A DNA stretch of 64,000 bases from Bacteroidia bacterium (GTDB lineage: Bacteria > Bacteroidota > Bacteroidia > CAILMK01 > JBBDIG01): the NCBI GenBank assembly GCA_040880525.1, contig JBBDIG010000049.1, forward strand, positions 1 to 64,000. The letters are read 5' to 3'. The notes beneath the pieces were generated by a model. The model searched no databases and was not told the DNA's origin. It was given only the letters and a program-made list of their open reading frames with translations. Each line of letters begins with the position of its first letter. The stretch's first letter is position 1. The translations under genes were made by a program, and so were the position numbers. This document shows positions 1 through 64,000 of this stretch, piece after piece.

Positions 1-24
1 TGTGTATCCCGTTAGCTTGAGAAA

Positions 25-2334
25 TTAATGGAGTTTCTTCATATGGGGAATTACATCAAACGTAAAATTAAAGGATGGAATTGGATTTACTTCCACAGAA
101 ATAGAGTCAGACACAAAACATCCAAGTGTATCAGTGAATTCATATCTTAAATCATATATTCCTTCGCCTGCAACAACAGGATCAAATTTATTGGCTGACA
201 CGGCAGGACCGGACCAAATCCCCCCGGCAGGCGTACCCTCAAGAACTAGGAGCTCTGGATAGAGACAAATTGCTGTATCATTACCAGCAAACACTGAAGG
301 TGATGGCCAAACGTTGACTATTACTCTATCTGTATTCAGGCATTGGCCTAAATAGCTATACGTCAAATAATGCGTTCCCGTCCCCGCATTTGCCGGGAAA
401 AATCTATTTCCGCTTACGCCAGGACCGGCCCAAGTCCCACCTGTTGGTGTAGCTGAAAGAATATGTATGGGTGCGTCTTCGCAAATATTAAAATTAGCTT
501 CTGCAACGACCTCTGGTAGCGGCTTAACTTTAACCACAACCGTATCAGAACCTTCACAGCCGTTACCATCAGGAAACTCATATATAAGTTCATGAAAACC
601 CGTATCTGCAACTCCAGGACTGAATTTATTGCCGCTATGCACGCCTGTTCCATTCCAACTTCCACCAGTGGGCAGTCCTACCAACGTCACCGAACTTTCA
701 TTCAAACAAGCTTCAAAATCTTTTCCTGCATAAACCGGGTTTAGGCTGAAAACACCGACTATAACCGAATCTGTTATTTGGCAATTACTATCATCAGTAA
801 TTAAAACCGAAATGGTGTCATCATTAATAGCTTGTAAATTAACAAAGGATAAAGTATCAGCAGTACTCCATAAATATGAATAAGGTGCTTTACCTCCAGA
901 GGCCAATGCAGAAATTCCGACACTATTTCCCGGGCAAACCATGGTGTCTGATGAAACCTGAATTTCAAGCTGTGTTGTATTATAATTTATCGTAGTGGAA
1001 TCAAAAAACAAAAGACAACCATTCCCTGAATGTATTTTTAAATAAGCCTTATAGTTACCAACACCGGGATAAATAAATTCAGGAGTCCTTGTGGAGTCTG
1101 CAAAGCCGGCTTCTCCATACCATTCGAATGACAATTCCGATCTCGCAGTATCAGTATTGGCCGAGAATTTCATAATCCCGCAATCATTATATGCGGTTAT
1201 TGACGCATTAGCGGGAGGGTCATTATGAATCACAATATTATAAGCATAATCCCTGATCCCCAAAACATCGCAATGATTATCCTTTACCCTCGCCACAACA
1301 ATATAGGGCGTAGCGCGCACATCTGATGAATCAGGAATCCATTTGAAGGATGCTGACTGCCTTCTGCCAGGATTAATAGTATAATTCGCCCCGGGTATAT
1401 ACTCGTTCCATTCAATAAATGTGGTGTCCGAAAAGGTGTTACCGTCAGAAGAATAAATACTGAAATCAATTGAATCACCAAGGCAAACTTCTATTTTATA
1501 ATCCTGGGTATTGTTTATACCTGAAAGGGTAGGTATGCTATTGGCGCCAAAGTTATCCGTCCAAATGGTGAATTCCCTGGAAATCCTCCCAATCACTGTA
1601 TCATTCCTAATCTCTGTAGCTTCTAATTTTATAATATGCTTTACACCACCAATAGGTCTGTAAATCATGCTGCCAGTTATGCTGTCAAGATCGAAACCTG
1701 CTAAACTGGTTTGAACAGGATCATTATAAGGGCGTCCTGAAGTGTGTGCAGTATTTTCATCCTCTAAATAAGGTGCAAGCTTATAAATGACAGTATCACC
1801 ATCCACATCATAACCTCCCAGGTTTATCCGTGCCTGTTCGTTCAGGTAAAGCAATGAAGGATGTATAAAACTAAACTGAACCGAATTATTTCCGCCCAAG
1901 GCACATTTATCCAAAAAAGCATCAATATAGAAAGGCTTATTGTTAAAATTCAAATTCCTGCCACCTACCTTATAATAAGAGAAAATAACATCACAACAGC
2001 CAAACGCTGAAAGGTCTACTGTATCTTGATATACCCTTTCTATCGTTCCAATATAGCAAGCGCTTCCGCAAACGCAGGCACTCTTGCAAACTGGTGATAT
2101 GACGGATGACGAAACCAAAGGGAGGGAAAAAATTGCAGTATCACAACTTGTTTTCGCCTTCAAATTCAAATAAGAATCCTGCCCTTGTGGGCAAGATAAA
2201 TATACCCTCAGCGTAAGAAGGTACTTTTCACCGCCCAGCTTTGAATAGGTTATTTCTGCTCCTTCAACATTAGCCAGGGATTGACCATTTGACATTAGCA
2301 GAATGAAAAACAACAGAAGTAGCAGTTTTTTCAT
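25..2334 (-). CDS. Large secreted PKD/Ig-like repeat protein, C-terminus possibly frameshifted
   Basis: A 769-residue exported protein. The start (ATG at 2332-2334) is followed by a clear signal peptide of about 21 residues (MKKLLLLLFFILL core). The N-terminal third is a domain common in large Bacteroidota surface proteins, rich in paired cysteines. The C-terminal part holds three related units of about 75 residues, each with a GG(S/T/I)W-x-G-x-x-V segment, a SGN(K/R)F-type segment, and a VxVxPxP linker (roughly residues 550-610, 630-690 and 705-760). Such proteins normally continue into more repeats and end in a T9SS or gliding-motility C-terminal domain. Here the frame stops abruptly after IPHMKKLH in the fourth unit, without a sorting domain. 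Another frame stays open to the window edge, so a frameshift is possible. Likely a cell-surface or secreted adhesin-like protein; exact function unknown. Confidence 0.8.
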   Translation of the reverse strand: MKKLLLLLFFILLMSNGQSLANVEGAEITYSKLGGEKYLLTLRVYLSCPQGQDSYLNLKAKTSCDTAIFSLPLVSSSVISPVCKSACVCGSACYIGTIERVYQDTVDLSAFGCCDVIFSYYKVGGRNLNFNNKPFYIDAFLDKCALGGNNSVQFSFIHPSLLYLNEQARINLGGYDVDGDTVIYKLAPYLEDENTAHTSGRPYNDPVQTSLAGFDLDSITGSMIYRPIGGVKHIIKLEATEIRNDTVIGRISREFTIWTDNFGANSIPTLSGINNTQDYKIEVCLGDSIDFSIYSSDGNTFSDTTFIEWNEYIPGANYTINPGRRQSASFKWIPDSSDVRATPYIVVARVKDNHCDVLGIRDYAYNIVIHNDPPANASITAYNDCGIMKFSANTDTARSELSFEWYGEAGFADSTRTPEFIYPGVGNYKAYLKIHSGNGCLLFFDSTTINYNTTQLEIQVSSDTMVCPGNSVGISALASGGKAPYSYLWSTADTLSFVNLQAINDDTISVLITDDSNCQITDSVIVGVFSLNPVYAGKDFEACLNESSVTLVGLPTGGSWNGTGVHSGNKFSPGVADTGFHELIYEFPDGNGCEGSDTVVVKVKPLPEVVAEANFNICEDAPIHILSATPTGGTWAGPGVSGNRFFPANAGTGTHYLTYSYLGQCLNTDRVIVNVWPSPSVFAGNDTAICLYPELLVLEGTPAGGIWSGPAVSANKFDPVVAGEGIYDLRYEFTDTLGCFVSDSISVEVNPIPSFNFTFDVIPHMKKLH

Positions 2335-2396
2335 ATTGAGTCGTATTTGTAGATCATTAAACTTAAATAATAATTTTTTAGTTCTCTTAATATTGA

Positions 2397-2434
2397 AAAA
2401 ATCATGTAGGGCAAGATATCCCCCGCATGATTTT
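2397..2434. terminator. Inverted repeat, possible bidirectional terminator
   Basis: AAAATCATG and CATGATTTT form near-perfect arms around a short GGG...CCC-containing loop, flanked by A/T runs on both strands. It lies between the secreted protein's start and the IS256 remnant, so it may end transcription coming from the remnant side. Confidence 0.5.
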
Positions 2435-2511
2435 ATATAACATTGTTAACTAAAGCTTTAGAGACTTAACCGTTTCTATTGTACCGCAGAAATCACAATT
2501 TACTGACAGAA

Positions 2512-2939
2512 TCAGTCCTGAGATATTTCAGTGCCGTACATTTCACGGATATGACCGACAATATCCCGGTAACCCAGGCCAAGGCTATATAACCGTCTGC
2601 CGTTTCTCTACCAGTTCCGAATCAAAGCAACTTTTTCGGTCCTGGGGGGCGCCATATCAACCGAGCCGGCTGAACTCCTGATGGTCTTGCTGCCGTTGCG
2701 CTTGTTGCCCTGGCTGTGACCTGCCTCATTCAGGTGATCTCCATCTCTGCTTCCAATGTTTTTTCTATAAAGCTTTTAAGCATAGGGGAAAAAGCCCCAT
2801 CCTTCCCAAATTGAGCAACACTTTCCTTACAGATTCTTTCCCGGAAGTCTTCATCTTCATGAAGTAAATACCGCTTCTTAAATTCTGTACGGAAATCATT
2901 TCTGTTTTTGTTTCAGAAACTTTTTCCTGTCAAGTCCAT
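2512..2939 (-). pseudogene. IS256-family (mutator-type) transposase, N-terminal remnant
   Basis: Translating the minus strand piecewise gives the start of an IS256-type transposase with several frame breaks. The pieces are, in order: MDLTGKSF; an EFKKRYLLHEDEDFRERI helix region; GKDGAFSPMLKSFIEKTLEA with EME following; NEAGHSQGNKRNGSKTIR leading into SSAGSVDMAPPRT; FDSELVEKRQTV; and GLGYRDIVGHIREMYGTEIS. These match the family's conserved order (LEAEMDEHL, NxRNGxxxKT, SxGxxDLxTPRDR, LSYRDIxxHxxEMYG). Stops (TGA, TAG) and frame changes separate the pieces, and the catalytic DDE part is missing. It is therefore a dead fragment. No terminal inverted repeats were recognised. The remaining bases between the secreted protein and the sigma factor show nothing else I recognise. 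Confidence 0.8.
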
Positions 2940-3027
2940 CAATTGATAAGAATTATTTTTACTTTCTTGCAACTTTTCTCCACCCTTGTGGCACTTACTC
3001 CCGAATCAAGGAAATCTAACATTCTGC

Positions 3028-3564
3028 GTGGCATCTGAAACTAATGAAAATGAAAAGGCAACGGCAGCTTTTTTCCGGCTATATGAGCCGGTACATGCTA
3101 ACTTGAATCATTTTGTGAAAGCGATGATGCACAATTCGGATGACGCAAAGGATATAATTAGCGACACAGTATTGACGGCAGCGGACAATTTTGGCAAGCT
3201 CCGGAATCAGCAGGCTTTTTTAGGATTTCTGTTTGGTATAGCCAGCAGGCTCATTAAACGACATTACCGTAAAAATAAACAAACCACGGAATTGCTCAAG
3301 AGTGAACATGACACATTACATAGCGCAGAAAATGCTCCCGGCAGTATTGACGCAGCCATTTTACGGCAGGCGCTGGAGGAACTGCCCCCGGAGCAAAGAG
3401 AGGCAGTGGTGCTATTTGAACTAATGGGATTTTCATTAAATGAAATTGTAGAGATACAGCAAAGCAGCCTTTCTGCGGTAAAATCGAGGGTGGCGCGAGG
3501 CAGAGAAAAGCTGCGAAAACTACTCACCGACAAAGAATCAGCAACCAAAAGCCGGAAAAAATGA
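3028..3564 (+). CDS. RNA polymerase ECF sigma factor (sigma-70 family)
   Basis: About 178 residues from the GTG at 3028; an upstream in-frame TTG at 2986 would add 14 residues that do not look like sigma sequence. Region 2 is seen around residues 15-85 (AAFFRLYEPVHANLNHF ... DDAKDIISDTVLTA), and region 4 around residues 115-165 with ALEELPPEQREAVVLFELMG and a helix-turn-helix (SLNEIVEIQQSSLSAVKSRVARGREKL). This is the standard two-domain ECF layout. Its stop overlaps the start of the next gene by ATGA, so the two are translationally coupled, as is usual for a sigma factor and its membrane anti-sigma partner. The regulon cannot be read from the window. Confidence 0.88.
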   Translation: MASETNENEKATAAFFRLYEPVHANLNHFVKAMMHNSDDAKDIISDTVLTAADNFGKLRNQQAFLGFLFGIASRLIKRHYRKNKQTTELLKSEHDTLHSAENAPGSIDAAILRQALEELPPEQREAVVLFELMGFSLNEIVEIQQSSLSAVKSRVARGREKLRKLLTDKESATKSRKK

Positions 3565-4988
3565 AAGAGGAAAACGCTGACATATTGAAACGATATTTCC
3601 ATGCATTGCAGGAAGAAGCGCCCCTGGTGCCACTGGAAGAAGTGAAGGAATTAATTAATAACAGGACTTCAGAAAAGAAAAGATTGCCCCAACCATTTTT
3701 TAACAATTTAAAATTCTGGATTATGACAAGCTTAATTTTAGTTTTAACAACAACGTTATTTCTTTCAGGCTTTTTTGAACAAAAGCCCCTGGAAAATCGC
3801 CCTGTAGAAGAGGTGCCACAGAAAGTAATGCCTGATACAGACAAGCCGGAATTAACACAAGGATTTCCCATAAAGGGAATGAAGATGACCAAAGAAGAAT
3901 TGGCGGATAAGGTGGCGGAGGATTCTTTGAAAATCTCAAATCCTACTAAACCTGTAGTGTATCAGAAAAATGCTGGACAAGAAGTCGGACAAGAAGCATC
4001 GTCAGAGATAGCTGACGATGGTACTCCTGACACAATGAAAACAAAACAATCCAGCACTTCGGTTTTAGAAAAGCCAAATGGTATTGATATTAGTGGAATT
4101 CCCTTTCTTGAATTAGCGCCAAAAGCGCTTGCATTATTGGGAATTGAGGTTTATAATAAAGAAATTTATTATGCCAATGAGAGCTGGCCTTTTATCTCTG
4201 CATTTTATCCCAGTGGTAGCCGACATGACTTTCTGAGTTCAAAGAATAAATTTTTGAGTGAACTTTCATTTATTGATTCTGCTAATTTGCCTTCTCTTGC
4301 ACCAGTATTTATTTCAGACTATACCGGCAACACTGTACTTTCTTCCTATGATCCCGAAGAGGTTGAGAAAGAATTAAAAGAAGATTTTATTTCATTCTCA
4401 AAAGAAAAGGATAATTGGCAAGAGCATAAAGACATGATGAATCGCTATTATTCCAGAAAGCTCAACAGCTACCTCGGTATCCTAGTCCGTTCAGGCGCTG
4501 ATCCTCTCCATCCTGACTCAAATGGATATCATCCTGATTTAATTTTCTGGTATGAGGTAAATGAAGAATTGCTAAATGCCCTGCCCAAAGAAACTGCTGA
4601 AAAGGTACGCCAGGATTATAGCAGCTTATTTTCACCCGAAATGTTTATTACCGGGAAAACAAATGCTACTGCTACCAATCAAAGCTGTACCTACTTCGAA
4701 TCATGCAAAAATCGGAAAGGCGCGTTTCAGGAATTGTTCGTAAACCCAAATCCATTTACGGAGCAAACGCACCTTACCCTCACCTCCACTGAGGAAAGGC
4801 GAGTGACGATCCGGATTTATTCCATCCAGGGAAAATTGATGGCTACGGTGTTCAAAAATGTTTTACAACCGGTTGGTAAAAAGGAATATCTGCTACAATT
4901 ACCCCATTCCGGGAAAGGAATTTATCTTATTTCCGTGACCACTGACCATGGTGAAATACTCTCTCAGCGTTTAATTAAACAGAACTGA
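3561..4988 (+). CDS. Putative membrane anti-sigma-like protein with C-terminal T9SS sorting domain
   Basis: 475 residues. The N-terminal ~50 residues are charged and cytoplasmic-looking, followed by one transmembrane segment (about residues 53-71, WIMTSLILVLTTTLFLSGFF). Then comes a Glu/Lys/Pro-rich stretch and a globular region of about 250 residues beginning near IDISGIPFLELAPKALALLG. The last ~85 residues form a typical type A T9SS sorting domain: VNPNPFTEQTHLTL, an RIYSIQGKL strand, GIYLISV, and a final KxLIKQN-like end. The ATGA overlap with the ECF sigma gene points to an anti-sigma or sensor role. A T9SS tag on a protein held by an inner-membrane helix is unexpected, because T9SS cargo normally has a cleaved signal peptide. 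The topology and the anti-sigma function are inferences; I do not recognise the middle region as a named family. Confidence 0.7.
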   Translation: MKEENADILKRYFHALQEEAPLVPLEEVKELINNRTSEKKRLPQPFFNNLKFWIMTSLILVLTTTLFLSGFFEQKPLENRPVEEVPQKVMPDTDKPELTQGFPIKGMKMTKEELADKVAEDSLKISNPTKPVVYQKNAGQEVGQEASSEIADDGTPDTMKTKQSSTSVLEKPNGIDISGIPFLELAPKALALLGIEVYNKEIYYANESWPFISAFYPSGSRHDFLSSKNKFLSELSFIDSANLPSLAPVFISDYTGNTVLSSYDPEEVEKELKEDFISFSKEKDNWQEHKDMMNRYYSRKLNSYLGILVRSGADPLHPDSNGYHPDLIFWYEVNEELLNALPKETAEKVRQDYSSLFSPEMFITGKTNATATNQSCTYFESCKNRKGAFQELFVNPNPFTEQTHLTLTSTEERRVTIRIYSIQGKLMATVFKNVLQPVGKKEYLLQLPHSGKGIYLISVTTDHGEILSQRLIKQN

Positions 4989-5131
4989 TTTTTAGTGAAT
5001 AGTTCCTTTAAATACCGGATAATAAGTTCAAGAATTCGTTTTTTCAGAATTGAAAAATAACGGAATAAGCCCAATAAGCATTTATGAAGCGCATCATAAA
5101 AATTCACTTCTTCAATCAAATGATTCGTTGC

Positions 5132-5926
5132 CTATAAAAACAACCCGCCCAGGATAGCGATGATGCCGACAAAAGCACAATAATATCCGAACCAGGAAAT
5201 CTTGCCTCTGCGTACAATGGTGATCATCCAGGTGCAGGCTACCATTCCCGCTACGAAGGCTGCGAGAAAACCGGCCACAAGCGGGGCCGCACCAATGCTG
5301 CCGGGATCGGGTGCATCAAAGAGGTCTTTGGCCTCAAGAGCCGTGGCGCCAAGAATGGGCAGCAGCACCATGAGAAATGAAAAACGGGTGGCGCGTTGCT
5401 TATCCACGCCCAGGAGCAGCGCCACACCAATGGTTGAGCCGGAGCGAGAGATACCCGGCAGGATGGCTATAGTTTGTGCCAGGCCAATAATCAATGCACG
5501 GGGGAAATTTACTTTTTTGTCATGCACCTTTACGAGGGAGGAGAGAAACAGGATGGCTGCAGTGAACAACAGCATGGCCCCAACAAAAATTATTTTTCCT
5601 TCAAACAGGGTTTCAAGTTCGTCTTTGAAAAGCAGCCCTACAATTCCCACGGGAATCATGGATACGACAATTTTAGCGATAAACTGCGTTTCCTCGTTCC
5701 ATTTAAATTCAAAAAATCCTTTGATCAGGCCCCAGAGGTCTTTTCTGAAAACCACGATGGTGCTAAGTACGGTGGCGAAATGTACGAGAACCGAAAAAGC
5801 AAGGTTATCAGTGGTTTGTACGCCCAAAAGTACCTTGCCTATTTCGATGTGGCCACTGCTGCTGACGGGCAGGAATTCCGTCAATCCCTGGATTATTCCG
5901 AGGATCAGGGCTTGAATTACCGACAT
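5132..5926 (-). CDS. uppP: Undecaprenyl-diphosphate phosphatase (UppP/BacA)
   Basis: 264 residues, the family's usual length, all membrane. It recycles the C55 lipid carrier by dephosphorylating undecaprenyl diphosphate at the membrane for peptidoglycan and polysaccharide synthesis. Both family signatures are present: GLTEFLPVSSSGH near residues 15-27 and PGISRSGSTI near residues 159-168, which supply the catalytic Glu, Ser and Arg residues. It follows ftsX and a DUF3098 gene on the same strand, an order common in Bacteroidota. Function is well supported. Confidence 0.97.
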   Translation of the reverse strand: MSVIQALILGIIQGLTEFLPVSSSGHIEIGKVLLGVQTTDNLAFSVLVHFATVLSTIVVFRKDLWGLIKGFFEFKWNEETQFIAKIVVSMIPVGIVGLLFKDELETLFEGKIIFVGAMLLFTAAILFLSSLVKVHDKKVNFPRALIIGLAQTIAILPGISRSGSTIGVALLLGVDKQRATRFSFLMVLLPILGATALEAKDLFDAPDPGSIGAAPLVAGFLAAFVAGMVACTWMITIVRRGKISWFGYYCAFVGIIAILGGLFL

Positions 5927-5951
5927 ATATTTATGATGGGTTTAATTGACC

Positions 5952-6230
5952 TTAGTCGTCCACCTTTTTCAGGATCGCATAGATCTCGAAACAGAAGCCG
6001 AAAATGACGACAATAGGAGCGAGGGTGACTTTGCGAAAGCTGTAGATGTCTTCCGTACCGGCCATGAGGGTGAATCCAATGATGATAATAATAAAACCAA
6101 TTGCCAGGAGAATGTAGTTCTGCCGGCCAAATGCAAAGCCGAGATGTTCAGGAGACTGTTGCGGGCCAGGGCCGGGTCGAACCTTGTCCATGGGCTTTAC
6201 TGTCTTTTTAATTGCTTTCTTTTGTGACAT
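5952..6230 (-). CDS. DUF3098 small membrane protein
   Basis: 92 residues with a basic, Pro-rich N-terminus and two hydrophobic segments (about residues 39-57 and 68-87). It matches the Bacteroidota DUF3098 family by its FAFGRQNY motif before the first membrane segment and its conserved place between ftsX and uppP. Spacing is 16 bases from ftsX and about 25 bases to uppP, which indicates one operon. The molecular role is unknown; a cell-envelope or division link is suggested only by context. Confidence 0.88.
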   Translation of the reverse strand: MSQKKAIKKTVKPMDKVRPGPGPQQSPEHLGFAFGRQNYILLAIGFIIIIIGFTLMAGTEDIYSFRKVTLAPIVVIFGFCFEIYAILKKVDD

Positions 6231-6246
6231 TTAAATTCTTTGTGTT

Positions 6247-7116
6247 TTAATACAACTCGTCAAGCTTGAGCCGCAAATATCTGTTGAGCGCAAAATAACT
6301 GCTAATCCATGTGATAATCAAACCAAGAAAAACAATCGCAGCAAAAAGTATGAGCAGGTACTCATAGCGCTGCACAAACTCAGTTACCGGTATGTAATCA
6401 CTGATGCCGTAAATGAGCAGCACGAGCAGCCCCACGGCAATGATGCTTCCCAGCAATCCATGAAAGATTGCCTTTGCCATAAAGGGCCTGCGAATGAAGC
6501 CGGGCGTAGCTCCCACAAGCTGCATGCTTTTGATAAGAAATCTTTTGGAAAAAAGCGTAAGCCGAATCGTGTTATTGATGATGGTAACCGCAATGATGAG
6601 AAAGAGGAGTGAAAAAACGCCAATGATCAGAGCCGCATTGCGCCAGATGGAATCCAGCCGGGAGATGAGCAGCCGCTGGTAGTTTACTTCGCGCACCAGC
6701 GGATTGGCTTCCAATTGTTGAATGATGGCTTCGAGGCTGTCAGAAGTCGCGAAGTCTGCATTAAAATTCACCACAATAGATGCAGGCAGAAAATCGTAGC
6801 CTACCATTTCTGCCGGATCTTCATCCAGCTTTTCCCGCATCAGGTCGTTGGCCTCTTCGCGCGTTACATAGCGTGTGGTTTTTACAAAAGGTTCCCGCTC
6901 CATTTCCTTGCGGATCCGCAGCATATCGGGTTCATTTACCCCATCTTTAAAGTATACGCTGAATTCAACGTTTTCACGCAAATAATTCTTCAACTGGTTT
7001 GCATAGATCACGATGATGCCAAAAAGGCCCAGCATGAACAGCACAAGGGTAATGCTGATCACGGTTGTGAAATAGGATACGCGTTTTCTCCTTACAGGTC
7101 TTGGTTTCGTGGCCAA
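6247..7116 (-). CDS. ftsX: Cell division ABC-type permease FtsX
   Basis: 289 residues. The order is a basic N-terminus, TM1 (residues ~15-38), an extracytoplasmic domain with the FtsX signature pattern (VEFSVYFKDGV ... EMEREPFVKTTRYVTREEA), then three TM segments toward the C-terminus. ATINNTIRL-type and MQLVGATPGFIRRPF sequences after TM2 match the FtsX permease fold. With FtsE (not in this window) it transmits cytoplasmic signals to periplasmic peptidoglycan hydrolases during division. It is the first gene of the ftsX - DUF3098 - uppP run. Confidence 0.95.
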   Translation of the reverse strand: MATKPRPVRRKRVSYFTTVISITLVLFMLGLFGIIVIYANQLKNYLRENVEFSVYFKDGVNEPDMLRIRKEMEREPFVKTTRYVTREEANDLMREKLDEDPAEMVGYDFLPASIVVNFNADFATSDSLEAIIQQLEANPLVREVNYQRLLISRLDSIWRNAALIIGVFSLLFLIIAVTIINNTIRLTLFSKRFLIKSMQLVGATPGFIRRPFMAKAIFHGLLGSIIAVGLLVLLIYGISDYIPVTEFVQRYEYLLILFAAIVFLGLIITWISSYFALNRYLRLKLDELY

Positions 7117-7140
7117 TGGATAAAAAGGTTTTTAACGCAG

Positions 7141-7148
7141 CAAAGGTA
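7141..7148 (-). promoter_or_regulatory. Bacteroidota -7 box for ftsX operon
   Basis: On the minus strand TACCTTTG matches the TAnnTTTG consensus exactly, 24 bases before the ftsX start codon. No clear -33 TTG is visible at the usual distance. Confidence 0.55.
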
Positions 7149-7307
7149 ATATTCTGGAAAGAGTATAAAGGGCAGGGATCGGCAGCAAATCCATGTACTT
7201 AATTTCATAGTTGCGTTTTTTTAATTTTCTAAAAAAAGGAGTGAATTATTTGGCTCTCAATTTTTTGGGTTAAAATTTAAATTATAAAAAATATTTACTT
7301 TAGCTCC

Positions 7308-8120
7308 ATGTTCAGAGCCATCCTTTTTATGATTCTTCTCTTACCTGCCTTGCTGAGGGCACAGATTACTCCCGTGGATGCCTACACGGCAGGCCTTGCA
7401 GGGAGCAGCCTGGGCAGTGAGGATCACTGGGCAGCTTTGCAAAATCAGGCGATGCTTTCGGAGGCAGAAGGCTTTTCCGCAGGATTGAGCACTTTCCGGC
7501 TCTATGGCCTGGCGGAGCTGACCGGTGGCGCAATGGCCGCAGCGATACCGGTAAAGGAAGTTGCAGTAATTGGTGCCAATGCTACATTCTTTGGCAACCA
7601 ATATTTCACTCAATACCGGGTAGGATTAACAGGCGCAAGGAAATTCGGAAAGGTGCGGGCCGGGCTGCAGATCAACTGGATGACCAGCAACTGGCAGGGC
7701 TACGGAAGCGAATCAACTATCTACGCAGAAGCAGGCTTGGCTTATCAGGTGGAAGAACGGCTGATCATCGCTGCGCATATTTCCAATCCTGCATTATATG
7801 GAACCACCCCTGAAGAAGTACCGATGGTACCCATGAAATTTAATGGCGAAGGGCGCTATGAATTTTCAGAAACCATGCGGCTGATGGCAGGAATTGAAAA
7901 ATCAATGGGCTATCCTGCGCGGGGGCGGGTTGCCTTTTCTTACAAGCCTGCCCAAAAGCTGGAACTTTATGCCGGTATCCTCACTTCGCCCGCAAATTCC
8001 AGTTTCGGACTGAACTACGCACTGAATAAGCTGCGGCTGGATCTCTCTTTTTCGCTGCACCAGCAACTGGGCCTCACTCCATACCTCACGCTGAATTACT
8101 TCGACAATATTGAGAATTGA
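7308..8120 (+). CDS. PorV/PorQ-type outer-membrane beta-barrel protein
   Basis: 270 residues with a signal peptide (MFRAILFMILLLPALLRAQ). The mature part is made of alternating amphipathic strands separated by short turns. It starts with DAYTAGLAGSSLGSEDHWAA, a pattern typical of the FadL-like PorV/PorQ/type IX-associated barrels (small-residue helix plus an Asn/Gln-rich turn near the N-terminus). No specific function can be assigned. The next gene starts 7 bases downstream and is another barrel protein, so they probably form one operon. A TACTTTAG sequence, one base off the -7 consensus, lies only 4 bases before the ATG. Confidence 0.7.
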   Translation: MFRAILFMILLLPALLRAQITPVDAYTAGLAGSSLGSEDHWAALQNQAMLSEAEGFSAGLSTFRLYGLAELTGGAMAAAIPVKEVAVIGANATFFGNQYFTQYRVGLTGARKFGKVRAGLQINWMTSNWQGYGSESTIYAEAGLAYQVEERLIIAAHISNPALYGTTPEEVPMVPMKFNGEGRYEFSETMRLMAGIEKSMGYPARGRVAFSYKPAQKLELYAGILTSPANSSFGLNYALNKLRLDLSFSLHQQLGLTPYLTLNYFDNIEN

Positions 8121-8127
8121 AGTAATT

Positions 8128-10137
8128 ATGATGCATTCGTTCTCACAGATTTATTTTTTAAAAACTTCGTTTCTGAAGTTGATTATAGTTTTAACCTCAG
8201 TTGTTTTCTCTTTAAATTTAAAAGCTCAGGAAACGAAGGATGAAATAATCAGTGAGATCATTGAGCAGTATCTTGAGAATGCCGATGAAGATATTGATTT
8301 TGCGGAGTTGGAACTGGATCTGAAATATTTTGCAGAAAACCCGCTCGATTTAAATGAGGTGGAACGTGAGGAATTGCAACGTCTGCGTTTCCTTACGGAA
8401 CTCCAGATCAATTCCATTTTGAGCTATCGTCAGCAATTCGGGCTGTTCATGCATATTTTTGAGTTGCAGGCGGTGAGGGGCATAGATCGGGAAACCTGGC
8501 ATTACTTACGTCATTTCGTAAGCCTGAAATCAGAAGGCGAACCGCAAGCTCTTCGGCTGCGGGATTTCTATCGTATTGGCCGGCATGAGTTGATGCCGCG
8601 CTACACACGCATTTTGGAGCAACAGAGAGGTTATGATCCTGATGATCCCAAATATCTCGGAAGTCCGGATTATCTCAGGTTTCGATATCTCTATACGCTG
8701 GGTACGCGGGTGAGCTACGGGATTACAGCCGAAAAAGATGCCGGTGAAGAATTCTTTCGGGGATCACAAAAAAGTGGCTTTGATTATTACTCCGCGCATC
8801 TTTTTGTCCAGGATGTGGCGGGGCTGGATAAAATAGCGGTAGGCGACTACCAGTTCCAGGCGGGGCAGGGGTTGATCATGGCCTCCGGGCTGGGATTCGG
8901 AAAATCGCCAGATGTGGTAAATATCGCCAGAAGTGCGCGCGGCCTTCTTCCTTATCGATCAGCAAACGAAAACCAGTTCCTGAGAGGAGCAGCCGCTACC
9001 GGCAGTTTCGAGAATCTGGAAGCAACTGCATTCTTTTCCTATAAAGCGGTAGATGGAAATCTCGATGCAACGGATACACTGGACGAAGAGGAATCAAAGT
9101 TTGCATCCCTTAATTATTCAGGATACCACCGCACGCCAGGCGAGTTTGCCGATAAAGACGCGCTGCAGGAAACAGTATTTGGCGGCAACCTGATATACCG
9201 GCCTAATAGCGGTGCGGCCATTGGTGCCACCGCTCTCCGCACCAGCTACGATCTGCCGCTGCAACCCTCCGGTCAGCCTTATGATATGTTCGACTTTTCC
9301 GGTACGCAGTTCTCCAATTTCTCGGTTGATTATAGCTGGCTGTACCGCAACTTTTACTTTTTTGGAGAGGCTGGAGTGGATGGGAATTTCACACCAGGGT
9401 TTCTTTCGGGAGTATTGTTGAGCCTGAGCAATCATGTGGATGGGGCAGTAGCGTATCGCCATTATCCAAAGAATTTCCAGGCTTTGTATGGCAATTCAAT
9501 GAAGGAAAGCGGCAGAGTAATGAACGAACGGGGCGTTTACGTTGCAACGCAAATAAAGCTGTTGCCAAAGGTTCAGCTAAGAGCGTATGCCGACCATTAT
9601 CGTTTTCCCTGGCTGCGCTACCGGGTGGACGCACCTTCTCACGGAAATGATTATCTGGTGGAACTTAGCTACACTAAGCGCAAGCATTATGAAATGTACC
9701 TGCGCTACCGTGATGAAACGAAACAGCAGAATACCCCATCCGAATCAAATTCATTGAACGTCTTGCAGGATATAAGGAGACGCAGCCTCCGGTATCATTT
9801 CAAAATTGACGTGAGTAAATGGTGGAATTTCGCTTCCCGAATAGAATTGAGTCGCTTTGATCAGGAGGAGGCAGCGCCCTCTAACGGGTTTCTGTGCTAC
9901 CAAAATGTGGGTTACCGGATTCCACGCAGCCGCTGGACTTTCCGGGCCCGCTATACTTTTTTTGATATTGAGGATTTTAATGCGCGTATCTATACGTTTG
10001 AGAATGACGTATTGTATGCTTTTTCCATTCCCTTCTTCCAGCATGAGGGCCTTCGGTATTACATTCTCACAAAATATCAAATGAACCGGTATATTAGTTT
10101 TTGGCTCCGTTTTGCAAGGACGCGGCTTTATAATTAA
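8128..10137 (+). CDS. Helix-hairpin-helix protein fused to outer-membrane beta-barrel
   Basis: About 669 residues from the ATGATG at 8128; an earlier in-frame TTG overlaps the preceding gene and is unlikely. A signal peptide (to LNLKAQ) is followed by an acidic segment and two helix-hairpin-helix motifs of the ComEA type (about residues 65-130: NPLDLNEVEREELQRLRFLT, then ILSYRQQFGLFMHIFEL and AVRGIDRETWHYL). The remaining ~500 residues look like an outer-membrane barrel: repeated aromatic-ended strands, many Tyr/Phe, and a C-terminal strand ending near FWLRFARTRLYN. HhH domains usually bind DNA or the membrane-protein periplasmic face; on an exported barrel the role is unknown. DNA uptake or envelope scaffolding are only guesses. 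Confidence 0.75.
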   Translation: MMHSFSQIYFLKTSFLKLIIVLTSVVFSLNLKAQETKDEIISEIIEQYLENADEDIDFAELELDLKYFAENPLDLNEVEREELQRLRFLTELQINSILSYRQQFGLFMHIFELQAVRGIDRETWHYLRHFVSLKSEGEPQALRLRDFYRIGRHELMPRYTRILEQQRGYDPDDPKYLGSPDYLRFRYLYTLGTRVSYGITAEKDAGEEFFRGSQKSGFDYYSAHLFVQDVAGLDKIAVGDYQFQAGQGLIMASGLGFGKSPDVVNIARSARGLLPYRSANENQFLRGAAATGSFENLEATAFFSYKAVDGNLDATDTLDEEESKFASLNYSGYHRTPGEFADKDALQETVFGGNLIYRPNSGAAIGATALRTSYDLPLQPSGQPYDMFDFSGTQFSNFSVDYSWLYRNFYFFGEAGVDGNFTPGFLSGVLLSLSNHVDGAVAYRHYPKNFQALYGNSMKESGRVMNERGVYVATQIKLLPKVQLRAYADHYRFPWLRYRVDAPSHGNDYLVELSYTKRKHYEMYLRYRDETKQQNTPSESNSLNVLQDIRRRSLRYHFKIDVSKWWNFASRIELSRFDQEEAAPSNGFLCYQNVGYRIPRSRWTFRARYTFFDIEDFNARIYTFENDVLYAFSIPFFQHEGLRYYILTKYQMNRYISFWLRFARTRLYN

Positions 10138-10241
10138 TCCACAATTGGCAGTGGACTCAATCAAATAGATGCGCCTCATCGCTCAGAAGTGAAAGTGCAG
10201 ATGCGGGTGAGGTTTTAAAATGTGGCTACGAAAAACAGGAG

Positions 10242-10364
10242 TAGACACGAAGGCTCAAAGGCACTAAGGCTTTTATTTGGAAATAGACACGAAGGCTCAA
10301 AGGGCACTAAGGGGCACGAAGACTTTTGTTTGGAAATAGACACGAAGACTCAAAGGGCACTGAA
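10242..10364. repeat. Imperfect direct repeats, three copies
   Basis: Three tandem copies begin with TAGACACGAAGRCTCAAAG and continue with GGCACTRA, at about 10242, 10284 and 10337. Copies one and two end in a TTTTNTTTGGAAA spacer. The second carries an extra internal GGGCACGAAGAC that restates the core. This is the only notable content of the 335-base gap between the convergent barrel and DUF3467 genes, apart from the terminator. Confidence 0.8.
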
Positions 10365-10417
10365 CTCCTTTGGGTAAACCTTTGCGTTCTCTGCCGTTAA
10401 AATTTAGGTAAAAATAT

Positions 10418-10449
10418 AAAGGCTGTCACCCGTTCGAGGGACAGCCTTT
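10418..10449. terminator. Hairpin terminator between convergent genes
   Basis: AAAGGCTGTC(A)CCC and GGGACAGCCTTT pair around the loop GTTCGA, with a T-rich tail on the plus strand and an A/T-rich tail on the minus strand. It can end the HhH-barrel transcript and the rpoBC - DUF3467 transcript. Confidence 0.85.
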
Positions 10450-10472
10450 ATTTTGATGTGGAAGAAAACTCC

Positions 10473-10820
10473 TTATGCTTCGGAAGTAGGACCGCCAAAA
10501 TTCATTGGAATGCCTTCAAAGCTCATGTCTTCGTCTATCTTTCCATGTGAATTTTCATACTTCGAGATGTTATCAGACATTGCTTTTAACAGTCGCTTGG
10601 CATGAACTGGCGTGAGCAGAATGCGGCTTTTCACCTTAGCTCTTGGCACGCCCGGCATCACGCGGATAAAGTCCACGATAAACTCAGTGTTGGAATGGGT
10701 AATAATGGCCAGGTTGGAATAAATTCCTTCTGACACCTCTTCACTGAGTTCAATGTCCAGTTGATTGCCTTTTTGCTGCTGTGGCTGCTGTTTCGGCTTG
10801 CTATCTTCCTTGTTACTCAT
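10473..10820 (-). CDS. DUF3467 protein downstream of rpoC
   Basis: 115 residues. The N-terminus is Lys/Gln-rich and probably disordered; residues ~20-100 match the DUF3467 family (EGIYSNLAIITHSNTEFIVDF, then PGVPRAKVKSRILLTPVHAKRLL). It starts 23 bases after rpoC on the same strand and ends just before a strong terminator, so it is the last gene of the rpoBC transcript. DUF3467 proteins are common and small in Bacteroidota, but their function is not known. The position next to RNA polymerase genes hints at a transcription-linked role, which is an inference. Confidence 0.9.
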   Translation of the reverse strand: MSNKEDSKPKQQPQQQKGNQLDIELSEEVSEGIYSNLAIITHSNTEFIVDFIRVMPGVPRAKVKSRILLTPVHAKRLLKAMSDNISKYENSHGKIDEDMSFEGIPMNFGGPTSEA

Positions 10821-10843
10821 GATTTTTCTTTGATTTAAAATAT

Positions 10844-13800
10844 TTATTCAGCTTCTTCCTCTTCGGCTCTTACTGACATCAATTGTTCATATTCTTCTCT
10901 GGAGCCAACAATAATGTTATCATATTGGCGCATACCCGTACCTGCGGGAATCTTATGGCCCACGATCACATTTTCCTTCAGTCCTTTGAGGTAATCAGTT
11001 TTACCACTTATGGCAGCTTCATTCAGCACCTTAGTAGTTTCCTGGAAAGAAGCAGCGGAAAGGAAACTCTGCGTACCAAGACTTGATTTGGTGATACCCT
11101 GCAACAGTGGCCTGATGGTAGCTGCCACAGCATCTCTTGCCTCTACCTGCTTCATGTCTTTGCGTTTCAGATAAGAATTCTCTTCCCGCAATTGTCTGGT
11201 GTTAATGATCTGTCCGGGTTTCAGATTAGCTGAATCCCCGCCTTCAATCACTACTTTCTTATCATAGATCCAGTTGTTCTCTTCAATTACGCTGAATTTG
11301 TCCACTGCATCTCCTTCAAGAAATCTTGTGTCACCAGGATTCTCTACGGCTACTTTCTGCATCATTTGCCTGACGATCACCTCAATGTGCTTGTCATTGA
11401 TGCCTACACCCTGAAGCCGGTATACTTCCTGAATTCCATTAAGAATATACTGCTGTACTGCAAAAGGACCTTTAATGCTGAGAATATCCGCAGGCGTGAT
11501 GGCCCCGTCAGAAAGTGCTTCTCCAGCTTTAATAAAGTCATTTTCCTGCACCAGGATGTGACGGGAAAGAGGCACGAGATACTTTTTCTGTTCGCCATCC
11601 TTGCTTTCGATCATGATTTCACGGTTACCCCGTTTAATGCCACCGAAAGATACCACACCATCAATCTCAGAAATGACAGCCGGGTTGGATGGATTCCGTG
11701 CTTCAAACAACTCGGTTACCCGTGGTAAACCACCGGTAATGTCCCGTGTTTTGGCAGTTGCCCGTGGAATTTTTACCAGGATCTGTCCGGAGAATACATC
11801 CTTGCCGTTGTCCACCATGATGTGGGCACCCACCGGAACATTATATTCTCTCAGTACTTCATCCTTGTTATCCACTACTTTTATGGAAGGAATCCGTGTT
11901 TTATCTCGCAGTTCAGTTATAACTTTCTCCTTGTGACCGGTTTGTTCGTCTGATTCTTCCCGGAAGGTGACACCTTCAATGATATTCTCAAATTTGATCT
12001 TTCCTTTAAATTCAGAAAGGATTACGGCATTGTATGGATCCCATGAACAAATCCTGTCACCCTTCTTCACCTTCTGGCCGGTCTTTACAAAAAGCTGAGA
12101 TCCGTAAGGAATATTGTTGGTGCTCAGGTAGCTCTTTGTTTTTGGATCAACGATTCTCACCTCTCCTGAACGACCAAGGACTACCGTTGAAGTTTTAGCT
12201 TTATTATCGTCAGTCAGGTTCAGCACCTCGGTGGTTCTCACACCTTCAAATTCCACAATACCGTCAAACTTCGCCAGGATCTGGCTCTCAGAGGCAATCT
12301 TTGAAGCCGTACCCCCAACGTGGAAAGTACGGAGTGTAAGCTGCGTACCTGGTTCACCAATGGATTGGGCTGCAATTACTCCTACTGCTTCTCCCTTTTT
12401 CACCATTGATCCGGTGGAAAGATTACGACCATAACATTTTTCACAAACGCCATGACGGGTTTCGCAAGTTAATACCGAGCGGATTTCAATGTTATCCAGC
12501 GGACTTTCCTCAATTGCCGTGGATATTTCTTCGGTAAGTTCGCTACCGGCCACAGCTATAAGATCCCCGCTTATGGGATCGAAAATGTCATGAAGTGCGG
12601 TACGTCCCAGGATTCGTTCATAAAGGGTTTCAACTACTTCTTCATTATCCTTTAAAGCAGAGGTACTAAGTCCTCGTAAAGTTCCACAGTCTTTTTCTCT
12701 TACTACCACGTCCTGAGCTACATCATGCAGCCTCCGAGTTAGATAACCGGCATCTGCTGTTTTCAAGGCAGTGTCAGCCAAACCCTTTCTTGCACCGTGT
12801 GTAGAAATAAAATATTCCAGTACCGAAAGTCCCTCCTTAAAGTTGGAAAGGATTGGGTTCTCAATGATTTCACCACCTCCGCCTGAAATGTGCTTTCTCG
12901 GTTTTGCCATGAGGCCCCGCATTCCGCCAAGCTGCCGGATTTGCTCTTTGGAACCCCGTGCACCGGAATCGAGCATCATATATATCGGGTTAAAGCCTTG
13001 TTTATCTTCAGACAAGTGGCGCATGAGATTTTCTGTTACCCGGTTCGTGATGCGGGTCCAGATGTCAATTACCTGATTATATCTTTCATTGTTAGTGATA
13101 AAACCGTTGTAATAGTTGTCCCATATTTCATCTACTTCTTGCTGAGCTTCTGCTATTAGTTCTTCCTTTTCTTTTGGAATCGGAACATCTGAAAGATTGA
13201 ATGACAAGCCCCCTTTGAATGCGTAGTGAAATCCAAGATCTTTTATATCATCAAGAAAACGGGCTGTTCTTGCAAGACCTGTTTCTTTATAGATTCTGCC
13301 TATAATCTCCCGCATGTTTTTCTTGGTTAGGAGAATATTGATATATCCAACTTCATCCGGTACGATTTCATTGAATATAATTCGGCCAACGGTGGTTTCA
13401 ATAAGCTGGTATTCAAGGTTTCCATCCTTGTCCTTTAACTTTACCCTTGCCTTTATGTGAGCATGCAGGTCAACCTTCTGCTGATCGTAAGCAATTAATA
13501 CCTCTTCAGAAGAGTAGTAAACTCCGCCTTCGCCTTTTACGGCATCATTCCGAAGGTTCTTCTTTCCTTTTGTAATGTAATAAAGGCCCAGAACCATGTC
13601 CTGAGATGGTACGGCAATTGGGCTGCCGTTAGCCGGGTTCAGGATGTTGTGTGAAGCCAGCATCAGGAGTTGGGCTTCTAAAACTGCGGCATTGCTCAAC
13701 GGAACGTGGATGGCCATCTGGTCACCGTCAAAGTCAGCGTTGAAGCCTGTACATACCAACGGGTGCAGTTGAATAGCTTTTCCTTCCACCAGTTTTGGCT

Positions 13801-15157
13801 GGAAGGACTGGATGCCCAGCCTGTGCAGCGTAGGTGCCCGGTTAAGCATAACCGGATGAGCCTTCAGAACATTCTCAAGGATCTCCCAGATTACAGGGTC
13901 TTTGCGATCTACTATTTTCTTTGCAGATTTTACGGTTTTTACAACGCCTCTTTCAATCAGTTTCCTGATAACGAAAGGTTTGAAAAGCTCTGCTGCCATT
14001 GCCTTGGGAAGGCCGCACTCATGCAACTTCAGCGTTGGACCCACTACGATTACAGAGCGGCCAGAGTAGTCTACCCGCTTACCGAGCAGGTTTTGGCGAA
14101 ATCGCCCCTGTTTTCCTTTCAGCATATCGCTGAGGGATTTCAGCGGGCGGTTGCCTTCTGTTTTTACAGCGCTGATCCTGCGTGAGTTATCAAAAAGAGA
14201 ATCCACCGCTTCCTGCAACATCCTTTTTTCATTTCTGAGGATTACTTCAGGCGCTTTAATTTCCATCAGTCGCTTCAGGCGGTTATTCCTGATAATTACC
14301 CTGCGGTAAAGATCATTAAGGTCAGAAGATGCGAACCGGCCACCATCCAAAGGCACTAAAGGTCTTAATTCAGGTGGGATAACAGGCAGCACTTTGATGA
14401 TCATCCATTCCGGACGGTTCTCAAATTTAGCATTGGCTCTCCTGAAGCTTTCAATAACCTTCAGGCGTTTCAGTGCTTCATTCTTCCGTTGCTGCGAGGT
14501 TTCATTATCCGCCTGGTAACGGAGTTGGTAAGAAAGCTCATCGAGTTCTAGGCGGGCAAGCAATTCTATCAAAGCTTCGCCTCCCATTTTAGCGATGAAC
14601 TTGTTGGGATCGTTGTTATCCAGCAGATGGTTTTCTTTTGGTAGGCTATCCATAATCTCCAGATACTCTTCTTCCGTGAGGAAGTCCAGTTTGGAAATGC
14701 CATCACCTTCTTTGATCCCCGGCTGTATCACTACATATCTTTCGTAATAAATGATCAGTTCCATTTTCTTGCTAGGCAATCCGAGCAGGTAACCGATTTT
14801 ATTAGGAAGTGATTTAAAATACCAGATGTGGGCAACGGGAACCACAAGATTAATGTGTCCCATGCGCTCTCTGCGCACTCTCTTTTCAGTAACCTCTACA
14901 CCGCAGCGATCACAAACGATCCCTTTGTAGCGGATCCTTTTGTATTTGCCGCAGTGGCATTCGTAGTCTTTTACCGGCCCGAAGATCCTTTCACAGAAAA
15001 GGCCTCCCATTTCCGGCTTAAATGTCCGGTAGTTAATGGTTTCCGGCTTCAGTACTTCACCGTGCGACCATTCGAGAATGGTTTCCGGAGAAGCTAAGCT
15101 GATTGTAACAGACTTAAAGTTGCTATTTAATTTTTGCTTTTCTCTTCTGAGTGACAT
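10844..15157 (-). CDS. rpoC: RNA polymerase beta-prime subunit
   Basis: 1437 residues, normal for Bacteroidota. It forms, with beta, the catalytic centre of RNA polymerase. Visible hallmarks are the N-terminal zinc-binding cysteines ([13 protein letters not shown] ... CDRCGVEV, about residues 66-90), the catalytic [10 protein letters not shown] motif (about residues 463-472) that holds the active-site Mg by three Asp residues, the bridge/trigger region [19 protein letters not shown], the second zinc site ([16 protein letters not shown]) and the C-terminal sequence [16 protein letters not shown]. It begins 20 bases after rpoB and is followed by the DUF3467 gene. Confidence 0.99.
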
Positions 15158-15177
15158 GTGGTTCTCCTGTTTTCAGG

Positions 15178-18100
15178 TTAATCTAAGTTAAGTTGAAGTG
15201 CCAGTCCTTTCAGTTCGTGGATAAGTACATTGAAAGACTCAGGAATACCAGGATCGGGAAGATTATCGCCCTTCACGATGGCCTCGTATGTTTTAGCTCT
15301 GCCGATAATGTCGTCAGATTTAACGGTAAGCACTTCCTGCAAGATGTTAGAGGCACCAAATGCTTCTAGCGCCCACACCTCCATTTCACCGAAACGCTGT
15401 CCACCAAACTGGCTTTTACCGCCAAGTGGCTGTTGCGTAATGAGTGAGTACGGTCCGATAGAGCGGGCGTGCATCTTATCATCTATCATGTGGATGAGCT
15501 TAAGCATATAAATCACACCGACCGTTGTGGGCTGATCAAAGCGCTCACCACTCATTCCGTCAAAGAGATACGTTTTCCCGTGTTGCGGCAGTTTCGCATC
15601 CTTAATGTATCCATTGATCTCATCAATAGAAGCTCCATCAAAAATCGGAGTAGCGAATTTTACTCCCAGCTTTTTACCGGCCCAGGCCAGGACTGATTCG
15701 TAGATCTGCCCCAGGTTCATCCGGGAAGGTACACCCAACGGGTTCAGCACGATATCCACCGGAGATCCGTCCTCAAGGAACGGCATATCTTCCTGCGGAA
15801 CTATCTTGGCAACCACACCTTTGTTTCCATGTCGGCCTGCCATTTTATCGCCTACCTTCAGCTTCCGCTTCTGCGCTATATAAACTTTCGCAAGTTTCAA
15901 TACTCCAGCAGGGAGTTCATCTCCTATCGTAATGGCGAACTGTCTTCTCTTAAAGCGGCCCACTTCTTCATTCACTTTCCGCTTATAGTTCATCAACAAC
16001 CTTTTTACCAACCCGTTCTTGTTTTCATCTGTAGTCCAGTCGTTTGGATCAACAAGCGAATAATCAATTTTAGCCAGTAATTTTTGGTTGAATTTTGATC
16101 CTTTTGGAATTAATTCTTCACCATAAATATTCTTGATGCCCTTAGTGGTTTTATTGCTCAGCACGGTCATCAGCTTCTCCACCAGCATATCCTTGATGGA
16201 AGCAATATTTTTTGAGTATTCGGCCTCAAGCTTTACCAAGAGTGCTTTGTCCTTGTCTTTGGAGCTTTTATCCTTTTTAGCCCGCTCAAAAAGTTGTTTT
16301 TTAATAACATACCCTGTAACGGAAGGAGGCACTCTCAGAGAAACATCCTTAACATCACCTGCCTTTTCACCAAAAATAGCACGCAGTAGTTTTTCTTCAG
16401 GAGATGGTTCTGTTTCACCTTTCGGAGTGATTTTGCCGATGAGAATATCGCCTTCTCTTATTTCCGCACCAATACGGATCAATCCGTTTTCGTCCAGATT
16501 TTTTGTGGCTTCTTCGCTAACATTGGGAATGTCATCCGTGAATTCTTCGGTCCCTCGCTTTGTATCCCGAACATCTAATTCATATTCCTGAACATGGATA
16601 GAGGTGAAGAGATCCTCACGCACCACGCGTTCGGATATTACAATTGCATCTTCAAAGTTGTAACCCTGCCAGGGCATAAAGGCCACCATCAGGTTACGGC
16701 CAAGTGCCAACTCTCCTTTTTCGGTAGCAAAACCATCCACCAGAATCTGGCCTGCTGAAACCCGGTCACCTTTTTTGACAATTGGCTTGAGGTTAATTGC
16801 GGTGTTCTGGTTGGTTCTCCTGAATTTAATCAGATCATAGGTTTTTGTATCACCCTCAAAATCGAGCAATTGCTCTTCTTCACTTTTATCATATCGTACA
16901 ATGATCTTGGCTGAATCGGCATATTCCACCACGCCATCATGTTCGGCTGTAGCCAACATTCTGGAATCACGCGCAATGCGGCCTTCAATACCAGTACCTA
17001 CAAATGGAGCTTCAGGACGGAGCAATGGCACGGCCTGCCGTTGCATGTTACTACCCATGAGCGCACGGTTGGCATCATCATGTTCCAGGAAAGGGATAAG
17101 CGAAGCCGCGATGGAAACGATCTGGTTTGGAGACACGTCCATGAAATGAACCTGCTTGTCGTCAACAATCAGGAATTCACCTCCCTGGCGTACTTTTACT
17201 TTATCGTTGGTAAACTTGCCATCTTCTTCCAGCGGAGCGTTTGCCTGTGCGATGATCTTATCATCCTCCTCCTCAGCACTGAGATAATGTACAGTTCCTG
17301 TGGTCTGAACTACGCCTTGCTGCACTTCGCGATAGGGCGTCTCAATAAAGCCCATGCTATTGATCTTTGCATATACGGAGAGTGAGGAGATCAAACCGAT
17401 ATTCGGACCTTCCGGTGTTTCGATGGTACAGAGGCGGCCATAGTGTGTATAGTGAACATCACGCACTTCAAAACCTGCGCGCTCACGCGAAAGTCCACCT
17501 GGCCCGAGGGCAGAAAGTCTTCTCTTGTGCGTAATTTCTGCCAGCGGATTGGTTTGATCCATGAACTGGCTGAGCTGGTTGGTTCCGAAAAATGAATTAA
17601 TGACCGAGGAAAGCGTCCTGGAATTGATCAGGTCTGTGGGCGTAAATACTTCGTTGTCGCGAACGTTCATCCTTTCACGAATGGTTCTTGCCATACGCGC
17701 CAGGCCCACTCCAAACTGGGTGTAGAGCTGCTCGCCCACGGTTCTTACCCGCCTGTTGCTCAGGTGGTCAATATCGTCAACATCCGTCTTTGCATTGCTT
17801 AAGCGGATCAGGTATTTTATGATCGAAATGATGTCCTCTGTGGTGAGTACCCGTACATCCGAGGAAATTGTGAGCCCAAGTTTTTTATTGATCCGGTAAC
17901 GGCCTACATCACCCAGGTCATAGCGTTTGTCGCTAAAAAACAGCCTGTCAATAATACCGCGGGCGGTTTCCTCATCCGGTGGATCAGCATTTCTGAGCTG
18001 GCGATAAATATGCTCCAACGCTTCTTTTCCGGAATTGGAAGGATCCTTTTGAAGCGTATTATAAATGATCTCATATTCACCGGCATCTGTGTCTTCCCTG

Positions 18101-18987
18101 TGAAGAATTACGGATTTGACACTTGCGTTCAGGATCAGATCAATATGATCTTCCTGCAGCACCGTGTCGCGCTCAAGGATAATCTCATTTCTTTCTATTG
18201 AAACTACCTCACCGGTATCTTCATCCACAAAATCCTCAATCCATTTCCTAAGAACCCTTGCTGCAAGTTTACGCCCCAATACCGATTTGAGTTTGGTCTT
18301 AGAAACCGCCACCTCTTCTGAGAGACCAAAGATCTCAAGAATGTCTTTATCAGATTCGAAACCGATAGCGCGGAGAAGCGTGGTGACCGGGAACTTTTTC
18401 CTTCTGTCAATATAGGAAAACATCACGTTATTGACGTCCGTGGCAAATTCCATCCATGATCCCTTGAAAGGAATGACCCGTGCGGAATAAAGCCGGGAAC
18501 CGTTGGTATGGAAGCTCTGGCTGAAAAATACTCCCGGAGACCTGTGGAGTTGAGAAACGATGATCCTTTCAGAACCATTGATAATGAAAGTACCTCGGTC
18601 GGACATATAAGGGATGGTACCTAAATATACATCCTGCACGATGGTTTCAAAATCCTCGTGTTCTTCATCTGTGCAATATAGCTTCAGCTTTGCCTTGAGC
18701 GCTACATTATATGTAAGTCCGCGTTCAATGCATTCTTCCACTGAATATTTAGGAGGATCAATAAAATAATCGAGAAATTCCAGAACGAACAGGTTTCGTG
18801 CATCTGTGATGGGGAAATTCTCGGTAAATACTTTATATAACCCTTCGTTAATTCTTTGGTCAGGACTGGTTTCTAATTGAAAAAAGTCGTGGAACGACTG
18901 TACCTGTACCTCAAGAAAGTCAGGATAAGCAAGCGCATTTTCATCTTCAGCGAAGCTTATTCTGCTGGTTTTTATAGTGTCTTTCAA
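15178..18987 (-). CDS. rpoB: RNA polymerase beta subunit
   Basis: 1269 residues. Visible hallmarks include the rifampicin-pocket region ([32 protein letters not shown] split across residues ~487-520), [12 protein letters not shown], the flap and DRVSAGQIL region, and the nucleotide-binding [14 protein letters not shown] segment with [15 protein letters not shown] near the C-terminus. It catalyses RNA chain elongation with beta-prime. It sits between rplL (121-base gap holding two hairpins) and rpoC (20-base gap), the universal arrangement. Confidence 0.99.
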
Positions 18988-19040
18988 GGTGGTAAAATTT
19001 TAAATAAAGTGAAACTGGAATGCAATTGCCCCAAAACAGG

Positions 19041-19095
19041 AAAAGACCTGCCAATTTCTTGTCAGGTCTCCGCCCAAAACCTACTCGGGTTTTGG
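19041..19095 (-). promoter_or_regulatory. Tandem hairpins in the rplL-rpoB gap, probable attenuator
   Basis: Read in the direction of transcription, two stems follow the rplL stop. The first has arms CCAAAACC / GGTTTTGG with a 6-base loop (19074-19095). The second has arms AGACCTG / CAGGTCT with a 12-base loop and then a T-run (19041-19069). The second looks like a weak rho-independent terminator. A partial terminator between rplL and rpoB is well known in other bacteria, where it sets the ribosomal-protein to polymerase ratio; that role here is inferred. Confidence 0.7.
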
Positions 19096-19108
19096 TATAC
19101 AACTCTGG

Positions 19109-19486
19109 TTATTTAACTTCAACCTCGGCCCCTGCTTCTTCTAATTTAGCTTTAACACTTTCTGCTTCGTCTTTGGCTACGCCTTCTTTCACGGGCCTGG
19201 GTGCATTGTCTACCAATTCTTTAGCCTCCTTGAGACCAAGACCGGTAAGTTCTTTAACAAGCTTAACTACATTCAGCTTTGCGCCTCCTGGTGCCTTAAG
19301 AATGACATCGAATTCAGTCTGCACGGCTGCTTCAGCCGCTTCGCCACCACCTGCACCGGCAGCTACTGCAACCGGGGCTGCGGCAGGCTCAATACCATGC
19401 TCATCTTTCAGGATTTGCGCCAATTCGTTAACTTCTTTGACAGTCAGATTCACAAGTTGATCTGCTATTTCTTTAACGTCTGCCAT
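19109..19486 (-). CDS. rplL: 50S ribosomal protein L7/L12
   Basis: 125 residues. It has an N-terminal dimerisation helix pair (residues 1-32), an Ala/Gly-rich hinge (about residues 35-50) and the conserved C-terminal domain ([19 protein letters not shown] ... [21 protein letters not shown]). As part of the ribosomal stalk, with L10, it recruits and stimulates translation GTPases. It lies between rplJ (56-base gap) and rpoB. Confidence 0.99.
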
Positions 19487-19542
19487 TGTATTCTAAAAAT
19501 TTAGAGTTAGTAAAATGAATAATTTCAATTGTAATTTCTTTC

Positions 19543-20070
19543 TTATTCCTCTTTCTCGGAAAGAGTCTTAAGGATTCCAGCGATTTTCTGTCCCTGGCCT
19601 GTAAGCCCGCTGATGACATTCTTTATCGGAGATTGCAGCAGTGCAATAACATCTGCAATGAGTTCTTCTTTTGACTTCAGACTGATCAATGCTTCTATCT
19701 GATCATCTCCCAGATAAAGTGATTCTTCAATGTAGGCTGCTTTAACAGATGGCTTCTCCTTATCCCTTCTGAATTCTTTGATGACTCTTGCCGGGGCATT
19801 TACGTTCTCAGAAAAAATCAGGGCAGAGGGGCCTACCAGCGCATCAGACAAGCCTTCTATTTCTATGTTCGCTTTTTCCAGTGCTTTCTTGATAAGTGTA
19901 TTCTTTACCATTCGAATCGAAATACCCTTTTCAATGGCTTTCTTTCTGAAATCATTCGAAGTATTCACCGGAAGGGTGGAAATGTCCGCGATGTAAAAGT
20001 TCTTATTCTCTTGTAATTGTTCACTTAGTTCCTGAACAATCGTGTATTTATCTTCCTTTTTCATAGCCAT
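19543..20070 (-). CDS. rplJ: 50S ribosomal protein L10
   Basis: 175 residues. The N-terminal rRNA-binding domain (EDKYTIVQELSEQLQENKNF ... NDFRKKAIEKGISIRMVKNT) and a C-terminal helix that carries L7/L12 dimers are recognisable. It starts only 2 bases after the rplA stop, so there is no room here for the long autoregulatory leader found upstream of rplJ in enterobacteria. Control by L10 would need a different site. Confidence 0.98.
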   Translation of the reverse strand: MAMKKEDKYTIVQELSEQLQENKNFYIADISTLPVNTSNDFRKKAIEKGISIRMVKNTLIKKALEKANIEIEGLSDALVGPSALIFSENVNAPARVIKEFRRDKEKPSVKAAYIEESLYLGDDQIEALISLKSKEELIADVIALLQSPIKNVISGLTGQGQKIAGILKTLSEKEE

Positions 20071-20072
20071 TT

Positions 20073-20771
20073 TTATATACCGGGTACTGACTTAGCGTCT
20101 ATTGAAATACCTGGGCTCATGGTGCTGCTCATTGTGATAGATTTAAAATAAGTACCCTTTGACGCAGAGGGCTTCAGCCTTGAAATAGTTTGAAGCAATT
20201 CCTTTGCATTTTCAAAGATCTTATCAGGAGTAAAGGATACCCGTCCTATGGTGGCATGAACGATTCCATAACGGTCAACTTTAAAATCAATCTTACCAGC
20301 TTTGATCTCTGTAATAGTTTTAGCCAGATCCATGGTTACGGTCCCGCTTTTGGGGTTTGGCATCAGTCCTCTTGGACCAAGTATCTTTCCATAGCGGCCT
20401 ATTTTAGGCATAACATCCGGAGTGGTAACGATTACATCAAAATCGAGCCATCCCTGTTCAATTTTTTGCAGGAATTCATCAAGTCCGGCATGGTCCGCTC
20501 CGGCCTCTTTTGCTTCCTTTTCCTTATCTCCTGTAGCAAGCGCCAGGATCCTGACCTCCTTACCAATTCCATGTGGGAGAGCCACCGTGCCGCGCACCAT
20601 TTGATTGGCCTTCCTCGGGTCTACCCCAAGCCGGATATCCAGATCAACAGCCGCGTCAAACTTCGTGAAGGTAATGTCCTTTAAAAGTCCGGATGCTTTT
20701 TCCAGATCATAAGCTTTATTCTGCTCAACCTTAGAAACTGCTTCTTTATATTTTTTCGTCAGCTTAACCAT
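20073..20771 (-). CDS. rplA: 50S ribosomal protein L1
   Basis: 232 residues, the standard length. Family features include [39 protein letters not shown], the [20 protein letters not shown] signature and [14 protein letters not shown]. It binds 23S rRNA to form the L1 stalk and in many bacteria represses its own operon. It starts 14 bases after rplK. Confidence 0.99.
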
Positions 20772-20785
20772 TTGTCTGCTGTGTT

Positions 20786-21229
20786 TTATTTATTCCAGGG
20801 TGGTGTTCCGGAGACTGTGATTCCCATACTTCTCGCAGTGCCTGCAACCATTCGCATGGCCGATTCAACTTTTGCCGTATTCAGGTCAGGCATTTTCTCT
20901 TCAGCAATAACTTTCACCTGATTCCAGCTTACGGAGGTCACTTTAAGCCGGTTGGGTTCGGCAGAACCCTTTTTGATTTTTGTTGCTTCCAAAAGTTGGG
21001 AAGCAACCGGTGGTGTCTTAATGATGAAGTCAAATGACTTATCAGCATATACTGTAATCACTACCGGTAACAGTTTCCCTTGATTTTCCTGAGTACGGGC
21101 ATTAAAAGCCTTGCAGAACTCCATTATGTTCACGCCTTTCGCGCCCAATGCCGGACCTACCGGGGGAGAAGGGTTGGCTGCTCCGCCCCGGATTTGTAGT
21201 TTCACAAAACCTGTTACTTCTTTAGCCAT
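20786..21229 (-). CDS. rplK: 50S ribosomal protein L11
   Basis: 147 residues. The N-terminal Pro-rich domain ([19 protein letters not shown], then [16 protein letters not shown]) and the rRNA-binding C-terminal domain ([19 protein letters not shown]) are complete. It forms the GTPase-associated centre base with L10. It starts 11 bases after nusG. Confidence 0.99.
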
Positions 21230-21240
21230 AGCTTATTTTA

Positions 21241-21777
21241 CTAATCTTTTTCTACTTGCATGTAATTCAATTCCACCGGAGTTCTCCGTCCAAAGATCTT
21301 GACAATGACCTTCAGCTTTTTCTTTTCTTCGTTGATATCTTCGATCACTCCTGTAAAACTGTTGAACGGCCCGTCAATTACCTTTACCGCTTCTCCTACC
21401 ATGAAAGGAACTTCGAGGCTTTCACCCTCATCTACCAGTTCATCCACTTTTCCGAGGATACGGTTTACTTCTGCCGGACGCATTGGAATAGGTTCACCCT
21501 TGCTGCCTAGAAATCCCACAACTCCGTTAATTGACCGGATGGTGTGCTCCACTTCCCCGATCAGATTCGCTTCCACCAGAATATATCCGGGGTAATAATT
21601 TCTTTCCTTGGTAACCTTTTTCCCTTTGCGCAACTGCACCACCTTTTCCATTGGAATCAGGATCTGGTTTACATTTTCCAGCAGGTTACTCCTGTTCAGT
21701 TCCAGCTCAATATACTGCTTGAGTTTCTTTTCCTGACCAGTTATTACCCTTACCACATACCACTTAAATTCGCTCAT
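21241..21777 (-). CDS. nusG: Transcription termination/antitermination factor NusG
   Basis: 178 residues. The NGN domain is seen at the start (WYVVRVITGQEKKLKQYIE ... YPGYILVEANL) and a KOW motif near the C-terminus (GEAVKVIDGPFNSFTGVIED). It binds the RNA polymerase clamp and links transcription to Rho or to ribosomes. It lies between secE (16-base gap) and rplK, the conserved order. Confidence 0.98.
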   Translation of the reverse strand: MSEFKWYVVRVITGQEKKLKQYIELELNRSNLLENVNQILIPMEKVVQLRKGKKVTKERNYYPGYILVEANLIGEVEHTIRSINGVVGFLGSKGEPIPMRPAEVNRILGKVDELVDEGESLEVPFMVGEAVKVIDGPFNSFTGVIEDINEEKKKLKVIVKIFGRRTPVELNYMQVEKD

Positions 21778-21793
21778 TTTAGAAGCGCCTTAT

Positions 21794-21991
21794 TTATTGA
21801 AAGATCTCATAAAACACCTCAAATGTATTTTCAAACACTGTGTCCATAATAAAAACCAACAGTGCGATTATCAAAGATGCAATCAATGTAATTATTGCGC
21901 TTTCCTGCAGCTCCTCCCAGGTAGGCCAGGTTACTTTGTACAGCAACTCGTCCACGGTGAGCTTTAAAGAATTTCTCCACTTTTCAAGCAT
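21794..21991 (-). CDS. secE: Preprotein translocase subunit SecE
   Basis: About 65 residues from the ATG at 21989-21991 (MLEKWRNSLK). An in-frame GTG at 22009 would overlap the 3' end of tRNA-Trp, so the later start is preferred. The family motif YKVTWPTWEELQES precedes a single transmembrane helix (ITLIASLIIALLVFIMDTVF). It is the single-helix form of SecE that clamps SecY in the translocon. It sits between tRNA-Trp and nusG. Confidence 0.95.
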   Translation of the reverse strand: MLEKWRNSLKLTVDELLYKVTWPTWEELQESAIITLIASLIIALLVFIMDTVFENTFEVFYEIFQ

Positions 21992-22006
21992 AGAATTATT
22001 GCTTAG

Positions 22007-22079
22007 CACGGGTGGTAAGATTCGAACTCACGACCTTTGGTTTTGGAGACCACTGCTCTACCAACTGAGCTACACCCGT
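22007..22079 (-). tRNA. tRNA-Trp (CCA)
   Basis: A full cloverleaf of 73 bases. The acceptor arms ACGGGTG / CACCCGT pair, the D-arm is GCTC/GAGC, the anticodon loop is CTCCAAA (anticodon CCA), and the T-loop is TTCGAAT. The 3' CCA is not encoded. It lies between tuf and secE, a placement seen in many bacteria. Confidence 0.97.
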
Positions 22080-22098
22080 GTCCTGTTTAAAGGATTAA

Positions 22099-23286
22099 TT
22101 ATTTGTCAATCTCAGTAACCTGGCCGGCACCTACCGTACGTCCACCTTCGCGAATCGCAAAGCGAAGACCTTTGTCAAGTGCGACCGGAGCTATCAGCTT
22201 TACGCTTATGGTTACATTGTCTCCCGGCATAATCATTTCCACATTTTCAGGAAGCGTGATTTCTCCGGTAACATCTGTTGTACGCAGATAAAACTGAGGA
22301 CGGTATTTGTTGAAAAAAGGAGTGTGGCGTCCGCCTTCTTCTTTTTTCAGGATATATACCTCGGCTTTAAATTCTGTGTGCGGAGTGATGGAGCCAGGTG
22401 CGGCAATTACCATCCCTCTTTTAATCTGTGTTTTTTCAATTCCTCTGAGCAGAATTCCAGCGTTATCGCCTGCTTCACCTCTGTCAAGCAACTTCCGGAA
22501 CATTTCTACTCCGGTTACGGTGCTCTTCAGTGGTTGCTCTGAGAATCCAACTATTTCTACAGGATCCCCTGTGTTTATGATTCCTTTTTCAATTCTTCCG
22601 GTGGCGACAGTACCACGACCGGTGATTGAAAAAATATCTTCAATTGGCATGAGGAATTTAAGCTCTGTAGCGCGGGGTGGTACAGGGACAAATTCATCCA
22701 CTGCCGTCATCAGTTCTTCAACTGTTTTCACCCACTGCTCTTCACCATTAAGGGCTCCTAATGCAGAGCCGCGAATGATGGGTGTGTTATCTCCGTCAAA
22801 ATCGTAGAAAGAGAGCAGATCGCGAATTTCCATTTCAACAAGGTCCAGCAATTCTTCATCGTCTACCATATCCACCTTATTCATGAATACGACAAGCTTT
22901 GGTACACCTACCTGGCGGGCCAGCAAGATGTGTTCACGGGTTTGAGGCATAGGTCCATCCGTTGCTGCTACAACAAGGATAGCACCGTCCATTTGGGCAG
23001 CACCTGTAACCATGTTTTTAACATAGTCAGCGTGACCTGGACAGTCAACGTGAGCATAATGGCGACTATCCGTCTGATATTCTACATGCGAAGTATTAAT
23101 GGTAATACCTCTTTCCTTTTCTTCAGGTGCGTTATCAATTGAATCGAATGAACGCGTTTCAGCAAAACCTTTTGATGATAATACAGTAGTGATGGCTGCA
23201 GTCAGGGTAGTTTTACCGTGGTCTACGTGGCCAATCGTACCAATGTTTACGTGAGGCTTACTCCTTTCAAATTTTTCCTTTGCCAT
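22099..23286 (-). CDS. tuf: Elongation factor Tu
   Basis: 395 residues from the ATG at 23284-23286 ([16 protein letters not shown]). The same frame stays open further upstream through the tRNA-Thr gene, but that extension is not coding. GTPase motifs are GHVDHGKTT (G1), RGITI (G2), DCPGHAD (G3), NKVD (G4) and the SALG-type G5, followed by the two beta-barrel domains ending in [11 protein letters not shown]. It delivers aminoacyl-tRNA to the ribosome. It sits directly downstream of four tRNA genes. Confidence 0.99.
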
Positions 23287-23343
23287 AGCTAAACACTTAG
23301 ATTGATTTCGGTGTGAAAATATTTTAGATTTAACGGAAATTCG

Positions 23344-23415
<72 letters not shown>

Positions 23416-23426
23416 TACAAAAAAAG

Positions 23427-23500
23427 AGCGGGAAATGGGGCTCGAACCCACGACCCTCAGCTTGGAAGGCTGATGCTCTAGCCATCTGAGCTACTCCCGC
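23427..23500 (-). tRNA. tRNA-Gly (TCC)
   Basis: Cloverleaf with acceptor arms GCGGGAG / TTCCCGC, anticodon loop CTTCCAA (anticodon TCC) and T-loop TTCGAGC. It is separated from tRNA-Thr(GGT) by 11 bases. Confidence 0.97.
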
Positions 23501-23583
23501 TTTTTAACAAGATTTTGGATTAATAGATAGCAGATCGTTTGGAAGCGTTGATTTGCTAATTATAAACCTTTAATCGAACTACG

Positions 23584-23666
23584 TGGGGAGAGCAGGATTC
23601 GAACCTACGAAGGCATAAGCCAGCAGATTTACAGTCTGCCCCAGTTGGCCACTTTGGTATCTCCCC
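23584..23666 (-). tRNA. tRNA-Tyr (GTA)
   Basis: A type II tRNA of 83 bases with acceptor arms GGGGAGA / TCTCCCC, anticodon loop around CTGTAAA (anticodon GTA), a long variable arm (GCTGGCTTATGCC region) and T-loop TTCGAAT. Confidence 0.97.
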
Positions 23667-23683
23667 AAATTTGTATTTCTTTG

Positions 23684-23757
23684 AGCCGATGGAGGGATTC
23701 GAACCCCCGACCCGCTGATTACAAGTCAGCCGCTCTGGCCAGCTGAGCTACATCGGC
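23684..23757 (-). tRNA. tRNA-Thr (TGT)
   Basis: Cloverleaf with acceptor arms GCCGATG / CATCGGC, anticodon loop CTTGTAA (anticodon TGT) and T-loop TTCGAAT. It is the first gene of the tRNA - tuf transcript; its acceptor 5' arm is identical to that of tRNA-Thr(GGT). Confidence 0.97.
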
Positions 23758-23817
23758 AACAATTATTTTCAATAATTTAAAGAACATTATGGCGTGCCAC
23801 CGCCAAAAAAAGGACTG

Positions 23818-23825
23818 CAAAGATA
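23818..23825 (-). promoter_or_regulatory. -7 box for the tRNA-tuf-secE-nusG transcript
   Basis: Minus-strand TATCTTTG fits TAnnTTTG exactly and lies about 60 bases before tRNA-Thr(TGT), in the gap after hpf. It probably drives the tRNAs, tuf and the downstream ribosomal operon. Confidence 0.65.
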
Positions 23826-23863
23826 TAGAAAAGGGCTGCGATTAAATGTAATCATTTTCCCTT

Positions 23864-24154
23864 TTATTTTTCCTTCAGTTTATCCTTGTACTTTTTGAGT
23901 TGCCGGCTCATTGTTTCTATGGCTTTTTCAAGCGCTTCTTCGAAGGTGGTGGCATCTTCTTTTACAAATAATGTCTGATCCTTCACTATTAGTTTTACCT
24001 CTAGCTCTTTACTCACACCGCCATTTTCTCGCAGATAAACTACGGTATGTACTATATTTTCATAGTAGCGCTCCAGCTTTTGAAGTTTGCGTTCAATCAG
24101 TTCAGTAAGTTGACTATTGACTCCTTCAGGTATTTTTTCGAATTCTACTTTCAT
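23864..24154 (-). CDS. hpf: Ribosome hibernation-promoting factor, short type (HPF/RaiA family)
   Basis: 96 residues, the short HPF/YfiA form with a single beta-alpha domain. The pattern LTELIERKLQKLERYYENI, then VELxV-type strands and FVKEDATTFEEALEKAIETMSRQLKKYKDK, is characteristic. It binds the 30S decoding region and stabilises idle ribosomes. It follows xerC by 11 bases and precedes the tRNA cluster, an order recurrent in Bacteroidota. Confidence 0.93.
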   Translation of the reverse strand: MKVEFEKIPEGVNSQLTELIERKLQKLERYYENIVHTVVYLRENGGVSKELEVKLIVKDQTLFVKEDATTFEEALEKAIETMSRQLKKYKDKLKEK

Positions 24155-24165
24155 GGAATGAGCTT

Positions 24166-25059
24166 TTACTTCTTGCCGGCTCTGGGATGAGCCTGCTTGT
24201 ATGATTGTTTTAATTTTTCAATGGAGACGTGGGTATAAACCTGCGTTGCTGCCAGGCTATTATGGCCAAGTAATTCTTTTATCGCGTTGAGATCCGCACC
24301 CCGGTTCAGCAAATGAGTAGCAAAAGAATGACGGAGTATATGTGGGCTTCGCTTCTCAAGCGAAGTTACTTGCGACAAATAGTTTTTGATCGTCCTGTAA
24401 ATAAGCATCTCGTATGCAGGCTTTCCTTTATCGGTTGTTATAACGTTGGCCGCTGAATTATGTCTTTCCTTCTGAACTTGGAGAAAAGTCTTGAATTCTT
24501 CAATCAGCTTTTTATGCAGCGGAATGAGGCGTTCTTTATTTCCTTTTCCGTGTACCTTAATAAAGCCATCTACCAGATTTACGTCTTCAATTTTAAGTTT
24601 TACCAATTCACCAAGCCGGATGCCGGTACCATAAAGCAACTCCAACATTAGTCTATCCCGGTGGCCTTCATACGTATCAGGGAATGCTATGCGGTCCAGA
24701 AGCTTCAGTAATTCCTTTTCAGAAGGATTGCGGATAACCGTTTCTGTCCTTTTTGGAGGGAGTACTCTCTTAGCCGGGTTTTCTGCTAATATGTTTGCTA
24801 TCATCAGGTATCCAAAAAAAGTACTTAGTGAGGAACGTTTTCGGCCGATTGAGGATGCGGAAATACCATTTTGGCTAAGTGCGGCAATCCAGGATTTTAC
24901 GTGCTGCTCCTCTATTTCCTGAATAGTTGAGATTTCGTAAAAGACACCGGCATACTCCAAAAATCCAGATACGTCATTAAGATAGGCAGTAATGGTGTGA
25001 TGGGAATATTTCTTTTCATCTCTGAGCCAGGACGAGAAGTGCTCCAGGTGCCGGTCCAT
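24166..25059 (-). CDS. xerC: Site-specific tyrosine recombinase XerC/XerD family
   Basis: 297 residues. The N-terminal SAM-like DNA-binding domain (residues 1-90) is followed by a catalytic domain with the R-H-R-H-Y set: LYGTGIRLGEL (Arg), HILRHSFATHLLNRG (His and Arg), LLGHNSLAATQVYTHV (His and nucleophilic Tyr). It resolves chromosome dimers at dif by strand exchange. It lies between rpsU and hpf, the usual chromosomal locus in this phylum rather than an integrase of a mobile element. Whether it is the C or D paralogue cannot be settled here. Confidence 0.92.
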   Translation of the reverse strand: MDRHLEHFSSWLRDEKKYSHHTITAYLNDVSGFLEYAGVFYEISTIQEIEEQHVKSWIAALSQNGISASSIGRKRSSLSTFFGYLMIANILAENPAKRVLPPKRTETVIRNPSEKELLKLLDRIAFPDTYEGHRDRLMLELLYGTGIRLGELVKLKIEDVNLVDGFIKVHGKGNKERLIPLHKKLIEEFKTFLQVQKERHNSAANVITTDKGKPAYEMLIYRTIKNYLSQVTSLEKRSPHILRHSFATHLLNRGADLNAIKELLGHNSLAATQVYTHVSIEKLKQSYKQAHPRAGKK

Positions 25060-25070
25060 CAGGGCATGAA

Positions 25071-25262
25071 TTAGCTTTCCTGTTGACGCATATGCTCGCG
25101 ATAGCCCGCTTTAATAACTTCGGTACGCCTTTCAACTGAAGGCTTTACAAAGAACTGACGGCTACGATACTCACGGAAAACACCGCTCTTTTCAAGCTTT
25201 TTCTTGAAGCGTTTCAAGGCGCGGTCAATTGATTCATTCTCCTTAATAGACACTTTGATCAT
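25071..25262 (-). CDS. rpsU: 30S ribosomal protein S21
   Basis: 63 residues, highly basic. KENESIDRALKRFKKKLEKSG and EYRSRQFFVKPSVERR match S21. It helps the 30S subunit in initiation near the anti-Shine-Dalgarno region. It is the first gene of the rpsU - xerC - hpf group (11-base gap to xerC). Confidence 0.97.
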   Translation of the reverse strand: MIKVSIKENESIDRALKRFKKKLEKSGVFREYRSRQFFVKPSVERRTEVIKAGYREHMRQQES

Positions 25263-25284
25263 AATGTTATTTTATTTTGGCCCG

Positions 25285-25292
25285 CAAAGGTA
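25285..25292 (-). promoter_or_regulatory. -7 box for rpsU
   Basis: Minus-strand TACCTTTG, an exact TAnnTTTG match, 22 bases before the rpsU start codon. Confidence 0.6.
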
Positions 25293-25332
25293 GAAAAAAG
25301 GAATCGGGATTTGAACGACTGCTTCCTGCTCT

Positions 25333-26475
25333 TTAATTGCGAAGAAGTTCGCGGCTAATGACGAGCTTCTGTATCTCTGAAGTACCTTCTCCGATGGTGC
25401 AGAGTTTCGAATCGCGGTAAAATTTCTCTACCGGATAATCTTTGATGTAGCCATAACCACCAAAAATCTGCACGGCTTCATTGGAAATTTTGACACAGAT
25501 CTCAGAAGCATAATATTTTGCCATTGAGGAAATAGTTGTGACTTTTTCTCCACGGTTCTTTATGTCGGCTGCTTTTAAAGTCAGGAGTTCTGCGTTTTCT
25601 ATCTCTAGGGCCATGTCTGCCAGCTTGAACTGAATGGCCTGAAAATCCGCGATGGGCCGGTTAAATTGATGGCGCTCCTTGGAATAGTTCAGTGCGGCTT
25701 CATAAGCGCCTTTTGCAACACCCAGCGAAAGGGCAGCTATGGATATTCGTCCCCCGTCCAGCACTTTCATTGCCTGCACAAACCCTTCACCCTCTTTGTC
25801 AAGGATTTGATCTTTATGCACCCGGCAGTCCTCGAATATCAATTCAGTGGTTTCAGAGGCACGCATTCCCAGTTTATCTTCTTTTCGCCCGGCCTTAAAT
25901 CCCGGAGTGCCCTTATCAATTATGAATGCTGTCATCCCGTGCGAATCTCCGGTTTCGCCTGTGCGAATTATTACGACTGCCACATCACCGCTTTTGCCAT
26001 GAGTAATGAAATTTTTAGCACCGTTGATCACATAATGATCTCCATCCTTTACTGCAGTGGTTTTCATATTTCCGGCATCAGACCCCGTATTGGGTTCTGT
26101 AAGACCCCATGCACCAATCCATTCGGCTGTGGCAAGTTTAGGGAGGTATTTCTTCTTTTGCGCAGCGTTACCAAACTGCATTATATGGCCGGTACAAAGC
26201 GAATTATGCGCGGCCACCGATAGGCCGATTGAAGGATCAATTTTACCGATCTCGCTTATCACCGTCACATATTCCAGGTAGCCAAATCCGGATCCTTTAT
26301 ATTCCTGAGGAACCAGCACACCCATAAGTCCAAGTTCTCCAAGCTCTTTCATGACAGAGACAGGAAACTCCTGGGACTCGTCCCATTTCATAATATTCGG
26401 CCTGATCTTCTTTTCTCCAAAGTCACGGATCATTTCCGCAATCATGCGCTGGTTCTCATTCTGGCTAAAATCCAT
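25333..26475 (-). CDS. Acyl-CoA dehydrogenase
   Basis: 380 residues, the normal length. FAD- and substrate-binding motifs include [68 protein letters not shown] and a C-terminal [17 protein letters not shown] that carries the catalytic Glu. It oxidises acyl-CoA to trans-2-enoyl-CoA in fatty acid or branched-chain amino acid breakdown, passing electrons to ETF. Substrate chain type cannot be fixed from sequence reading. It is a single gene with its own promoter. Confidence 0.95.
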
Positions 26476-26489
26476 TTATTAAATTTTGG

Positions 26490-26497
26490 CAAAATTA
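26490..26497 (-). promoter_or_regulatory. -7 box for acyl-CoA dehydrogenase
   Basis: Minus-strand TAATTTTG fits TAnnTTTG, 14 bases before the ATG, which implies a very short leader. Confidence 0.55.
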
Positions 26498-26506
26498 TGA
26501 AAAGAA

Positions 26507-27469
26507 TTATTCGCTTGCTGATACTCCGGCAACCACATAGATTTCAAGTTTTTCAAACTGGTCCTTGTTTATAAGATGAATCTTCCTAAGCTCATTTATA
26601 TCTGAATAGGCTCCATGCTGTTCCCTGTAGTTCACTATGGCATTCGCAATTTTATACCGGATATAAGGGTGGTTTTTAAGTTCATCAAACCCGGCTGTGT
26701 TAATATTTATCCTTTTAATGGAAGTGTCATTTAAAATGACCTGAGGGGCAATTTCCGGATAGCGGGTACTGTCTATTCCCCATACTTCCATTAATTGCTC
26801 CTTGGCTACAAAACCTCCCAACTGTTCGCGGTACGCAATGATCCTTGAAGAGAAAGCCGGGCCGATGCCTCTCACAAGTGTTAGTTCTGCAGAATCCGCC
26901 TGGTTAATATCTACTATGATTTTTTCGTCAGGCTTGCTCCAATCATCCCGGCTTTCATACTGATAGTTGTTTTCTGAATAAGAATCCGGCTTGCGTTCTG
27001 CTTCTTCAGGAAGATCAATGAATGGCCGGATTTTCCGGAATACTTCATCATCCAAGCCGTAAATGCGGGATAGATCATCTTTGGTTTTAAAGCTGCCGCC
27101 TTTGCTGCGGTATTTAATAATATTACCGGCCACATATCTTTTGAGTCCTAATTCTTCAAACTCAGCGGCAGAAGCTGTATTAGGATCAAATTTAAAATAT
27201 CGTGGTTTTGTGGTTTCTGACGTTGTAAGTTCTTCATCCACGAAGTCATTATATTCTTCTACAGTAGTGTCATGGGTGGCCAATTGCTGGCCCTGGCGGT
27301 ATTCTGCCACCATTTGCTTCAGTTCGCTGAAATCGCCTTCGGTTTTGGGGTGATAAAAATCCAACAGATAATAAATTGCCAGGAACAGGATCATTAACCA
27401 GCCCAGTACCAACAAGGCTCTTCGTTCTGCTTTCCTGAAGCTAAAGTAATCCTGGATTTTTCGCCACAT
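26507..27469 (-). CDS. Membrane-anchored helix-hairpin-helix (ComEA-like) protein
   Basis: 320 residues. A basic N-terminus (FSFRKAERRALLV) leads into one transmembrane helix (residues ~20-38), an acidic linker, and three helix-hairpin-helix units: FDPNTASAAEFEELGLKRYV (about residues 93-135), VDINQADSAELTLVRGIGPAF (about 187-235) and ININTAGFDELKNHPYIRY (about 255-300). The two copies with N-x-A and GIGP-like hairpins resemble ComEA, the DNA receptor of natural competence. The three-unit form anchored by one TM is common in Bacteroidota; DNA binding is likely but untested. It stands apart from the second HhH protein near 8-10 kb. Confidence 0.85.
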   Translation of the reverse strand: MWRKIQDYFSFRKAERRALLVLGWLMILFLAIYYLLDFYHPKTEGDFSELKQMVAEYRQGQQLATHDTTVEEYNDFVDEELTTSETTKPRYFKFDPNTASAAEFEELGLKRYVAGNIIKYRSKGGSFKTKDDLSRIYGLDDEVFRKIRPFIDLPEEAERKPDSYSENNYQYESRDDWSKPDEKIIVDINQADSAELTLVRGIGPAFSSRIIAYREQLGGFVAKEQLMEVWGIDSTRYPEIAPQVILNDTSIKRININTAGFDELKNHPYIRYKIANAIVNYREQHGAYSDINELRKIHLINKDQFEKLEIYVVAGVSASE

Positions 27470-27521
27470 TGCTTTTGGTTTCTATAAAAAAGGGAGGGCT
27501 AATATACAAAGAGTTACGAAA

Positions 27522-27553
27522 TGCAAAATGGCTTTAAGTGCAGCCATTTTGCA
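27522..27553. repeat. 12-base inverted repeat between divergent genes
   Basis: TGCAAAATGGCT and AGCCATTTTGCA are perfect arms around an 8-base loop. It lies in the divergent gap between the HhH gene and the FMN reductase gene and ends 6 bases before the -7 box, so it could be an operator as well as a hairpin. Confidence 0.7.
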
Positions 27554-27559
27554 ATCCTT

Positions 27560-27567
27560 TAAATTTG
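27560..27567 (+). promoter_or_regulatory. -7 box directly before the FMN reductase gene
   Basis: TAAATTTG matches TAnnTTTG exactly and ends 6 bases before the ATG at 27574. Transcription would begin at or next to the start codon, giving a leaderless or nearly leaderless mRNA. Confidence 0.55.
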
Positions 27568-27573
27568 CCGGCT

Positions 27574-28104
27574 ATGATAACGATCATTGCCGGAACTAAC
27601 CGGCCGTTCTCCAATAGCCGCGTAGTTGCTGATGTTTATGCCGCCACGCTCAGGCGAATGGATGCCAACTGCGAGGTGCTTGATCTGCAGGGATTGCCAC
27701 CTGATTTTATGTTTTCTGCAATGTTTGATAATGCAGGGAAGGATCCTGAATTCAACAAGTTTCAGCAAGTGATTGATGCTTCTGAGAAATTTGTGATCAT
27801 TATACCGGAATATAATGGATCCTTTCCGGGAGTGCTGAAGGCTTTTTTTGATGCGCTTGATTATCCCGGCAGCCTGGCAGGAAAAGTCTGTGCATTGGTA
27901 GCCATCTCTTCGGGCTCGCAGGGCGGCTCCTTAGCCCTGAGTCATTTTACTGATATTCTCAATTACCTGGATATGCCGGTGCTTCCTCAAAAACCACGGT
28001 TATCGTTTATCCACCAGCATCTGGAAGAGCAGGAACTGACGCACCGCCCGTTCATGTCTCTCATCGAAATCCAGGCAAAGGCGCTTCTGGATTATAATGG
28101 ATAG
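27574..28104 (+). CDS. NADPH-dependent FMN reductase family flavoprotein
   Basis: 176 residues from the ATG at 27574 (MITIIAGTNRP); the in-frame GTG at 27538 is inside the inverted repeat and upstream of the promoter, so it is rejected. The flavodoxin-like fold is shown by IAGTNRPFSNSR (phosphate-binding loop), FVIIIPEYNGSFPGVLKAFFD and CALVAISSGSQGG. It probably reduces a flavin or quinone with NAD(P)H in the cytoplasm; the true substrate is unknown. Confidence 0.88.
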   Translation: MITIIAGTNRPFSNSRVVADVYAATLRRMDANCEVLDLQGLPPDFMFSAMFDNAGKDPEFNKFQQVIDASEKFVIIIPEYNGSFPGVLKAFFDALDYPGSLAGKVCALVAISSGSQGGSLALSHFTDILNYLDMPVLPQKPRLSFIHQHLEEQELTHRPFMSLIEIQAKALLDYNG

Positions 28105-28189
28105 AAAAACCGGGAATATTTTTTAAAAACAATGCGATCCATTTCCTAATAGGAGACGCTTGAAGCTCCTTCATTCCCTGTGTGCTGCA

Positions 28190-28221
28190 TTGGATATGGC
28201 TTCCATCTTTGATTAGCTTTG
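28190..28221 (+). promoter_or_regulatory. Bacteroidota-type promoter for hutU
   Basis: TTG at 28190-28192 and TAGCTTTG at 28214-28221 are separated by 21 bases, a good -33/-7 pair. The ATG follows 27 bases downstream. Confidence 0.65.
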
Positions 28222-28248
28222 CACCCCTATAAAAAATCAATCATAATA

Positions 28249-29940
28249 ATGGCTTCAGGAATTCAGAAATTAAACCTGTCCGATCTTGATCTGAAAACCA
28301 TAAAAGCGCCTACCGGTACGCTTCTTCATACCAAAGGCTGGGTGCAGGAAGCAGCTTTGCGGATGCTGATGAACAACCTGGATGCTGAAGTAGCTGAAAA
28401 ACCTGAAGAACTCATTGTGTATGGGGGTTCAGGTAAAGCTGCCCGAAATAAGGAGTCGCTTATTTTGATCATGAAGGCGTTGCAGGATCTGGAAGAGGAT
28501 GAAACATTATTAGTGCAGTCGGGAAAGCCGGTAGGAATATTACCGACCCACAAGGATGCTCCCCGTGTGATCATTTCCAATTCTATGCTGGTGCCGAAGT
28601 GGGCGGAGTTTGAATATTTCCTGGAACTTGAGAAAAAGGGACTGACGATGTACGGCCAGATGACGGCCGGTTCCTGGATCTACATCGGTTCGCAGGGAAT
28701 TGTGCAGGGAACTTACGAAACCTATGCTGCGATGGCCAACCAGCATTTTAACGGATCGCTGCGGGGAACGCTCAATGTTACCGCTGGTCTTGGAGGAATG
28801 GGAGGCGCACAACCGCTTTCCATCACCATGAATGAAGGCGTTGCGCTCATCGCGGAAGTAGAAAAGTGGCGGATAGAAAAACGCATTCAGACGCGCTACC
28901 TTGATGAATATTATATAGATATAGATGAAGCTATTGACCACGCCCTGAATGCGAAGGAGGAGCAACGGCACATCAGCATTGCGTACCATGGAAATATTGT
29001 TGACCTGCTCGAGCGTTTGCTGAAAAGAGACATCGTTCCGGAAACTGTAACAGACCAAACTTCAGCACATGATCCGCTGAATGGCTACCTCCCACAGGGG
29101 ATCAGTGTGGAAGAAGGGGAGGAGTTGCGAAAGTCCGATCCTTCCGCTTATATGAAGAAAGCGTATGAAAGCATGGGCCGGCACGTGAAGCTGATTCTGC
29201 AATTAAAAGATAAAGGGGCAATTGCCTTTGATTATGGAAACAACCTGCGTGGACGCGCTAAGGAGCAGGGCGTTGCCAATGCTTTTGATTATCCGGGTTT
29301 TGTTCCGGCCTACATCCGGCCGCTCTTCTGCGAGGGCAAAGGCCCATTCCGCTGGGCGGCACTTTCGGGCGATCCGCAGGATATTTATGAAACTGACAAA
29401 AAGATCCTTGAACTTTTTCCTAATGATGAACCGCTTGCCCGCTGGATAAAAATGGCGCAGGATAAAATTGCCTTTCAGGGGCTTCCATGCCGGATATGCT
29501 GGCTCGGCCAGGGTGCCAGGGAAAAAGCCGGAGTCGCTTTCAATCAAATGGTGGCGGAAGGCAAATTGAAGGCACCCATCGTCATTGGCCGCGATCACCT
29601 TGATACCGGCTCGGTGGCTTCACCCAACCGCGAAACCGAAGCGATGAAAGACGGCTCTGACGCGATTGCCGACTGGCCTATTCTCAACGCCCTCATCAAT
29701 ACAGCCGGTGGAGCCTCCTGGGTTTCGGTGCATCATGGCGGAGGCGTGGGCATTGGCTATTCCATTCATGCCGGAATGGTGATCGTGGCAGACGGAACGG
29801 CAGATGCGGTAAAACGGCTCCGCAGGGTGCTGCACAATGATCCCGCTACAGGCGTGATCCGTCATGCAGATGCAGGATATGACATTGCCATTGATACTGC
29901 ACGGCAGCACCGGCTTGACCTGAAAGAACGGTTGAAATGA
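28249..29940 (+). CDS. hutU: Urocanate hydratase
   Basis: 563 residues from the ATG at 28249 ([13 protein letters not shown]). It converts urocanate to imidazolone propionate in histidine degradation, using a tightly bound NAD+. Landmarks are [58 protein letters not shown], the [11 protein letters not shown] segment with the conserved cysteine, and [17 protein letters not shown]. Other hut genes (hutH, hutI, hutG or ftcD) are not in the window. It overlaps the next gene by ATGA. Confidence 0.96.
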
Positions 29941-30596
29941 TTAGTAACATAAGCGAGAATTTTCTTGAAACCCGCAGGACTGCACGCTATTTTACAGCGG
30001 GAAATGCAGAATCCGCCCGCCATGTGGTTTACCTGCTTCACGGCTACGGCCATTCGGCAGCCCAAATGCTGGAACGGCTGTCACCCGCATTGCCTGCTGC
30101 GTTCGTGGTGGCACCTGAGGGCCTGAGCAGATATTACAAGGAAGGCTACAATGGTCGTGTTGGAGCAAGCTGGATGACCAAGGAAAGTCGCGAGCAGGAA
30201 ATTTCCGATTATATATTTTATCTGGATCATCTGCACCGGCACCTGTTTCCAGGCCAGAGCCCTCCTGTCACAATTCTTGGATTTTCGCAGGGAGCATCTA
30301 CGGCAGCACGATGGGCTGCTCTGGGAAAGGTGCAGCCACAACTCCTCATTTTGTGGGGTGGCAAGCTTCCGCCCGATCTTCCTGACAATGCCATCTCAAA
30401 GTTGCTGAAAAATACAGCGCTGCATTATATTACTGGAACGGAGGATCAATTTGTAACGCCTGATGTTTTATCAAATGAAAAGGAACGCCTGGAAAAACTG
30501 GGAGTTTCTTTTAATTTATTTAATTACGAGACAGGCCACAAATTTGAATTAAAAGTACTTGCATCCTTTTTGGAAAAAAATCCTCTTTATGGTTAA
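29937..30596 (+). CDS. Alpha/beta-hydrolase, phospholipase/carboxylesterase type
   Basis: 219 residues. Typical features are the oxyanion-hole motif [12 protein letters not shown] near residue 38, the nucleophile elbow LGFSQGAS (Ser near residue 120), an acid in GTEDQFVTP (Asp near residue 176) and the histidine in ETGHKFE near the C-terminus. It resembles the small cytosolic esterases of the YpfH/Lypla class. Its start overlaps the hutU stop, so it is co-translated with it. A role in urocanate metabolism is not established; it may simply share the transcript. Confidence 0.85.
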
Positions 30597-30610
30597 AAGT
30601 AAAAATTCAA

Positions 30611-31159
30611 ATGAAGATCAAAAAGCATATTCGTTTTAATATTCCGGCCTTGCTGTTATCGTTGCTAATATTTCAGGCATGTGAAGAACAGCCGGTAAAC
30701 CTGATGGTTCCTTATAATCCGCCACCTGTGCTGGTAACGGTACCGCCTGTAGCGGCACCTGCCGAAATCATTTTTGGAATGGACTTCACGGTAAAAATGG
30801 ACAGCGTACTCGCTGCCCAACATCTGGATTGGGATAACATTACACATATCAACACAAACCACCTGACGCTGAATGCTGTGGACGGAGAGCAAATCATCTC
30901 GGTACCCCTGGATTCCATTCGTATATATCTCGAAACCGATGACACCGGAAGAGTGCTGATTGGCCACCGTTACCAAAATTTGCTGGACAGCACCTCTCTC
31001 ATCTCCATATCACCCGACCGGAACGACCTCACACAACATCTGAGATCCGATACCCTCCAATTGATCCTGGCCGCAATGATCCGCGAAGATTTTACGGATA
31101 CGCTTGTTATGCGGCTAGACATGGAGTGGCATATCAGGGCAGAGGAGCAGGGCGAATAG
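30611..31159 (+). CDS. Hypothetical lipoprotein
   Basis: 182 residues with a lipoprotein signal (LLSLLIFQAC, cleavage before Cys near residue 24) and a Pro/Val-rich linker. The rest appears to be a beta-rich domain with alternating strands (HLTLNAVDGEQIISVPLDSIRIYLE ... LQLILAAMIREDFTD ... VMRLDMEWHI). No family is recognised. It follows the esterase closely and has the same general layout as the next lipoprotein. Confidence 0.7.
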   Translation: MKIKKHIRFNIPALLLSLLIFQACEEQPVNLMVPYNPPPVLVTVPPVAAPAEIIFGMDFTVKMDSVLAAQHLDWDNITHINTNHLTLNAVDGEQIISVPLDSIRIYLETDDTGRVLIGHRYQNLLDSTSLISISPDRNDLTQHLRSDTLQLILAAMIREDFTDTLVMRLDMEWHIRAEEQGE

Positions 31160-31265
31160 CATCGTTTAGATAGAATCCTTACAACTGAGACAACCGCATT
31201 ATTAATCTTTGCATCTCAGTATAGCCTGTTGGCAAATATTTTATCTTCGTAACGAAAAAAACACA

Positions 31266-31811
31266 ATGAATAACATGAACTATTTTAGAATTTTCAGCCA
31301 GGTATTGCTCGCAGGAATAATGGGTTTTACTGCCTCCTGCTCCAAAGACAATTTGTCTGTAGCTTTTTCCTTTAATGCAGCAGATATTCATTTCACGGTT
31401 GATTCCACTGATCAATTTGGGAGTTTCGATGTAGTGAAAGAAGACATGCCGAACAACCTGAATGCAATGGCCGAGGAAAACGGAGTTGATCCCTCCAGCG
31501 TTTCCTCGCTCACTATAGAGCGGGTGGTAATAGCCATCGAAGATCCGGCAGACGCCAATTTTGATGTTGTATCTTCAGCCGAAGTATTTATCTCCACGCC
31601 CACCATTGAGGAGGTAAGGATTGCTTCCAAAACAGACATAGAAGCGGGCGCCACATCCATTCTCCTGGACGTAACGGACGAAAATCTTCTTAACTATTTC
31701 CACGAAGATGTAATAAACGTGAGGGTAAACCTGGTGACTACCGCCCCGGTCGAGAAATCGGTTGACATGAAGACCAGCATAGTATTTAACTCCAAAGGCG
31801 AGGTATTGTAA
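31266..31811 (+). CDS. Hypothetical lipoprotein, possibly related to the preceding one
   Basis: 181 residues from the ATG at 31266; an earlier in-frame start at 31209 would put a non-signal sequence first. The signal ends in GFTASC, a good lipobox. The mature part is predicted beta-rich (SVSSLTIERVVIAIEDP ... SSAEVFISTPTIEEVRIA ... VINVRVNLVTTAP). A strong terminator follows. No named family is recognised; it is presumably a surface or periplasmic lipoprotein. Confidence 0.7.
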   Translation: MNNMNYFRIFSQVLLAGIMGFTASCSKDNLSVAFSFNAADIHFTVDSTDQFGSFDVVKEDMPNNLNAMAEENGVDPSSVSSLTIERVVIAIEDPADANFDVVSSAEVFISTPTIEEVRIASKTDIEAGATSILLDVTDENLLNYFHEDVINVRVNLVTTAPVEKSVDMKTSIVFNSKGEVL

Positions 31812-31838
31812 TAAAAGATAAGTTTTCTTTAAATATAG

Positions 31839-31870
31839 AAAGGCCGTTCTTGATTTTAAGGGCGGCCTTT
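31839..31870 (+). terminator. Rho-independent terminator after the lipoprotein gene
   Basis: AAAGGCCG and CGGCCTTT pair around a 16-base loop and are followed by TTTTCTT. The rest of the gap to 32097 shows nothing else. Confidence 0.85.
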
Positions 31871-32097
31871 TCTTATTGGGAATAACTATAATAAACTTTT
31901 ACCAAAAAGAAATAATTGGTGAATACTTTTGAGGAATCTGGCGTTGGGCTGGGGTAAGGAACTTTAGCTTGTTATTTGGAATTCAGGGGACCATCCTCAT
32001 ACTACCTCCTGTGGAAAAATTTCTTTTCTCCTATCCAAACCCCACCTTAACTTTCCCTCTTTTTTCAGGGATCTTTATCATTTAAACTGAAACAGCC

Positions 32098-33960
32098 ATG
32101 AGTAATGTCTATCAACTCAAAATCATCCTTGAAGGAAGCGAGCCGGTAATCTGGCGCTCCGTGCAAGTGCAAGCCGATACTTCCCTTTATGAGCTGCACG
32201 AGATCATCCAAGTGCTGATGGATTGGGAAGATTACCACATGTTTTCGTTTGAGGTGAATGGCAATCATATTTCTGAGTTACCGGGGGAATTCGAGCCGGA
32301 AGAGGAAGAAGCAGATGATAAAATGAGCATCAAGCTTTCTGAGGAGATACGGAAGGTGGGTGACAATTTTATTTATACATACGGTCATGAGAATAACTGG
32401 CGGATGTTAGTGGAGGTGGAGCGGATGATGCCGGATAAATCGGACGCATATTATCCTGTATGTACGGCAGGTGAGAATGCTTCTCCGCCAGAAGATACCG
32501 GGGGTATCATAGAATATGTCACGATGTTGGCTGCTCTTTCGGATCCGAAACATAAGGAGCACAAAGATGCCGTGGACTGGCTAGGCGGGGATTGGGATGC
32601 GGAATTCTTTGATCTCGCACGGGTAAATAGGGAGCTGCTGAGGATAAATTCTGATTCTTATCCGGACGAATATGGCCTGCGCACATACGATGATGTGAAG
32701 AACCTGAATAAACCTACAGTTTTGCTGGATGATGAAATACCTGCTGAGGGCATACATGAATGGCTGGAAGCCGCGCTGAATGAAGAAGGATCGCTTGAGC
32801 ATTCGGCAATGACGCGACTGAGGGATAAGGGTTTGGACGAGTTCGAGGCGATGGCGGCCATTGCAGGGGCTATGGCTGTGGAATGGTATTATTACATGAA
32901 ACATGGCGTGGATCAACTGGATGAGCGGTACCGGATAAACCTGGAGCGCCTGCCGGAGCAGCCCCTCGAAGTCCCCGACCTGGAGCATGCCGTGCAGATC
33001 ATTGAGCAGGCCACCTATGGCATTCCCATAGAGGCCATTGAATACCTGCGAAACCAACCAACGGAAAATGTACTTGACATCATCGTGGAGGGGTTGGAAA
33101 AAGCTTATGACAGAAGCCGGTTTTACAAAGAGGAAACTAATCAGTGGATGTCTGCACCGCTGTTCTATGCCATTGCAGCCGAAGCTCATACACATGAGCG
33201 CCTCATTGAACCGGTTTTTGGACTTTACCTTACCAGCCCTTATGCCACCGATTTTATACACGAACAGGGAAATTATTTATTGAGCCAGCTTTCTGAAAAA
33301 TACAGGGATATTGTGGTGCCGAAGGTCATTGAGGCAGCACATCCGGATTCGCCTTACGCATCGGGCTCCATAATTTATCTTTATGATGGAATTCAATATG
33401 CCGATCCTGCAAAGTATGGGGCACAAATTTTAGCAGTACTGGAAAATCCTGACACACCTATCAGGGACCAATGGGCGCATGCGGTGGCAAACCTCCAGTT
33501 GAAGGAGGCGATCCCAATGATCAAGGCGATTATCAGGAAGCGGGAAGCGGTGAAGCAGCGGAGAGGAACTATCAGTGCCTGGTGGGAATTTCATGATATT
33601 ATAGAGTATAAAGAGGCTTTGGAAAAACTGGAATCAGGTGAATCAAAGTTCCCGGCCCAGGACGGGCCTAATCATCTTAACCGAGGGGATTGGCGCGAAT
33701 ACTATAAGCAATGGGAGGACAGGTTCTATGATCAATATGAGGCGGAAGAGGACGATGAGGAGGACGAGGATGAGGAATGGGGTTCCTGGCCTATAGTCAA
33801 AGATAATCCTGTTTCAAAAATGTTTAAAGACATCCACCAAAAGCCCACGCCATATATAAAAGAAAAGAAACCGGGACGAAACGATCCCTGCTACTGTGGC
33901 AGCGATAAGAAATACAAAAAGTGCTGCATGAAGAAAGATGAGGCAGTGGAGGAGATGTAA
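32098..33960 (+). CDS. PRiA4-ORF3-like / HEAT-like / SEC-C multidomain protein
   Basis: 620 residues. The N-terminal ~180 residues match the plasmid pRiA4b ORF-3-like fold (YQLKIILEGSEPVIWRSVQV ... ELHEIIQVLMDWEDYHMFSF). Residues ~210-300 form a helical region with DEFEAMAAIAGAMAVEWYYYM. Residues ~310-500 look like HEAT-type helical repeats. A very acidic stretch (EEDDEEDEDEE near residue 560) is followed by a C-terminal SEC-C zinc motif, PGRNDPCYCGSDKKYKKCC, with the usual CxCx8CC pattern. SEC-C binds zinc and often mediates contacts with SecB-like or ribosomal partners. The whole protein has no assigned function. No transposase accompanies it, although the N-terminal family is named from a mobile-element passenger. 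Confidence 0.85.
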   Translation: MSNVYQLKIILEGSEPVIWRSVQVQADTSLYELHEIIQVLMDWEDYHMFSFEVNGNHISELPGEFEPEEEEADDKMSIKLSEEIRKVGDNFIYTYGHENNWRMLVEVERMMPDKSDAYYPVCTAGENASPPEDTGGIIEYVTMLAALSDPKHKEHKDAVDWLGGDWDAEFFDLARVNRELLRINSDSYPDEYGLRTYDDVKNLNKPTVLLDDEIPAEGIHEWLEAALNEEGSLEHSAMTRLRDKGLDEFEAMAAIAGAMAVEWYYYMKHGVDQLDERYRINLERLPEQPLEVPDLEHAVQIIEQATYGIPIEAIEYLRNQPTENVLDIIVEGLEKAYDRSRFYKEETNQWMSAPLFYAIAAEAHTHERLIEPVFGLYLTSPYATDFIHEQGNYLLSQLSEKYRDIVVPKVIEAAHPDSPYASGSIIYLYDGIQYADPAKYGAQILAVLENPDTPIRDQWAHAVANLQLKEAIPMIKAIIRKREAVKQRRGTISAWWEFHDIIEYKEALEKLESGESKFPAQDGPNHLNRGDWREYYKQWEDRFYDQYEAEEDDEEDEDEEWGSWPIVKDNPVSKMFKDIHQKPTPYIKEKKPGRNDPCYCGSDKKYKKCCMKKDEAVEEM

Positions 33961-34000
33961 TCAATGGAAGTGGGTTGGGTAACTTTTGACCCTCAGAAGT

Positions 34001-34606
34001 ACCAGGAATATTTCTGTTCTCTGCATCAATATATATTGCAGCTAAATTGTCCATTTCAGACGGTACATGGACGGGTGGGCAGTACATTATTTTCGTGCCA
34101 TCTTCACGAATTGGGTGTTTTCAAAAGCTTTAAATTTTCCTTTTAATAGTTTTATTTTTGTCTTAATTCCAAATTGATCTCTTCCTTTGGCATATTCTTG
34201 ATTTCGAGTTACAAGCGCGTGAAGTTCCTTAATAAAACTTATTGTCAATTCCCTGTTTTCTTTAACCACATCAAAGACGAAATCAACAGCCTCTAAGTGA
34301 TCGGATAAATGAGCCAGTAATTTTGGAACAGGTACGTTAGCATTGTGGCTAATGTAAAACTCAATGAATCCTTTTTTTATAAACGTTTCAGTGATTCCCT
34401 TTTCCAGGTCATACATGCGTTCCACAATACCTGTTTCAATAGCATGTTCACGCTTGAGTTCGGCTATAAATAGTTAGTATTCTCTTGAGTTGTTTTTAAG
34501 AATTTCCCTCCGTTCAAACCAAGAGGAAGACAGACGTGTCACAGGCAACCCATTTTGGAGTAAGCTCAATGTTTTGCCACAATCGCTGTATTCTTGGTTC
34601 GGTCAT
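34001..34606 (-). pseudogene. Fic-family protein, broken by several frameshifts
   Basis: Minus-strand pieces line up with the N-terminal half of Fic-domain proteins. In order: MTEPRIQRLWQNIELTP (from 34606); PVTRLSSSWFERREILKNN in another frame; then FIAELKREHAIETGIVERMY continuing into HLEAVDFVFDVVKENRELTI, FIKELHALVTRNQEYAKGRDQFG and LLKGKFKAFENT (about 34130-34470). A final frame change near 34130 leads to HPIREDGTKIMYCPPVHVPS and EMDNLAAIYIDAENRNIP. The catalytic HPFxxGNGR motif never appears, since the match runs out at the 3' end of the PRiA4-ORF3 gene. It is therefore a decayed AMP-transferase-type gene, truncated at its 3' side. Confidence 0.8.
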
Positions 34607-34756
34607 GTATTATTTAGTTTAATGATAGCATAAATTCAGACACTGGCCCTGTCCCCTGCCCCACTCACCAAAAATAACATATTTCACCAAACCGATCATC
34701 AGGAAGTTTCTGCTACCGGCCAATGAGGAAGTTTTCCCTGTACATCCACACATAAA

Positions 34757-34812
34757 AAGCCCCCGGACTTATCCGCTTCTGACGGTGTCAGATGGGGAAA
34801 GTCTGGGGGCTT
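34757..34812 (-). terminator. Strong hairpin terminator after the TonB receptor gene
   Basis: AAGCCCCCGGACTT and AAGTCTGGGGGCTT are 14-base arms with one wobble pair. The loop itself holds a second stem, TCTGAC / GTCAGA. On the minus strand it is followed by a T-run. It separates the receptor from the decayed Fic gene; the bases between the Fic remnant and this hairpin contain nothing recognisable. Confidence 0.85.
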
Positions 34813-34838
34813 GAAGTAAGCTTCTCTGAATTGCCCTG

Positions 34839-37364
34839 TTAGAGGCCGAGTACGATGCCTGCCCAATAATTTGTAGTGGCCATTGGGTAATAATAATTAT
34901 AATCGGTACGGGTGGTGTTTGCGGTGTTGGGGTTAAATTCACTGGTGCTGAAAGTATAGCCGTTGGCCTCATAAAGTTCGTTCAGGAAGTTGTTTATCTG
35001 GAAGGTGAGGCGCAGGCTTTTGAGGCCGGGGATTTTCTCATTCAGGTATTGCAGGCGCAGGTTGTTCACCAGAAAGGGGGCAATGGAGCGGCTTTCGGTG
35101 CTGGTGTTGTCCAGGTATTGCCGGCCCACATATTTCGTTTCGTGGGTGGCCTTGAAGTTCCTGGCAAAGGAATAAGAAAGTTGCGAAGCCAGGATCACAT
35201 CAGGCGAAAAGGCAATGTCAGTATTTGAATATGTGTTTACCACGGTGTCCACGGTTTCAAAGGTTTCAGAATTATAGGTATACAGCACCTCATTAAATTC
35301 ACGGATCTTGTTTTGGCTAAAGGTGGCGGCCACTTGCCATTGCAGGCCACGGTAGGGTTGCCAGCCGGCTTCCAGTTCCACACCCGCCCGGTAGCTGTTG
35401 TCAATGTTTTGGCGCACCAGTCCGCCCACGTCATTAATTTCGCCAGTAGGGATCAGTTGATCTGTAAAATACATGTAGTAGCCGTTAGCGCTCAATTGCA
35501 ACAGCGGGGAATTAAATACATAGCCGCCTTCAATGTCGTGCAGGCGTTCTGGCTGTGGCTCGCGTTGCGGCAGTGATTCCTGGAAATCGTTGCGGTTGGG
35601 TTCGCGGTGGGAGAGGCCATAATAAATATAGCCTTTATTTTTTTTATTAAATTGATAAACAGCGCCTGCTTTTGGATTTACAAATAAATAACTAGTATTA
35701 TAATCATTGGCTTCCGGGTCGCCCTCAAAGCCGAGCAAAGTGTAATCAATGTAGCGGCTCTGCAGTTCGCCAAAAAGCAGCAGGTTGTCGCGTGGGTTCA
35801 GATCCAGCTTTGCGAAGATATTTCCTTCGTCTTTCAGCGCATCATTGTCATAGTATTGATGGCGGATTTCGCTCTCGCCCGCTTGACGCGCCCATATTAC
35901 TTCGCCAAAGTGCCGGCCTTCATAACGCAACGCAGAAGCACCAAAAGTCACATCCGTATTTTCAGAAGCCTTCCAGTTGGCAGAGAGGATCGTCCCGTAG
36001 TAATAATTGTCCAGCCAGCGCCTGCGGATCAGGTCGCTTTCCGTGACAGTTTCGCCCCCGATGACCACAGAAGTGTCCTCCCCGGAAGGATTTACGATCG
36101 TATCGTTATTTACGAAAAGCGAATCGCGGAACCGGATTGTATCGCCCGGAAAAGTAATTGGCGCGATGGCATAATCGGGCAGGTATTGATCCACCTTGTA
36201 CTCTTCGTAATAGCCGCGGCCACGGGTAAGAAATACCGAAGCGTTGCCAAAGAAATTTTCGCTGAAACGGTGGGAGAAGTGGAGCTGGTAGTAGTCCTGC
36301 TGGTAGTTGTCGGTTTCACCCTCATACGGATCGCCCGGTTTGCTGCCGTAGTCGGTGCCGCATAAGTTCATGGTGCGGTTGTTTTCCAGAGCAGCTTCGG
36401 GTGTGCCACACCAGGCCTGGTAGGTTTCTTCCACGCCCGTCAGTACCACGAATTTGAGGATGCTGCGGGTGCCGAAGTAGCCGCCACTGAGGTAGGCAGA
36501 CTTGAGGTCGGAATAGGCGCGGTCCACGTACCCGTCAGAGCTGATCTTGCTGAGGCGGCCCTGGAATCCCCAGTTGTTGTCCATTTTTCCGGTGCTGAAA
36601 TTTACGCTCCCCCGGTAGGAATTGAAGGAGCCGTAACTGCCACTGAGTTCAGCGGATGGCTGGTCTCCGATCTGGCTCGTCTGGATATTGATGCTGCTGC
36701 CAAATGCTGCCGAGCCATTGGTGGAGGTTCCCACCCCGCGCTGTATCTGTATATTCTCTACCGAAGCGGCAAGGTCCGGCAGGTCTACGAAAAATACGCC
36801 CTGGCTTTCTGCGTCATTTACCGGTACGCCATTCAGCGTTACGTTAATGCGGGTAATGTCCAGTCCACGAATGCGGATGCCGGTGTAGCCTACGCCATTG
36901 CCTGCATCAGAGTTGGCCACTACTGATGGCGTCATGTTCAGCAGGAAGGGAAGGTCGCGGCCCACGTTTTCCTCCGTAATTTCTTTTTTGCTAATGGTAG
37001 AAAACGTTTTGGGTCCCTCTTCTGAAAAGCGCGTCACCTCTACAACCACCTCTTCACTGAAATAGGGTTTTGGTTGCAACTGCAGGTTCAGTACCATAGG
37101 CGCAGTTACGGTAATTTGTGTGTCAAGCGTTTGGAAACCCACGTAACTCACGCGTAACGTGTGGCTTCCCTCGTGTACCTTGGAAATGGCGAAGGAGCCG
37201 TCCGCACCAGTTGCAGCACCTTTGGCCTGGTCCTGCACCACAATGTTGGCACCTATGAGCGGTTCGCCTGTTTCGGCATTTGTGATCCTGCCGGTAATTT
37301 GGCTTTGTGCGGCCAGCCCTGCAAAGGCCAGCAAAGCGAGCATTGAGAATAGTAGGCTTTTCAT
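34839..37364 (-). CDS. TonB-dependent receptor, probably for thiamin or a precursor
   Basis: 841 residues with a signal peptide (MKSLLFSMLALLAFAGLAAQ). A carboxypeptidase-regulatory-like domain comes first (residues ~22-100, ITGRITNAETGEPLIGANIV), then the plug (about 120-230, with GVGYTGIRIRGLDITRINVTLNG and GTSTNGSAAFG), then the 22-strand barrel. It imports a substrate across the outer membrane using TonB energy. A TPP riboswitch lies immediately upstream on the same strand, which points to a thiamin compound as the substrate. It appears to be transcribed alone, with a terminator directly after it. Riboswitch-linked thiamin receptors of this kind have been predicted in Bacteroidota. Confidence 0.92.
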   Translation of the reverse strand: MKSLLFSMLALLAFAGLAAQSQITGRITNAETGEPLIGANIVVQDQAKGAATGADGSFAISKVHEGSHTLRVSYVGFQTLDTQITVTAPMVLNLQLQPKPYFSEEVVVEVTRFSEEGPKTFSTISKKEITEENVGRDLPFLLNMTPSVVANSDAGNGVGYTGIRIRGLDITRINVTLNGVPVNDAESQGVFFVDLPDLAASVENIQIQRGVGTSTNGSAAFGSSINIQTSQIGDQPSAELSGSYGSFNSYRGSVNFSTGKMDNNWGFQGRLSKISSDGYVDRAYSDLKSAYLSGGYFGTRSILKFVVLTGVEETYQAWCGTPEAALENNRTMNLCGTDYGSKPGDPYEGETDNYQQDYYQLHFSHRFSENFFGNASVFLTRGRGYYEEYKVDQYLPDYAIAPITFPGDTIRFRDSLFVNNDTIVNPSGEDTSVVIGGETVTESDLIRRRWLDNYYYGTILSANWKASENTDVTFGASALRYEGRHFGEVIWARQAGESEIRHQYYDNDALKDEGNIFAKLDLNPRDNLLLFGELQSRYIDYTLLGFEGDPEANDYNTSYLFVNPKAGAVYQFNKKNKGYIYYGLSHREPNRNDFQESLPQREPQPERLHDIEGGYVFNSPLLQLSANGYYMYFTDQLIPTGEINDVGGLVRQNIDNSYRAGVELEAGWQPYRGLQWQVAATFSQNKIREFNEVLYTYNSETFETVDTVVNTYSNTDIAFSPDVILASQLSYSFARNFKATHETKYVGRQYLDNTSTESRSIAPFLVNNLRLQYLNEKIPGLKSLRLTFQINNFLNELYEANGYTFSTSEFNPNTANTTRTDYNYYYPMATTNYWAGIVLGL

Positions 37365-37437
37365 TTTCCTGTTGTTTTTTTATGAATAAAAAAAATGAAT
37401 CAACAGGGAGAACTTTACCAGAAGCCGGTAGCAAGAT

Positions 37438-37530
37438 TCTCTCTCCATCCCTTCGTCAGTATTATCTGCGTCAGGTTCAACGGGTATAATCTCAGCCTTT
37501 CCTTTTCAGGACAAAGCACCCCTGGAGATC
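37438..37530 (-). promoter_or_regulatory. TPP riboswitch (THI element)
   Basis: Read on the minus strand, the conserved elements appear in order: CAGGGGTGC, the pyrimidine-sensor helix with GGCTGAGATTATACCC, GTTGAACCTGACGCAGATAATACTG split over the P4/P5 arm, and GGGATGGAG closing the P1 stem against CTCCA. It lies about 75 bases before the receptor's start codon. When thiamin diphosphate binds, expression should fall. Confidence 0.95.
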
Positions 37531-37536
37531 CGGGGG

Positions 37537-37544
37537 CAAAGGTA
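37537..37544 (-). promoter_or_regulatory. -7 box for the riboswitch-controlled receptor
   Basis: Minus-strand TACCTTTG, an exact TAnnTTTG match, sits 6 bases upstream of the first riboswitch stem, exactly where a transcript start is needed. Confidence 0.7.
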
Positions 37545-37645
37545 GAAATTAATTGGAAGGCGCGTGATTGGAAAGTGGATTTAACTGATTGATCGGGTTC
37601 TCACGAATTTTTAATCGTTCAATCCGTCCGATCCATGTTCCTATT

Positions 37646-38584
37646 CTATCTTTTAAAAATTAATGTTCCTCTTTGAAATTCTGTTAAGTCATTTCGGTTG
37701 ACATCCGGTTTATACCTTTTTATAATATCAGAATGAATAAGCTTCACGTCAAATGGAATTTGTTCTTTATAATTTTCACCAATGAAATCAACTACCTTTA
37801 AGTGGTGCTCAAAACATAGTTGAAGATAATAAGGATGTCCGAGCCGGTTAGTATAAGCTATAGAATTTCCTGCCCATTTTTCCCAGTACTTGTCAGAATA
37901 TTTTAAAAAATTGAATTCCGATATTTGATGATCTTTAAAAAGGCCGTCATTGGTAAAATGGTCTATAAAGTTAATAGTATGTACAGAGTACCCATCAGTC
38001 CTTAAAGATTTTGAAATTTCTTTAAATAAATGTTCAAGAAACACTGGCCTTATATGCTCCATAACTACTTGTGAAAAAATATAATCATATTTTGCGGAAT
38101 TCTTTCTTAGATCATGGATATGATAGAAAGGAATGTAGGTGATATTAGCTGATGATAGAACCTCATGTAGGGAGGTAGCATTTTTTAATTTGTATAGCTT
38201 ACTTTGAATCTGATCCAAAGAGAGATTGCCCTTTGAAGCTATTAGTTTTAAATACGCTTTGCTATCCAGGCATTTTAGCTGTTTTTTGACACTCCTAAAA
38301 GTTATGTCTTTAGTTATATCAACTGTGGTAATATGCGCAAACCCAAGCAGATGAAGAATTAGTGGTTGATACAGGAAATAGCCTGTGCCAATTTCGAGTG
38401 CAGTTTTTCCTGTGTAAGAATCAAAACTGCAATTGTCAAGCATACGCAGCGCTTCATGCAAATGATAAGTTGCTCCATTAGAATAGTAATTCCGTTTAAA
38501 TCTTGCCGGTAAATGATTGAGCTTATCACCCAAATTAGCATAAGATATCCATTTTTGAAGCAATGCCTTAACTCTCCAGTCCAT
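37646..38584 (-). CDS. Class I SAM-dependent methyltransferase-like protein
   Basis: 312 residues. Motif I of the Rossmann methyltransferases is seen as TALEIGTGYFLYQPLIL (about residues 60-76), followed by ITTVDITKDI as the acidic strand, and a later YDYIFSQVVMEHIRPVFLEHL segment, the usual post-I and motif IV-like positions. No substrate can be named. The gene is AT-rich relative to its neighbours and sits next to the CheB-CheR kinase gene on the same strand, but the 92-base gap contains a repeated motif, so co-transcription is uncertain. Confidence 0.75.
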   Translation of the reverse strand: MDWRVKALLQKWISYANLGDKLNHLPARFKRNYYSNGATYHLHEALRMLDNCSFDSYTGKTALEIGTGYFLYQPLILHLLGFAHITTVDITKDITFRSVKKQLKCLDSKAYLKLIASKGNLSLDQIQSKLYKLKNATSLHEVLSSANITYIPFYHIHDLRKNSAKYDYIFSQVVMEHIRPVFLEHLFKEISKSLRTDGYSVHTINFIDHFTNDGLFKDHQISEFNFLKYSDKYWEKWAGNSIAYTNRLGHPYYLQLCFEHHLKVVDFIGENYKEQIPFDVKLIHSDIIKRYKPDVNRNDLTEFQRGTLIFKR

Positions 38585-38676
38585 GTGCTGAATTTAAACC
38601 TAACTGTACTTTCCCGACATTTCTGTTTTGGCCGGCTCGGCAACTTAATCAGCGAAAATTCGTTCGCTCCGTCCGA

Positions 38677-41600
38677 TCAGTGTTCCGCTTCTTCTGATGA
38701 CTTAGTTCTGAAGAAAACTTTAAATACCGAGCCTTTTCCCAATTCACTCTCAACTTCTATTTCCCCTCCTGCATTTGTAATTATTCTTTTTGTCAAATAC
38801 AAGCCTATTCCGCTTCCTTCAACATGATAATGTCTTCGATTGAATTTTGTGAATATTTCACTGATTTTATCTTTGTCCAGCCCTAATCCGTTGTCCCTTA
38901 CAGAAAGCATAATATATTCATTATACTTCTCAGTTTTTATCGTCACTTCAGGTGTACGGTCGGGCGACTGGTACTTTATTGCGTTGGTCAATAAATTTAA
39001 CAGGATGCTCCTTAAATTCTTTTTAGAAAATGGAATTTGTTGTTCTTTTAAATCAATGTTAATTGTTACATTGGCCTCCAGCAATTTATCCTTTATACTG
39101 GATTTCACTTCTTCCAGAACATCTGCTACGGAGATATTATCATGCACATCAATATCACTTTCAATTTTGGTGATATCCGAAAGCTCGTTGATGGTATCTT
39201 TGAGTAATAAAACTGACAGATCAATTTTACTTATTATCTCTTTATCCTCTTTATCCATATTGCCAGGTGATTTCTGTAAAAAGTCAACAAGTTTTTCTAA
39301 ATTAGCCACCGGGCCTTTCAGGTCATGTGAAACTGTATAAATGAAATTGTTATGGTCTTCGTTTATTCTGGTTAACTTGTCCTGTACCCTTTTTATTTCG
39401 GTAATATCATTAAAGGTAATGATGGCTCCATCATTTTTATTGTCCTTTTGTTTGATATAAGGTATGACCATCATCTGATACCATCTGCCGTCAGTGGTTT
39501 GTACCTCTTTTTCAATGGTGCTTGAACCTGCAATGACAGTATATATATCATCAACCATCGTTGAGAATCTTATGTTGGTTGAAATATCACTGAGCGGACG
39601 TCCGATGTCACTTTCTTTAAGGTTGATTTGCCGGATGGCAGAGGGTGTAAACTTCCTGACCACCAAATTTTTATCTACATAAAGTTGACCGTTGATGGTG
39701 CTTTTGAAGTAATTGTTTAAATCGTCATACAATTCGCCAAGTTCTTTTATCTTTAACTGGTATTCGTTGTTTACGGTTTGCAACTCTTCATTTACTGATT
39801 GAAGTTCTTCATTAGTACTTTGCATTTCCTCATTGCTGGAAATAAGTTCCTCATTGTAGGAAGAAATATTATCACTTGAAACTTCCAGTGCGTCATAAGC
39901 TTCTTTGAGTTTGTTTTTGGTTTCTGCAAGTTCGTCCTTTAGGTCTTCGAGGTGGCGACTGGTATGTGCTTCTATACTGAAGACTTCTATATCCTTTTCA
40001 GCAATTTTCTTCGTCTTTTCTTCTTTGAACAAAACGAGGAGAACAGTTTGTATCGCTGTATTATTGGGCAAGAAAGGTTTTACAAATAAGCTGACGGAAT
40101 GCTTTGATCTATTTCTTTTGAACTTTACTGACTTTATCGCTGCCGCTTTTTTCTGTTTCACTGCTTTTCGCAAAGCGGTTGATGTGGCGATAGAAAGTTC
40201 TTCGGGCAACATTTCAAGCAGGTTGAAATTAAATATTTTAGGAAGCAGGTATTTCTCGTAGTTCCCAAAAGTTTGTATAATCTCGAAATCGGCATTAACA
40301 CATATTCCGGCTTCATAACCAGATTCTTCCAGCAGTGTATGATGGATGATTTCCGTAAGGTTATTTTTAATAATACTCTTTTGAGCAAGGGGGCTGTTTC
40401 TAAGTTTAACCAATTGTTGATCCGGGCCAGGGGTGCTATAGGTGGTGTCGCGTAAATTCCGGACTACTTCAATACTTTTATAGATTTTCCATTTCTTATC
40501 TATCTCTTTGAATGATTTCTTTACCTCTCCCAGGCTTTCGCTGGGGCCTAAAAACAGAAAGCCTCCCAAATTAAGGCAGAAATGAAGGGACGCAATAATT
40601 TTCTTTTGCAGGATAGGATTAATATAAATGAGCAGATTGCGACAGCTTATCAGATCTATTTTACCATAGGGAGGCTGCTTTATAATGTCGTGGTCAGCAA
40701 AAATTATCATTTTCCTGATGTTGTCCTTTACCTTGTATTTATTGTCTTCTTTAATAAAGAACTTATGGAGCCGCTCCTCAGAAACGTCATTTGCAATGCT
40801 TGCGGGGTATACGCCTTTGGAAGCATGCAGCAATGCCGGTTTATCAATATCACTGGCAAATATCTTTACATCAAGACTTTTCTTAAGCTCAGTAAGATGC
40901 TCCACGATGAGTATGGCGAGCGAATAGGCTTCCTCACCTGTAGCACATCCCACCACCCAGACTTTTAAAGTATCTACCAGCAATTTATTTTCAATAATTT
41001 CTGGAATTACCTCTTTCTTTAGTTTTTCAAAAGCTTCTTTATCTCTGAAGAACTTAGTGACGCTGATAAGAAAATCTTTTGCAAGAAGATCTATTTCAGA
41101 AGGATTGGCTTTTAAAAATTCGGTATAATCCCCCAGCGTTGCTATCTTGTTGCGGGTCATTCTTATCACTATCCTTCTGATGATGGTAGGCCGCTTATAA
41201 TCTGAAAAATCCAGGGGTGTGTTTTGCTGAATCAGTTCAAGGATATTGAGCAATTCAGCTTCATCGTTCTCGGAAATTGTGTGGCTAAAGTTGCTTTCTA
41301 ATATATCCCGCTTTAGGTAGGCTATTATTTCGTCAGGAATACGTTCTGGGGGAAGCACAATGTCTACATTGCCCGATTCGATGGCGCTGTTGGGCATTCC
41401 ATTGAATTTGGCGCTTTCCGGGTCCTGCACAATTACGAATCCACCATTTCTTTTGATGGCGGCAATACCTTTGGTTCCGTCCGTCCCTGTACCCGAAAGG
41501 ATGACGGCAATGCTTTTATCGCCCTGGTCTTCTGCCAAAGAATCAAAAAAGATATCTATGGCGGTGTTGGGTTGGGCGGTTCTGATATCGGTCAGCAACA

Positions 41601-41895
41601 ACATTTTGTTCCTGATCGTCATGTTCTTTCCCCTAGGCATGAGGTATACATGGTTTGGCTCTACGTAGGTCTCGTTTTCGGCCACTGATATTTTCAGCTT
41701 GCTGTGCTGGGCAAGGAGTTCTGCCATAAAGCTCTTATGGTCAGGTGAGAGGTGCTGTATGATGACGTAAGCCACCCCATCTTCGGGTGTGTGGTCAAAA
41801 AGCAGGTGAATGGCTTCCATGCCTCCGGCTGAGGCGCCTATCGCTATTACATAAAGATCTTCAGGATCATGTCGCTCATTAATGTTCTGTGTCAT
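38677..41895 (-). CDS. CheB-CheR-PAS-histidine kinase fusion
   Basis: 1072 residues. In order: a CheB methylesterase domain (residues ~15-195) with the catalytic Ser in IGASAGGMEAI, His in QHLSPDH and Asp in SGTGTDGTKG; a CheR methyltransferase domain (~210-475) with VVGCATGEEAYSLA and ISCRNLLIYIN; a linker and long coiled coil (~665-745); a PAS domain (~745-855); a HisKA dimerisation helix with phospho-acceptor His in FIYTVSHDLKGPVANLEKL (~880); and a HATPase_c domain ending SGIGLYLTKRIITNAGGEIEV. No receiver is attached. It appears to be a signalling hub rather than a classical chemotaxis protein, since no CheA, CheW or MCP genes are nearby. Confidence 0.93.
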   Translation of the reverse strand: MTQNINERHDPEDLYVIAIGASAGGMEAIHLLFDHTPEDGVAYVIIQHLSPDHKSFMAELLAQHSKLKISVAENETYVEPNHVYLMPRGKNMTIRNKMLLLTDIRTAQPNTAIDIFFDSLAEDQGDKSIAVILSGTGTDGTKGIAAIKRNGGFVIVQDPESAKFNGMPNSAIESGNVDIVLPPERIPDEIIAYLKRDILESNFSHTISENDEAELLNILELIQQNTPLDFSDYKRPTIIRRIVIRMTRNKIATLGDYTEFLKANPSEIDLLAKDFLISVTKFFRDKEAFEKLKKEVIPEIIENKLLVDTLKVWVVGCATGEEAYSLAILIVEHLTELKKSLDVKIFASDIDKPALLHASKGVYPASIANDVSEERLHKFFIKEDNKYKVKDNIRKMIIFADHDIIKQPPYGKIDLISCRNLLIYINPILQKKIIASLHFCLNLGGFLFLGPSESLGEVKKSFKEIDKKWKIYKSIEVVRNLRDTTYSTPGPDQQLVKLRNSPLAQKSIIKNNLTEIIHHTLLEESGYEAGICVNADFEIIQTFGNYEKYLLPKIFNFNLLEMLPEELSIATSTALRKAVKQKKAAAIKSVKFKRNRSKHSVSLFVKPFLPNNTAIQTVLLVLFKEEKTKKIAEKDIEVFSIEAHTSRHLEDLKDELAETKNKLKEAYDALEVSSDNISSYNEELISSNEEMQSTNEELQSVNEELQTVNNEYQLKIKELGELYDDLNNYFKSTINGQLYVDKNLVVRKFTPSAIRQINLKESDIGRPLSDISTNIRFSTMVDDIYTVIAGSSTIEKEVQTTDGRWYQMMVIPYIKQKDNKNDGAIITFNDITEIKRVQDKLTRINEDHNNFIYTVSHDLKGPVANLEKLVDFLQKSPGNMDKEDKEIISKIDLSVLLLKDTINELSDITKIESDIDVHDNISVADVLEEVKSSIKDKLLEANVTINIDLKEQQIPFSKKNLRSILLNLLTNAIKYQSPDRTPEVTIKTEKYNEYIMLSVRDNGLGLDKDKISEIFTKFNRRHYHVEGSGIGLYLTKRIITNAGGEIEVESELGKGSVFKVFFRTKSSEEAEH

Positions 41896-41953
41896 TTAGG
41901 AGGGGTTATTGTGACCCGGTCATCTGATAGGACGGACTTGGATGTAACTCCTT

Positions 41954-41961
41954 CAAAATTA
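41954..41961 (-). promoter_or_regulatory. -7 box for the CheB-CheR kinase gene
   Basis: Minus-strand TAATTTTG fits TAnnTTTG, about 58 bases upstream of the start codon. The remainder of the 311-base gap up to rpmH holds copies of a 13-base motif and the rpmH promoter. Confidence 0.5.
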
Positions 41962-42161
41962 TGAAAAATAGCTTTGGTCGCTGTCAGAAGCGAATGAGGA
42001 CATCAATAGAACAGGAACGCAAATCAGAGGGATTGAACGGATGTTACGCAAAAAAATCCGTAAGTCTCTGTCCAATCAGTTAATCCTCGTGCCCATCTTC
42101 CAGTCACTTCTCAATCCGGAAGAAGAATGTCGTCAACGATTCCAAATAATCAGAAAGCTGC

Positions 42162-42169
42162 TATCTTTG
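42162..42169 (+). promoter_or_regulatory. -7 box for rpmH
   Basis: TATCTTTG, an exact TAnnTTTG match, 38 bases before the rpmH start. Confidence 0.65.
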
Positions 42170-42206
42170 CACTCCTTTTTTCGGCAGGTATAAATTAAGC
42201 AGAACA

Positions 42207-42365
42207 ATGAAAAGAACATTTCAACCCAGTGTCAGGAAAAGAAAGAACAAGCACGGCTTCCGCGAACGCATGAAGTCGAGAAATGGCCGTACCGTCCTGA
42301 AGAACAGGCGGAGAAAGGGTCGTAAGAAGCTTTCTGTTTCCTCGGAATACAGGCCGAAGCGATAA
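42207..42365 (+). CDS. rpmH: 50S ribosomal protein L34
   Basis: 52 residues, shorter than usual gene-calling limits. The sequence begins [18 protein letters not shown] and continues [20 protein letters not shown], the unmistakable L34 pattern, ending [11 protein letters not shown]. It precedes rnpA by 13 bases, the universal rpmH - rnpA order. Confidence 0.98.
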
Positions 42366-42378
42366 GCCTTCTGCTCTT

Positions 42379-42771
42379 ATGAATGCCGTTCGCCATACTT
42401 TCAGCAAGGAGGAGCGGCTGTGCAGCAATAAGATCATTGAGCGGCTGCTTGACCGGCAGCAAAACTCTTCCGTTTTCATTTTTCCAATCTTATTTGCGTG
42501 GATCGAAACTCCGCTTCCCGGCCGGTTCCCGACTCAGGTCCTGATCTCCGTGCCCCGGAGGCGATTCAGAAAGGCGCACGACCGAAACCTGCTGAAGCGC
42601 AGGCTGCGTGAGGCATACCGCCTGCACAAGCACCAGCTATATGACTTCCTCCGAAACCGCCAGATGCAGGTGGCTTTGCTTGTAATGTACAACAGCAATG
42701 AGCTGCATGATTATTCCTTTATCGAGGAAAAGCTAATATCAGCCTTTGAAAAATTTCAGCACAAAGTTTAA
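42379..42771 (+). CDS. rnpA: Ribonuclease P protein component
   Basis: 130 residues. The RNR signature is seen as [20 protein letters not shown] around residues 55-75, preceded by an LISVPRR strand. It supports the RNase P RNA in removing tRNA 5' leaders. It overlaps the start of yidD by 26 bases. Confidence 0.96.
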
Positions 42772-42988
42772 GCAGGCCGCCTCTTACCCTTTCATCCTGC
42801 TGATCCGTTTCTACCAGGCCGGCATCTCTCCTTATTTACCGAACTCCTGCCGCTATACCCCAACCTGCTCTCAGTACAGCCTTGAGGCCATCAAAAAATA
42901 TGGCCCGCTGAAAGGCATCTATATTGCAATAAAGCGAATTGGGCGCTGTCATCCCTGGGGCGGCAGCGGCTACGATCCCGTTCCTTAA
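42746..42988 (+). CDS. yidD: Membrane protein insertion efficiency factor YidD
   Basis: 80 residues from a TTG start inside rnpA. The family signature is complete: [37 protein letters not shown] and [14 protein letters not shown]. It acts near YidC in membrane protein insertion. The overlap with rnpA and the order rpmH - rnpA - yidD are typical. Confidence 0.95.
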
Positions 42989-43100
42989 ATTTTTCTACCA
43001 ATAATTAAGTCGCTTTCCAGGTCGTTCTGAAGTGGATCTTTATATTATTCTGCTTCTCCACGTCCGGTACCGGCCATTTTTAAAGTCAGACATAAATTTT

Positions 43101-44771
43101 ATGAAAAACAGAATTAAAAGCATTTCCCGCAAATGGATCCTTCCGGTATTTATTGCACTCACCTTTGTAGGCGGTGCAGGCTATACGGCTGATAATTACT
43201 TTGAAGTATCTAAAAATCTTGACATTTTCGCCAGCCTTATTAAGGAGGTCAATACCTATTATGTAGATGAGGTAGATGCTTCTGATCTGGTGCGTACCGG
43301 CATTGACGCTATGCTGAAGACGCTGGACCCTTATACCAATTATATCTCTGAATCAGAAATAGAGGATTACCGCTTTATGACCACAGGCGAGTATGGCGGC
43401 ATTGGCGCGGTGATCTCTACGGCCGGTAAGGATGTGCTGATCGTGGAACCCTATGATGGCTATTCTGCCGTAAAAGCCGGCCTGAGAGCCGGGGATAAAA
43501 TCCTGGAGATTGACGGCAAGGATATGACGGGAAAAAACACACAGGAAGTAAGTGCCCTCCTGAAGGGACAGCCAGGCACTGTGCTGGAGTTAAAAATATT
43601 AAGGCCGGGCAATGACGAGCCTTTTATCAGCAAAGTGACCCGTGAAGAAATTAAGCTAAATAATGTCCCGTATTATGGAATGGTGAATGAGCAGGTGGGC
43701 TACATCCAGTTTCGGTCATTCCGGCAAAATGCTGCGAAAGAAGTGAAGTCGGCCCTGTCAGAGCTAAAGAAAAATCCGGGTTTGGAAAGCATTATCCTTG
43801 ATGTAAGGGGAAACCCGGGGGGATTGCTGAATGAAGCAGTAAACACGGTAAACCTTTTCATTCCGAAAGGAAAAAGCGTAGTAAGCACAAAAGGACGGAT
43901 CAAAGAATGGGTGAAGGATTATAAAACAATGTACAGCCCGGTGGATACCGATATTCCGTTGATCGTACTCACAAATGGTACCTCCGCCTCAGCTTCTGAA
44001 ATTGTTTCAGGCGCTGTCCAGGATCATGACCGCGGCATTATCATAGGCCAGCAGACTTATGGGAAAGGCTTAGTGCAGACCACTCGCCCTCTTTCTTATA
44101 ATGCCCAGTTAAAAATAACCACAGCGAAATATTATATCCCGAGTGGAAGATGCATTCAACGGATTGACTATTCCAGCCGGGATGGATTGGGAAAGGCCGG
44201 AAAAATTCCTGATTCATTAATTACTGAATACAAAACGCTTGGTGGCCGCTCAGTCTATGATGGTTGCGGCATTACCCCTGATATTGAAACAGATGTTACA
44301 CAACATGCGGAAATAACCAAAACGCTGCTGAACAAAAGGTACATTTTTGATTTCGCCACCAAATATCGGAATACGCATGATTCAATTCCACCGGTAAAAG
44401 ATTTCCAACTCACTTTGCAGGACTTTGAGGACTTCATAGCTTTTATCAGCGATAAGGATTATCAGTATGAAACAAACACCGAGAAGGCCCTTGAAAAACT
44501 GAAGGAGAGTGCTGAAACGGAAAAATATTATGAAGCTATTAGTAGCGATTATGAAAGCATGCTGCAAAAATTAAAGCATGATAAAGAAGAAGATTTGCGC
44601 AAGCATCAGGAAGAGGTGATCGCCCTGCTGGAAGAGGAGATCGTAAGCCGTTACTATTATCGCAATGGGCGGATCCAGGTTTCTCTGCGCACCGATACGG
44701 ATGTGCGGGAGGCATTGGAAGTATTTGAAAATCCACAGGAATTTAAAGGAATTCTCACGCTGGCTGAATAA
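43101..44771 (+). CDS. C-terminal processing peptidase (S41 family)
   Basis: 556 residues from the ATG at 43101 (MKNRIKSISRKW), chosen because it begins a signal-anchor sequence (WILPVFIALTFVGGAGYTA); an upstream in-frame start adds 23 residues of no apparent function. An S41 N-terminal region is followed by a PDZ domain (about residues 90-170, GGIGAVISTAGKDVLIVEP ... AGLRAGDKILEIDG) and the protease core with the catalytic Ser in NGTSASASEIVSGA and Lys in QQTYGKGLVQT. It cleaves proteins near the C-terminus in the periplasm. A C-terminal helical extension with coiled-coil character follows. Confidence 0.95.
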   Translation: MKNRIKSISRKWILPVFIALTFVGGAGYTADNYFEVSKNLDIFASLIKEVNTYYVDEVDASDLVRTGIDAMLKTLDPYTNYISESEIEDYRFMTTGEYGGIGAVISTAGKDVLIVEPYDGYSAVKAGLRAGDKILEIDGKDMTGKNTQEVSALLKGQPGTVLELKILRPGNDEPFISKVTREEIKLNNVPYYGMVNEQVGYIQFRSFRQNAAKEVKSALSELKKNPGLESIILDVRGNPGGLLNEAVNTVNLFIPKGKSVVSTKGRIKEWVKDYKTMYSPVDTDIPLIVLTNGTSASASEIVSGAVQDHDRGIIIGQQTYGKGLVQTTRPLSYNAQLKITTAKYYIPSGRCIQRIDYSSRDGLGKAGKIPDSLITEYKTLGGRSVYDGCGITPDIETDVTQHAEITKTLLNKRYIFDFATKYRNTHDSIPPVKDFQLTLQDFEDFIAFISDKDYQYETNTEKALEKLKESAETEKYYEAISSDYESMLQKLKHDKEEDLRKHQEEVIALLEEEIVSRYYYRNGRIQVSLRTDTDVREALEVFENPQEFKGILTLAE

Positions 44772-44779
44772 GCTTATAA

Positions 44780-45619
44780 GTGCTTGATATTGTTGATATT
44801 CTGCTGCTTCTTGCAGCAGGCTGTGCGGGTGGTTTTTTAGCCGGGCTTTTAGGAATTGGTGGTGGAGTCATCTTCGTGGTTGTGATCAGTTATTTTCTTT
44901 TGCCTTATGAAATGGATCCGCACGAAGCGGTAAAATTTACGCTGGCCAACTCTCTGTTCGCCACTTTTTTTGCCGGCCTTTCCGGTACGATAAAGCAGAT
45001 CCAGATTAAGAATTTTCATTTGCGGCAAATACTGCTCACGGCATTGCCGGGCGTAATCTCATCTCTTATTATTTCCTTTACTATTATTCATTTCCAGTGG
45101 TATTCCAAAGAAAAGTATGGGGTCTTCTTTATGGTGATCCTGATCCTTTTTGCATACCGGATGCTGTTCACCAAGCGCAAGCCGGAAAAAACCGATTTGG
45201 TGGTTAGTGACATCAGCAATAACAAATACATGGGTACAGGCCTGGTAAGCGGTATAATTTCCGCCCTCACCGGCCTGGGCGGGGGAATCCTGATCATTCC
45301 GGTACTGCATTCATTTATGCGGTTGGACATCAGGAAGGCGGCTTCTATTTCCCTGGGGATCATTCCGATTTTTGCATTTGCTAACAGCCTCGTTTATATG
45401 CTTTCCGATCATAATGCTGTCATCAGTATTCCCCTGAGTTTAGGCTATATCATCTTCCCGGTTGTACTGCCTTTGGTAATAGGCGTGATTATATTTGCAC
45501 CGCTTGGCGTAAGGCTGGCATATCATCTTCCTCAGAAATGGATCAGGGCCTTTTTTGGGACGCTCATTTTGATCCTCTGTTTTAAAATGATCTATGAAAA
45601 CTTCATCAATTATGCGTAA
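44780..45619 (+). CDS. TauE/SafE family membrane permease
   Basis: 279 residues from a GTG. It has about eight hydrophobic segments and the twofold family motif: GCAGGFLAGLLGIGGGVIFV in the first half and GLVSGIISALTGLGGGILIIP in the second. Members export sulfite, sulfonates or organosulfur anions; the substrate here is unknown. It starts 8 bases after the protease gene and overlaps the next gene by 26 bases. Confidence 0.92.
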   Translation: MLDIVDILLLLAAGCAGGFLAGLLGIGGGVIFVVVISYFLLPYEMDPHEAVKFTLANSLFATFFAGLSGTIKQIQIKNFHLRQILLTALPGVISSLIISFTIIHFQWYSKEKYGVFFMVILILFAYRMLFTKRKPEKTDLVVSDISNNKYMGTGLVSGIISALTGLGGGILIIPVLHSFMRLDIRKAASISLGIIPIFAFANSLVYMLSDHNAVISIPLSLGYIIFPVVLPLVIGVIIFAPLGVRLAYHLPQKWIRAFFGTLILILCFKMIYENFINYA

Positions 45620-47258
45620 CCTGTTTTTACTGGTTTTAATTCTTATCACTTCAGCTCCATTTCTTTCTGCTCAAACATCTGATACGGCCGGCTCCGCTAT
45701 GCGGTTATACAATCACGTCAGTATTCTGGCCTCTGATGAATTTGGTGGCCGGCTTACCGGTACTAAATATGAGAAGAAGGCTTCCGGATATATCAGCAAT
45801 TACTATAAAGAATATGGACTGGAACCTTTGGGAAATAATAAGAATTACCTTCAGGCATTCGCATTTACCCCGGCCATTGAATTGGGAAAAAAGAATTCAT
45901 TTAAAATTGAAAAGAACAAATATCCTGTTAATGAAAAATGGTACCCTGTGCCAGTTTCTTCGAGTGGAAAGGTGGAAGGAACGGTGGTCAATGAAACAGC
46001 CGGCATATCAGAATCGGGAAGCCAGGCAGGTAATATCCTGCTTCTCAATCTTGCAATTCCTGCTGATGCTGATCCGCATGACCCCTCCATCGGCTGGCGC
46101 AGCAGGCTTGATGCAGCCGCCAAAACGGAACCTGCAGCGGTGGTTCTCTATAATGCGCCAAACGATATTTCGCTGGATGGAATGCGCGGCATTTCCAACC
46201 TGCAGCCATACAAGTTTCTGGTGGTGCATGTGGGGGAGGAAATTGCTACGGAGTTGCAGAGAGATGAAAGTGCAGCCTCAAGCGTAAAAATCTCGGTGGA
46301 CCTGAAAAAGCCTGAAAAGACGGGACACAATGTGATTGGTTATATTGATAATAATGCTTCATCTACAATTGTAATCGGAGCGCATTATGATCATTTGGGT
46401 ATGGGAGAATATGGAAGTTCCCTGAGCGCTGCAACGGGCGAAATACATAACGGAGCTGACGACAATGCCAGCGGGACAGCCGTTTTGCTGGAGCTGGCCA
46501 TGCAGGTAAAGAAGGCCAGCCTGTCCAACCATAATTACCTTTTCCTGGCTTTTTCCGGTGAAGAACTAGGACTGCTTGGCTCCAACTATTTTACGCGCCA
46601 TTTGCCGGAGGAGCTGCCTAAAATGATGGCGATGCTGAACATGGATATGGTAGGGCGACTGAACCCGCAATCGCAGGAACTTGGGATAAATGGCACCGGC
46701 ACCTCACCCGTATGGGATTCGCTGTTGAACATTATTAGAGTGGGGAATATCCGGGAAAAGACGACCTCTTCAGGAATGGGATCTTCTGACCATACCTCAT
46801 TTTATCTCAAGGAAATCCCGGCAATTCATTTCTTTACGGGTGTCCATTCTGATTATCACAAACCTTCAGATGATGTCGAAAAGCTGAATATCACAGGAAT
46901 GGCAGCCGTATCTCAATATATTTTTGAAATGATCCTGCACCTCGAAAAACTGGATCAGATGGAATTCATCAAAACCAAGAATGATGGCAGCACAGTGCCC
47001 CGCTTCAAAGTAACACTGGGAATAATGCCTGATTATTTTTATGACAAAGGCGGTTTGCGCGTAGAAGGAGTTTCAGAAGGGAAACCTGCTTCAGAGGCAG
47101 GAATGAAGGATGGCGATATCATCCTTCAAATGGGCGATGTTCCGGTTCGGGATATAATGAGCTACATGCAGGCACTGTCGCATTTCTCGAAAGGAGACGA
47201 GGTTGAGGTGCTGGTAAAGCGAAAAGAGGAAACCCGGAAGCTGAAGGTAAAATTTTAG
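45594..47258 (+). CDS. Secreted M28-family metallopeptidase with PA and PDZ domains
   Basis: 554 residues with a signal peptide (ending in FLSAQ). A PA-like insert occupies about residues 100-240. The M28 zinc site is clear: GAHYDHLGMG (His), HNGADDNASGTAVLLELA (Asp bridging both zincs), FSGEELGLLGSNYF (Glu-Glu), LNMDMVGRL (Asp) and GVHSDYHKPSDD (His). A PDZ domain lies at the C-terminus (about residues 465-550). It is an exported aminopeptidase-like enzyme. Its start overlaps the TauE/SafE gene, so coupling of translation is likely. Confidence 0.93.
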   Translation: MKTSSIMRNLFLLVLILITSAPFLSAQTSDTAGSAMRLYNHVSILASDEFGGRLTGTKYEKKASGYISNYYKEYGLEPLGNNKNYLQAFAFTPAIELGKKNSFKIEKNKYPVNEKWYPVPVSSSGKVEGTVVNETAGISESGSQAGNILLLNLAIPADADPHDPSIGWRSRLDAAAKTEPAAVVLYNAPNDISLDGMRGISNLQPYKFLVVHVGEEIATELQRDESAASSVKISVDLKKPEKTGHNVIGYIDNNASSTIVIGAHYDHLGMGEYGSSLSAATGEIHNGADDNASGTAVLLELAMQVKKASLSNHNYLFLAFSGEELGLLGSNYFTRHLPEELPKMMAMLNMDMVGRLNPQSQELGINGTGTSPVWDSLLNIIRVGNIREKTTSSGMGSSDHTSFYLKEIPAIHFFTGVHSDYHKPSDDVEKLNITGMAAVSQYIFEMILHLEKLDQMEFIKTKNDGSTVPRFKVTLGIMPDYFYDKGGLRVEGVSEGKPASEAGMKDGDIILQMGDVPVRDIMSYMQALSHFSKGDEVEVLVKRKEETRKLKVKF

Positions 47259-47259
47259 G

Positions 47260-47964
47260 GTGGCTACAATCCTGCACATTGAAACGGCTACTGATGTCTG
47301 TTCGGTAGCCATTTCAACGGATGGTACCGTTGAAGGTGCAAAAACAGGTGAGGAGCCGCGAATGCATTCCACCCATCTTACGCTGTTTATCCAGAAACTG
47401 ATGCAGGAGATAGACATGAAACCTGCGACCCTCTCAGCGGTTTCCGTGAGCCAGGGGCCAGGGTCATACACCGGTTTGAGAATCGGGACATCTGTCGCTA
47501 AAGGGCTTGCATTTTCACTAAATATACCGCTCATTTCGGTGCCTACATTGCTGGCCTTCTCGGCTGCTGCTGCGACCCGTTACCCAGAGGTTCCCTTACT
47601 CTGTCCCATGATTGACGCAAGGCGCATGGAAATCTATTACGCCATTTTTGATCAGGCTTTAAATCCACTGCAAAAAACGGCTGCCGAAATAATTGATCAG
47701 CATTCCTTTGAAAAACTACTGGTAGAAAAGCAGGTATTGTTTTTTGGAGATGGGATGATGAAGTGCAGAGATATTCTGGAGAAACACGGGAGCGCAAAAT
47801 TTTGGGATGATTTCTCTCCGCAGGCCGGATACCAGGCCGGGCTTGCATATCAAAAGTTCAGGCGGCAGGAGTTTGAGAACATTGCCGATTTTGAACCATT
47901 TTACCTAAAAGATTTTGTGGCTAATAATTTTTCTAAAAAGTGGCAGAAGGTATTGAGAGGCTGA
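47260..47964 (+). CDS. tsaB: tRNA threonylcarbamoyladenosine biosynthesis protein TsaB
   Basis: 234 residues from GTG (VATILHIETATDVCSVAIS). The ASKHA-type nucleotide-binding features are present: LHIETAT, HSTHLTLFIQKL, and SVSQGPGSYTGLRIGTSVAKG. It partners TsaD and TsaE in making the t6A modification at position 37 of ANN-decoding tRNAs. It starts 1 base after the M28 gene stop. Confidence 0.96.
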   Translation: MATILHIETATDVCSVAISTDGTVEGAKTGEEPRMHSTHLTLFIQKLMQEIDMKPATLSAVSVSQGPGSYTGLRIGTSVAKGLAFSLNIPLISVPTLLAFSAAAATRYPEVPLLCPMIDARRMEIYYAIFDQALNPLQKTAAEIIDQHSFEKLLVEKQVLFFGDGMMKCRDILEKHGSAKFWDDFSPQAGYQAGLAYQKFRRQEFENIADFEPFYLKDFVANNFSKKWQKVLRG

Positions 47965-47979
47965 TAATTTAATTTTAAG

Positions 47980-48627
47980 ATGATGGAATTAAAATTTTTG
48001 GAAATACAGGAATTTAAAAAACTGAAAGAACAGGGGTTGACCGTCCTGGATATCCGGTCACCCCGGCAGTTTGCGGAGGGGCTGGTTCCGGGTTCCATCA
48101 ATATAGCGAGGAATGAACTGTTTGGAAAGCTGATGCGCAGGCTGCTGCTCGAAGACCAGGCGCTGCTGATCGTAGCGGAGCCGGGCAGCGAAGAGGTACT
48201 TTTTAAAGAACTGCAAACGCTTGGATTTGAAGAAGTGAAGGGATTTCTGAAAGGCGGATTTGAGGCATGGCAGGCTGCCGGGGAGCCAATTGATGTTGTG
48301 ATTGCTACGGATACCGAGGAATTGCTCATAGATCGCAGATTTGGGCAGCCTGTGATTTTAGATCTGCGTCCTGAAAATGAATTTCAGGGGGAGCACCTGG
48401 CCGGCAGCAGAAATATTTCGCTGGAAGAGATGCTTCAGGAAGTGGATGATTATGCTTCCAACAAAACCTATTACGTGCTTTCTCGTCCTTCGTCAGAAGC
48501 GATGACCGCCATTTCCTACCTTAAACTGGAAGGCAAACACAATTTTTATTATTTAAATGAAGGATTTGAGGCATTAAAAGATGCCGGTGCAGATATGGTA
48601 ATGCCTGGAAAAAAGAAACCGGGTTGA
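47980..48627 (+). CDS. Tandem rhodanese-like protein lacking both catalytic cysteines
   Basis: 215 residues with two rhodanese domains. The first (about residues 5-98) has TVLDIRSPRQFAEGLVPGSINI and GFEEVKGFLKGGFEAW. The second (about 100-205) has PVILDLRPENEFQGEHLAGS. In place of the catalytic Cys loop the first has LLIVAEPGSEE and the second YYVLSRPSSEA, so neither can carry a persulfide. The arrangement resembles the rhodanese part of MBL-fold/rhodanese proteins, but no MBL domain is present. A binding or regulatory role is likely. Confidence 0.85.
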   Translation: MMELKFLEIQEFKKLKEQGLTVLDIRSPRQFAEGLVPGSINIARNELFGKLMRRLLLEDQALLIVAEPGSEEVLFKELQTLGFEEVKGFLKGGFEAWQAAGEPIDVVIATDTEELLIDRRFGQPVILDLRPENEFQGEHLAGSRNISLEEMLQEVDDYASNKTYYVLSRPSSEAMTAISYLKLEGKHNFYYLNEGFEALKDAGADMVMPGKKKPG

Positions 48628-48640
48628 CGTTGAAACCCGG
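48619..48640. terminator. Short hairpin between convergent genes
   Basis: CCGGGTT and AACCCGG pair around an 8-base loop at the rhodanese stop codon. There is no T-run, so termination is uncertain. Confidence 0.35.
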
Positions 48641-48656
48641 ATGCCAGAATCCCTGA

Positions 48657-49922
48657 TCAGGTTTTCTGCTTTTGCTTGCGTGCAGCAGGAAACAATACAT
48701 TATTAAGAATGAGCCGGTAGCCGGGAGAGTTGGTGTGCAGGTTCAGGTCGGTTGGCGGCTCGCCTACCATGTGCTGGTAATCTTCCGGATCATGTCCGCC
48801 ATAGAAAGTCCACATTCCCTTCCCGATTTCTCCATGAATATATTTGGCCTCATCCAGTGATCTAGTCTGGCCCATTACCAGCACATCGGATTTAATATAC
48901 CGGTTTTCAAATGCTGTGGTCTGTCCCATAAAGCCTTTGATCACGCGCGTGTGGTTCTGGCAAAGCATGGAAGGAATAATATCCCACTTCGCAGAAAATT
49001 CAAAGAGCGTAAAAAAATCGTTTTGTTCTGAAACGCCCTGCCTTTCCTGGGGCTCAGCATCTATGGAGGAATACTCATAGTCATAAGGACTGGTTTTGAG
49101 TACGAAATCCTTGAAGGCAAATGTGGGATCGTAATTCAGTTTCTGCTGTGCGTGTGGATCCATCGGGTCTCCGTCAAACATGGATTCGCAAATATCCACT
49201 CCCTCAGCCGCTAATGCGATATCGTAGGTATCCGTTGCAGAGCACATGGCGAAGAGGAATCCACCGCCAAATACATAATCACGGATCTTTTTTGCCACGG
49301 CAAGCTTCAATTCTGAGACTTTGCTATAGCCCCATTTAGCAGCTATTGATTCGGCCTCCTGAACCTCTGCCTGATACCAGGTTTGATTTTTATATGCTGC
49401 CCAGAATTTTCCAAATTGCCCTGTAAAATCTTCATGATGGAGGTGAAGCCAGTCGTAAAGGGCCAGTTTATTTCCCAATACGTCATCATCATATATAACG
49501 TCATAAGGAATCTCAGCATGGGTTAGTACAAGCGTCACTGCATCGTCCCACGGCTGTTTGGTTTTGGGGGAGTACACTGCAATTTTGGGTGGTTTTTCCA
49601 GCTTTACCACTTCCATATTCACTTCCGGCCGAGCTATATCGCTCAGGATTTTATTGTATTGGGCATCAGCCAGAATTTCATAACTCACGCCCCGGATGAT
49701 GCACTCCTTCTCAAATTCGCTGGCAGATTTAAGCGCAAAGCTCCCGCCCCTGTAGTTCAGAAGCCAGTCTACATCCACTTCATTCGAGAGGCTGAAGTAG
49801 GCCAGGCCATAAGCTTTTAAATGATTGCGCTGCACATCGTCCATCGGGATCAGGATGTAGGCGGCTTTTGAAATAAAGAAAGAGGAAGTGAAAAGAAGGA
49901 TGAGGGAAAATCGTTTTAGCAT
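48657..49922 (-). CDS. Exported protein often labelled asparagine synthetase B in Bacteroidota
   Basis: 421 residues with a signal peptide (LILLFTSSFFISKAA). It starts YILIPMDDVQRNHLKAYGLA and contains VDWLLNYRGGSF, a class I glutamine-amidotransferase-like core (IAVYSPKTKQPWDDAVTLVL ... YDWLHLHHEDFTGQFG ... GGGFLFAMCSATD) and FYGGHDPEDYQH near the end. Homologues are commonly annotated as asparagine synthetase B, but no ATP-pyrophosphatase domain is visible and the protein is exported, so that name is doubtful. Function unknown; the MCSATD cysteine may mimic an amidotransferase elbow. Confidence 0.75.
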   Translation of the reverse strand: MLKRFSLILLFTSSFFISKAAYILIPMDDVQRNHLKAYGLAYFSLSNEVDVDWLLNYRGGSFALKSASEFEKECIIRGVSYEILADAQYNKILSDIARPEVNMEVVKLEKPPKIAVYSPKTKQPWDDAVTLVLTHAEIPYDVIYDDDVLGNKLALYDWLHLHHEDFTGQFGKFWAAYKNQTWYQAEVQEAESIAAKWGYSKVSELKLAVAKKIRDYVFGGGFLFAMCSATDTYDIALAAEGVDICESMFDGDPMDPHAQQKLNYDPTFAFKDFVLKTSPYDYEYSSIDAEPQERQGVSEQNDFFTLFEFSAKWDIIPSMLCQNHTRVIKGFMGQTTAFENRYIKSDVLVMGQTRSLDEAKYIHGEIGKGMWTFYGGHDPEDYQHMVGEPPTDLNLHTNSPGYRLILNNVLFPAARKQKQKT

Positions 49923-50031
49923 AAATCAATTGTGTTTCTGCGGGAGGTACAAAAAATGTGCATTCCATCGCTTTTGCTTTCAATACTTATAAAATGGATG
50001 AAAATGAATTTCTCTGCGCAATGGCCAGGAC

Positions 50032-50039
50032 TATTTTTG
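50032..50039 (+). promoter_or_regulatory. -7 box for the thioredoxin-like gene
   Basis: TATTTTTG fits TAnnTTTG and lies 22 bases before the ATG at 50062. Confidence 0.5.
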
Positions 50040-50061
50040 TAGCCTCATTAAAATAGAATTT

Positions 50062-50475
50062 ATGGGCAGGTCATTGATTTTCTTGTTTTTGTTCATGCTG
50101 TCGGTTTGTTTTTCAGTAAAGGCTCAGATACGGTTTCCTGAAGGAAACTATCGCACATTCCAAAAGGAAGCGAAGAAGAGCAATAGCAGTTACCTCGTAT
50201 TTTTCTACACAGATTGGTGCAAGCACTGCCGGTTTATTATTGACAGTACATTTACTGATGCGAAGGTGAAAGCTGCGATGGAGCGCGATTATCTGCTGAC
50301 AGCAATAAATATGGACAAGCAAAAGACCTGGGGCAGGGTATATAACATAAAGTCATTTCCTGCTATCATTCTGTTCGATCCTCGTGGCCACGAGCTGGCC
50401 CGCGTCAGGGGAAGCGTTACACGAGAAGAAATGCTGGACTTCCTGGGTTCCGCGAGCCAATCTCCGGTAAGATGA
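50062..50475 (+). CDS. Secreted thioredoxin-family protein with CxxC
   Basis: 137 residues with a signal peptide (LIFLFLFMLSVCFSVKAQ). The thioredoxin core shows the active site in FFYTDWCKHCRFI (W-C-K-H-C) and the cis-Pro loop KSFPAIILFDPRG. It probably reduces or isomerises disulfides in the periplasm. A second, cysteine-less thioredoxin-like gene follows after a 437-base gap. Confidence 0.9.
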   Translation: MGRSLIFLFLFMLSVCFSVKAQIRFPEGNYRTFQKEAKKSNSSYLVFFYTDWCKHCRFIIDSTFTDAKVKAAMERDYLLTAINMDKQKTWGRVYNIKSFPAIILFDPRGHELARVRGSVTREEMLDFLGSASQSPVR

Positions 50476-50912
50476 CCCATAGCTCAATCCTATATACGCA
50501 GCTTTCGGTACTCTTTGTACAAGCTGAATCCTGTACTTGTCCGCCTATCACATCAGAGGCAGCCTGTTTTCATTTCTCATTGAATCATATTCTGCAAGCC
50601 CGTAATCATCGGGATCATACGGAGAGACCCACATTTCACAATTCGATTAAAAATATCTTTAAAATAGTATTGAACATGGTTTGTTACTTTCCTTCAAATT
50701 CATTTTCGGGGAACTTTACCGTTGCCGGTAATCTACTGAAACGCTTGTATACAGCGATATGCGGTGATTGCCTGCGCTTATTCTCCTTTATCATCCTGAG
50801 CGGGAATAGAGAAATTCTTACACGTGTTACGTACTTCAACTCTATCATTTTTCTCAGGCTATATCGCACCATACTTTTGTATTGTTGAAACGGAAGAAAA
50901 AAAATTAAGCAC
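50476..50912. other. 437-base intergenic gap without a supported gene
   Basis: Apart from a -7 box at 50872-50879, nothing is recognised. The open plus-strand frame across it translates to a sequence without family features and is not reported as a gene. Confidence 0.5.
50872..50879 (+). promoter_or_regulatory. -7 box for the cysteine-less thioredoxin-like gene
   Basis: TACTTTTG fits TAnnTTTG and lies 33 bases upstream of the ATG at 50913. Confidence 0.5.
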
Positions 50913-51314
50913 ATGAAAAACCTCATAACATTAATCGTAATAGCCGCCCTCGGCACCGGGTGTTTCTCTTTTACCACTACTAATAAGAAGGTGATGTTTT
51001 TTGACGGAAACCTGAAGGGAATGAAAAAGATGGCCAAAACAGAGGAGTGTGGATATTTTATAATCTTCTATGCCTCCTGGGATAAGCGTTCTGAGAAGTT
51101 CCTCAATGCGCTGGAGCAACCCGAAGTACAACAATATCTTGATAAGCAATACCTGGCATTTAAAGCCAATATAGAGGATCACGAGGATTTAGGACAGCGC
51201 TATAATATCACTCATTTTCCGGCAGTGGTAGCTTTTAACAGCAAAGGCTGGGAGGTGAAGCGACTGAGCGGCAGCACGAATTCCGCAGAATTTATTTCAT
51301 TCCTCAACAACTGA
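50913..51314 (+). CDS. Thioredoxin-fold lipoprotein without CxxC
   Basis: 133 residues with a lipobox-like end of the signal (AALGTGC). The thioredoxin pattern is clear: FIIFYASWDKRSEKFLNALE in place of FxYAxWCxxC, and HFPAVVAFNSKGWEVKRLSG as the cis-Pro region. The two redox cysteines are replaced by Asp and Ser, so it cannot act as a thiol oxidoreductase. It shares gene layout and size with the CxxC protein upstream, which suggests an old duplication. A strong terminator follows about 80 bases downstream. Confidence 0.85.
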   Translation: MKNLITLIVIAALGTGCFSFTTTNKKVMFFDGNLKGMKKMAKTEECGYFIIFYASWDKRSEKFLNALEQPEVQQYLDKQYLAFKANIEDHEDLGQRYNITHFPAVVAFNSKGWEVKRLSGSTNSAEFISFLNN

Positions 51315-51397
51315 CAAAGGCGTGGATTAGGAAATTTGAAGAAGTTAGGTTTTGGGTTTTGTAGGTTGTTGGATGCGGACAACGGAATGTTGTCCCC

Positions 51398-51427
51398 AAA
51401 AAGGTCTCCAGAGGTGGAGGCCTTTTT
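51398..51427 (+). terminator. Rho-independent terminator
   Basis: AAAAAGGTCTCC and GGAGGCCTTTTT pair along 12 positions with one wobble, loop of 6 bases, then T-run. It ends the thioredoxin-like transcript. Confidence 0.9.
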
Positions 51428-51530
51428 TGGTTTATATGCTATCGTAAAATCCAGTGCTTCCTACCTATGCCATGACCTGCAAAGACTGCTGCTCAAAAGG
51501 AAACAATGGAATCAAGGAGGAATAAATAAT

Positions 51531-51806
51531 ATGAGCTTCCGGAAATATAACCTGAAGGACCTCCAGGAATATCTTTTCATCATGATCTCTGGATTTATGA
51601 TCCATGATAATAGTAAGGTGGCCGTCATATTCCCTGAGATGGATCAGGAAACTGGTTGGGGAATAACTGATTTGCCTGCTAAGATGACCCAGCCGGGTTT
51701 TTATAGCATCATCAGTAGTGGGGGCGGATTCAGGCGTAGATTGCAGGGTGATGATTTTCATGGCTCGGTTTGTTTAACATGTAAAGATTCTGAATTTTGT
51801 TCTTAA
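51531..51806 (+). CDS. Small hypothetical protein
   Basis: 91 residues from the ATG at 51531, chosen because AAGGAGG lies 10 bases upstream and because the longer in-frame reading crosses the strong terminator at 51398-51427. The sequence (MSFRKYNLKDLQEYLFIMIS ... PGFYSIISSGGGFRRRL) has no recognised family and ends with three cysteines (CLTCKDSEFC). Treat as tentative. Confidence 0.35.
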   Translation: MSFRKYNLKDLQEYLFIMISGFMIHDNSKVAVIFPEMDQETGWGITDLPAKMTQPGFYSIISSGGGFRRRLQGDDFHGSVCLTCKDSEFCS

Positions 51807-52154
51807 TTTTAATCCGTATTTGTACTTGTTTTTACTGTATGAGCTTCAGTATAATATGATGTTCATCGCTCAATGGCCGGAATATCCATCTGGGCCGATT
51901 CATACCGGTAATATGTACCTATTAGCTTAAATCGGGTGACTCCGAACAAGAGGTAAGGGTAGTAATGCTTTGGGGTTTGAATCGGTTTATTCTCAGGAGT
52001 TATATTTTATAAATCACTGAAGTAGTGTGGGATATACTATTTGATCTTGTAAAATGGTGGAGCAATTTTCCGGTAAAGGATGGTCGCAGTTCAGCAAATT
52101 ATCTGAAAACGCAGGTTACGGAACTACCCGACATTTTTCTGAAAATCGTGGATA
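51807..52154. other. 348-base intergenic gap, nothing recognised
   Basis: AT-rich sequence between a small hypothetical gene and a convergent NlpC/P60 gene. Short open frames here have no family features. Confidence 0.5.
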
Positions 52155-52709
52155 TTATTCAATCACCCGTCTCACTTCAAGAAACCGATCCTTGTAACCG
52201 GTTCCTTCAACTTCGCTGATTTTTACGCCACTTTCTTTTTGGGAGGAAGAAGCATGGATGAATGTGAGTTGAGTATCTGTGCGGCTGACAACGATCCCGA
52301 CATGACCTGGCTGCCGGACCTGGGCATTTGTACCGGTGAAAATAATAAGATCACCTTTCCGGGCTTCGCTGTATGGAACGGGGACCCCTGCACCGGCCTG
52401 ATACTTTGAACTGCGGGGAATAGTGATGTCAAATTCATTATATATAAAATGTGTAAAACCAGAGCAATCAAATCCTTTACGGTTGCTGCTTCCATAAAGA
52501 TAGCCGGTTCCTAAAAATGTTTCAGCATACGCAATGATGCTGTCAGCGCGAGTGAAGGGATCAGGTTTGCTATGCTGGTCCAGCATCATGGCCGAGCTCT
52601 CCTGAAAAAGACCTGGATGCTGCGATTGATTATCTGACTCTGTACACAGCCACAGATACAAGAGCATAGATCCGGTCATGAGTCCCAGTATGGTGAAATT
52701 CGTTCTCAT
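52155..52709 (-). CDS. NlpC/P60 (C40) peptidase, probable lipoprotein
   Basis: 184 residues. The N-terminus MRTNFTILGLMTGSMLLYLWLC is hydrophobic and ends in a possible lipobox cysteine. The peptidase domain (about residues 60-180) has the catalytic Cys in KGFDCSGFTHFIY, His in QPGHVGIVVS and the third polar residue in TFIHASSS. It should cut gamma-D-glutamyl-meso-diaminopimelate or similar peptidoglycan stems. Its transcript is separate from the muramidase cluster farther on. Confidence 0.93.
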   Translation of the reverse strand: MRTNFTILGLMTGSMLLYLWLCTESDNQSQHPGLFQESSAMMLDQHSKPDPFTRADSIIAYAETFLGTGYLYGSSNRKGFDCSGFTHFIYNEFDITIPRSSKYQAGAGVPVPYSEARKGDLIIFTGTNAQVRQPGHVGIVVSRTDTQLTFIHASSSQKESGVKISEVEGTGYKDRFLEVRRVIE

Positions 52710-52844
52710 CTGCCTTCTTTATTCAAATTCTGCGCCTCGCAAGGGTTGGGGCTCTGAATCAGAAAGATAGATGATTACAAACAGGGCTTCGGGAAAATAC
52801 ATCAGGAAAAACGGGGAAAGTGCTAGGGCGGGAATTTTCGGAGT

Positions 52845-53165
52845 TCACTTTCCCAATCTTATTATTCTCAGGGCTTGCTGACTAACCAAAACAAAAACAA
52901 TAGTTCCGATAATCAGGTCAGGCTGCCGGTTTCGGTAAAGTCGGTTTTGCCTGCCCGTTCGGTGGATATTCTTTTCCCACCTAATTTCAGCGAAAGGATC
53001 GCTTTTTCGATTTCGTCCGGCTGGCTGGTGATAAACCTTGAGCTCGCGCTGCGGTATATTGAATTCCAGATTCTCAATATTTGAAATTTCGCCCAGTTTC
53101 AGCCGGAGCAAGTTCTCCTCTGAAGGACAATCCATTTTTGAAACTTCAAATACGGTCTTTTGCAT
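52845..53165 (-). pseudogene. Collapsed HMA / cation-efflux protein (frameshift and internal deletion)
   Basis: The frame starts as a heavy-metal-associated domain: MQKTVFEVSKMDCPSEENLL and ENLEFNIPQRELKVYHQP. A GCTG duplication (plus strand, 53020-53027) then shifts the frame. If one copy is removed the sequence continues PDEIEKAILSLKLGGKRIST and ERAGKTDFTETG, as in HMA domains fused to cation-diffusion-facilitator exporters. The end returns to the first frame with RQPDLIIGTIVFVLV, which resembles the C-terminal tail of such exporters, so the membrane core appears deleted. Read as one protein it is 106 residues with a scrambled middle. A short intact protein cannot be excluded. Confidence 0.65.
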
Positions 53166-53325
53166 TAACTATATTCTTACGAATCAGAGGCTTTTTACCG
53201 GAATTGTGATTGTATGAATAAATTGAATAAACTCATGAAGTAAAAGGTTTTCAGGAGTTTTGGAGTTTTTTATCACAGACGATATGATCTTTTTTTGTCC
53301 TTTTTTCAACTATAAGGATTTTCAA

Positions 53326-54786
53326 CTATACAATTTTTTCTTCCGCTTGCGAATGCTTTGCATAAGCGGCTGCCAGTTTAGTATCATATTTATTGACAGC
53401 ATATCCTTTTCCATTGTATCGCAGGGCAAAATCTGCCCAATTCTTAGCTTTCAGGTATTGCACCAGATTGTTCTTTTCGATAAAGCGGCCAAACCCATCC
53501 AGATGCCAGTATTCTGATTCCTGATGTTTGGCCACAAACTCATGGATGGAGTCGTATTGAAGATTTTCCCAATGATAGCCCATAACCTGAAAAAGTCCCC
53601 AGGATGCAGACTGAAGGGCGGCTTCCTCGTGTATTTTCTTGGCCTTTTCCAGCCTGCCATGTTCTTTGGTACCAGTGAGATAATGTTGCCGGGTCCAGTT
53701 CTGGTAAATTATATCAGGGTTGGCGGCAGCCAGGGGCGCGGGATCTACGCCTGCTTTTTTCAGTTGCTTCCAGAATACGTGGCCCTCGAACAGGATTTTT
53801 GGCCTTCCATCCTTCAGAAACCCGCTGCCGCTGCTTTCCACTTCTATTACAGCTTTTACCACGGCCAGTTCAAGCCCGGTACTTTCTGCAAATTTCCTGA
53901 TGTCATTTTCGTCCAGGTCTTTATCCTTCTCAAGATCTTCCACGTGCGGATAAAATTTCTTGATATTATCATGGATCAATTTTCCGGGCAGCGAAACGGT
54001 ATGAACAGGCAGCTTTGCCCCGGACGGTGTTGGTGCAGAAGTGGGAGTGGCAGCGGGCGCAGTTGTTTCAGAACTTGGTGGCGTTGAAACAGGCGCGGCT
54101 GGTGTATCCATACCGGTTTCACCTTCATCAGGAAATTTTGATAATTCAGTGCTGCTGCCTCCGGATGATTTCTTTGGGGAAGCCTTGGCCAGTTCCACAT
54201 TCTTTTCATGCCGCTTGGTGCGTTCCTGTTGCAGGATTCCCAGGGCTTTGGTGCCGAAGTAAAATGCCACCACCATCAGAAATGCCTCTTTAAAGAAGTC
54301 GAAATAGTCATGAATAATTGAGCCTTCCTCCACGGTAAAAAGGCGCTCGGAGCCGAAAAAGCTGACGAAAAGCGCCAGGCCCCCTATGAGAATTGTCAGG
54401 GCCAATGTTCCCCGGACTGTGCCCGGAGGAAGCCCGAAAGTTTCATCGCCATAAGGATTTTCCTTGGGAGCATGAAGCAGGTCATAAACCGCCTCAACAT
54501 CCTTAGAAGGATCTGCAGAAAACTCCTTTTGCTTCTTCAGGAAATTGCTCCAGAACTCGTCTGACCGTCCAAAATTGAGATTGTAGAAATAAATGGCCCA
54601 ACCATAATAGGCGAGCAGAATGGCGATCCAGGCGAGTACGATGATCAGTGCAATTTTATGAAAGGGATTAAGTGTGAGGTCACTTGTAAGTTCAGTTCCT
54701 TCTTTCACAAAAAAGGCGACATATCCGATGCACGCCAAAAAGATGAGCTCCAGGCCCAATAAAGAGTAATAGATAAGTTTTCTCAT
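53326..54786 (-). CDS. Membrane-anchored N-acetylmuramidase (DUF3380-type endolysin domain)
   Basis: 486 residues. Two N-terminal TM segments (about 5-25 and 43-67) and two more (about 124-146 and 165-185) surround a loop with GLPPGTVRGTLALTIL. A Ser/Thr/Pro/Ala-rich spacer (about 205-260) links to a C-terminal muramidase domain (about 300-480). There VKAVIEVESSGSGFLKDGRP carries the expected catalytic Glu, followed by ILFEGHVFWKQL and ASWGLFQVMGYHWENL, as in phage endolysins of this class. It presumably cuts the glycan strands of peptidoglycan while held in the inner membrane. It follows two coiled-coil membrane proteins (gaps 33 and 44 bases) with which it probably forms an operon. Confidence 0.85.
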   Translation of the reverse strand: MRKLIYYSLLGLELIFLACIGYVAFFVKEGTELTSDLTLNPFHKIALIIVLAWIAILLAYYGWAIYFYNLNFGRSDEFWSNFLKKQKEFSADPSKDVEAVYDLLHAPKENPYGDETFGLPPGTVRGTLALTILIGGLALFVSFFGSERLFTVEEGSIIHDYFDFFKEAFLMVVAFYFGTKALGILQQERTKRHEKNVELAKASPKKSSGGSSTELSKFPDEGETGMDTPAAPVSTPPSSETTAPAATPTSAPTPSGAKLPVHTVSLPGKLIHDNIKKFYPHVEDLEKDKDLDENDIRKFAESTGLELAVVKAVIEVESSGSGFLKDGRPKILFEGHVFWKQLKKAGVDPAPLAAANPDIIYQNWTRQHYLTGTKEHGRLEKAKKIHEEAALQSASWGLFQVMGYHWENLQYDSIHEFVAKHQESEYWHLDGFGRFIEKNNLVQYLKAKNWADFALRYNGKGYAVNKYDTKLAAAYAKHSQAEEKIV

Positions 54787-54819
54787 GGCAACAGGTATAG
54801 GTTGTTTTTGGATTGTTTT

Positions 54820-55308
54820 TTAAAAAAGAAATATTCCCGCTAGCAGACCGATAACGCTCCCGCCAATACCGCCAATGATCAGTCCTTCAATTTTCTTTTG
54901 GCGGGCAGCAGCAATGGCTTCATCGGTGTTTTTAATGCACTGCACAAGGTTCGTATTCAGCTCTGCAGTTAGCGAATCTGTAGTGGCCTTATGATCTTCA
55001 AGAGATTGGATGTCCTTCCCCTGTATTATGATGAGGCTGTCTTTTTCTTCGTTCAATTCCTTCAGCAAAGAATTGCTTCTTTGGAGCAGGTTCAATTCGG
55101 TTAGCGCCTTTTCCTTTTCAAAAGTCCACCGCTGAAATGTGGGTTTATTCAGTACCACCATCGAATCGCAGGGGGCTGTGTATTGCTGATTTTTTCTCAG
55201 GCCCTTTTGAAAAGTATCGCTGGTGCATTCGGTTTGTGCAGAAAGAATTCCGCACGAAATAAAGAAAAGGAACGCTGTGAGAAAATAGCGGAGAATCTGT
55301 TGTGTCAT
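54820..55308 (-). CDS. Exported coiled-coil protein with C-terminal membrane anchor
   Basis: 162 residues. A signal peptide (FLTAFLFFISCGILSAQ) is followed by two cysteines, a coiled coil (about residues 65-125) and a C-terminal glycine-rich hydrophobic helix (GLIIGGIGGSVIGLLAGIFLF). The protein would lie in the periplasm and insert its tail into a membrane, a spanin-like geometry. No family recognised. It sits between the muramidase and the next coiled-coil membrane protein. Confidence 0.7.
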   Translation of the reverse strand: MTQQILRYFLTAFLFFISCGILSAQTECTSDTFQKGLRKNQQYTAPCDSMVVLNKPTFQRWTFEKEKALTELNLLQRSNSLLKELNEEKDSLIIIQGKDIQSLEDHKATTDSLTAELNTNLVQCIKNTDEAIAAARQKKIEGLIIGGIGGSVIGLLAGIFLF

Positions 55309-55352
55309 GTTGTTTGGGTATTGATTAAAATTACAGAAGCGAATATTAACGG

Positions 55353-55817
55353 TTAAAGGCCAAAGTCAACATCTTTCCATGCCTGGTCAATGATCTTGTC
55401 TTTTTCCCCGGCAGGCAGATTGTCAATGTATTCCTGATAATTCATCCGGCTCACCCGCAGGAGTTCCTCTTCATTCTTTTCATACTTCTCCTGCAATTCA
55501 TTGATCTTAACATTGAGCCTGGCGATTTCAGCAGCATGTGCCGCCCGCTCCTCCGCCAGCTTTTTATTAGCTGCTTCCATTTCGCGGGTAATGCGGCTGT
55601 GGTTTTCCTTTATTTGCTTATTGCTCTCCTCCAGTTCTTTCAGCCGGTCATTTCCGGAAAACATCTCGCCCAGCCTGCGAATGCCGGCATAAATAAACCC
55701 GGCAAAACCCACCAGCCATAGCCAGATATTTTTGATCAATTCAGGATTGACGATTAAAATAACAGCGAGGGTAATGAGGAGAATGACGACAATAGAGATG
55801 GTGATGGTGCGTCTCAT
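55353..55817 (-). CDS. Two-TM coiled-coil protein
   Basis: 154 residues: two TM segments (about 5-23 and 29-46), a long charged coiled coil (about 58-122), and a short C-terminal domain (YQEYIDNLPAGEKDKIIDQA). The coiled coil is predicted cytoplasmic or periplasmic depending on orientation. No family recognised. First gene of the muramidase cluster, 128 bases after the DnaJ-type gene on the same strand. Confidence 0.7.
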   Translation of the reverse strand: MRRTITISIVVILLITLAVILIVNPELIKNIWLWLVGFAGFIYAGIRRLGEMFSGNDRLKELEESNKQIKENHSRITREMEAANKKLAEERAAHAAEIARLNVKINELQEKYEKNEEELLRVSRMNYQEYIDNLPAGEKDKIIDQAWKDVDFGL

Positions 55818-55945
55818 AGGTCTTCCGGGTTGTTGAATTTATTGAAATGAAACTTTTAAATACAGTTTCATTGTGCGAATAAAGATATAGTTTTTTCTAA
55901 ATGATGAATTTTTTGCCGAAAATAAAAAATAATCTCTGAGGGCAC

Positions 55946-56539
55946 TTAGGTTTGGTCTCTGCGGCCCGCCCAATCGCGCCAAATGTATATGAGCACCCGC
56001 AAACTCCGCAAGCCGCTCTGAAGAATTCCAATGCCTAGTGCGCCAAAAAAGTAGCCGCTCACAAGGTGGCCGTTAAATCCGGTAAAAAATAGCAGGTAGC
56101 CGCTGAAACCGCACATTCCCAAGCCAATCGTCAGAATGAGCAGCGTTACCAGCAGGCCCATAACCTGTTCCAGATGAAATGAGACCGGGTCTGGCACTTT
56201 CTCTTCAAATGTCTGGTATCGCATCCGGCCATATTTGCGTGCATGCTCATACGCACGCTGCTGGGTCTGCTGATAGCGCCTGTAGGTCTGGCTGCTTTCA
56301 TTCACCGGTTCGCGTGCTTTCCGGTCTAGCAGCATATTATAAACACCGCGTTTGTAAGGGTCTGCCAGGATTTCGTAAGCGGCATATATCTGTCGGAACC
56401 GGTTTCCGGCATCGGGCTCCCGACTTACGTCAGGGTGGTAGCGCTTGGCTTTGGTGCGAAAGGCGCTCTTTATTTCAGCCTCAGATGCGTTGCGGCTAAT
56501 GCCCAGAATGGCGTAGTAATCTGCGACCGTACTGCTCAT
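55946..56539 (-). CDS. DnaJ-domain membrane protein
   Basis: 197 residues. The J-domain occupies residues ~7-72 (DYYAILGISRNASEAEIKSA, with the HPD motif in RYHPDVSREP and a YEILADPYKRGVYN end). A basic helical linker and two TM segments follow (about 120-180). As a J-protein it would stimulate a Hsp70 at the membrane. It overlaps the upstream gene by ATGA. Confidence 0.9.
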   Translation of the reverse strand: MSSTVADYYAILGISRNASEAEIKSAFRTKAKRYHPDVSREPDAGNRFRQIYAAYEILADPYKRGVYNMLLDRKAREPVNESSQTYRRYQQTQQRAYEHARKYGRMRYQTFEEKVPDPVSFHLEQVMGLLVTLLILTIGLGMCGFSGYLLFFTGFNGHLVSGYFFGALGIGILQSGLRSLRVLIYIWRDWAGRRDQT

Positions 56540-57081
56540 GGGTCGTTCTTTTTTCTCAGATCAATAAAGCGCTTTCCCTTCAGTACCTTAAAGCCGAAAA
56601 GTCCATCTGCCACTTCCAGTTCCACTGCTTCAGCCTCCATCAGCCCTGTCTCCTGCGGATCGTCAAGGTTCAGCACATACCCGAAGTACCGGTAGGCGCC
56701 ATCTTCCAGCCTCAGATCCTCGAAAGTTGAAAACGCTTTGTGCCGGTCCTTCGTCAACGCGTGGTATTCGCCATGGGGGTTGCCGGCAAGGTGATAATTG
56801 AGCAGGAGCATCAGCCCCAGCCCCAAAAGGCCATTTGATACAAGATTGTAAAACAAGAGTTCTGTCAGTTCTTTTCTATGTCTGATCCCGAAGAGAAGTG
56901 CATGAATGGCCGTAGCCAGAATCGCGATCAGTAGGAGCAGATGAAACGCTGCATCAATGGTCACGAAAGTTTTCGTCATATAATATATAGAGAGGCCGAA
57001 GCCGGCAAACCATCCAATAATGAGATAGTTGACCGGATACCGGTGTTTTTTTGGTAGGTAAGTCCGCATTTGAAGGGGCAA
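56536..57081 (-). CDS. Hypothetical membrane protein upstream of the DnaJ-type gene
   Basis: 181 residues; an alternative start is the ATG at 57067-57069 (MRTYLPKKHRY). Three or four TM segments fill residues ~18-115, followed by a soluble C-terminal domain (FSTFEDLRLEDGAYRYFGYV ... ADGLFGFKVLKGKRFIDLR). No family recognised. The ATGA overlap with the DnaJ gene indicates coupled translation and a shared process. Confidence 0.7.
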   Translation of the reverse strand: MPLQMRTYLPKKHRYPVNYLIIGWFAGFGLSIYYMTKTFVTIDAAFHLLLLIAILATAIHALLFGIRHRKELTELLFYNLVSNGLLGLGLMLLLNYHLAGNPHGEYHALTKDRHKAFSTFEDLRLEDGAYRYFGYVLNLDDPQETGLMEAEAVELEVADGLFGFKVLKGKRFIDLRKKNDP

Positions 57082-57163
57082 ACTACTTGCGAATATTTAA
57101 ATTATCAAACATGAATGAATGCGAGTGTATATTAAAATTGTTATCGTTGTAATCGGTATTAAT

Positions 57164-57171
57164 TAAATTTG
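57164..57171 (+). promoter_or_regulatory. -7 box for the GldE/CorC-like gene
   Basis: TAAATTTG, an exact TAnnTTTG match, 14 bases before the ATG at 57186. Confidence 0.6.
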
Positions 57172-57185
57172 CACCCTACCCGCCT

Positions 57186-58454
57186 ATGGATCCGGCAATC
57201 TCAATTGTCCTTATATCACTGCTTTTTTCCGCGTTTTTCTCGGGAGTTGAAATCGCGTACGTTTCCGCGAACAAGCTGAAGGTGGAACTGCAGCTTCAGC
57301 ATAACCTGCTTTCAGGCCGGTTGCTTTCCTATTTTATGAAGCGGCCTTCTCATTTCCTCACTTCCACGCTGGTCGGGAATAATATTGCACTGGTAGTATA
57401 CGGTATTTACATGGCCGCGCTGCTGGAAGAGACGATTCTGAATATTCAGCTCCCATTCCTTCATGGACCGGTAACGTTGTTCCTTTTGCAAACAATTGTT
57501 TCAACGTTGCTGGTACTTGTGGTTGCCGAATTTTTCCCCAAAGCGCTTTTTCGTATTAATCCCAATAAGGTGCTGAATGTGCTTTACATTCCAATTGCGA
57601 TGAGCTACGCCATCTTCTGGCCTGTAATGATATTTATTGTCTGGATTTCGAAAGGCTTTATCCGCCTTATACTCCGAACAAAATTAAAGGAGGATAGTCC
57701 CGTTTTTTCCCGTCTCGATCTTTTTCATTTTATAAAGGAAAGTTCGTCAGGCGAGGAGGAAGGTGAGCATGAAGTGGACACCCAGATATTTAAGAATGCT
57801 CTTGATTTTGCCAATGTGAAGGTGCGCGAGTGCATGGTGCCGCGAACGGATATTGTGGCCATCGAACTGAACGAGGGGATTGTTGTCGCCACGGAACTTT
57901 TTAATGAATCCGGGCACTCAAAGATCCTGGTGTACAAAGAGACAATAGATAATATTATCGGCTACATTCATATTGTTGATCTTTTTAAAAAACCGGAAAA
58001 GGTGGAATATGTGCTGCTTCCTATCCTTATTGCCACCGAAGCCATGCCCGCCAATGACCTCCTGCCAAAGCTCATTGAAAAGAGACGCAGTATTGCCGTG
58101 GTAGTGGATGAGTTTGGCGGCACTTCAGGTATTGTTACCATGGAAGATATTATTGAAGAGATTTTTGGAGAGATTGAGGACGAGCACGATGTGGAGGAAC
58201 TCACCGAGGAGAAGATCAGCGAATCTGAATATCTCTTTAGTGCGCGCCTCGAAATAGATTATCTTAATGAAAACTATCATCTTCAACTTCCTGAAGGCGA
58301 CTATGAAACATTGGGAGGCTTTATCCTGCACATTCATAAGAATATCCCTGAAGAAGGAGAGGTGATAGAACTCCCACCTTACGAGTTCACAATTCTGGCT
58401 GTGGATGGAGCGCGGATCGAAGAAGTAAGGTTACGTTACCGGGCCGAAGATTAG
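57186..58454 (+). CDS. CNNM/CorC-type transporter-associated protein (GldE-like)
   Basis: 422 residues. A CNNM membrane domain (residues ~1-185; SALLFSAFFSGVEIAYVSAN, then SHFLTSTLVGNNIALV) is followed by two CBS domains (~205-330; ANVKVRECMVPRTDIVAIEL and RRSIAVVVDEFGGTSGIVTMED) and a CorC_HlyC domain (~340-420). The family covers hemolysin-labelled proteins, Mg/Co-transport helpers and the gliding protein GldE, which the length and phylum favour. No other gliding genes are near. Function as an ion transporter is only inferred. Confidence 0.9.
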   Translation: MDPAISIVLISLLFSAFFSGVEIAYVSANKLKVELQLQHNLLSGRLLSYFMKRPSHFLTSTLVGNNIALVVYGIYMAALLEETILNIQLPFLHGPVTLFLLQTIVSTLLVLVVAEFFPKALFRINPNKVLNVLYIPIAMSYAIFWPVMIFIVWISKGFIRLILRTKLKEDSPVFSRLDLFHFIKESSSGEEEGEHEVDTQIFKNALDFANVKVRECMVPRTDIVAIELNEGIVVATELFNESGHSKILVYKETIDNIIGYIHIVDLFKKPEKVEYVLLPILIATEAMPANDLLPKLIEKRRSIAVVVDEFGGTSGIVTMEDIIEEIFGEIEDEHDVEELTEEKISESEYLFSARLEIDYLNENYHLQLPEGDYETLGGFILHIHKNIPEEGEVIELPPYEFTILAVDGARIEEVRLRYRAED

Positions 58455-58488
58455 GCAATTTTTATGATGAAGGCAGGAATCTTTTTTA

Positions 58489-61400
58489 TTATTTAATTTT
58501 CGATTCAGAGGTTTTTGGAATCCTTTTCGGAATTGTAAAATAAAATGCGGCTCCTTCTCCTTCTTTTGATTCGAGCCAGATGCGGCCGCCTTCCACCTCT
58601 ATTATCTTTTTAATAATGGCCAGGCCCAGCCCGGTGCTTTTCTCCTCTGAGTCGGCCTCCAGCGTTTGAAATAATTCAAATATTTTGCGCTGATATTTTT
58701 CCGGTATTCCAGGTCCGTTATCCCTGACCATAAAAATATATTCGGTGTCTTTTTCAATAAATTCTATTATTATAGCGCCTTTGGGTTTATCATTAAATTT
58801 AATTGCATTGGAGATCAGGTTTTGAAATACCTGGTAAAGTTTTACTGAATCAAAATTAACGGAAGGTAATGTTCCATTATAATGGATCTTAAAATCGGAA
58901 GGAACCGCCAGGGTCATTGTTATTTCCTCAATTAAGTTATTAAGATTTACCAGAGTGGGTACATGTTCCTCGCTACGGCCAGCCCGCGAATAGGAGAGGA
59001 TGCCGTCAATGAGGTTGTACATTCTTTTTACGCGCTGCTGCATCATCTTTAATTGTTCCTGGCCGGCTTCGTCAAGCTTATCTCCGTAGTCTTCTTTCAG
59101 CCAGGCAGCAATGGTGCTGATGCCCCGGAGCGGAGCTTTGAGATCGTGGGAGGTAACATACGCAAAGCGATTCAGCTCAGAGTTGGAGCGCTGCAGCGAT
59201 TTATTGGCTGCGACCAGTTCCCGGGTGCGTTCTTTCACCAGTTTTTGTAACCTGTCGTGCGATTGATTCAGGGCCTCTTCAGCTTCACGCTGCATGGTAA
59301 TGTCTACGATCGTGCCTAATAGCTTTACCGCAGCCCCCTGATCGTCAAAATAGGCGTGGCCTTTTGCCTTCACCCATCTTACTTCTTTATCATGGATTCC
59401 AAGAGTGCGGAATTCCAGGTCTATTTTACCCAGATCTTTTGATTTCATCGCCTTCCTGCCTTCAAGGAAAACCAACTCACGGTCGTCAGGATGCAGTCCT
59501 TCCAAGAATAGCTGGTAATCTACTTTAACATCTGGGCGCAACCCAAAGAGCTCCTTGCACCTGTCCGACCAAAATATCTGCCCTGACTTAGGCCGGAATT
59601 CCCAGGTTCCCATGTCTGATACCAGTACGGCCAGCTTCAGGTTTTCTTCACTGTCACGGAGCCGCTGCTCAGCGATCTTCCGCTCGTGGATATCAGTGAC
59701 CGAACCAATGTGCCCTTCATAAGATCCCTCATCGTCAAATTTGGGAAGGGCCGAGGTAATGTGCCACCGGTATTGTCCGTCTCTGTATCGCAGCCTGTAT
59801 TCTACAGTGAAGGGTATTCGCTCCTTATTGGAACCCAGGAAGATATGCCTTGCCCTTTCTCTATCATCAGGGTGGACCGCATCCAGCCACCCAAATCCTA
59901 AACCGGAGAGCACGGTTTGCCCGGTGTATTCATACCAGGGTTTATTGAAAAAACTAATCTTTCCATTGGGCCTAGTAATCCAGGTCATAACCGGAGTATT
60001 ATCAGTCATGGTTTTATAATACTCTTCACTTTTTCTGAGGGCAACCTCGGCTCTTTTTTGCGCAGAAATATCAGTGATGGAAAGAAGTGCCAGTTTTACT
60101 TTTCCCTCTTCATCCAAAATGGGGTTTGCACGCACAAGTACCCAACGGTCAGTTTGTTTTTGTTTATCAAAATAATGAGCAATGGTTTCACAATTCTCTT
60201 CGCCCTTCAGTGCCCTTAAAACCACCGATTTTTCCGTAGAAATAGGATTGCCCTGTTCATCTTCCACAATGAAATTTTTAAGGAACTGTGCCTGTACATC
60301 GCCTATATTTTTTTGTGCAATTAATTCACTGGCCGTATCATATCCCTGAAAATAAGCGCCTAGCTGATTGCAAAAAACAATACCTCCATCTTTATTAAAA
60401 AGGACAATGCCGCTGGGCACATTTTCAAGAGTGATGGTAAGTTGATCCTTAATTTGCTGCAATGCCTGTTCGGCCTGTTTCTGCTCATGGATGTCAGTGC
60501 TCGTGCCCAGCCACATTTCGATCTTGCCAGCGCTGCTTTTAATGGGCAAGGCTCTGCTCAGGTGCCAGTGGTACTGCCCGTCATGGCGAATCAGCCGGCA
60601 TTCCATGAAGTAAGGTTTTCCGGTGTTTAATGAATCTTCCCATTTCGTCATGGTTGGTTTTAAATCGTCAGGATGAAGCATCTGAGAAAAGCTTGTCTCT
60701 ATGTTCTCCGGATACAATGATTTTCCCAGGTATTCTGACCACTGCCTGTTATGGTAAATGACCTGGCCTTTGGCATCACTCATAAACGCCATTTGGGGCA
60801 TGGCCTCGATAAAGGTTTTAAATCGCTGTTCGCTTCTGCGCAAGGCTTGCTCAGCTTCCTTCACCGGGCCAATATCAGCCAGAATATTAATAGCCCCGGT
60901 TTTTTTCCCTTCAGCATCATAAATAGGTTGTGGATATACCAGCACACTTATTCTTTTTCCACCAGGCTGTTCAATTAATATTTCTTTGCCGCGTTGGATG
61001 CTGTCTTCTTTTATCACCAACGCCATCGGGCACTTTTCCAGGGGCAGGGGCTTTCCTTCAGGCGTATAAATTTTCCATGAGCCACACCAAAGGTCTTTTC
61101 CCACCTCCGGCTCGCGTCCCCATAATTTTACGGCATCATCATTATACATTTCTATCCGGCCCTCAGCATCGCAAGTATAAAAAGCCACTGGAAGCCCCCG
61201 AATGATCTGGCGGAACCGGTTCTCGCTGTTGCGTAGCGCCTGCTCACTTTTAATGCGCTGCGTAATATCACTGAAGAAAATTGCAACTTTCAGGCTTTCC
61301 GGCCCGCCCAACTTAAAAGCATGAACATCGAACCAACGGCCTATTGTGTCCGACCGCTCTGTAAAGCGCGAAGACTTTCCTGTTAAAGCGACCTCTCCAA

Positions 61401-62697
61401 AGCGTTGAAACCAGTGCTGCTCAAGGTCCGGAACCACTTGGCGTACAGCTTTTCCTTCAGCATTTTTCAATCCCGTTTGTTTTTCAAATGCAGGATTATT
61501 CTCTAAAAATTTATAATCAATAGGTTCATTTTTATTTTTTAATATTATTTCAATGATTGAAAATCCCTCTTCTATTTTTTCAAACAGGCTGCGGTATTTT
61601 TCTTCACTCTCTGCAATTTTATGGCGGGCCAATACCTGCTCTGTCACTTCAACGCCTTGCGCAATAATTCCCGAAAGAGATTCTGCGCGCTTTCGCTCCT
61701 GCTCTAATGTGCGAATCTGGTAAAGTGTATTTGAATAATGGGAGGCAATGGTTTCCAGAAAGTTTTGGTAGTCGCTGTCAAGCGCTCTGCGCGGATTAAT
61801 TCCTGCCACAAAAAATCCGGTCGTTTTATTTAATCCAAAAGGAATGATCAATGCTTCCGTGGAAGGCTCAGACCATGCGCTCTTCACTGTTTGCCCAAAC
61901 AGCGAGGCGTTGCTTTTAAGTACGGCATTTCCCGTTGCCATGATCTCTGCAAAAGGCCAGGCAGTTTCTTTATTACTGCTTAATTCAATAATATCAGGAG
62001 ACGGCACCTCCGGGCCGCTGTGGGAAATCAGGATAGATTTAGCATCATTATTTGAATTAAGATAAATCAATGAAAACGGAACATCTTCCACAGCATTTTC
62101 CAGTTCCGCCTTTGCCAGTGAAAAAAGCTCACTTACGGAAGTGGCCTGGTTCATTTTATTCGATACTTTCCTGAGGATGTTATTTCTCCTTTCGTTTATG
62201 TAGCGGTAGGTAGTTTCGATCACAGAATTAAAAATCCCTTCCACGTTTCCTTTTTCTCCTCGTACGGGCGTAAAGGTGAAATCGAAATAGCATTCTTCCG
62301 TGTAGCCGTGGCGCTGCATAGGCAGCAGTTCGTCAATGTTTCGCACGGCTTCTCCGGTCTCGAACACCTTTTGGAATAAGGGATCAATATCTTCCCATAT
62401 CTCCGGCCAGACCTCAATGGCAGGCTTCCCCAAAGCCTGTGGATGTTTGTTGCCTGGAATAGGGCTCCATGCGTCATTGTAGAGCAGCGTAAGTTCCGGA
62501 CCCCAATAAATCGCGATCGGGAAGGCAGAACCCAGGCAAATGCTCAGGGCCGAACGAAGACTCTGCGGCCAGTGCTCCACCGGTCCCAGCGGGGTTTTTG
62601 ACCAATCTTTCGCCCGTATTCGTTCACCAGCTTCGCCACCTCCTGCAAGAATACCCTGTTCTCCGATGTTGCTGGTATCGTTAGATCCTGGTTTCAT
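58489..62697 (-). CDS. Multi-PAS sensor histidine kinase
   Basis: About 1402 residues from the ATG at 62695-62697 (MKPGSNDTSNIG); a longer in-frame start at 62781 would add 28 residues unlike this family. A PAS-like sensor (SAFPIAIYWGPELTLLYNDA) comes first, then a GAF-like region, then six further PAS/PAC units with the repeated YRWHITSALP or YHWHLSRALP type C-caps and DIHERKIAEQ linkers. The kinase core follows: FAYVTSHDLKAPLRGISTIA (His phospho-acceptor) and NLISNAIKFNDKP, then DNGPGIPEKYQRKIFELF and STGLGLAIIKKIIEVEGG. No TM segments or receiver are seen, so it is a cytoplasmic sensor. No partner response regulator lies adjacent. Confidence 0.92.
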   Translation of the reverse strand: MKPGSNDTSNIGEQGILAGGGEAGERIRAKDWSKTPLGPVEHWPQSLRSALSICLGSAFPIAIYWGPELTLLYNDAWSPIPGNKHPQALGKPAIEVWPEIWEDIDPLFQKVFETGEAVRNIDELLPMQRHGYTEECYFDFTFTPVRGEKGNVEGIFNSVIETTYRYINERRNNILRKVSNKMNQATSVSELFSLAKAELENAVEDVPFSLIYLNSNNDAKSILISHSGPEVPSPDIIELSSNKETAWPFAEIMATGNAVLKSNASLFGQTVKSAWSEPSTEALIIPFGLNKTTGFFVAGINPRRALDSDYQNFLETIASHYSNTLYQIRTLEQERKRAESLSGIIAQGVEVTEQVLARHKIAESEEKYRSLFEKIEEGFSIIEIILKNKNEPIDYKFLENNPAFEKQTGLKNAEGKAVRQVVPDLEQHWFQRFGEVALTGKSSRFTERSDTIGRWFDVHAFKLGGPESLKVAIFFSDITQRIKSEQALRNSENRFRQIIRGLPVAFYTCDAEGRIEMYNDDAVKLWGREPEVGKDLWCGSWKIYTPEGKPLPLEKCPMALVIKEDSIQRGKEILIEQPGGKRISVLVYPQPIYDAEGKKTGAINILADIGPVKEAEQALRRSEQRFKTFIEAMPQMAFMSDAKGQVIYHNRQWSEYLGKSLYPENIETSFSQMLHPDDLKPTMTKWEDSLNTGKPYFMECRLIRHDGQYHWHLSRALPIKSSAGKIEMWLGTSTDIHEQKQAEQALQQIKDQLTITLENVPSGIVLFNKDGGIVFCNQLGAYFQGYDTASELIAQKNIGDVQAQFLKNFIVEDEQGNPISTEKSVVLRALKGEENCETIAHYFDKQKQTDRWVLVRANPILDEEGKVKLALLSITDISAQKRAEVALRKSEEYYKTMTDNTPVMTWITRPNGKISFFNKPWYEYTGQTVLSGLGFGWLDAVHPDDRERARHIFLGSNKERIPFTVEYRLRYRDGQYRWHITSALPKFDDEGSYEGHIGSVTDIHERKIAEQRLRDSEENLKLAVLVSDMGTWEFRPKSGQIFWSDRCKELFGLRPDVKVDYQLFLEGLHPDDRELVFLEGRKAMKSKDLGKIDLEFRTLGIHDKEVRWVKAKGHAYFDDQGAAVKLLGTIVDITMQREAEEALNQSHDRLQKLVKERTRELVAANKSLQRSNSELNRFAYVTSHDLKAPLRGISTIAAWLKEDYGDKLDEAGQEQLKMMQQRVKRMYNLIDGILSYSRAGRSEEHVPTLVNLNNLIEEITMTLAVPSDFKIHYNGTLPSVNFDSVKLYQVFQNLISNAIKFNDKPKGAIIIEFIEKDTEYIFMVRDNGPGIPEKYQRKIFELFQTLEADSEEKSTGLGLAIIKKIIEVEGGRIWLESKEGEGAAFYFTIPKRIPKTSESKIK

Positions 62698-62877
62698 AAG
62701 GCTGCTGTGTCTGAAATGTATATAGCGCCCTGCCGAAAAGCATGGAACCCTGATGGTGATCATCCGTGCTTTTCCTTTCAAAGGATCGGGCGATTGGTCT
62801 TTTCAAAATATAATCACTGAAAAAGGTTCAAAATTATGGCGGGCAGTACATTTTTAAATAGCGCAGGCCGAGATTTT

Positions 62878-63999
62878 TTATCTCTGCGTACCAGACCTGA
62901 ATGGTCTAATGGTATCAGTAGAAAAACCTGTTTCGTATACCCTATAATTTTCGTTTTCAAAAACCACCGGTTTATCCATAACTGTTTGAAAACCATGCTT
63001 GTTAATGAATATGAACTTACACCCATTTTGTGTAATATTGTTAATATATGCGGTATCCGTTAACTGGTTGTCGGAGCAATTCCAGCCTTTTCTGTGCGAA
63101 AGATACAATTGTTGCGCGTTTCCGTTTCCATTGATCACGATCAGGTCATGCCGGGCTGATACGCTATCCGCGATGGATTCCAGTTCCATTTTATATTTTT
63201 CCGAGCCTTTAATGAAGAAATCATGCTGCTGATTAATGACGCTTTCTGTAATGCCTAGCACAATCGCGAGTGCAAACAACCCCTTTTTAGGAATAAACGA
63301 AATGGCATACCCGGCAACCAAAGCCATGACCGGTACAAAAGGAATGATGTAATAATTGTGATGGTAAAAGTAAAAACCCGATTTAAAAATATAAATTAAG
63401 AAAACAATAAAAACTGAAGCAAAAACCCACAAGAGATTATAGTTTCTTTTGTAAATTATAAGAATTAACCCGGCAACGAAATAAAAGAAAATCAGATAAC
63501 TGTGGAAGGAGTTAAAGTAGAAATTCTCCAGCGTTTTATCCAGATTGGAAATAACTTCCGTAAACCCCACTGCAATTGGCTTTCCCACGTTATACCAGTT
63601 ACCAAATTCCTCCGACAAATGGGGATTCCAGACGAAATACCAGAGGTAGGCCAGCAGGAGTGGAATGCCCGTAGCCGAGGCCAAGTAAACTTTCTCTCTC
63701 AACTTTGCCGATGAATTCAGCGCAATAAGAAATATAACAATAAAATATATTCCAGCCGGGATTTTGGTTAATACGGCAAGCGAAGTAAACAGCACATACA
63801 AAATCAAACTAAGCGCTCCCGGCTTTAATAAATAATTGCTGCCATAATATATTCCTATAAACATGAGGGAAATGCAAAACGTATCCGGCATCATTTTCCT
63901 TGAAAAGGCGAACCAAATGGAACCGGCAAGGAAGATTACAGAAGCCAGCGCAATCCTGTGATTAAAATAGCGCATGAGGATTTTTCCGAAAAACAACAA
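62878..63999 (-). CDS. Membrane glycosyltransferase-like protein, N-terminus beyond the window
   Basis: At least 373 residues, with the start cut by the window end. About eight to nine TM segments fill the visible part, followed by a soluble C-terminal region (SIADSVSARHDLIVINGNGN ... VFENENYRVYET). The pattern of TM segments with a short loop (RKMMPDTFCISL) resembles the dolichol-phosphate-mannose / GT39-like (ArnT/PMT) superfamily. The substrate is unknown. Confidence 0.75.
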   Translation of the reverse strand: MLFFGKILMRYFNHRIALASVIFLAGSIWFAFSRKMMPDTFCISLMFIGIYYGSNYLLKPGALSLILYVLFTSLAVLTKIPAGIYFIVIFLIALNSSAKLREKVYLASATGIPLLLAYLWYFVWNPHLSEEFGNWYNVGKPIAVGFTEVISNLDKTLENFYFNSFHSYLIFFYFVAGLILIIYKRNYNLLWVFASVFIVFLIYIFKSGFYFYHHNYYIIPFVPVMALVAGYAISFIPKKGLFALAIVLGITESVINQQHDFFIKGSEKYKMELESIADSVSARHDLIVINGNGNAQQLYLSHRKGWNCSDNQLTDTAYINNITQNGCKFIFINKHGFQTVMDKPVVFENENYRVYETGFSTDTIRPFRSGTQR

Positions 64000-64000
64000 A

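Follow-up and report, generated by a model that had tools for sequence, protein, structure and literature searches.

The locus described here lies in a window of 64,000 nucleotides (contig JBBDIG010000049.1, from a member of the Bacteroidia) and consists of a gene for an ECF sigma factor, preceded by a predicted promoter and overlapped at its end by a gene for a putative anti-sigma factor with one transmembrane (TM) helix and a C-terminal type A sorting domain of the type IX secretion system (T9SS) (Table 1). The sigma factor scores above the Pfam cut-offs for Sigma70_r2 (34.7 bits) and Sigma70_r4_2 (50.3 bits) and reaches 72.2 bits with TIGR02937, and sigma2 and sigma4 are the only domains found by the profile search. 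GTG 3028 is its likely start, because the alternative upstream TTG at 2986 precedes the predicted -10 element. The description of the locus in the first-pass annotation, as an ECF sigma factor joined to its partner by an ATGA overlap, is therefore borne out by the sigma domains and by the overlap itself.

Table 1. Features of the sigma/partner locus (window positions; residue numbers are those of the respective protein).
Feature	Position	Strand	Basis or remark
-35 element TGCAACTTTT, predicted autoregulatory promoter	2968..2977	+	common upstream of group sigma genes
-10 element CACTTA, 14 nt past the -35 element (predicted)	2992..2997	+	sequence conservation
ECF sigma factor, 178 aa, GTG start	3028..3564	+	sigma2 residues 18-84, sigma4 residues 111-162
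ATGA stop/start overlap of sigma and partner	3561..3564	+	sequence
Putative anti-sigma factor, 475 aa, single TM helix and type A T9SS sorting domain	3561..4988	+	
N-terminal helix-loop-helix, residues 3-34, presumed anti-sigma domain	3567..3662	+	AF2 helices 3-18, 25-34
Transmembrane helix, predicted N-in/C-out	3720..3776	+	hydropathy 54-72; AF2 helix 44-68
Predicted disordered tether, ~104 residues (73-176)	3777..4088	+	pLDDT 24-35 over residues 70-170
Alpha/beta 'LGI...IFWYEPT' domain, residues 178-357, predicted periplasmic	4092..4631	+	one copy; relatives up to three
Cys376-x5-Cys382 pair (CTYFESC) directly ahead of tail	4686..4706	+	
Type A T9SS sorting domain, residues 395-473	4743..4979	+	PNP motif; motif E variant GE...QRL

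The AF2 model of the partner, built on a 10-sequence alignment and with a mean pLDDT of 57, lays the protein out as two short helices (pLDDT about 60), the TM helix, about 100 residues of disorder, an alpha/beta domain at about residues 180-357 and a sandwich at 389-473. Hydropathy and the AF2 model both recover the single retained N-terminal helix that the first-pass annotation had reported. The window partner has 53 residues ahead of this helix (family median 51, range 38-78), and the count of Lys plus Arg is higher before the helix than after it in 29 of the 42 family members with a tail, a positive-inside bias; from hydropathy, this bias and the AF2 model we infer a cytoplasmic N-terminus and a periplasmic remainder. 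A cleavable signal peptide was considered and rejected, given the roughly 50 residues of N-terminal cytoplasmic sequence, and the N-terminus reads as a signal-anchor instead. Neither a Pfam anti-sigma domain nor zf-HC2 was matched in the window partner, and a zinc-dependent (ZAS-type) anti-sigma factor was likewise discarded, as there is no Cys before the TM helix and hence no motif of the HxxxCxxC type.

Modelled alone, the middle domain reaches a pLDDT of 76.5 and a pTM of 0.73. It matched no Pfam family, and comparison of its model with PDB structures gave no convincing match. At least two Cys residues are present within the 60 residues preceding the tail in 23 of the 42 tailed members. Redox sensing by the Cys pair was entertained and dropped, since the pair is confined to these 23 members and TlpA-like genes lie downstream at two loci (L100, L083), which is too few.

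The tail had been called a type A T9SS sorting domain in the first-pass annotation, and a profile search of the C-terminus agrees: both curated profiles match it above their cut-offs (over residues 395-471/474), PF18962 with an E-value of 7e-9 and 36.3 bits against a cut-off of 27, and TIGR04183 with an E-value of 1.4e-11 and 44.2 bits against a cut-off of 23. AF2 folds the tail as a seven-strand beta-sandwich (strands within 389-473, pLDDT about 80-90). This model matches the C-terminal domains (CTDs) of PorU (6za2, Z 11.2), mirolase (8qb1, Z 10.9), translocon-bound NucA (8glk, Z 10.5) and PorZ, with Z scores of 9.5-11.2 overall, and Ig-like domains that are unrelated to it come close to these scores. 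Because many Ig-like domains score similarly, it is the sequence profiles and not the fold that identify the tail as a sorting domain. A chance or mis-annotated tail was ruled against by the curated profiles, the AF2 fold and its recurrence in 41 of 67 sigma/partner pairs (see below). In the window genome (G000; 3.8 Mb, 98% complete), about 150 tails of this kind are encoded, along with a PorU sortase of full length (1358 bits).

Family tails retain the PNP motif and G-x-Y in 39-41 of 41 cases, and depart from cargo at the basic residue of motif E, which precedes the last strand. Among the 40 family tails with the motif, 36 have Arg at this residue and four have Lys, whereas 40 cargo tails, taken largely from the same genomes, have Lys in 30 cases and Arg in 10 (Fisher 3.6e-9, from an alignment-free count in which related sequences are not independent). 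R470 of the window tail aligns with K1110 of RemZ and with the motif E Lys of mirolase. The RemZ lysine is almost invariant, functionally important and in contact with PorV in translocon structures (PMC10994853), and the motif E lysine is required for efficient secretion in studied cargo (PMC10202324). As the family tail departs from cargo at just this Lys, its docking may be altered or lost; possibly, the Arg-bearing tail is a specialised one that docks and is spared normal export.

Other tail-like sequences were seen as well. The partners at L095 and L154 each carry, besides the C-terminal tail, a second, internal tail-like domain (at about residues 425-489 and 414-480, respectively). In the window itself, a decayed T9SS tail fragment lies on the reverse strand at 2816-2935, just upstream of the predicted sigma promoter, scoring 27.5 bits with a TGA inside it and 25.7 bits when taken as a peptide, and farther on, at about 2500-2640, is a weak match to a Mutator-family transposase fragment (11.7 bits, below the cut-off).

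To what extent the pair recurs was addressed from both sides. A sigma-first search, blind to the partner, compared an alignment of six sigmas with 395 genomes of the phylum and found the group in 37 of them, often in multiple copies. Together with loci found earlier, its matches make up a set of 67 sigma/partner pairs. An N-terminal TM helix is predicted in all 67 partners, and the T9SS tail is recognized in 41 of 67 by PF18962 and in 41 of 67 by TIGR04183; 42 pairs were labelled as tailed, one of which (L155) matches weakly. The genes overlap in 23 of these 42 pairs and lie within 64 nt of each other in 40. The partner-first search took the linker-plus-tail region as its query, and 34 of its 35 strong matches (at least 80 bits) sit behind a sigma gene. 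By comparison with the sigma-first set, 32 of the 35 have a sigma of the group upstream on the same strand, the remainder being an intact pair below the sigma-first threshold (L297), a decayed pair (L298) and a stand-alone protein (L296). Thus, the same pair with the same tail, which the first-pass annotation had suggested might be sought elsewhere in the Bacteroidota, is found there and stays together, and the combination of sigma and tailed partner recurs across the phylum and is not a one-off. Neither of the two outcomes that the annotation had named as refuting it, a tail lacking T9SS profile support and a pair split up in relatives, came about.

The named relatives are uncultured Bacteroidota and Ignavibacteriae, with members known from genomes or MAGs alone. 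Three loci call for care in reading: the G008 copy (L083/L096), where an alr gene that looks truncated and a tailed partner missing its head stand back to back near 2290, suggesting a misjoin or break, was excluded from the linkage counts; L090 is frame-shifted; and the G011 copy is cut by a contig end. L094, titled Desulfobulbaceae, shares its gene neighbourhood with L093 of the Ignavibacteriae and is probably a mis-binned or mislabelled contig. In the sister outgroup, the partners are zf-HC2/anti-sigma-type proteins. No tail was found on the identifiable partners of other ECF sigmas in the window genome, and the barrel-paired ECFs of that genome score 34-56 bits, as compared with at least 95 bits for the window sigma group.

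The partners without a tail are informative about the architecture of the family. An HMM of the N-terminus of the tailed partners matches the tail-less partners L158, L159, L167, L100, L142 and L173 with E-values of 3e-8 to 3e-3, and L100 is the paralogue in the window genome to which the window sigma is sister in the sigma tree (98% support). Six tail-less partners (L142, L148, L151, L153, L167, L168) end in a barrel-like manner with a final F; no Pfam barrel model matched, and the barrel label rests on their sequence ends. Other tail-less C-termini comprise WD40/PD40-like repeats (L159) and a lytic transglycosylase SLT domain (L158), which are unusual ectodomains for an anti-sigma N-terminus to be fused to. 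Mapped on the sigma tree, the C-terminus labels imply a minimum of 10 changes for the tailed group, on a tree with few strongly supported branches. Judged by sequence, the tail is one of several exchangeable C-terminal modules on a common anti-sigma chassis. Because these modules interchange, we favour a general reading, in which the partner reaches to the envelope surface, over one limited to the T9SS. In the window genome, the ECF pairs L070, L071 and L073 have partners with a single TM helix and barrel-like C-termini ending in aromatic residues, resembling the Dma proteins discussed below.

The regions upstream of the group's sigma genes share the consensus TG[CAT][AG]ACTTTT, followed after a spacer of about 14 nt by a CACTTA-like element. 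In its strict form, the -35 element (TGYRMCTTY) occurs in 29 of 66 upstream regions, as compared with a mean of 1.1 and a maximum of 5 after shuffling, and in none of the five outgroup upstream regions. Judged by sequence conservation alone, the pair thus has the sigma-specific promoter expected of an ECF sigma/anti-sigma pair, and the pattern supports autoregulation of the sigma operon. The 3.8-Mb genome holds two perfect full sites, one at 2968-2997 of the window and one at the paralogue L100. Allowing two mismatches yields sites that do not outnumber those of a reversed control and are mostly intragenic, so the attempt to call a regulon beyond the two group-sigma promoters was dropped. The genome scan found no copy of the promoter at T9SS genes, and control of the T9SS by the group's sigmas is neither supported nor excluded by it.

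Two relatives of the partner stand alone, the above-mentioned L296 and L299 (70 bits). Both appear to have a cleavable signal peptide followed by the middle domain and the same type of tail, implying that the tail serves as a signal for export, and both adjoin a gene for a VIT-domain protein. A VIT gene also follows the tailed partner by about 14-21 nt at nine loci (L156, L160, L161, L162, L165, L175, L178, L182, L192), some with vWA or DUF2135, forming a sigma-partner-VIT operon; no VIT neighbour is present at the window locus. The VIT protein might be a ligand of the sensor domain, or its client. A family-like -35 element lies 82 nt upstream of the L299 start, a hint that the stand-alone sensor-CTD/VIT operons may be targets of the sigma.

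The explanation that we prefer, and to which we would give about an even chance, is that of an autoregulated ECF sigma/anti-sigma pair in which an anti-sigma factor traverses the periplasm and offers a T9SS tail to the outer membrane; here we infer the binding of sigma, the topology, the docking to the T9SS, the signal and the targets. The short cytoplasmic helices at the partner's N-terminus would hold the sigma factor. The partner would cross the inner membrane once and span the periplasm by means of its disordered tether and dedicated sensor domain, and its specialised tail would engage the outer-membrane end of the T9SS (SprA/PorV) while the N-terminus stays in the inner membrane. Altered docking of the tail, or a change within the sensor domain, might then reach the sigma factor through the tether or through proteolysis, and the freed sigma would fire its own promoter and its targets. 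This explanation is favoured by the profile scores and CTD fold of the tail, the linkage seen from both directions, the TM helix in all 67 partners, the N-terminal module shared with partners that end differently (that of the sister sigma L100 included) and the group-specific promoter, as well as by the stand-alone relatives with a signal peptide, the zf-HC2/anti-sigma-type partners of the outgroup, the presence of a T9SS in the genome and the Dma and PorA precedents. It is weakened by the shortness and low model confidence of the presumed sigma-binding region, by the departure of the tail from cargo at motif E, by the lack of the promoter at any T9SS gene and by the internal position of the second tail-like domain in L095 and L154.

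The pairing itself, which the first-pass annotation had proposed, is supported by the sigma domains and the conserved linkage. The partner could instead be an exported or membrane protein that is merely co-transcribed with the sigma gene and is no anti-sigma factor, as might be suspected from the missing Pfam anti-sigma match in the window protein and from the existence of stand-alone copies that have no sigma. However, close linkage and overlap persist across dozens of loci, about 50 conserved residues precede the TM helix, the sister outgroup has zf-HC2/anti-sigma-type partners, and the N-terminal module is kept while the C-terminal domains vary, all of which makes mere co-transcription very improbable.

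As regards the tail, its CTD fold may be nothing but a periplasmic Ig-like sensor or spacer on an ordinary sigma/anti-sigma pair, with contact to the T9SS lost. The exchange of Lys for Arg at motif E (36/40 family tails against 10/40 in cargo), the internal second copies in L095 and L154 and the resemblance of many Ig-like domains to the CTD fold would all sit well with such a loss. We nevertheless consider it unlikely, since the tail has held its place at the very C-terminus, PNP and G-x-Y persist in 39-41 of 41 tails, Lys to Arg is a conservative change, and the stand-alone relatives with a signal peptide bear the same type of tail. Those stand-alone signal peptide-sensor-CTD proteins also make a lone ectodomain plausible as cargo, and it could be, in line with the cleavage and release considered in the first-pass annotation, that a cut in the periplasm lets the T9SS export the sensor and tail while the stump is degraded and the sigma factor freed; the tail would then dispose of the ectodomain or display it. 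Anti-sigma factors are commonly under regulated proteolysis, and the long disordered stretch offers a possible cut region. On the other hand, the pair has no linked protease gene, an unsystematic look for cleavage motifs gave none, and the partners that end in a barrel-like manner speak for a lasting connection across the envelope, so that release of this kind seems to us distinctly unlikely.

How T9SS activity or the state of the outer surface is coupled to gene expression in the Bacteroidota is largely open, the PorA/PorXY/SigP route being narrow and incomplete. If the preferred explanation of a standing, outer-membrane-directed anti-sigma factor holds, cells may use the combination of sigma and tailed partner to read the state of the outer surface or of the T9SS, and a widespread one-protein link from a sigma factor to a T9SS tail would make the coupling question directly testable. 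Taken further, these proteins might be phylum-wide trans-envelope anti-sigma factors whose T9SS/PorV-docked tail, held back by the anchor and the Lys-to-Arg exchange, gauges the occupancy of the translocon or of a surface partner (VIT/vWA proteins, for example); we offer this tentatively, as a possibility that we doubt more than we believe. Were a translocon-docked tail to prove true, it would amount to a built-in gauge of type IX secretion read directly into transcription. In the open-access literature searched, we found no prior description of an anti-sigma partner with a T9SS tail.

The closest architectural parallel is provided by the Dma proteins, dual-membrane-spanning anti-sigma factors whose sigmas belong to ECF21 and which consist of an N-terminal sigma-binding domain, a TM helix, a long disordered tether and a C-terminal barrel (PMC13088901). 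The window partner shares with them the single TM helix and long disordered tether (by hydropathy and AF2), the adjacent ECF sigma gene, the presumed cytoplasmic sigma-binding region, the C-terminal module aimed at the outer membrane and the occurrence in Bacteroidota. It differs in ending in a T9SS CTD beta-sandwich and not in an outer-membrane beta-barrel, and its family adds a dedicated folded domain in one to three copies; the scores of the window sigma group, moreover, are clearly separated from those of the barrel-paired ECFs in the same genome. A more general Dma principle is thereby suggested, with interchangeable outer-envelope modules on a common anti-sigma chassis. Classical zf-HC2/ZAS anti-sigma factors are likewise encoded behind their sigma gene and have one TM helix and a cytoplasmic N-terminus, as predicted here, whereas the window partner lacks N-terminal Cys residues and has a large multidomain ectodomain with a sorting tail.

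With type A cargo, the family has in common the seven-strand CTD, PNP and G-x-Y, the position at the extreme C-terminus and, in the case of the window, a T9SS in the genome; it is set apart by a signal-anchor in place of a cleaved signal peptide, by the motif E Arg (R470 here) in place of the near-invariant Lys and by a conserved SGAI/Cys linker ahead of the tail. The nearest functional precedent is PorA of Porphyromonas gingivalis, a CTD protein that acts upstream of the ECF sigma SigP via PorXY, a route for which feedback from T9SS operation has been proposed (PMC7712824). In both cases, a type A CTD protein stands upstream of an ECF sigma factor; PorA, however, is small, secreted and equipped with a signal peptide; it is confined to Porphyromonas and works by a two-component route and not by fusion to an anti-sigma factor.
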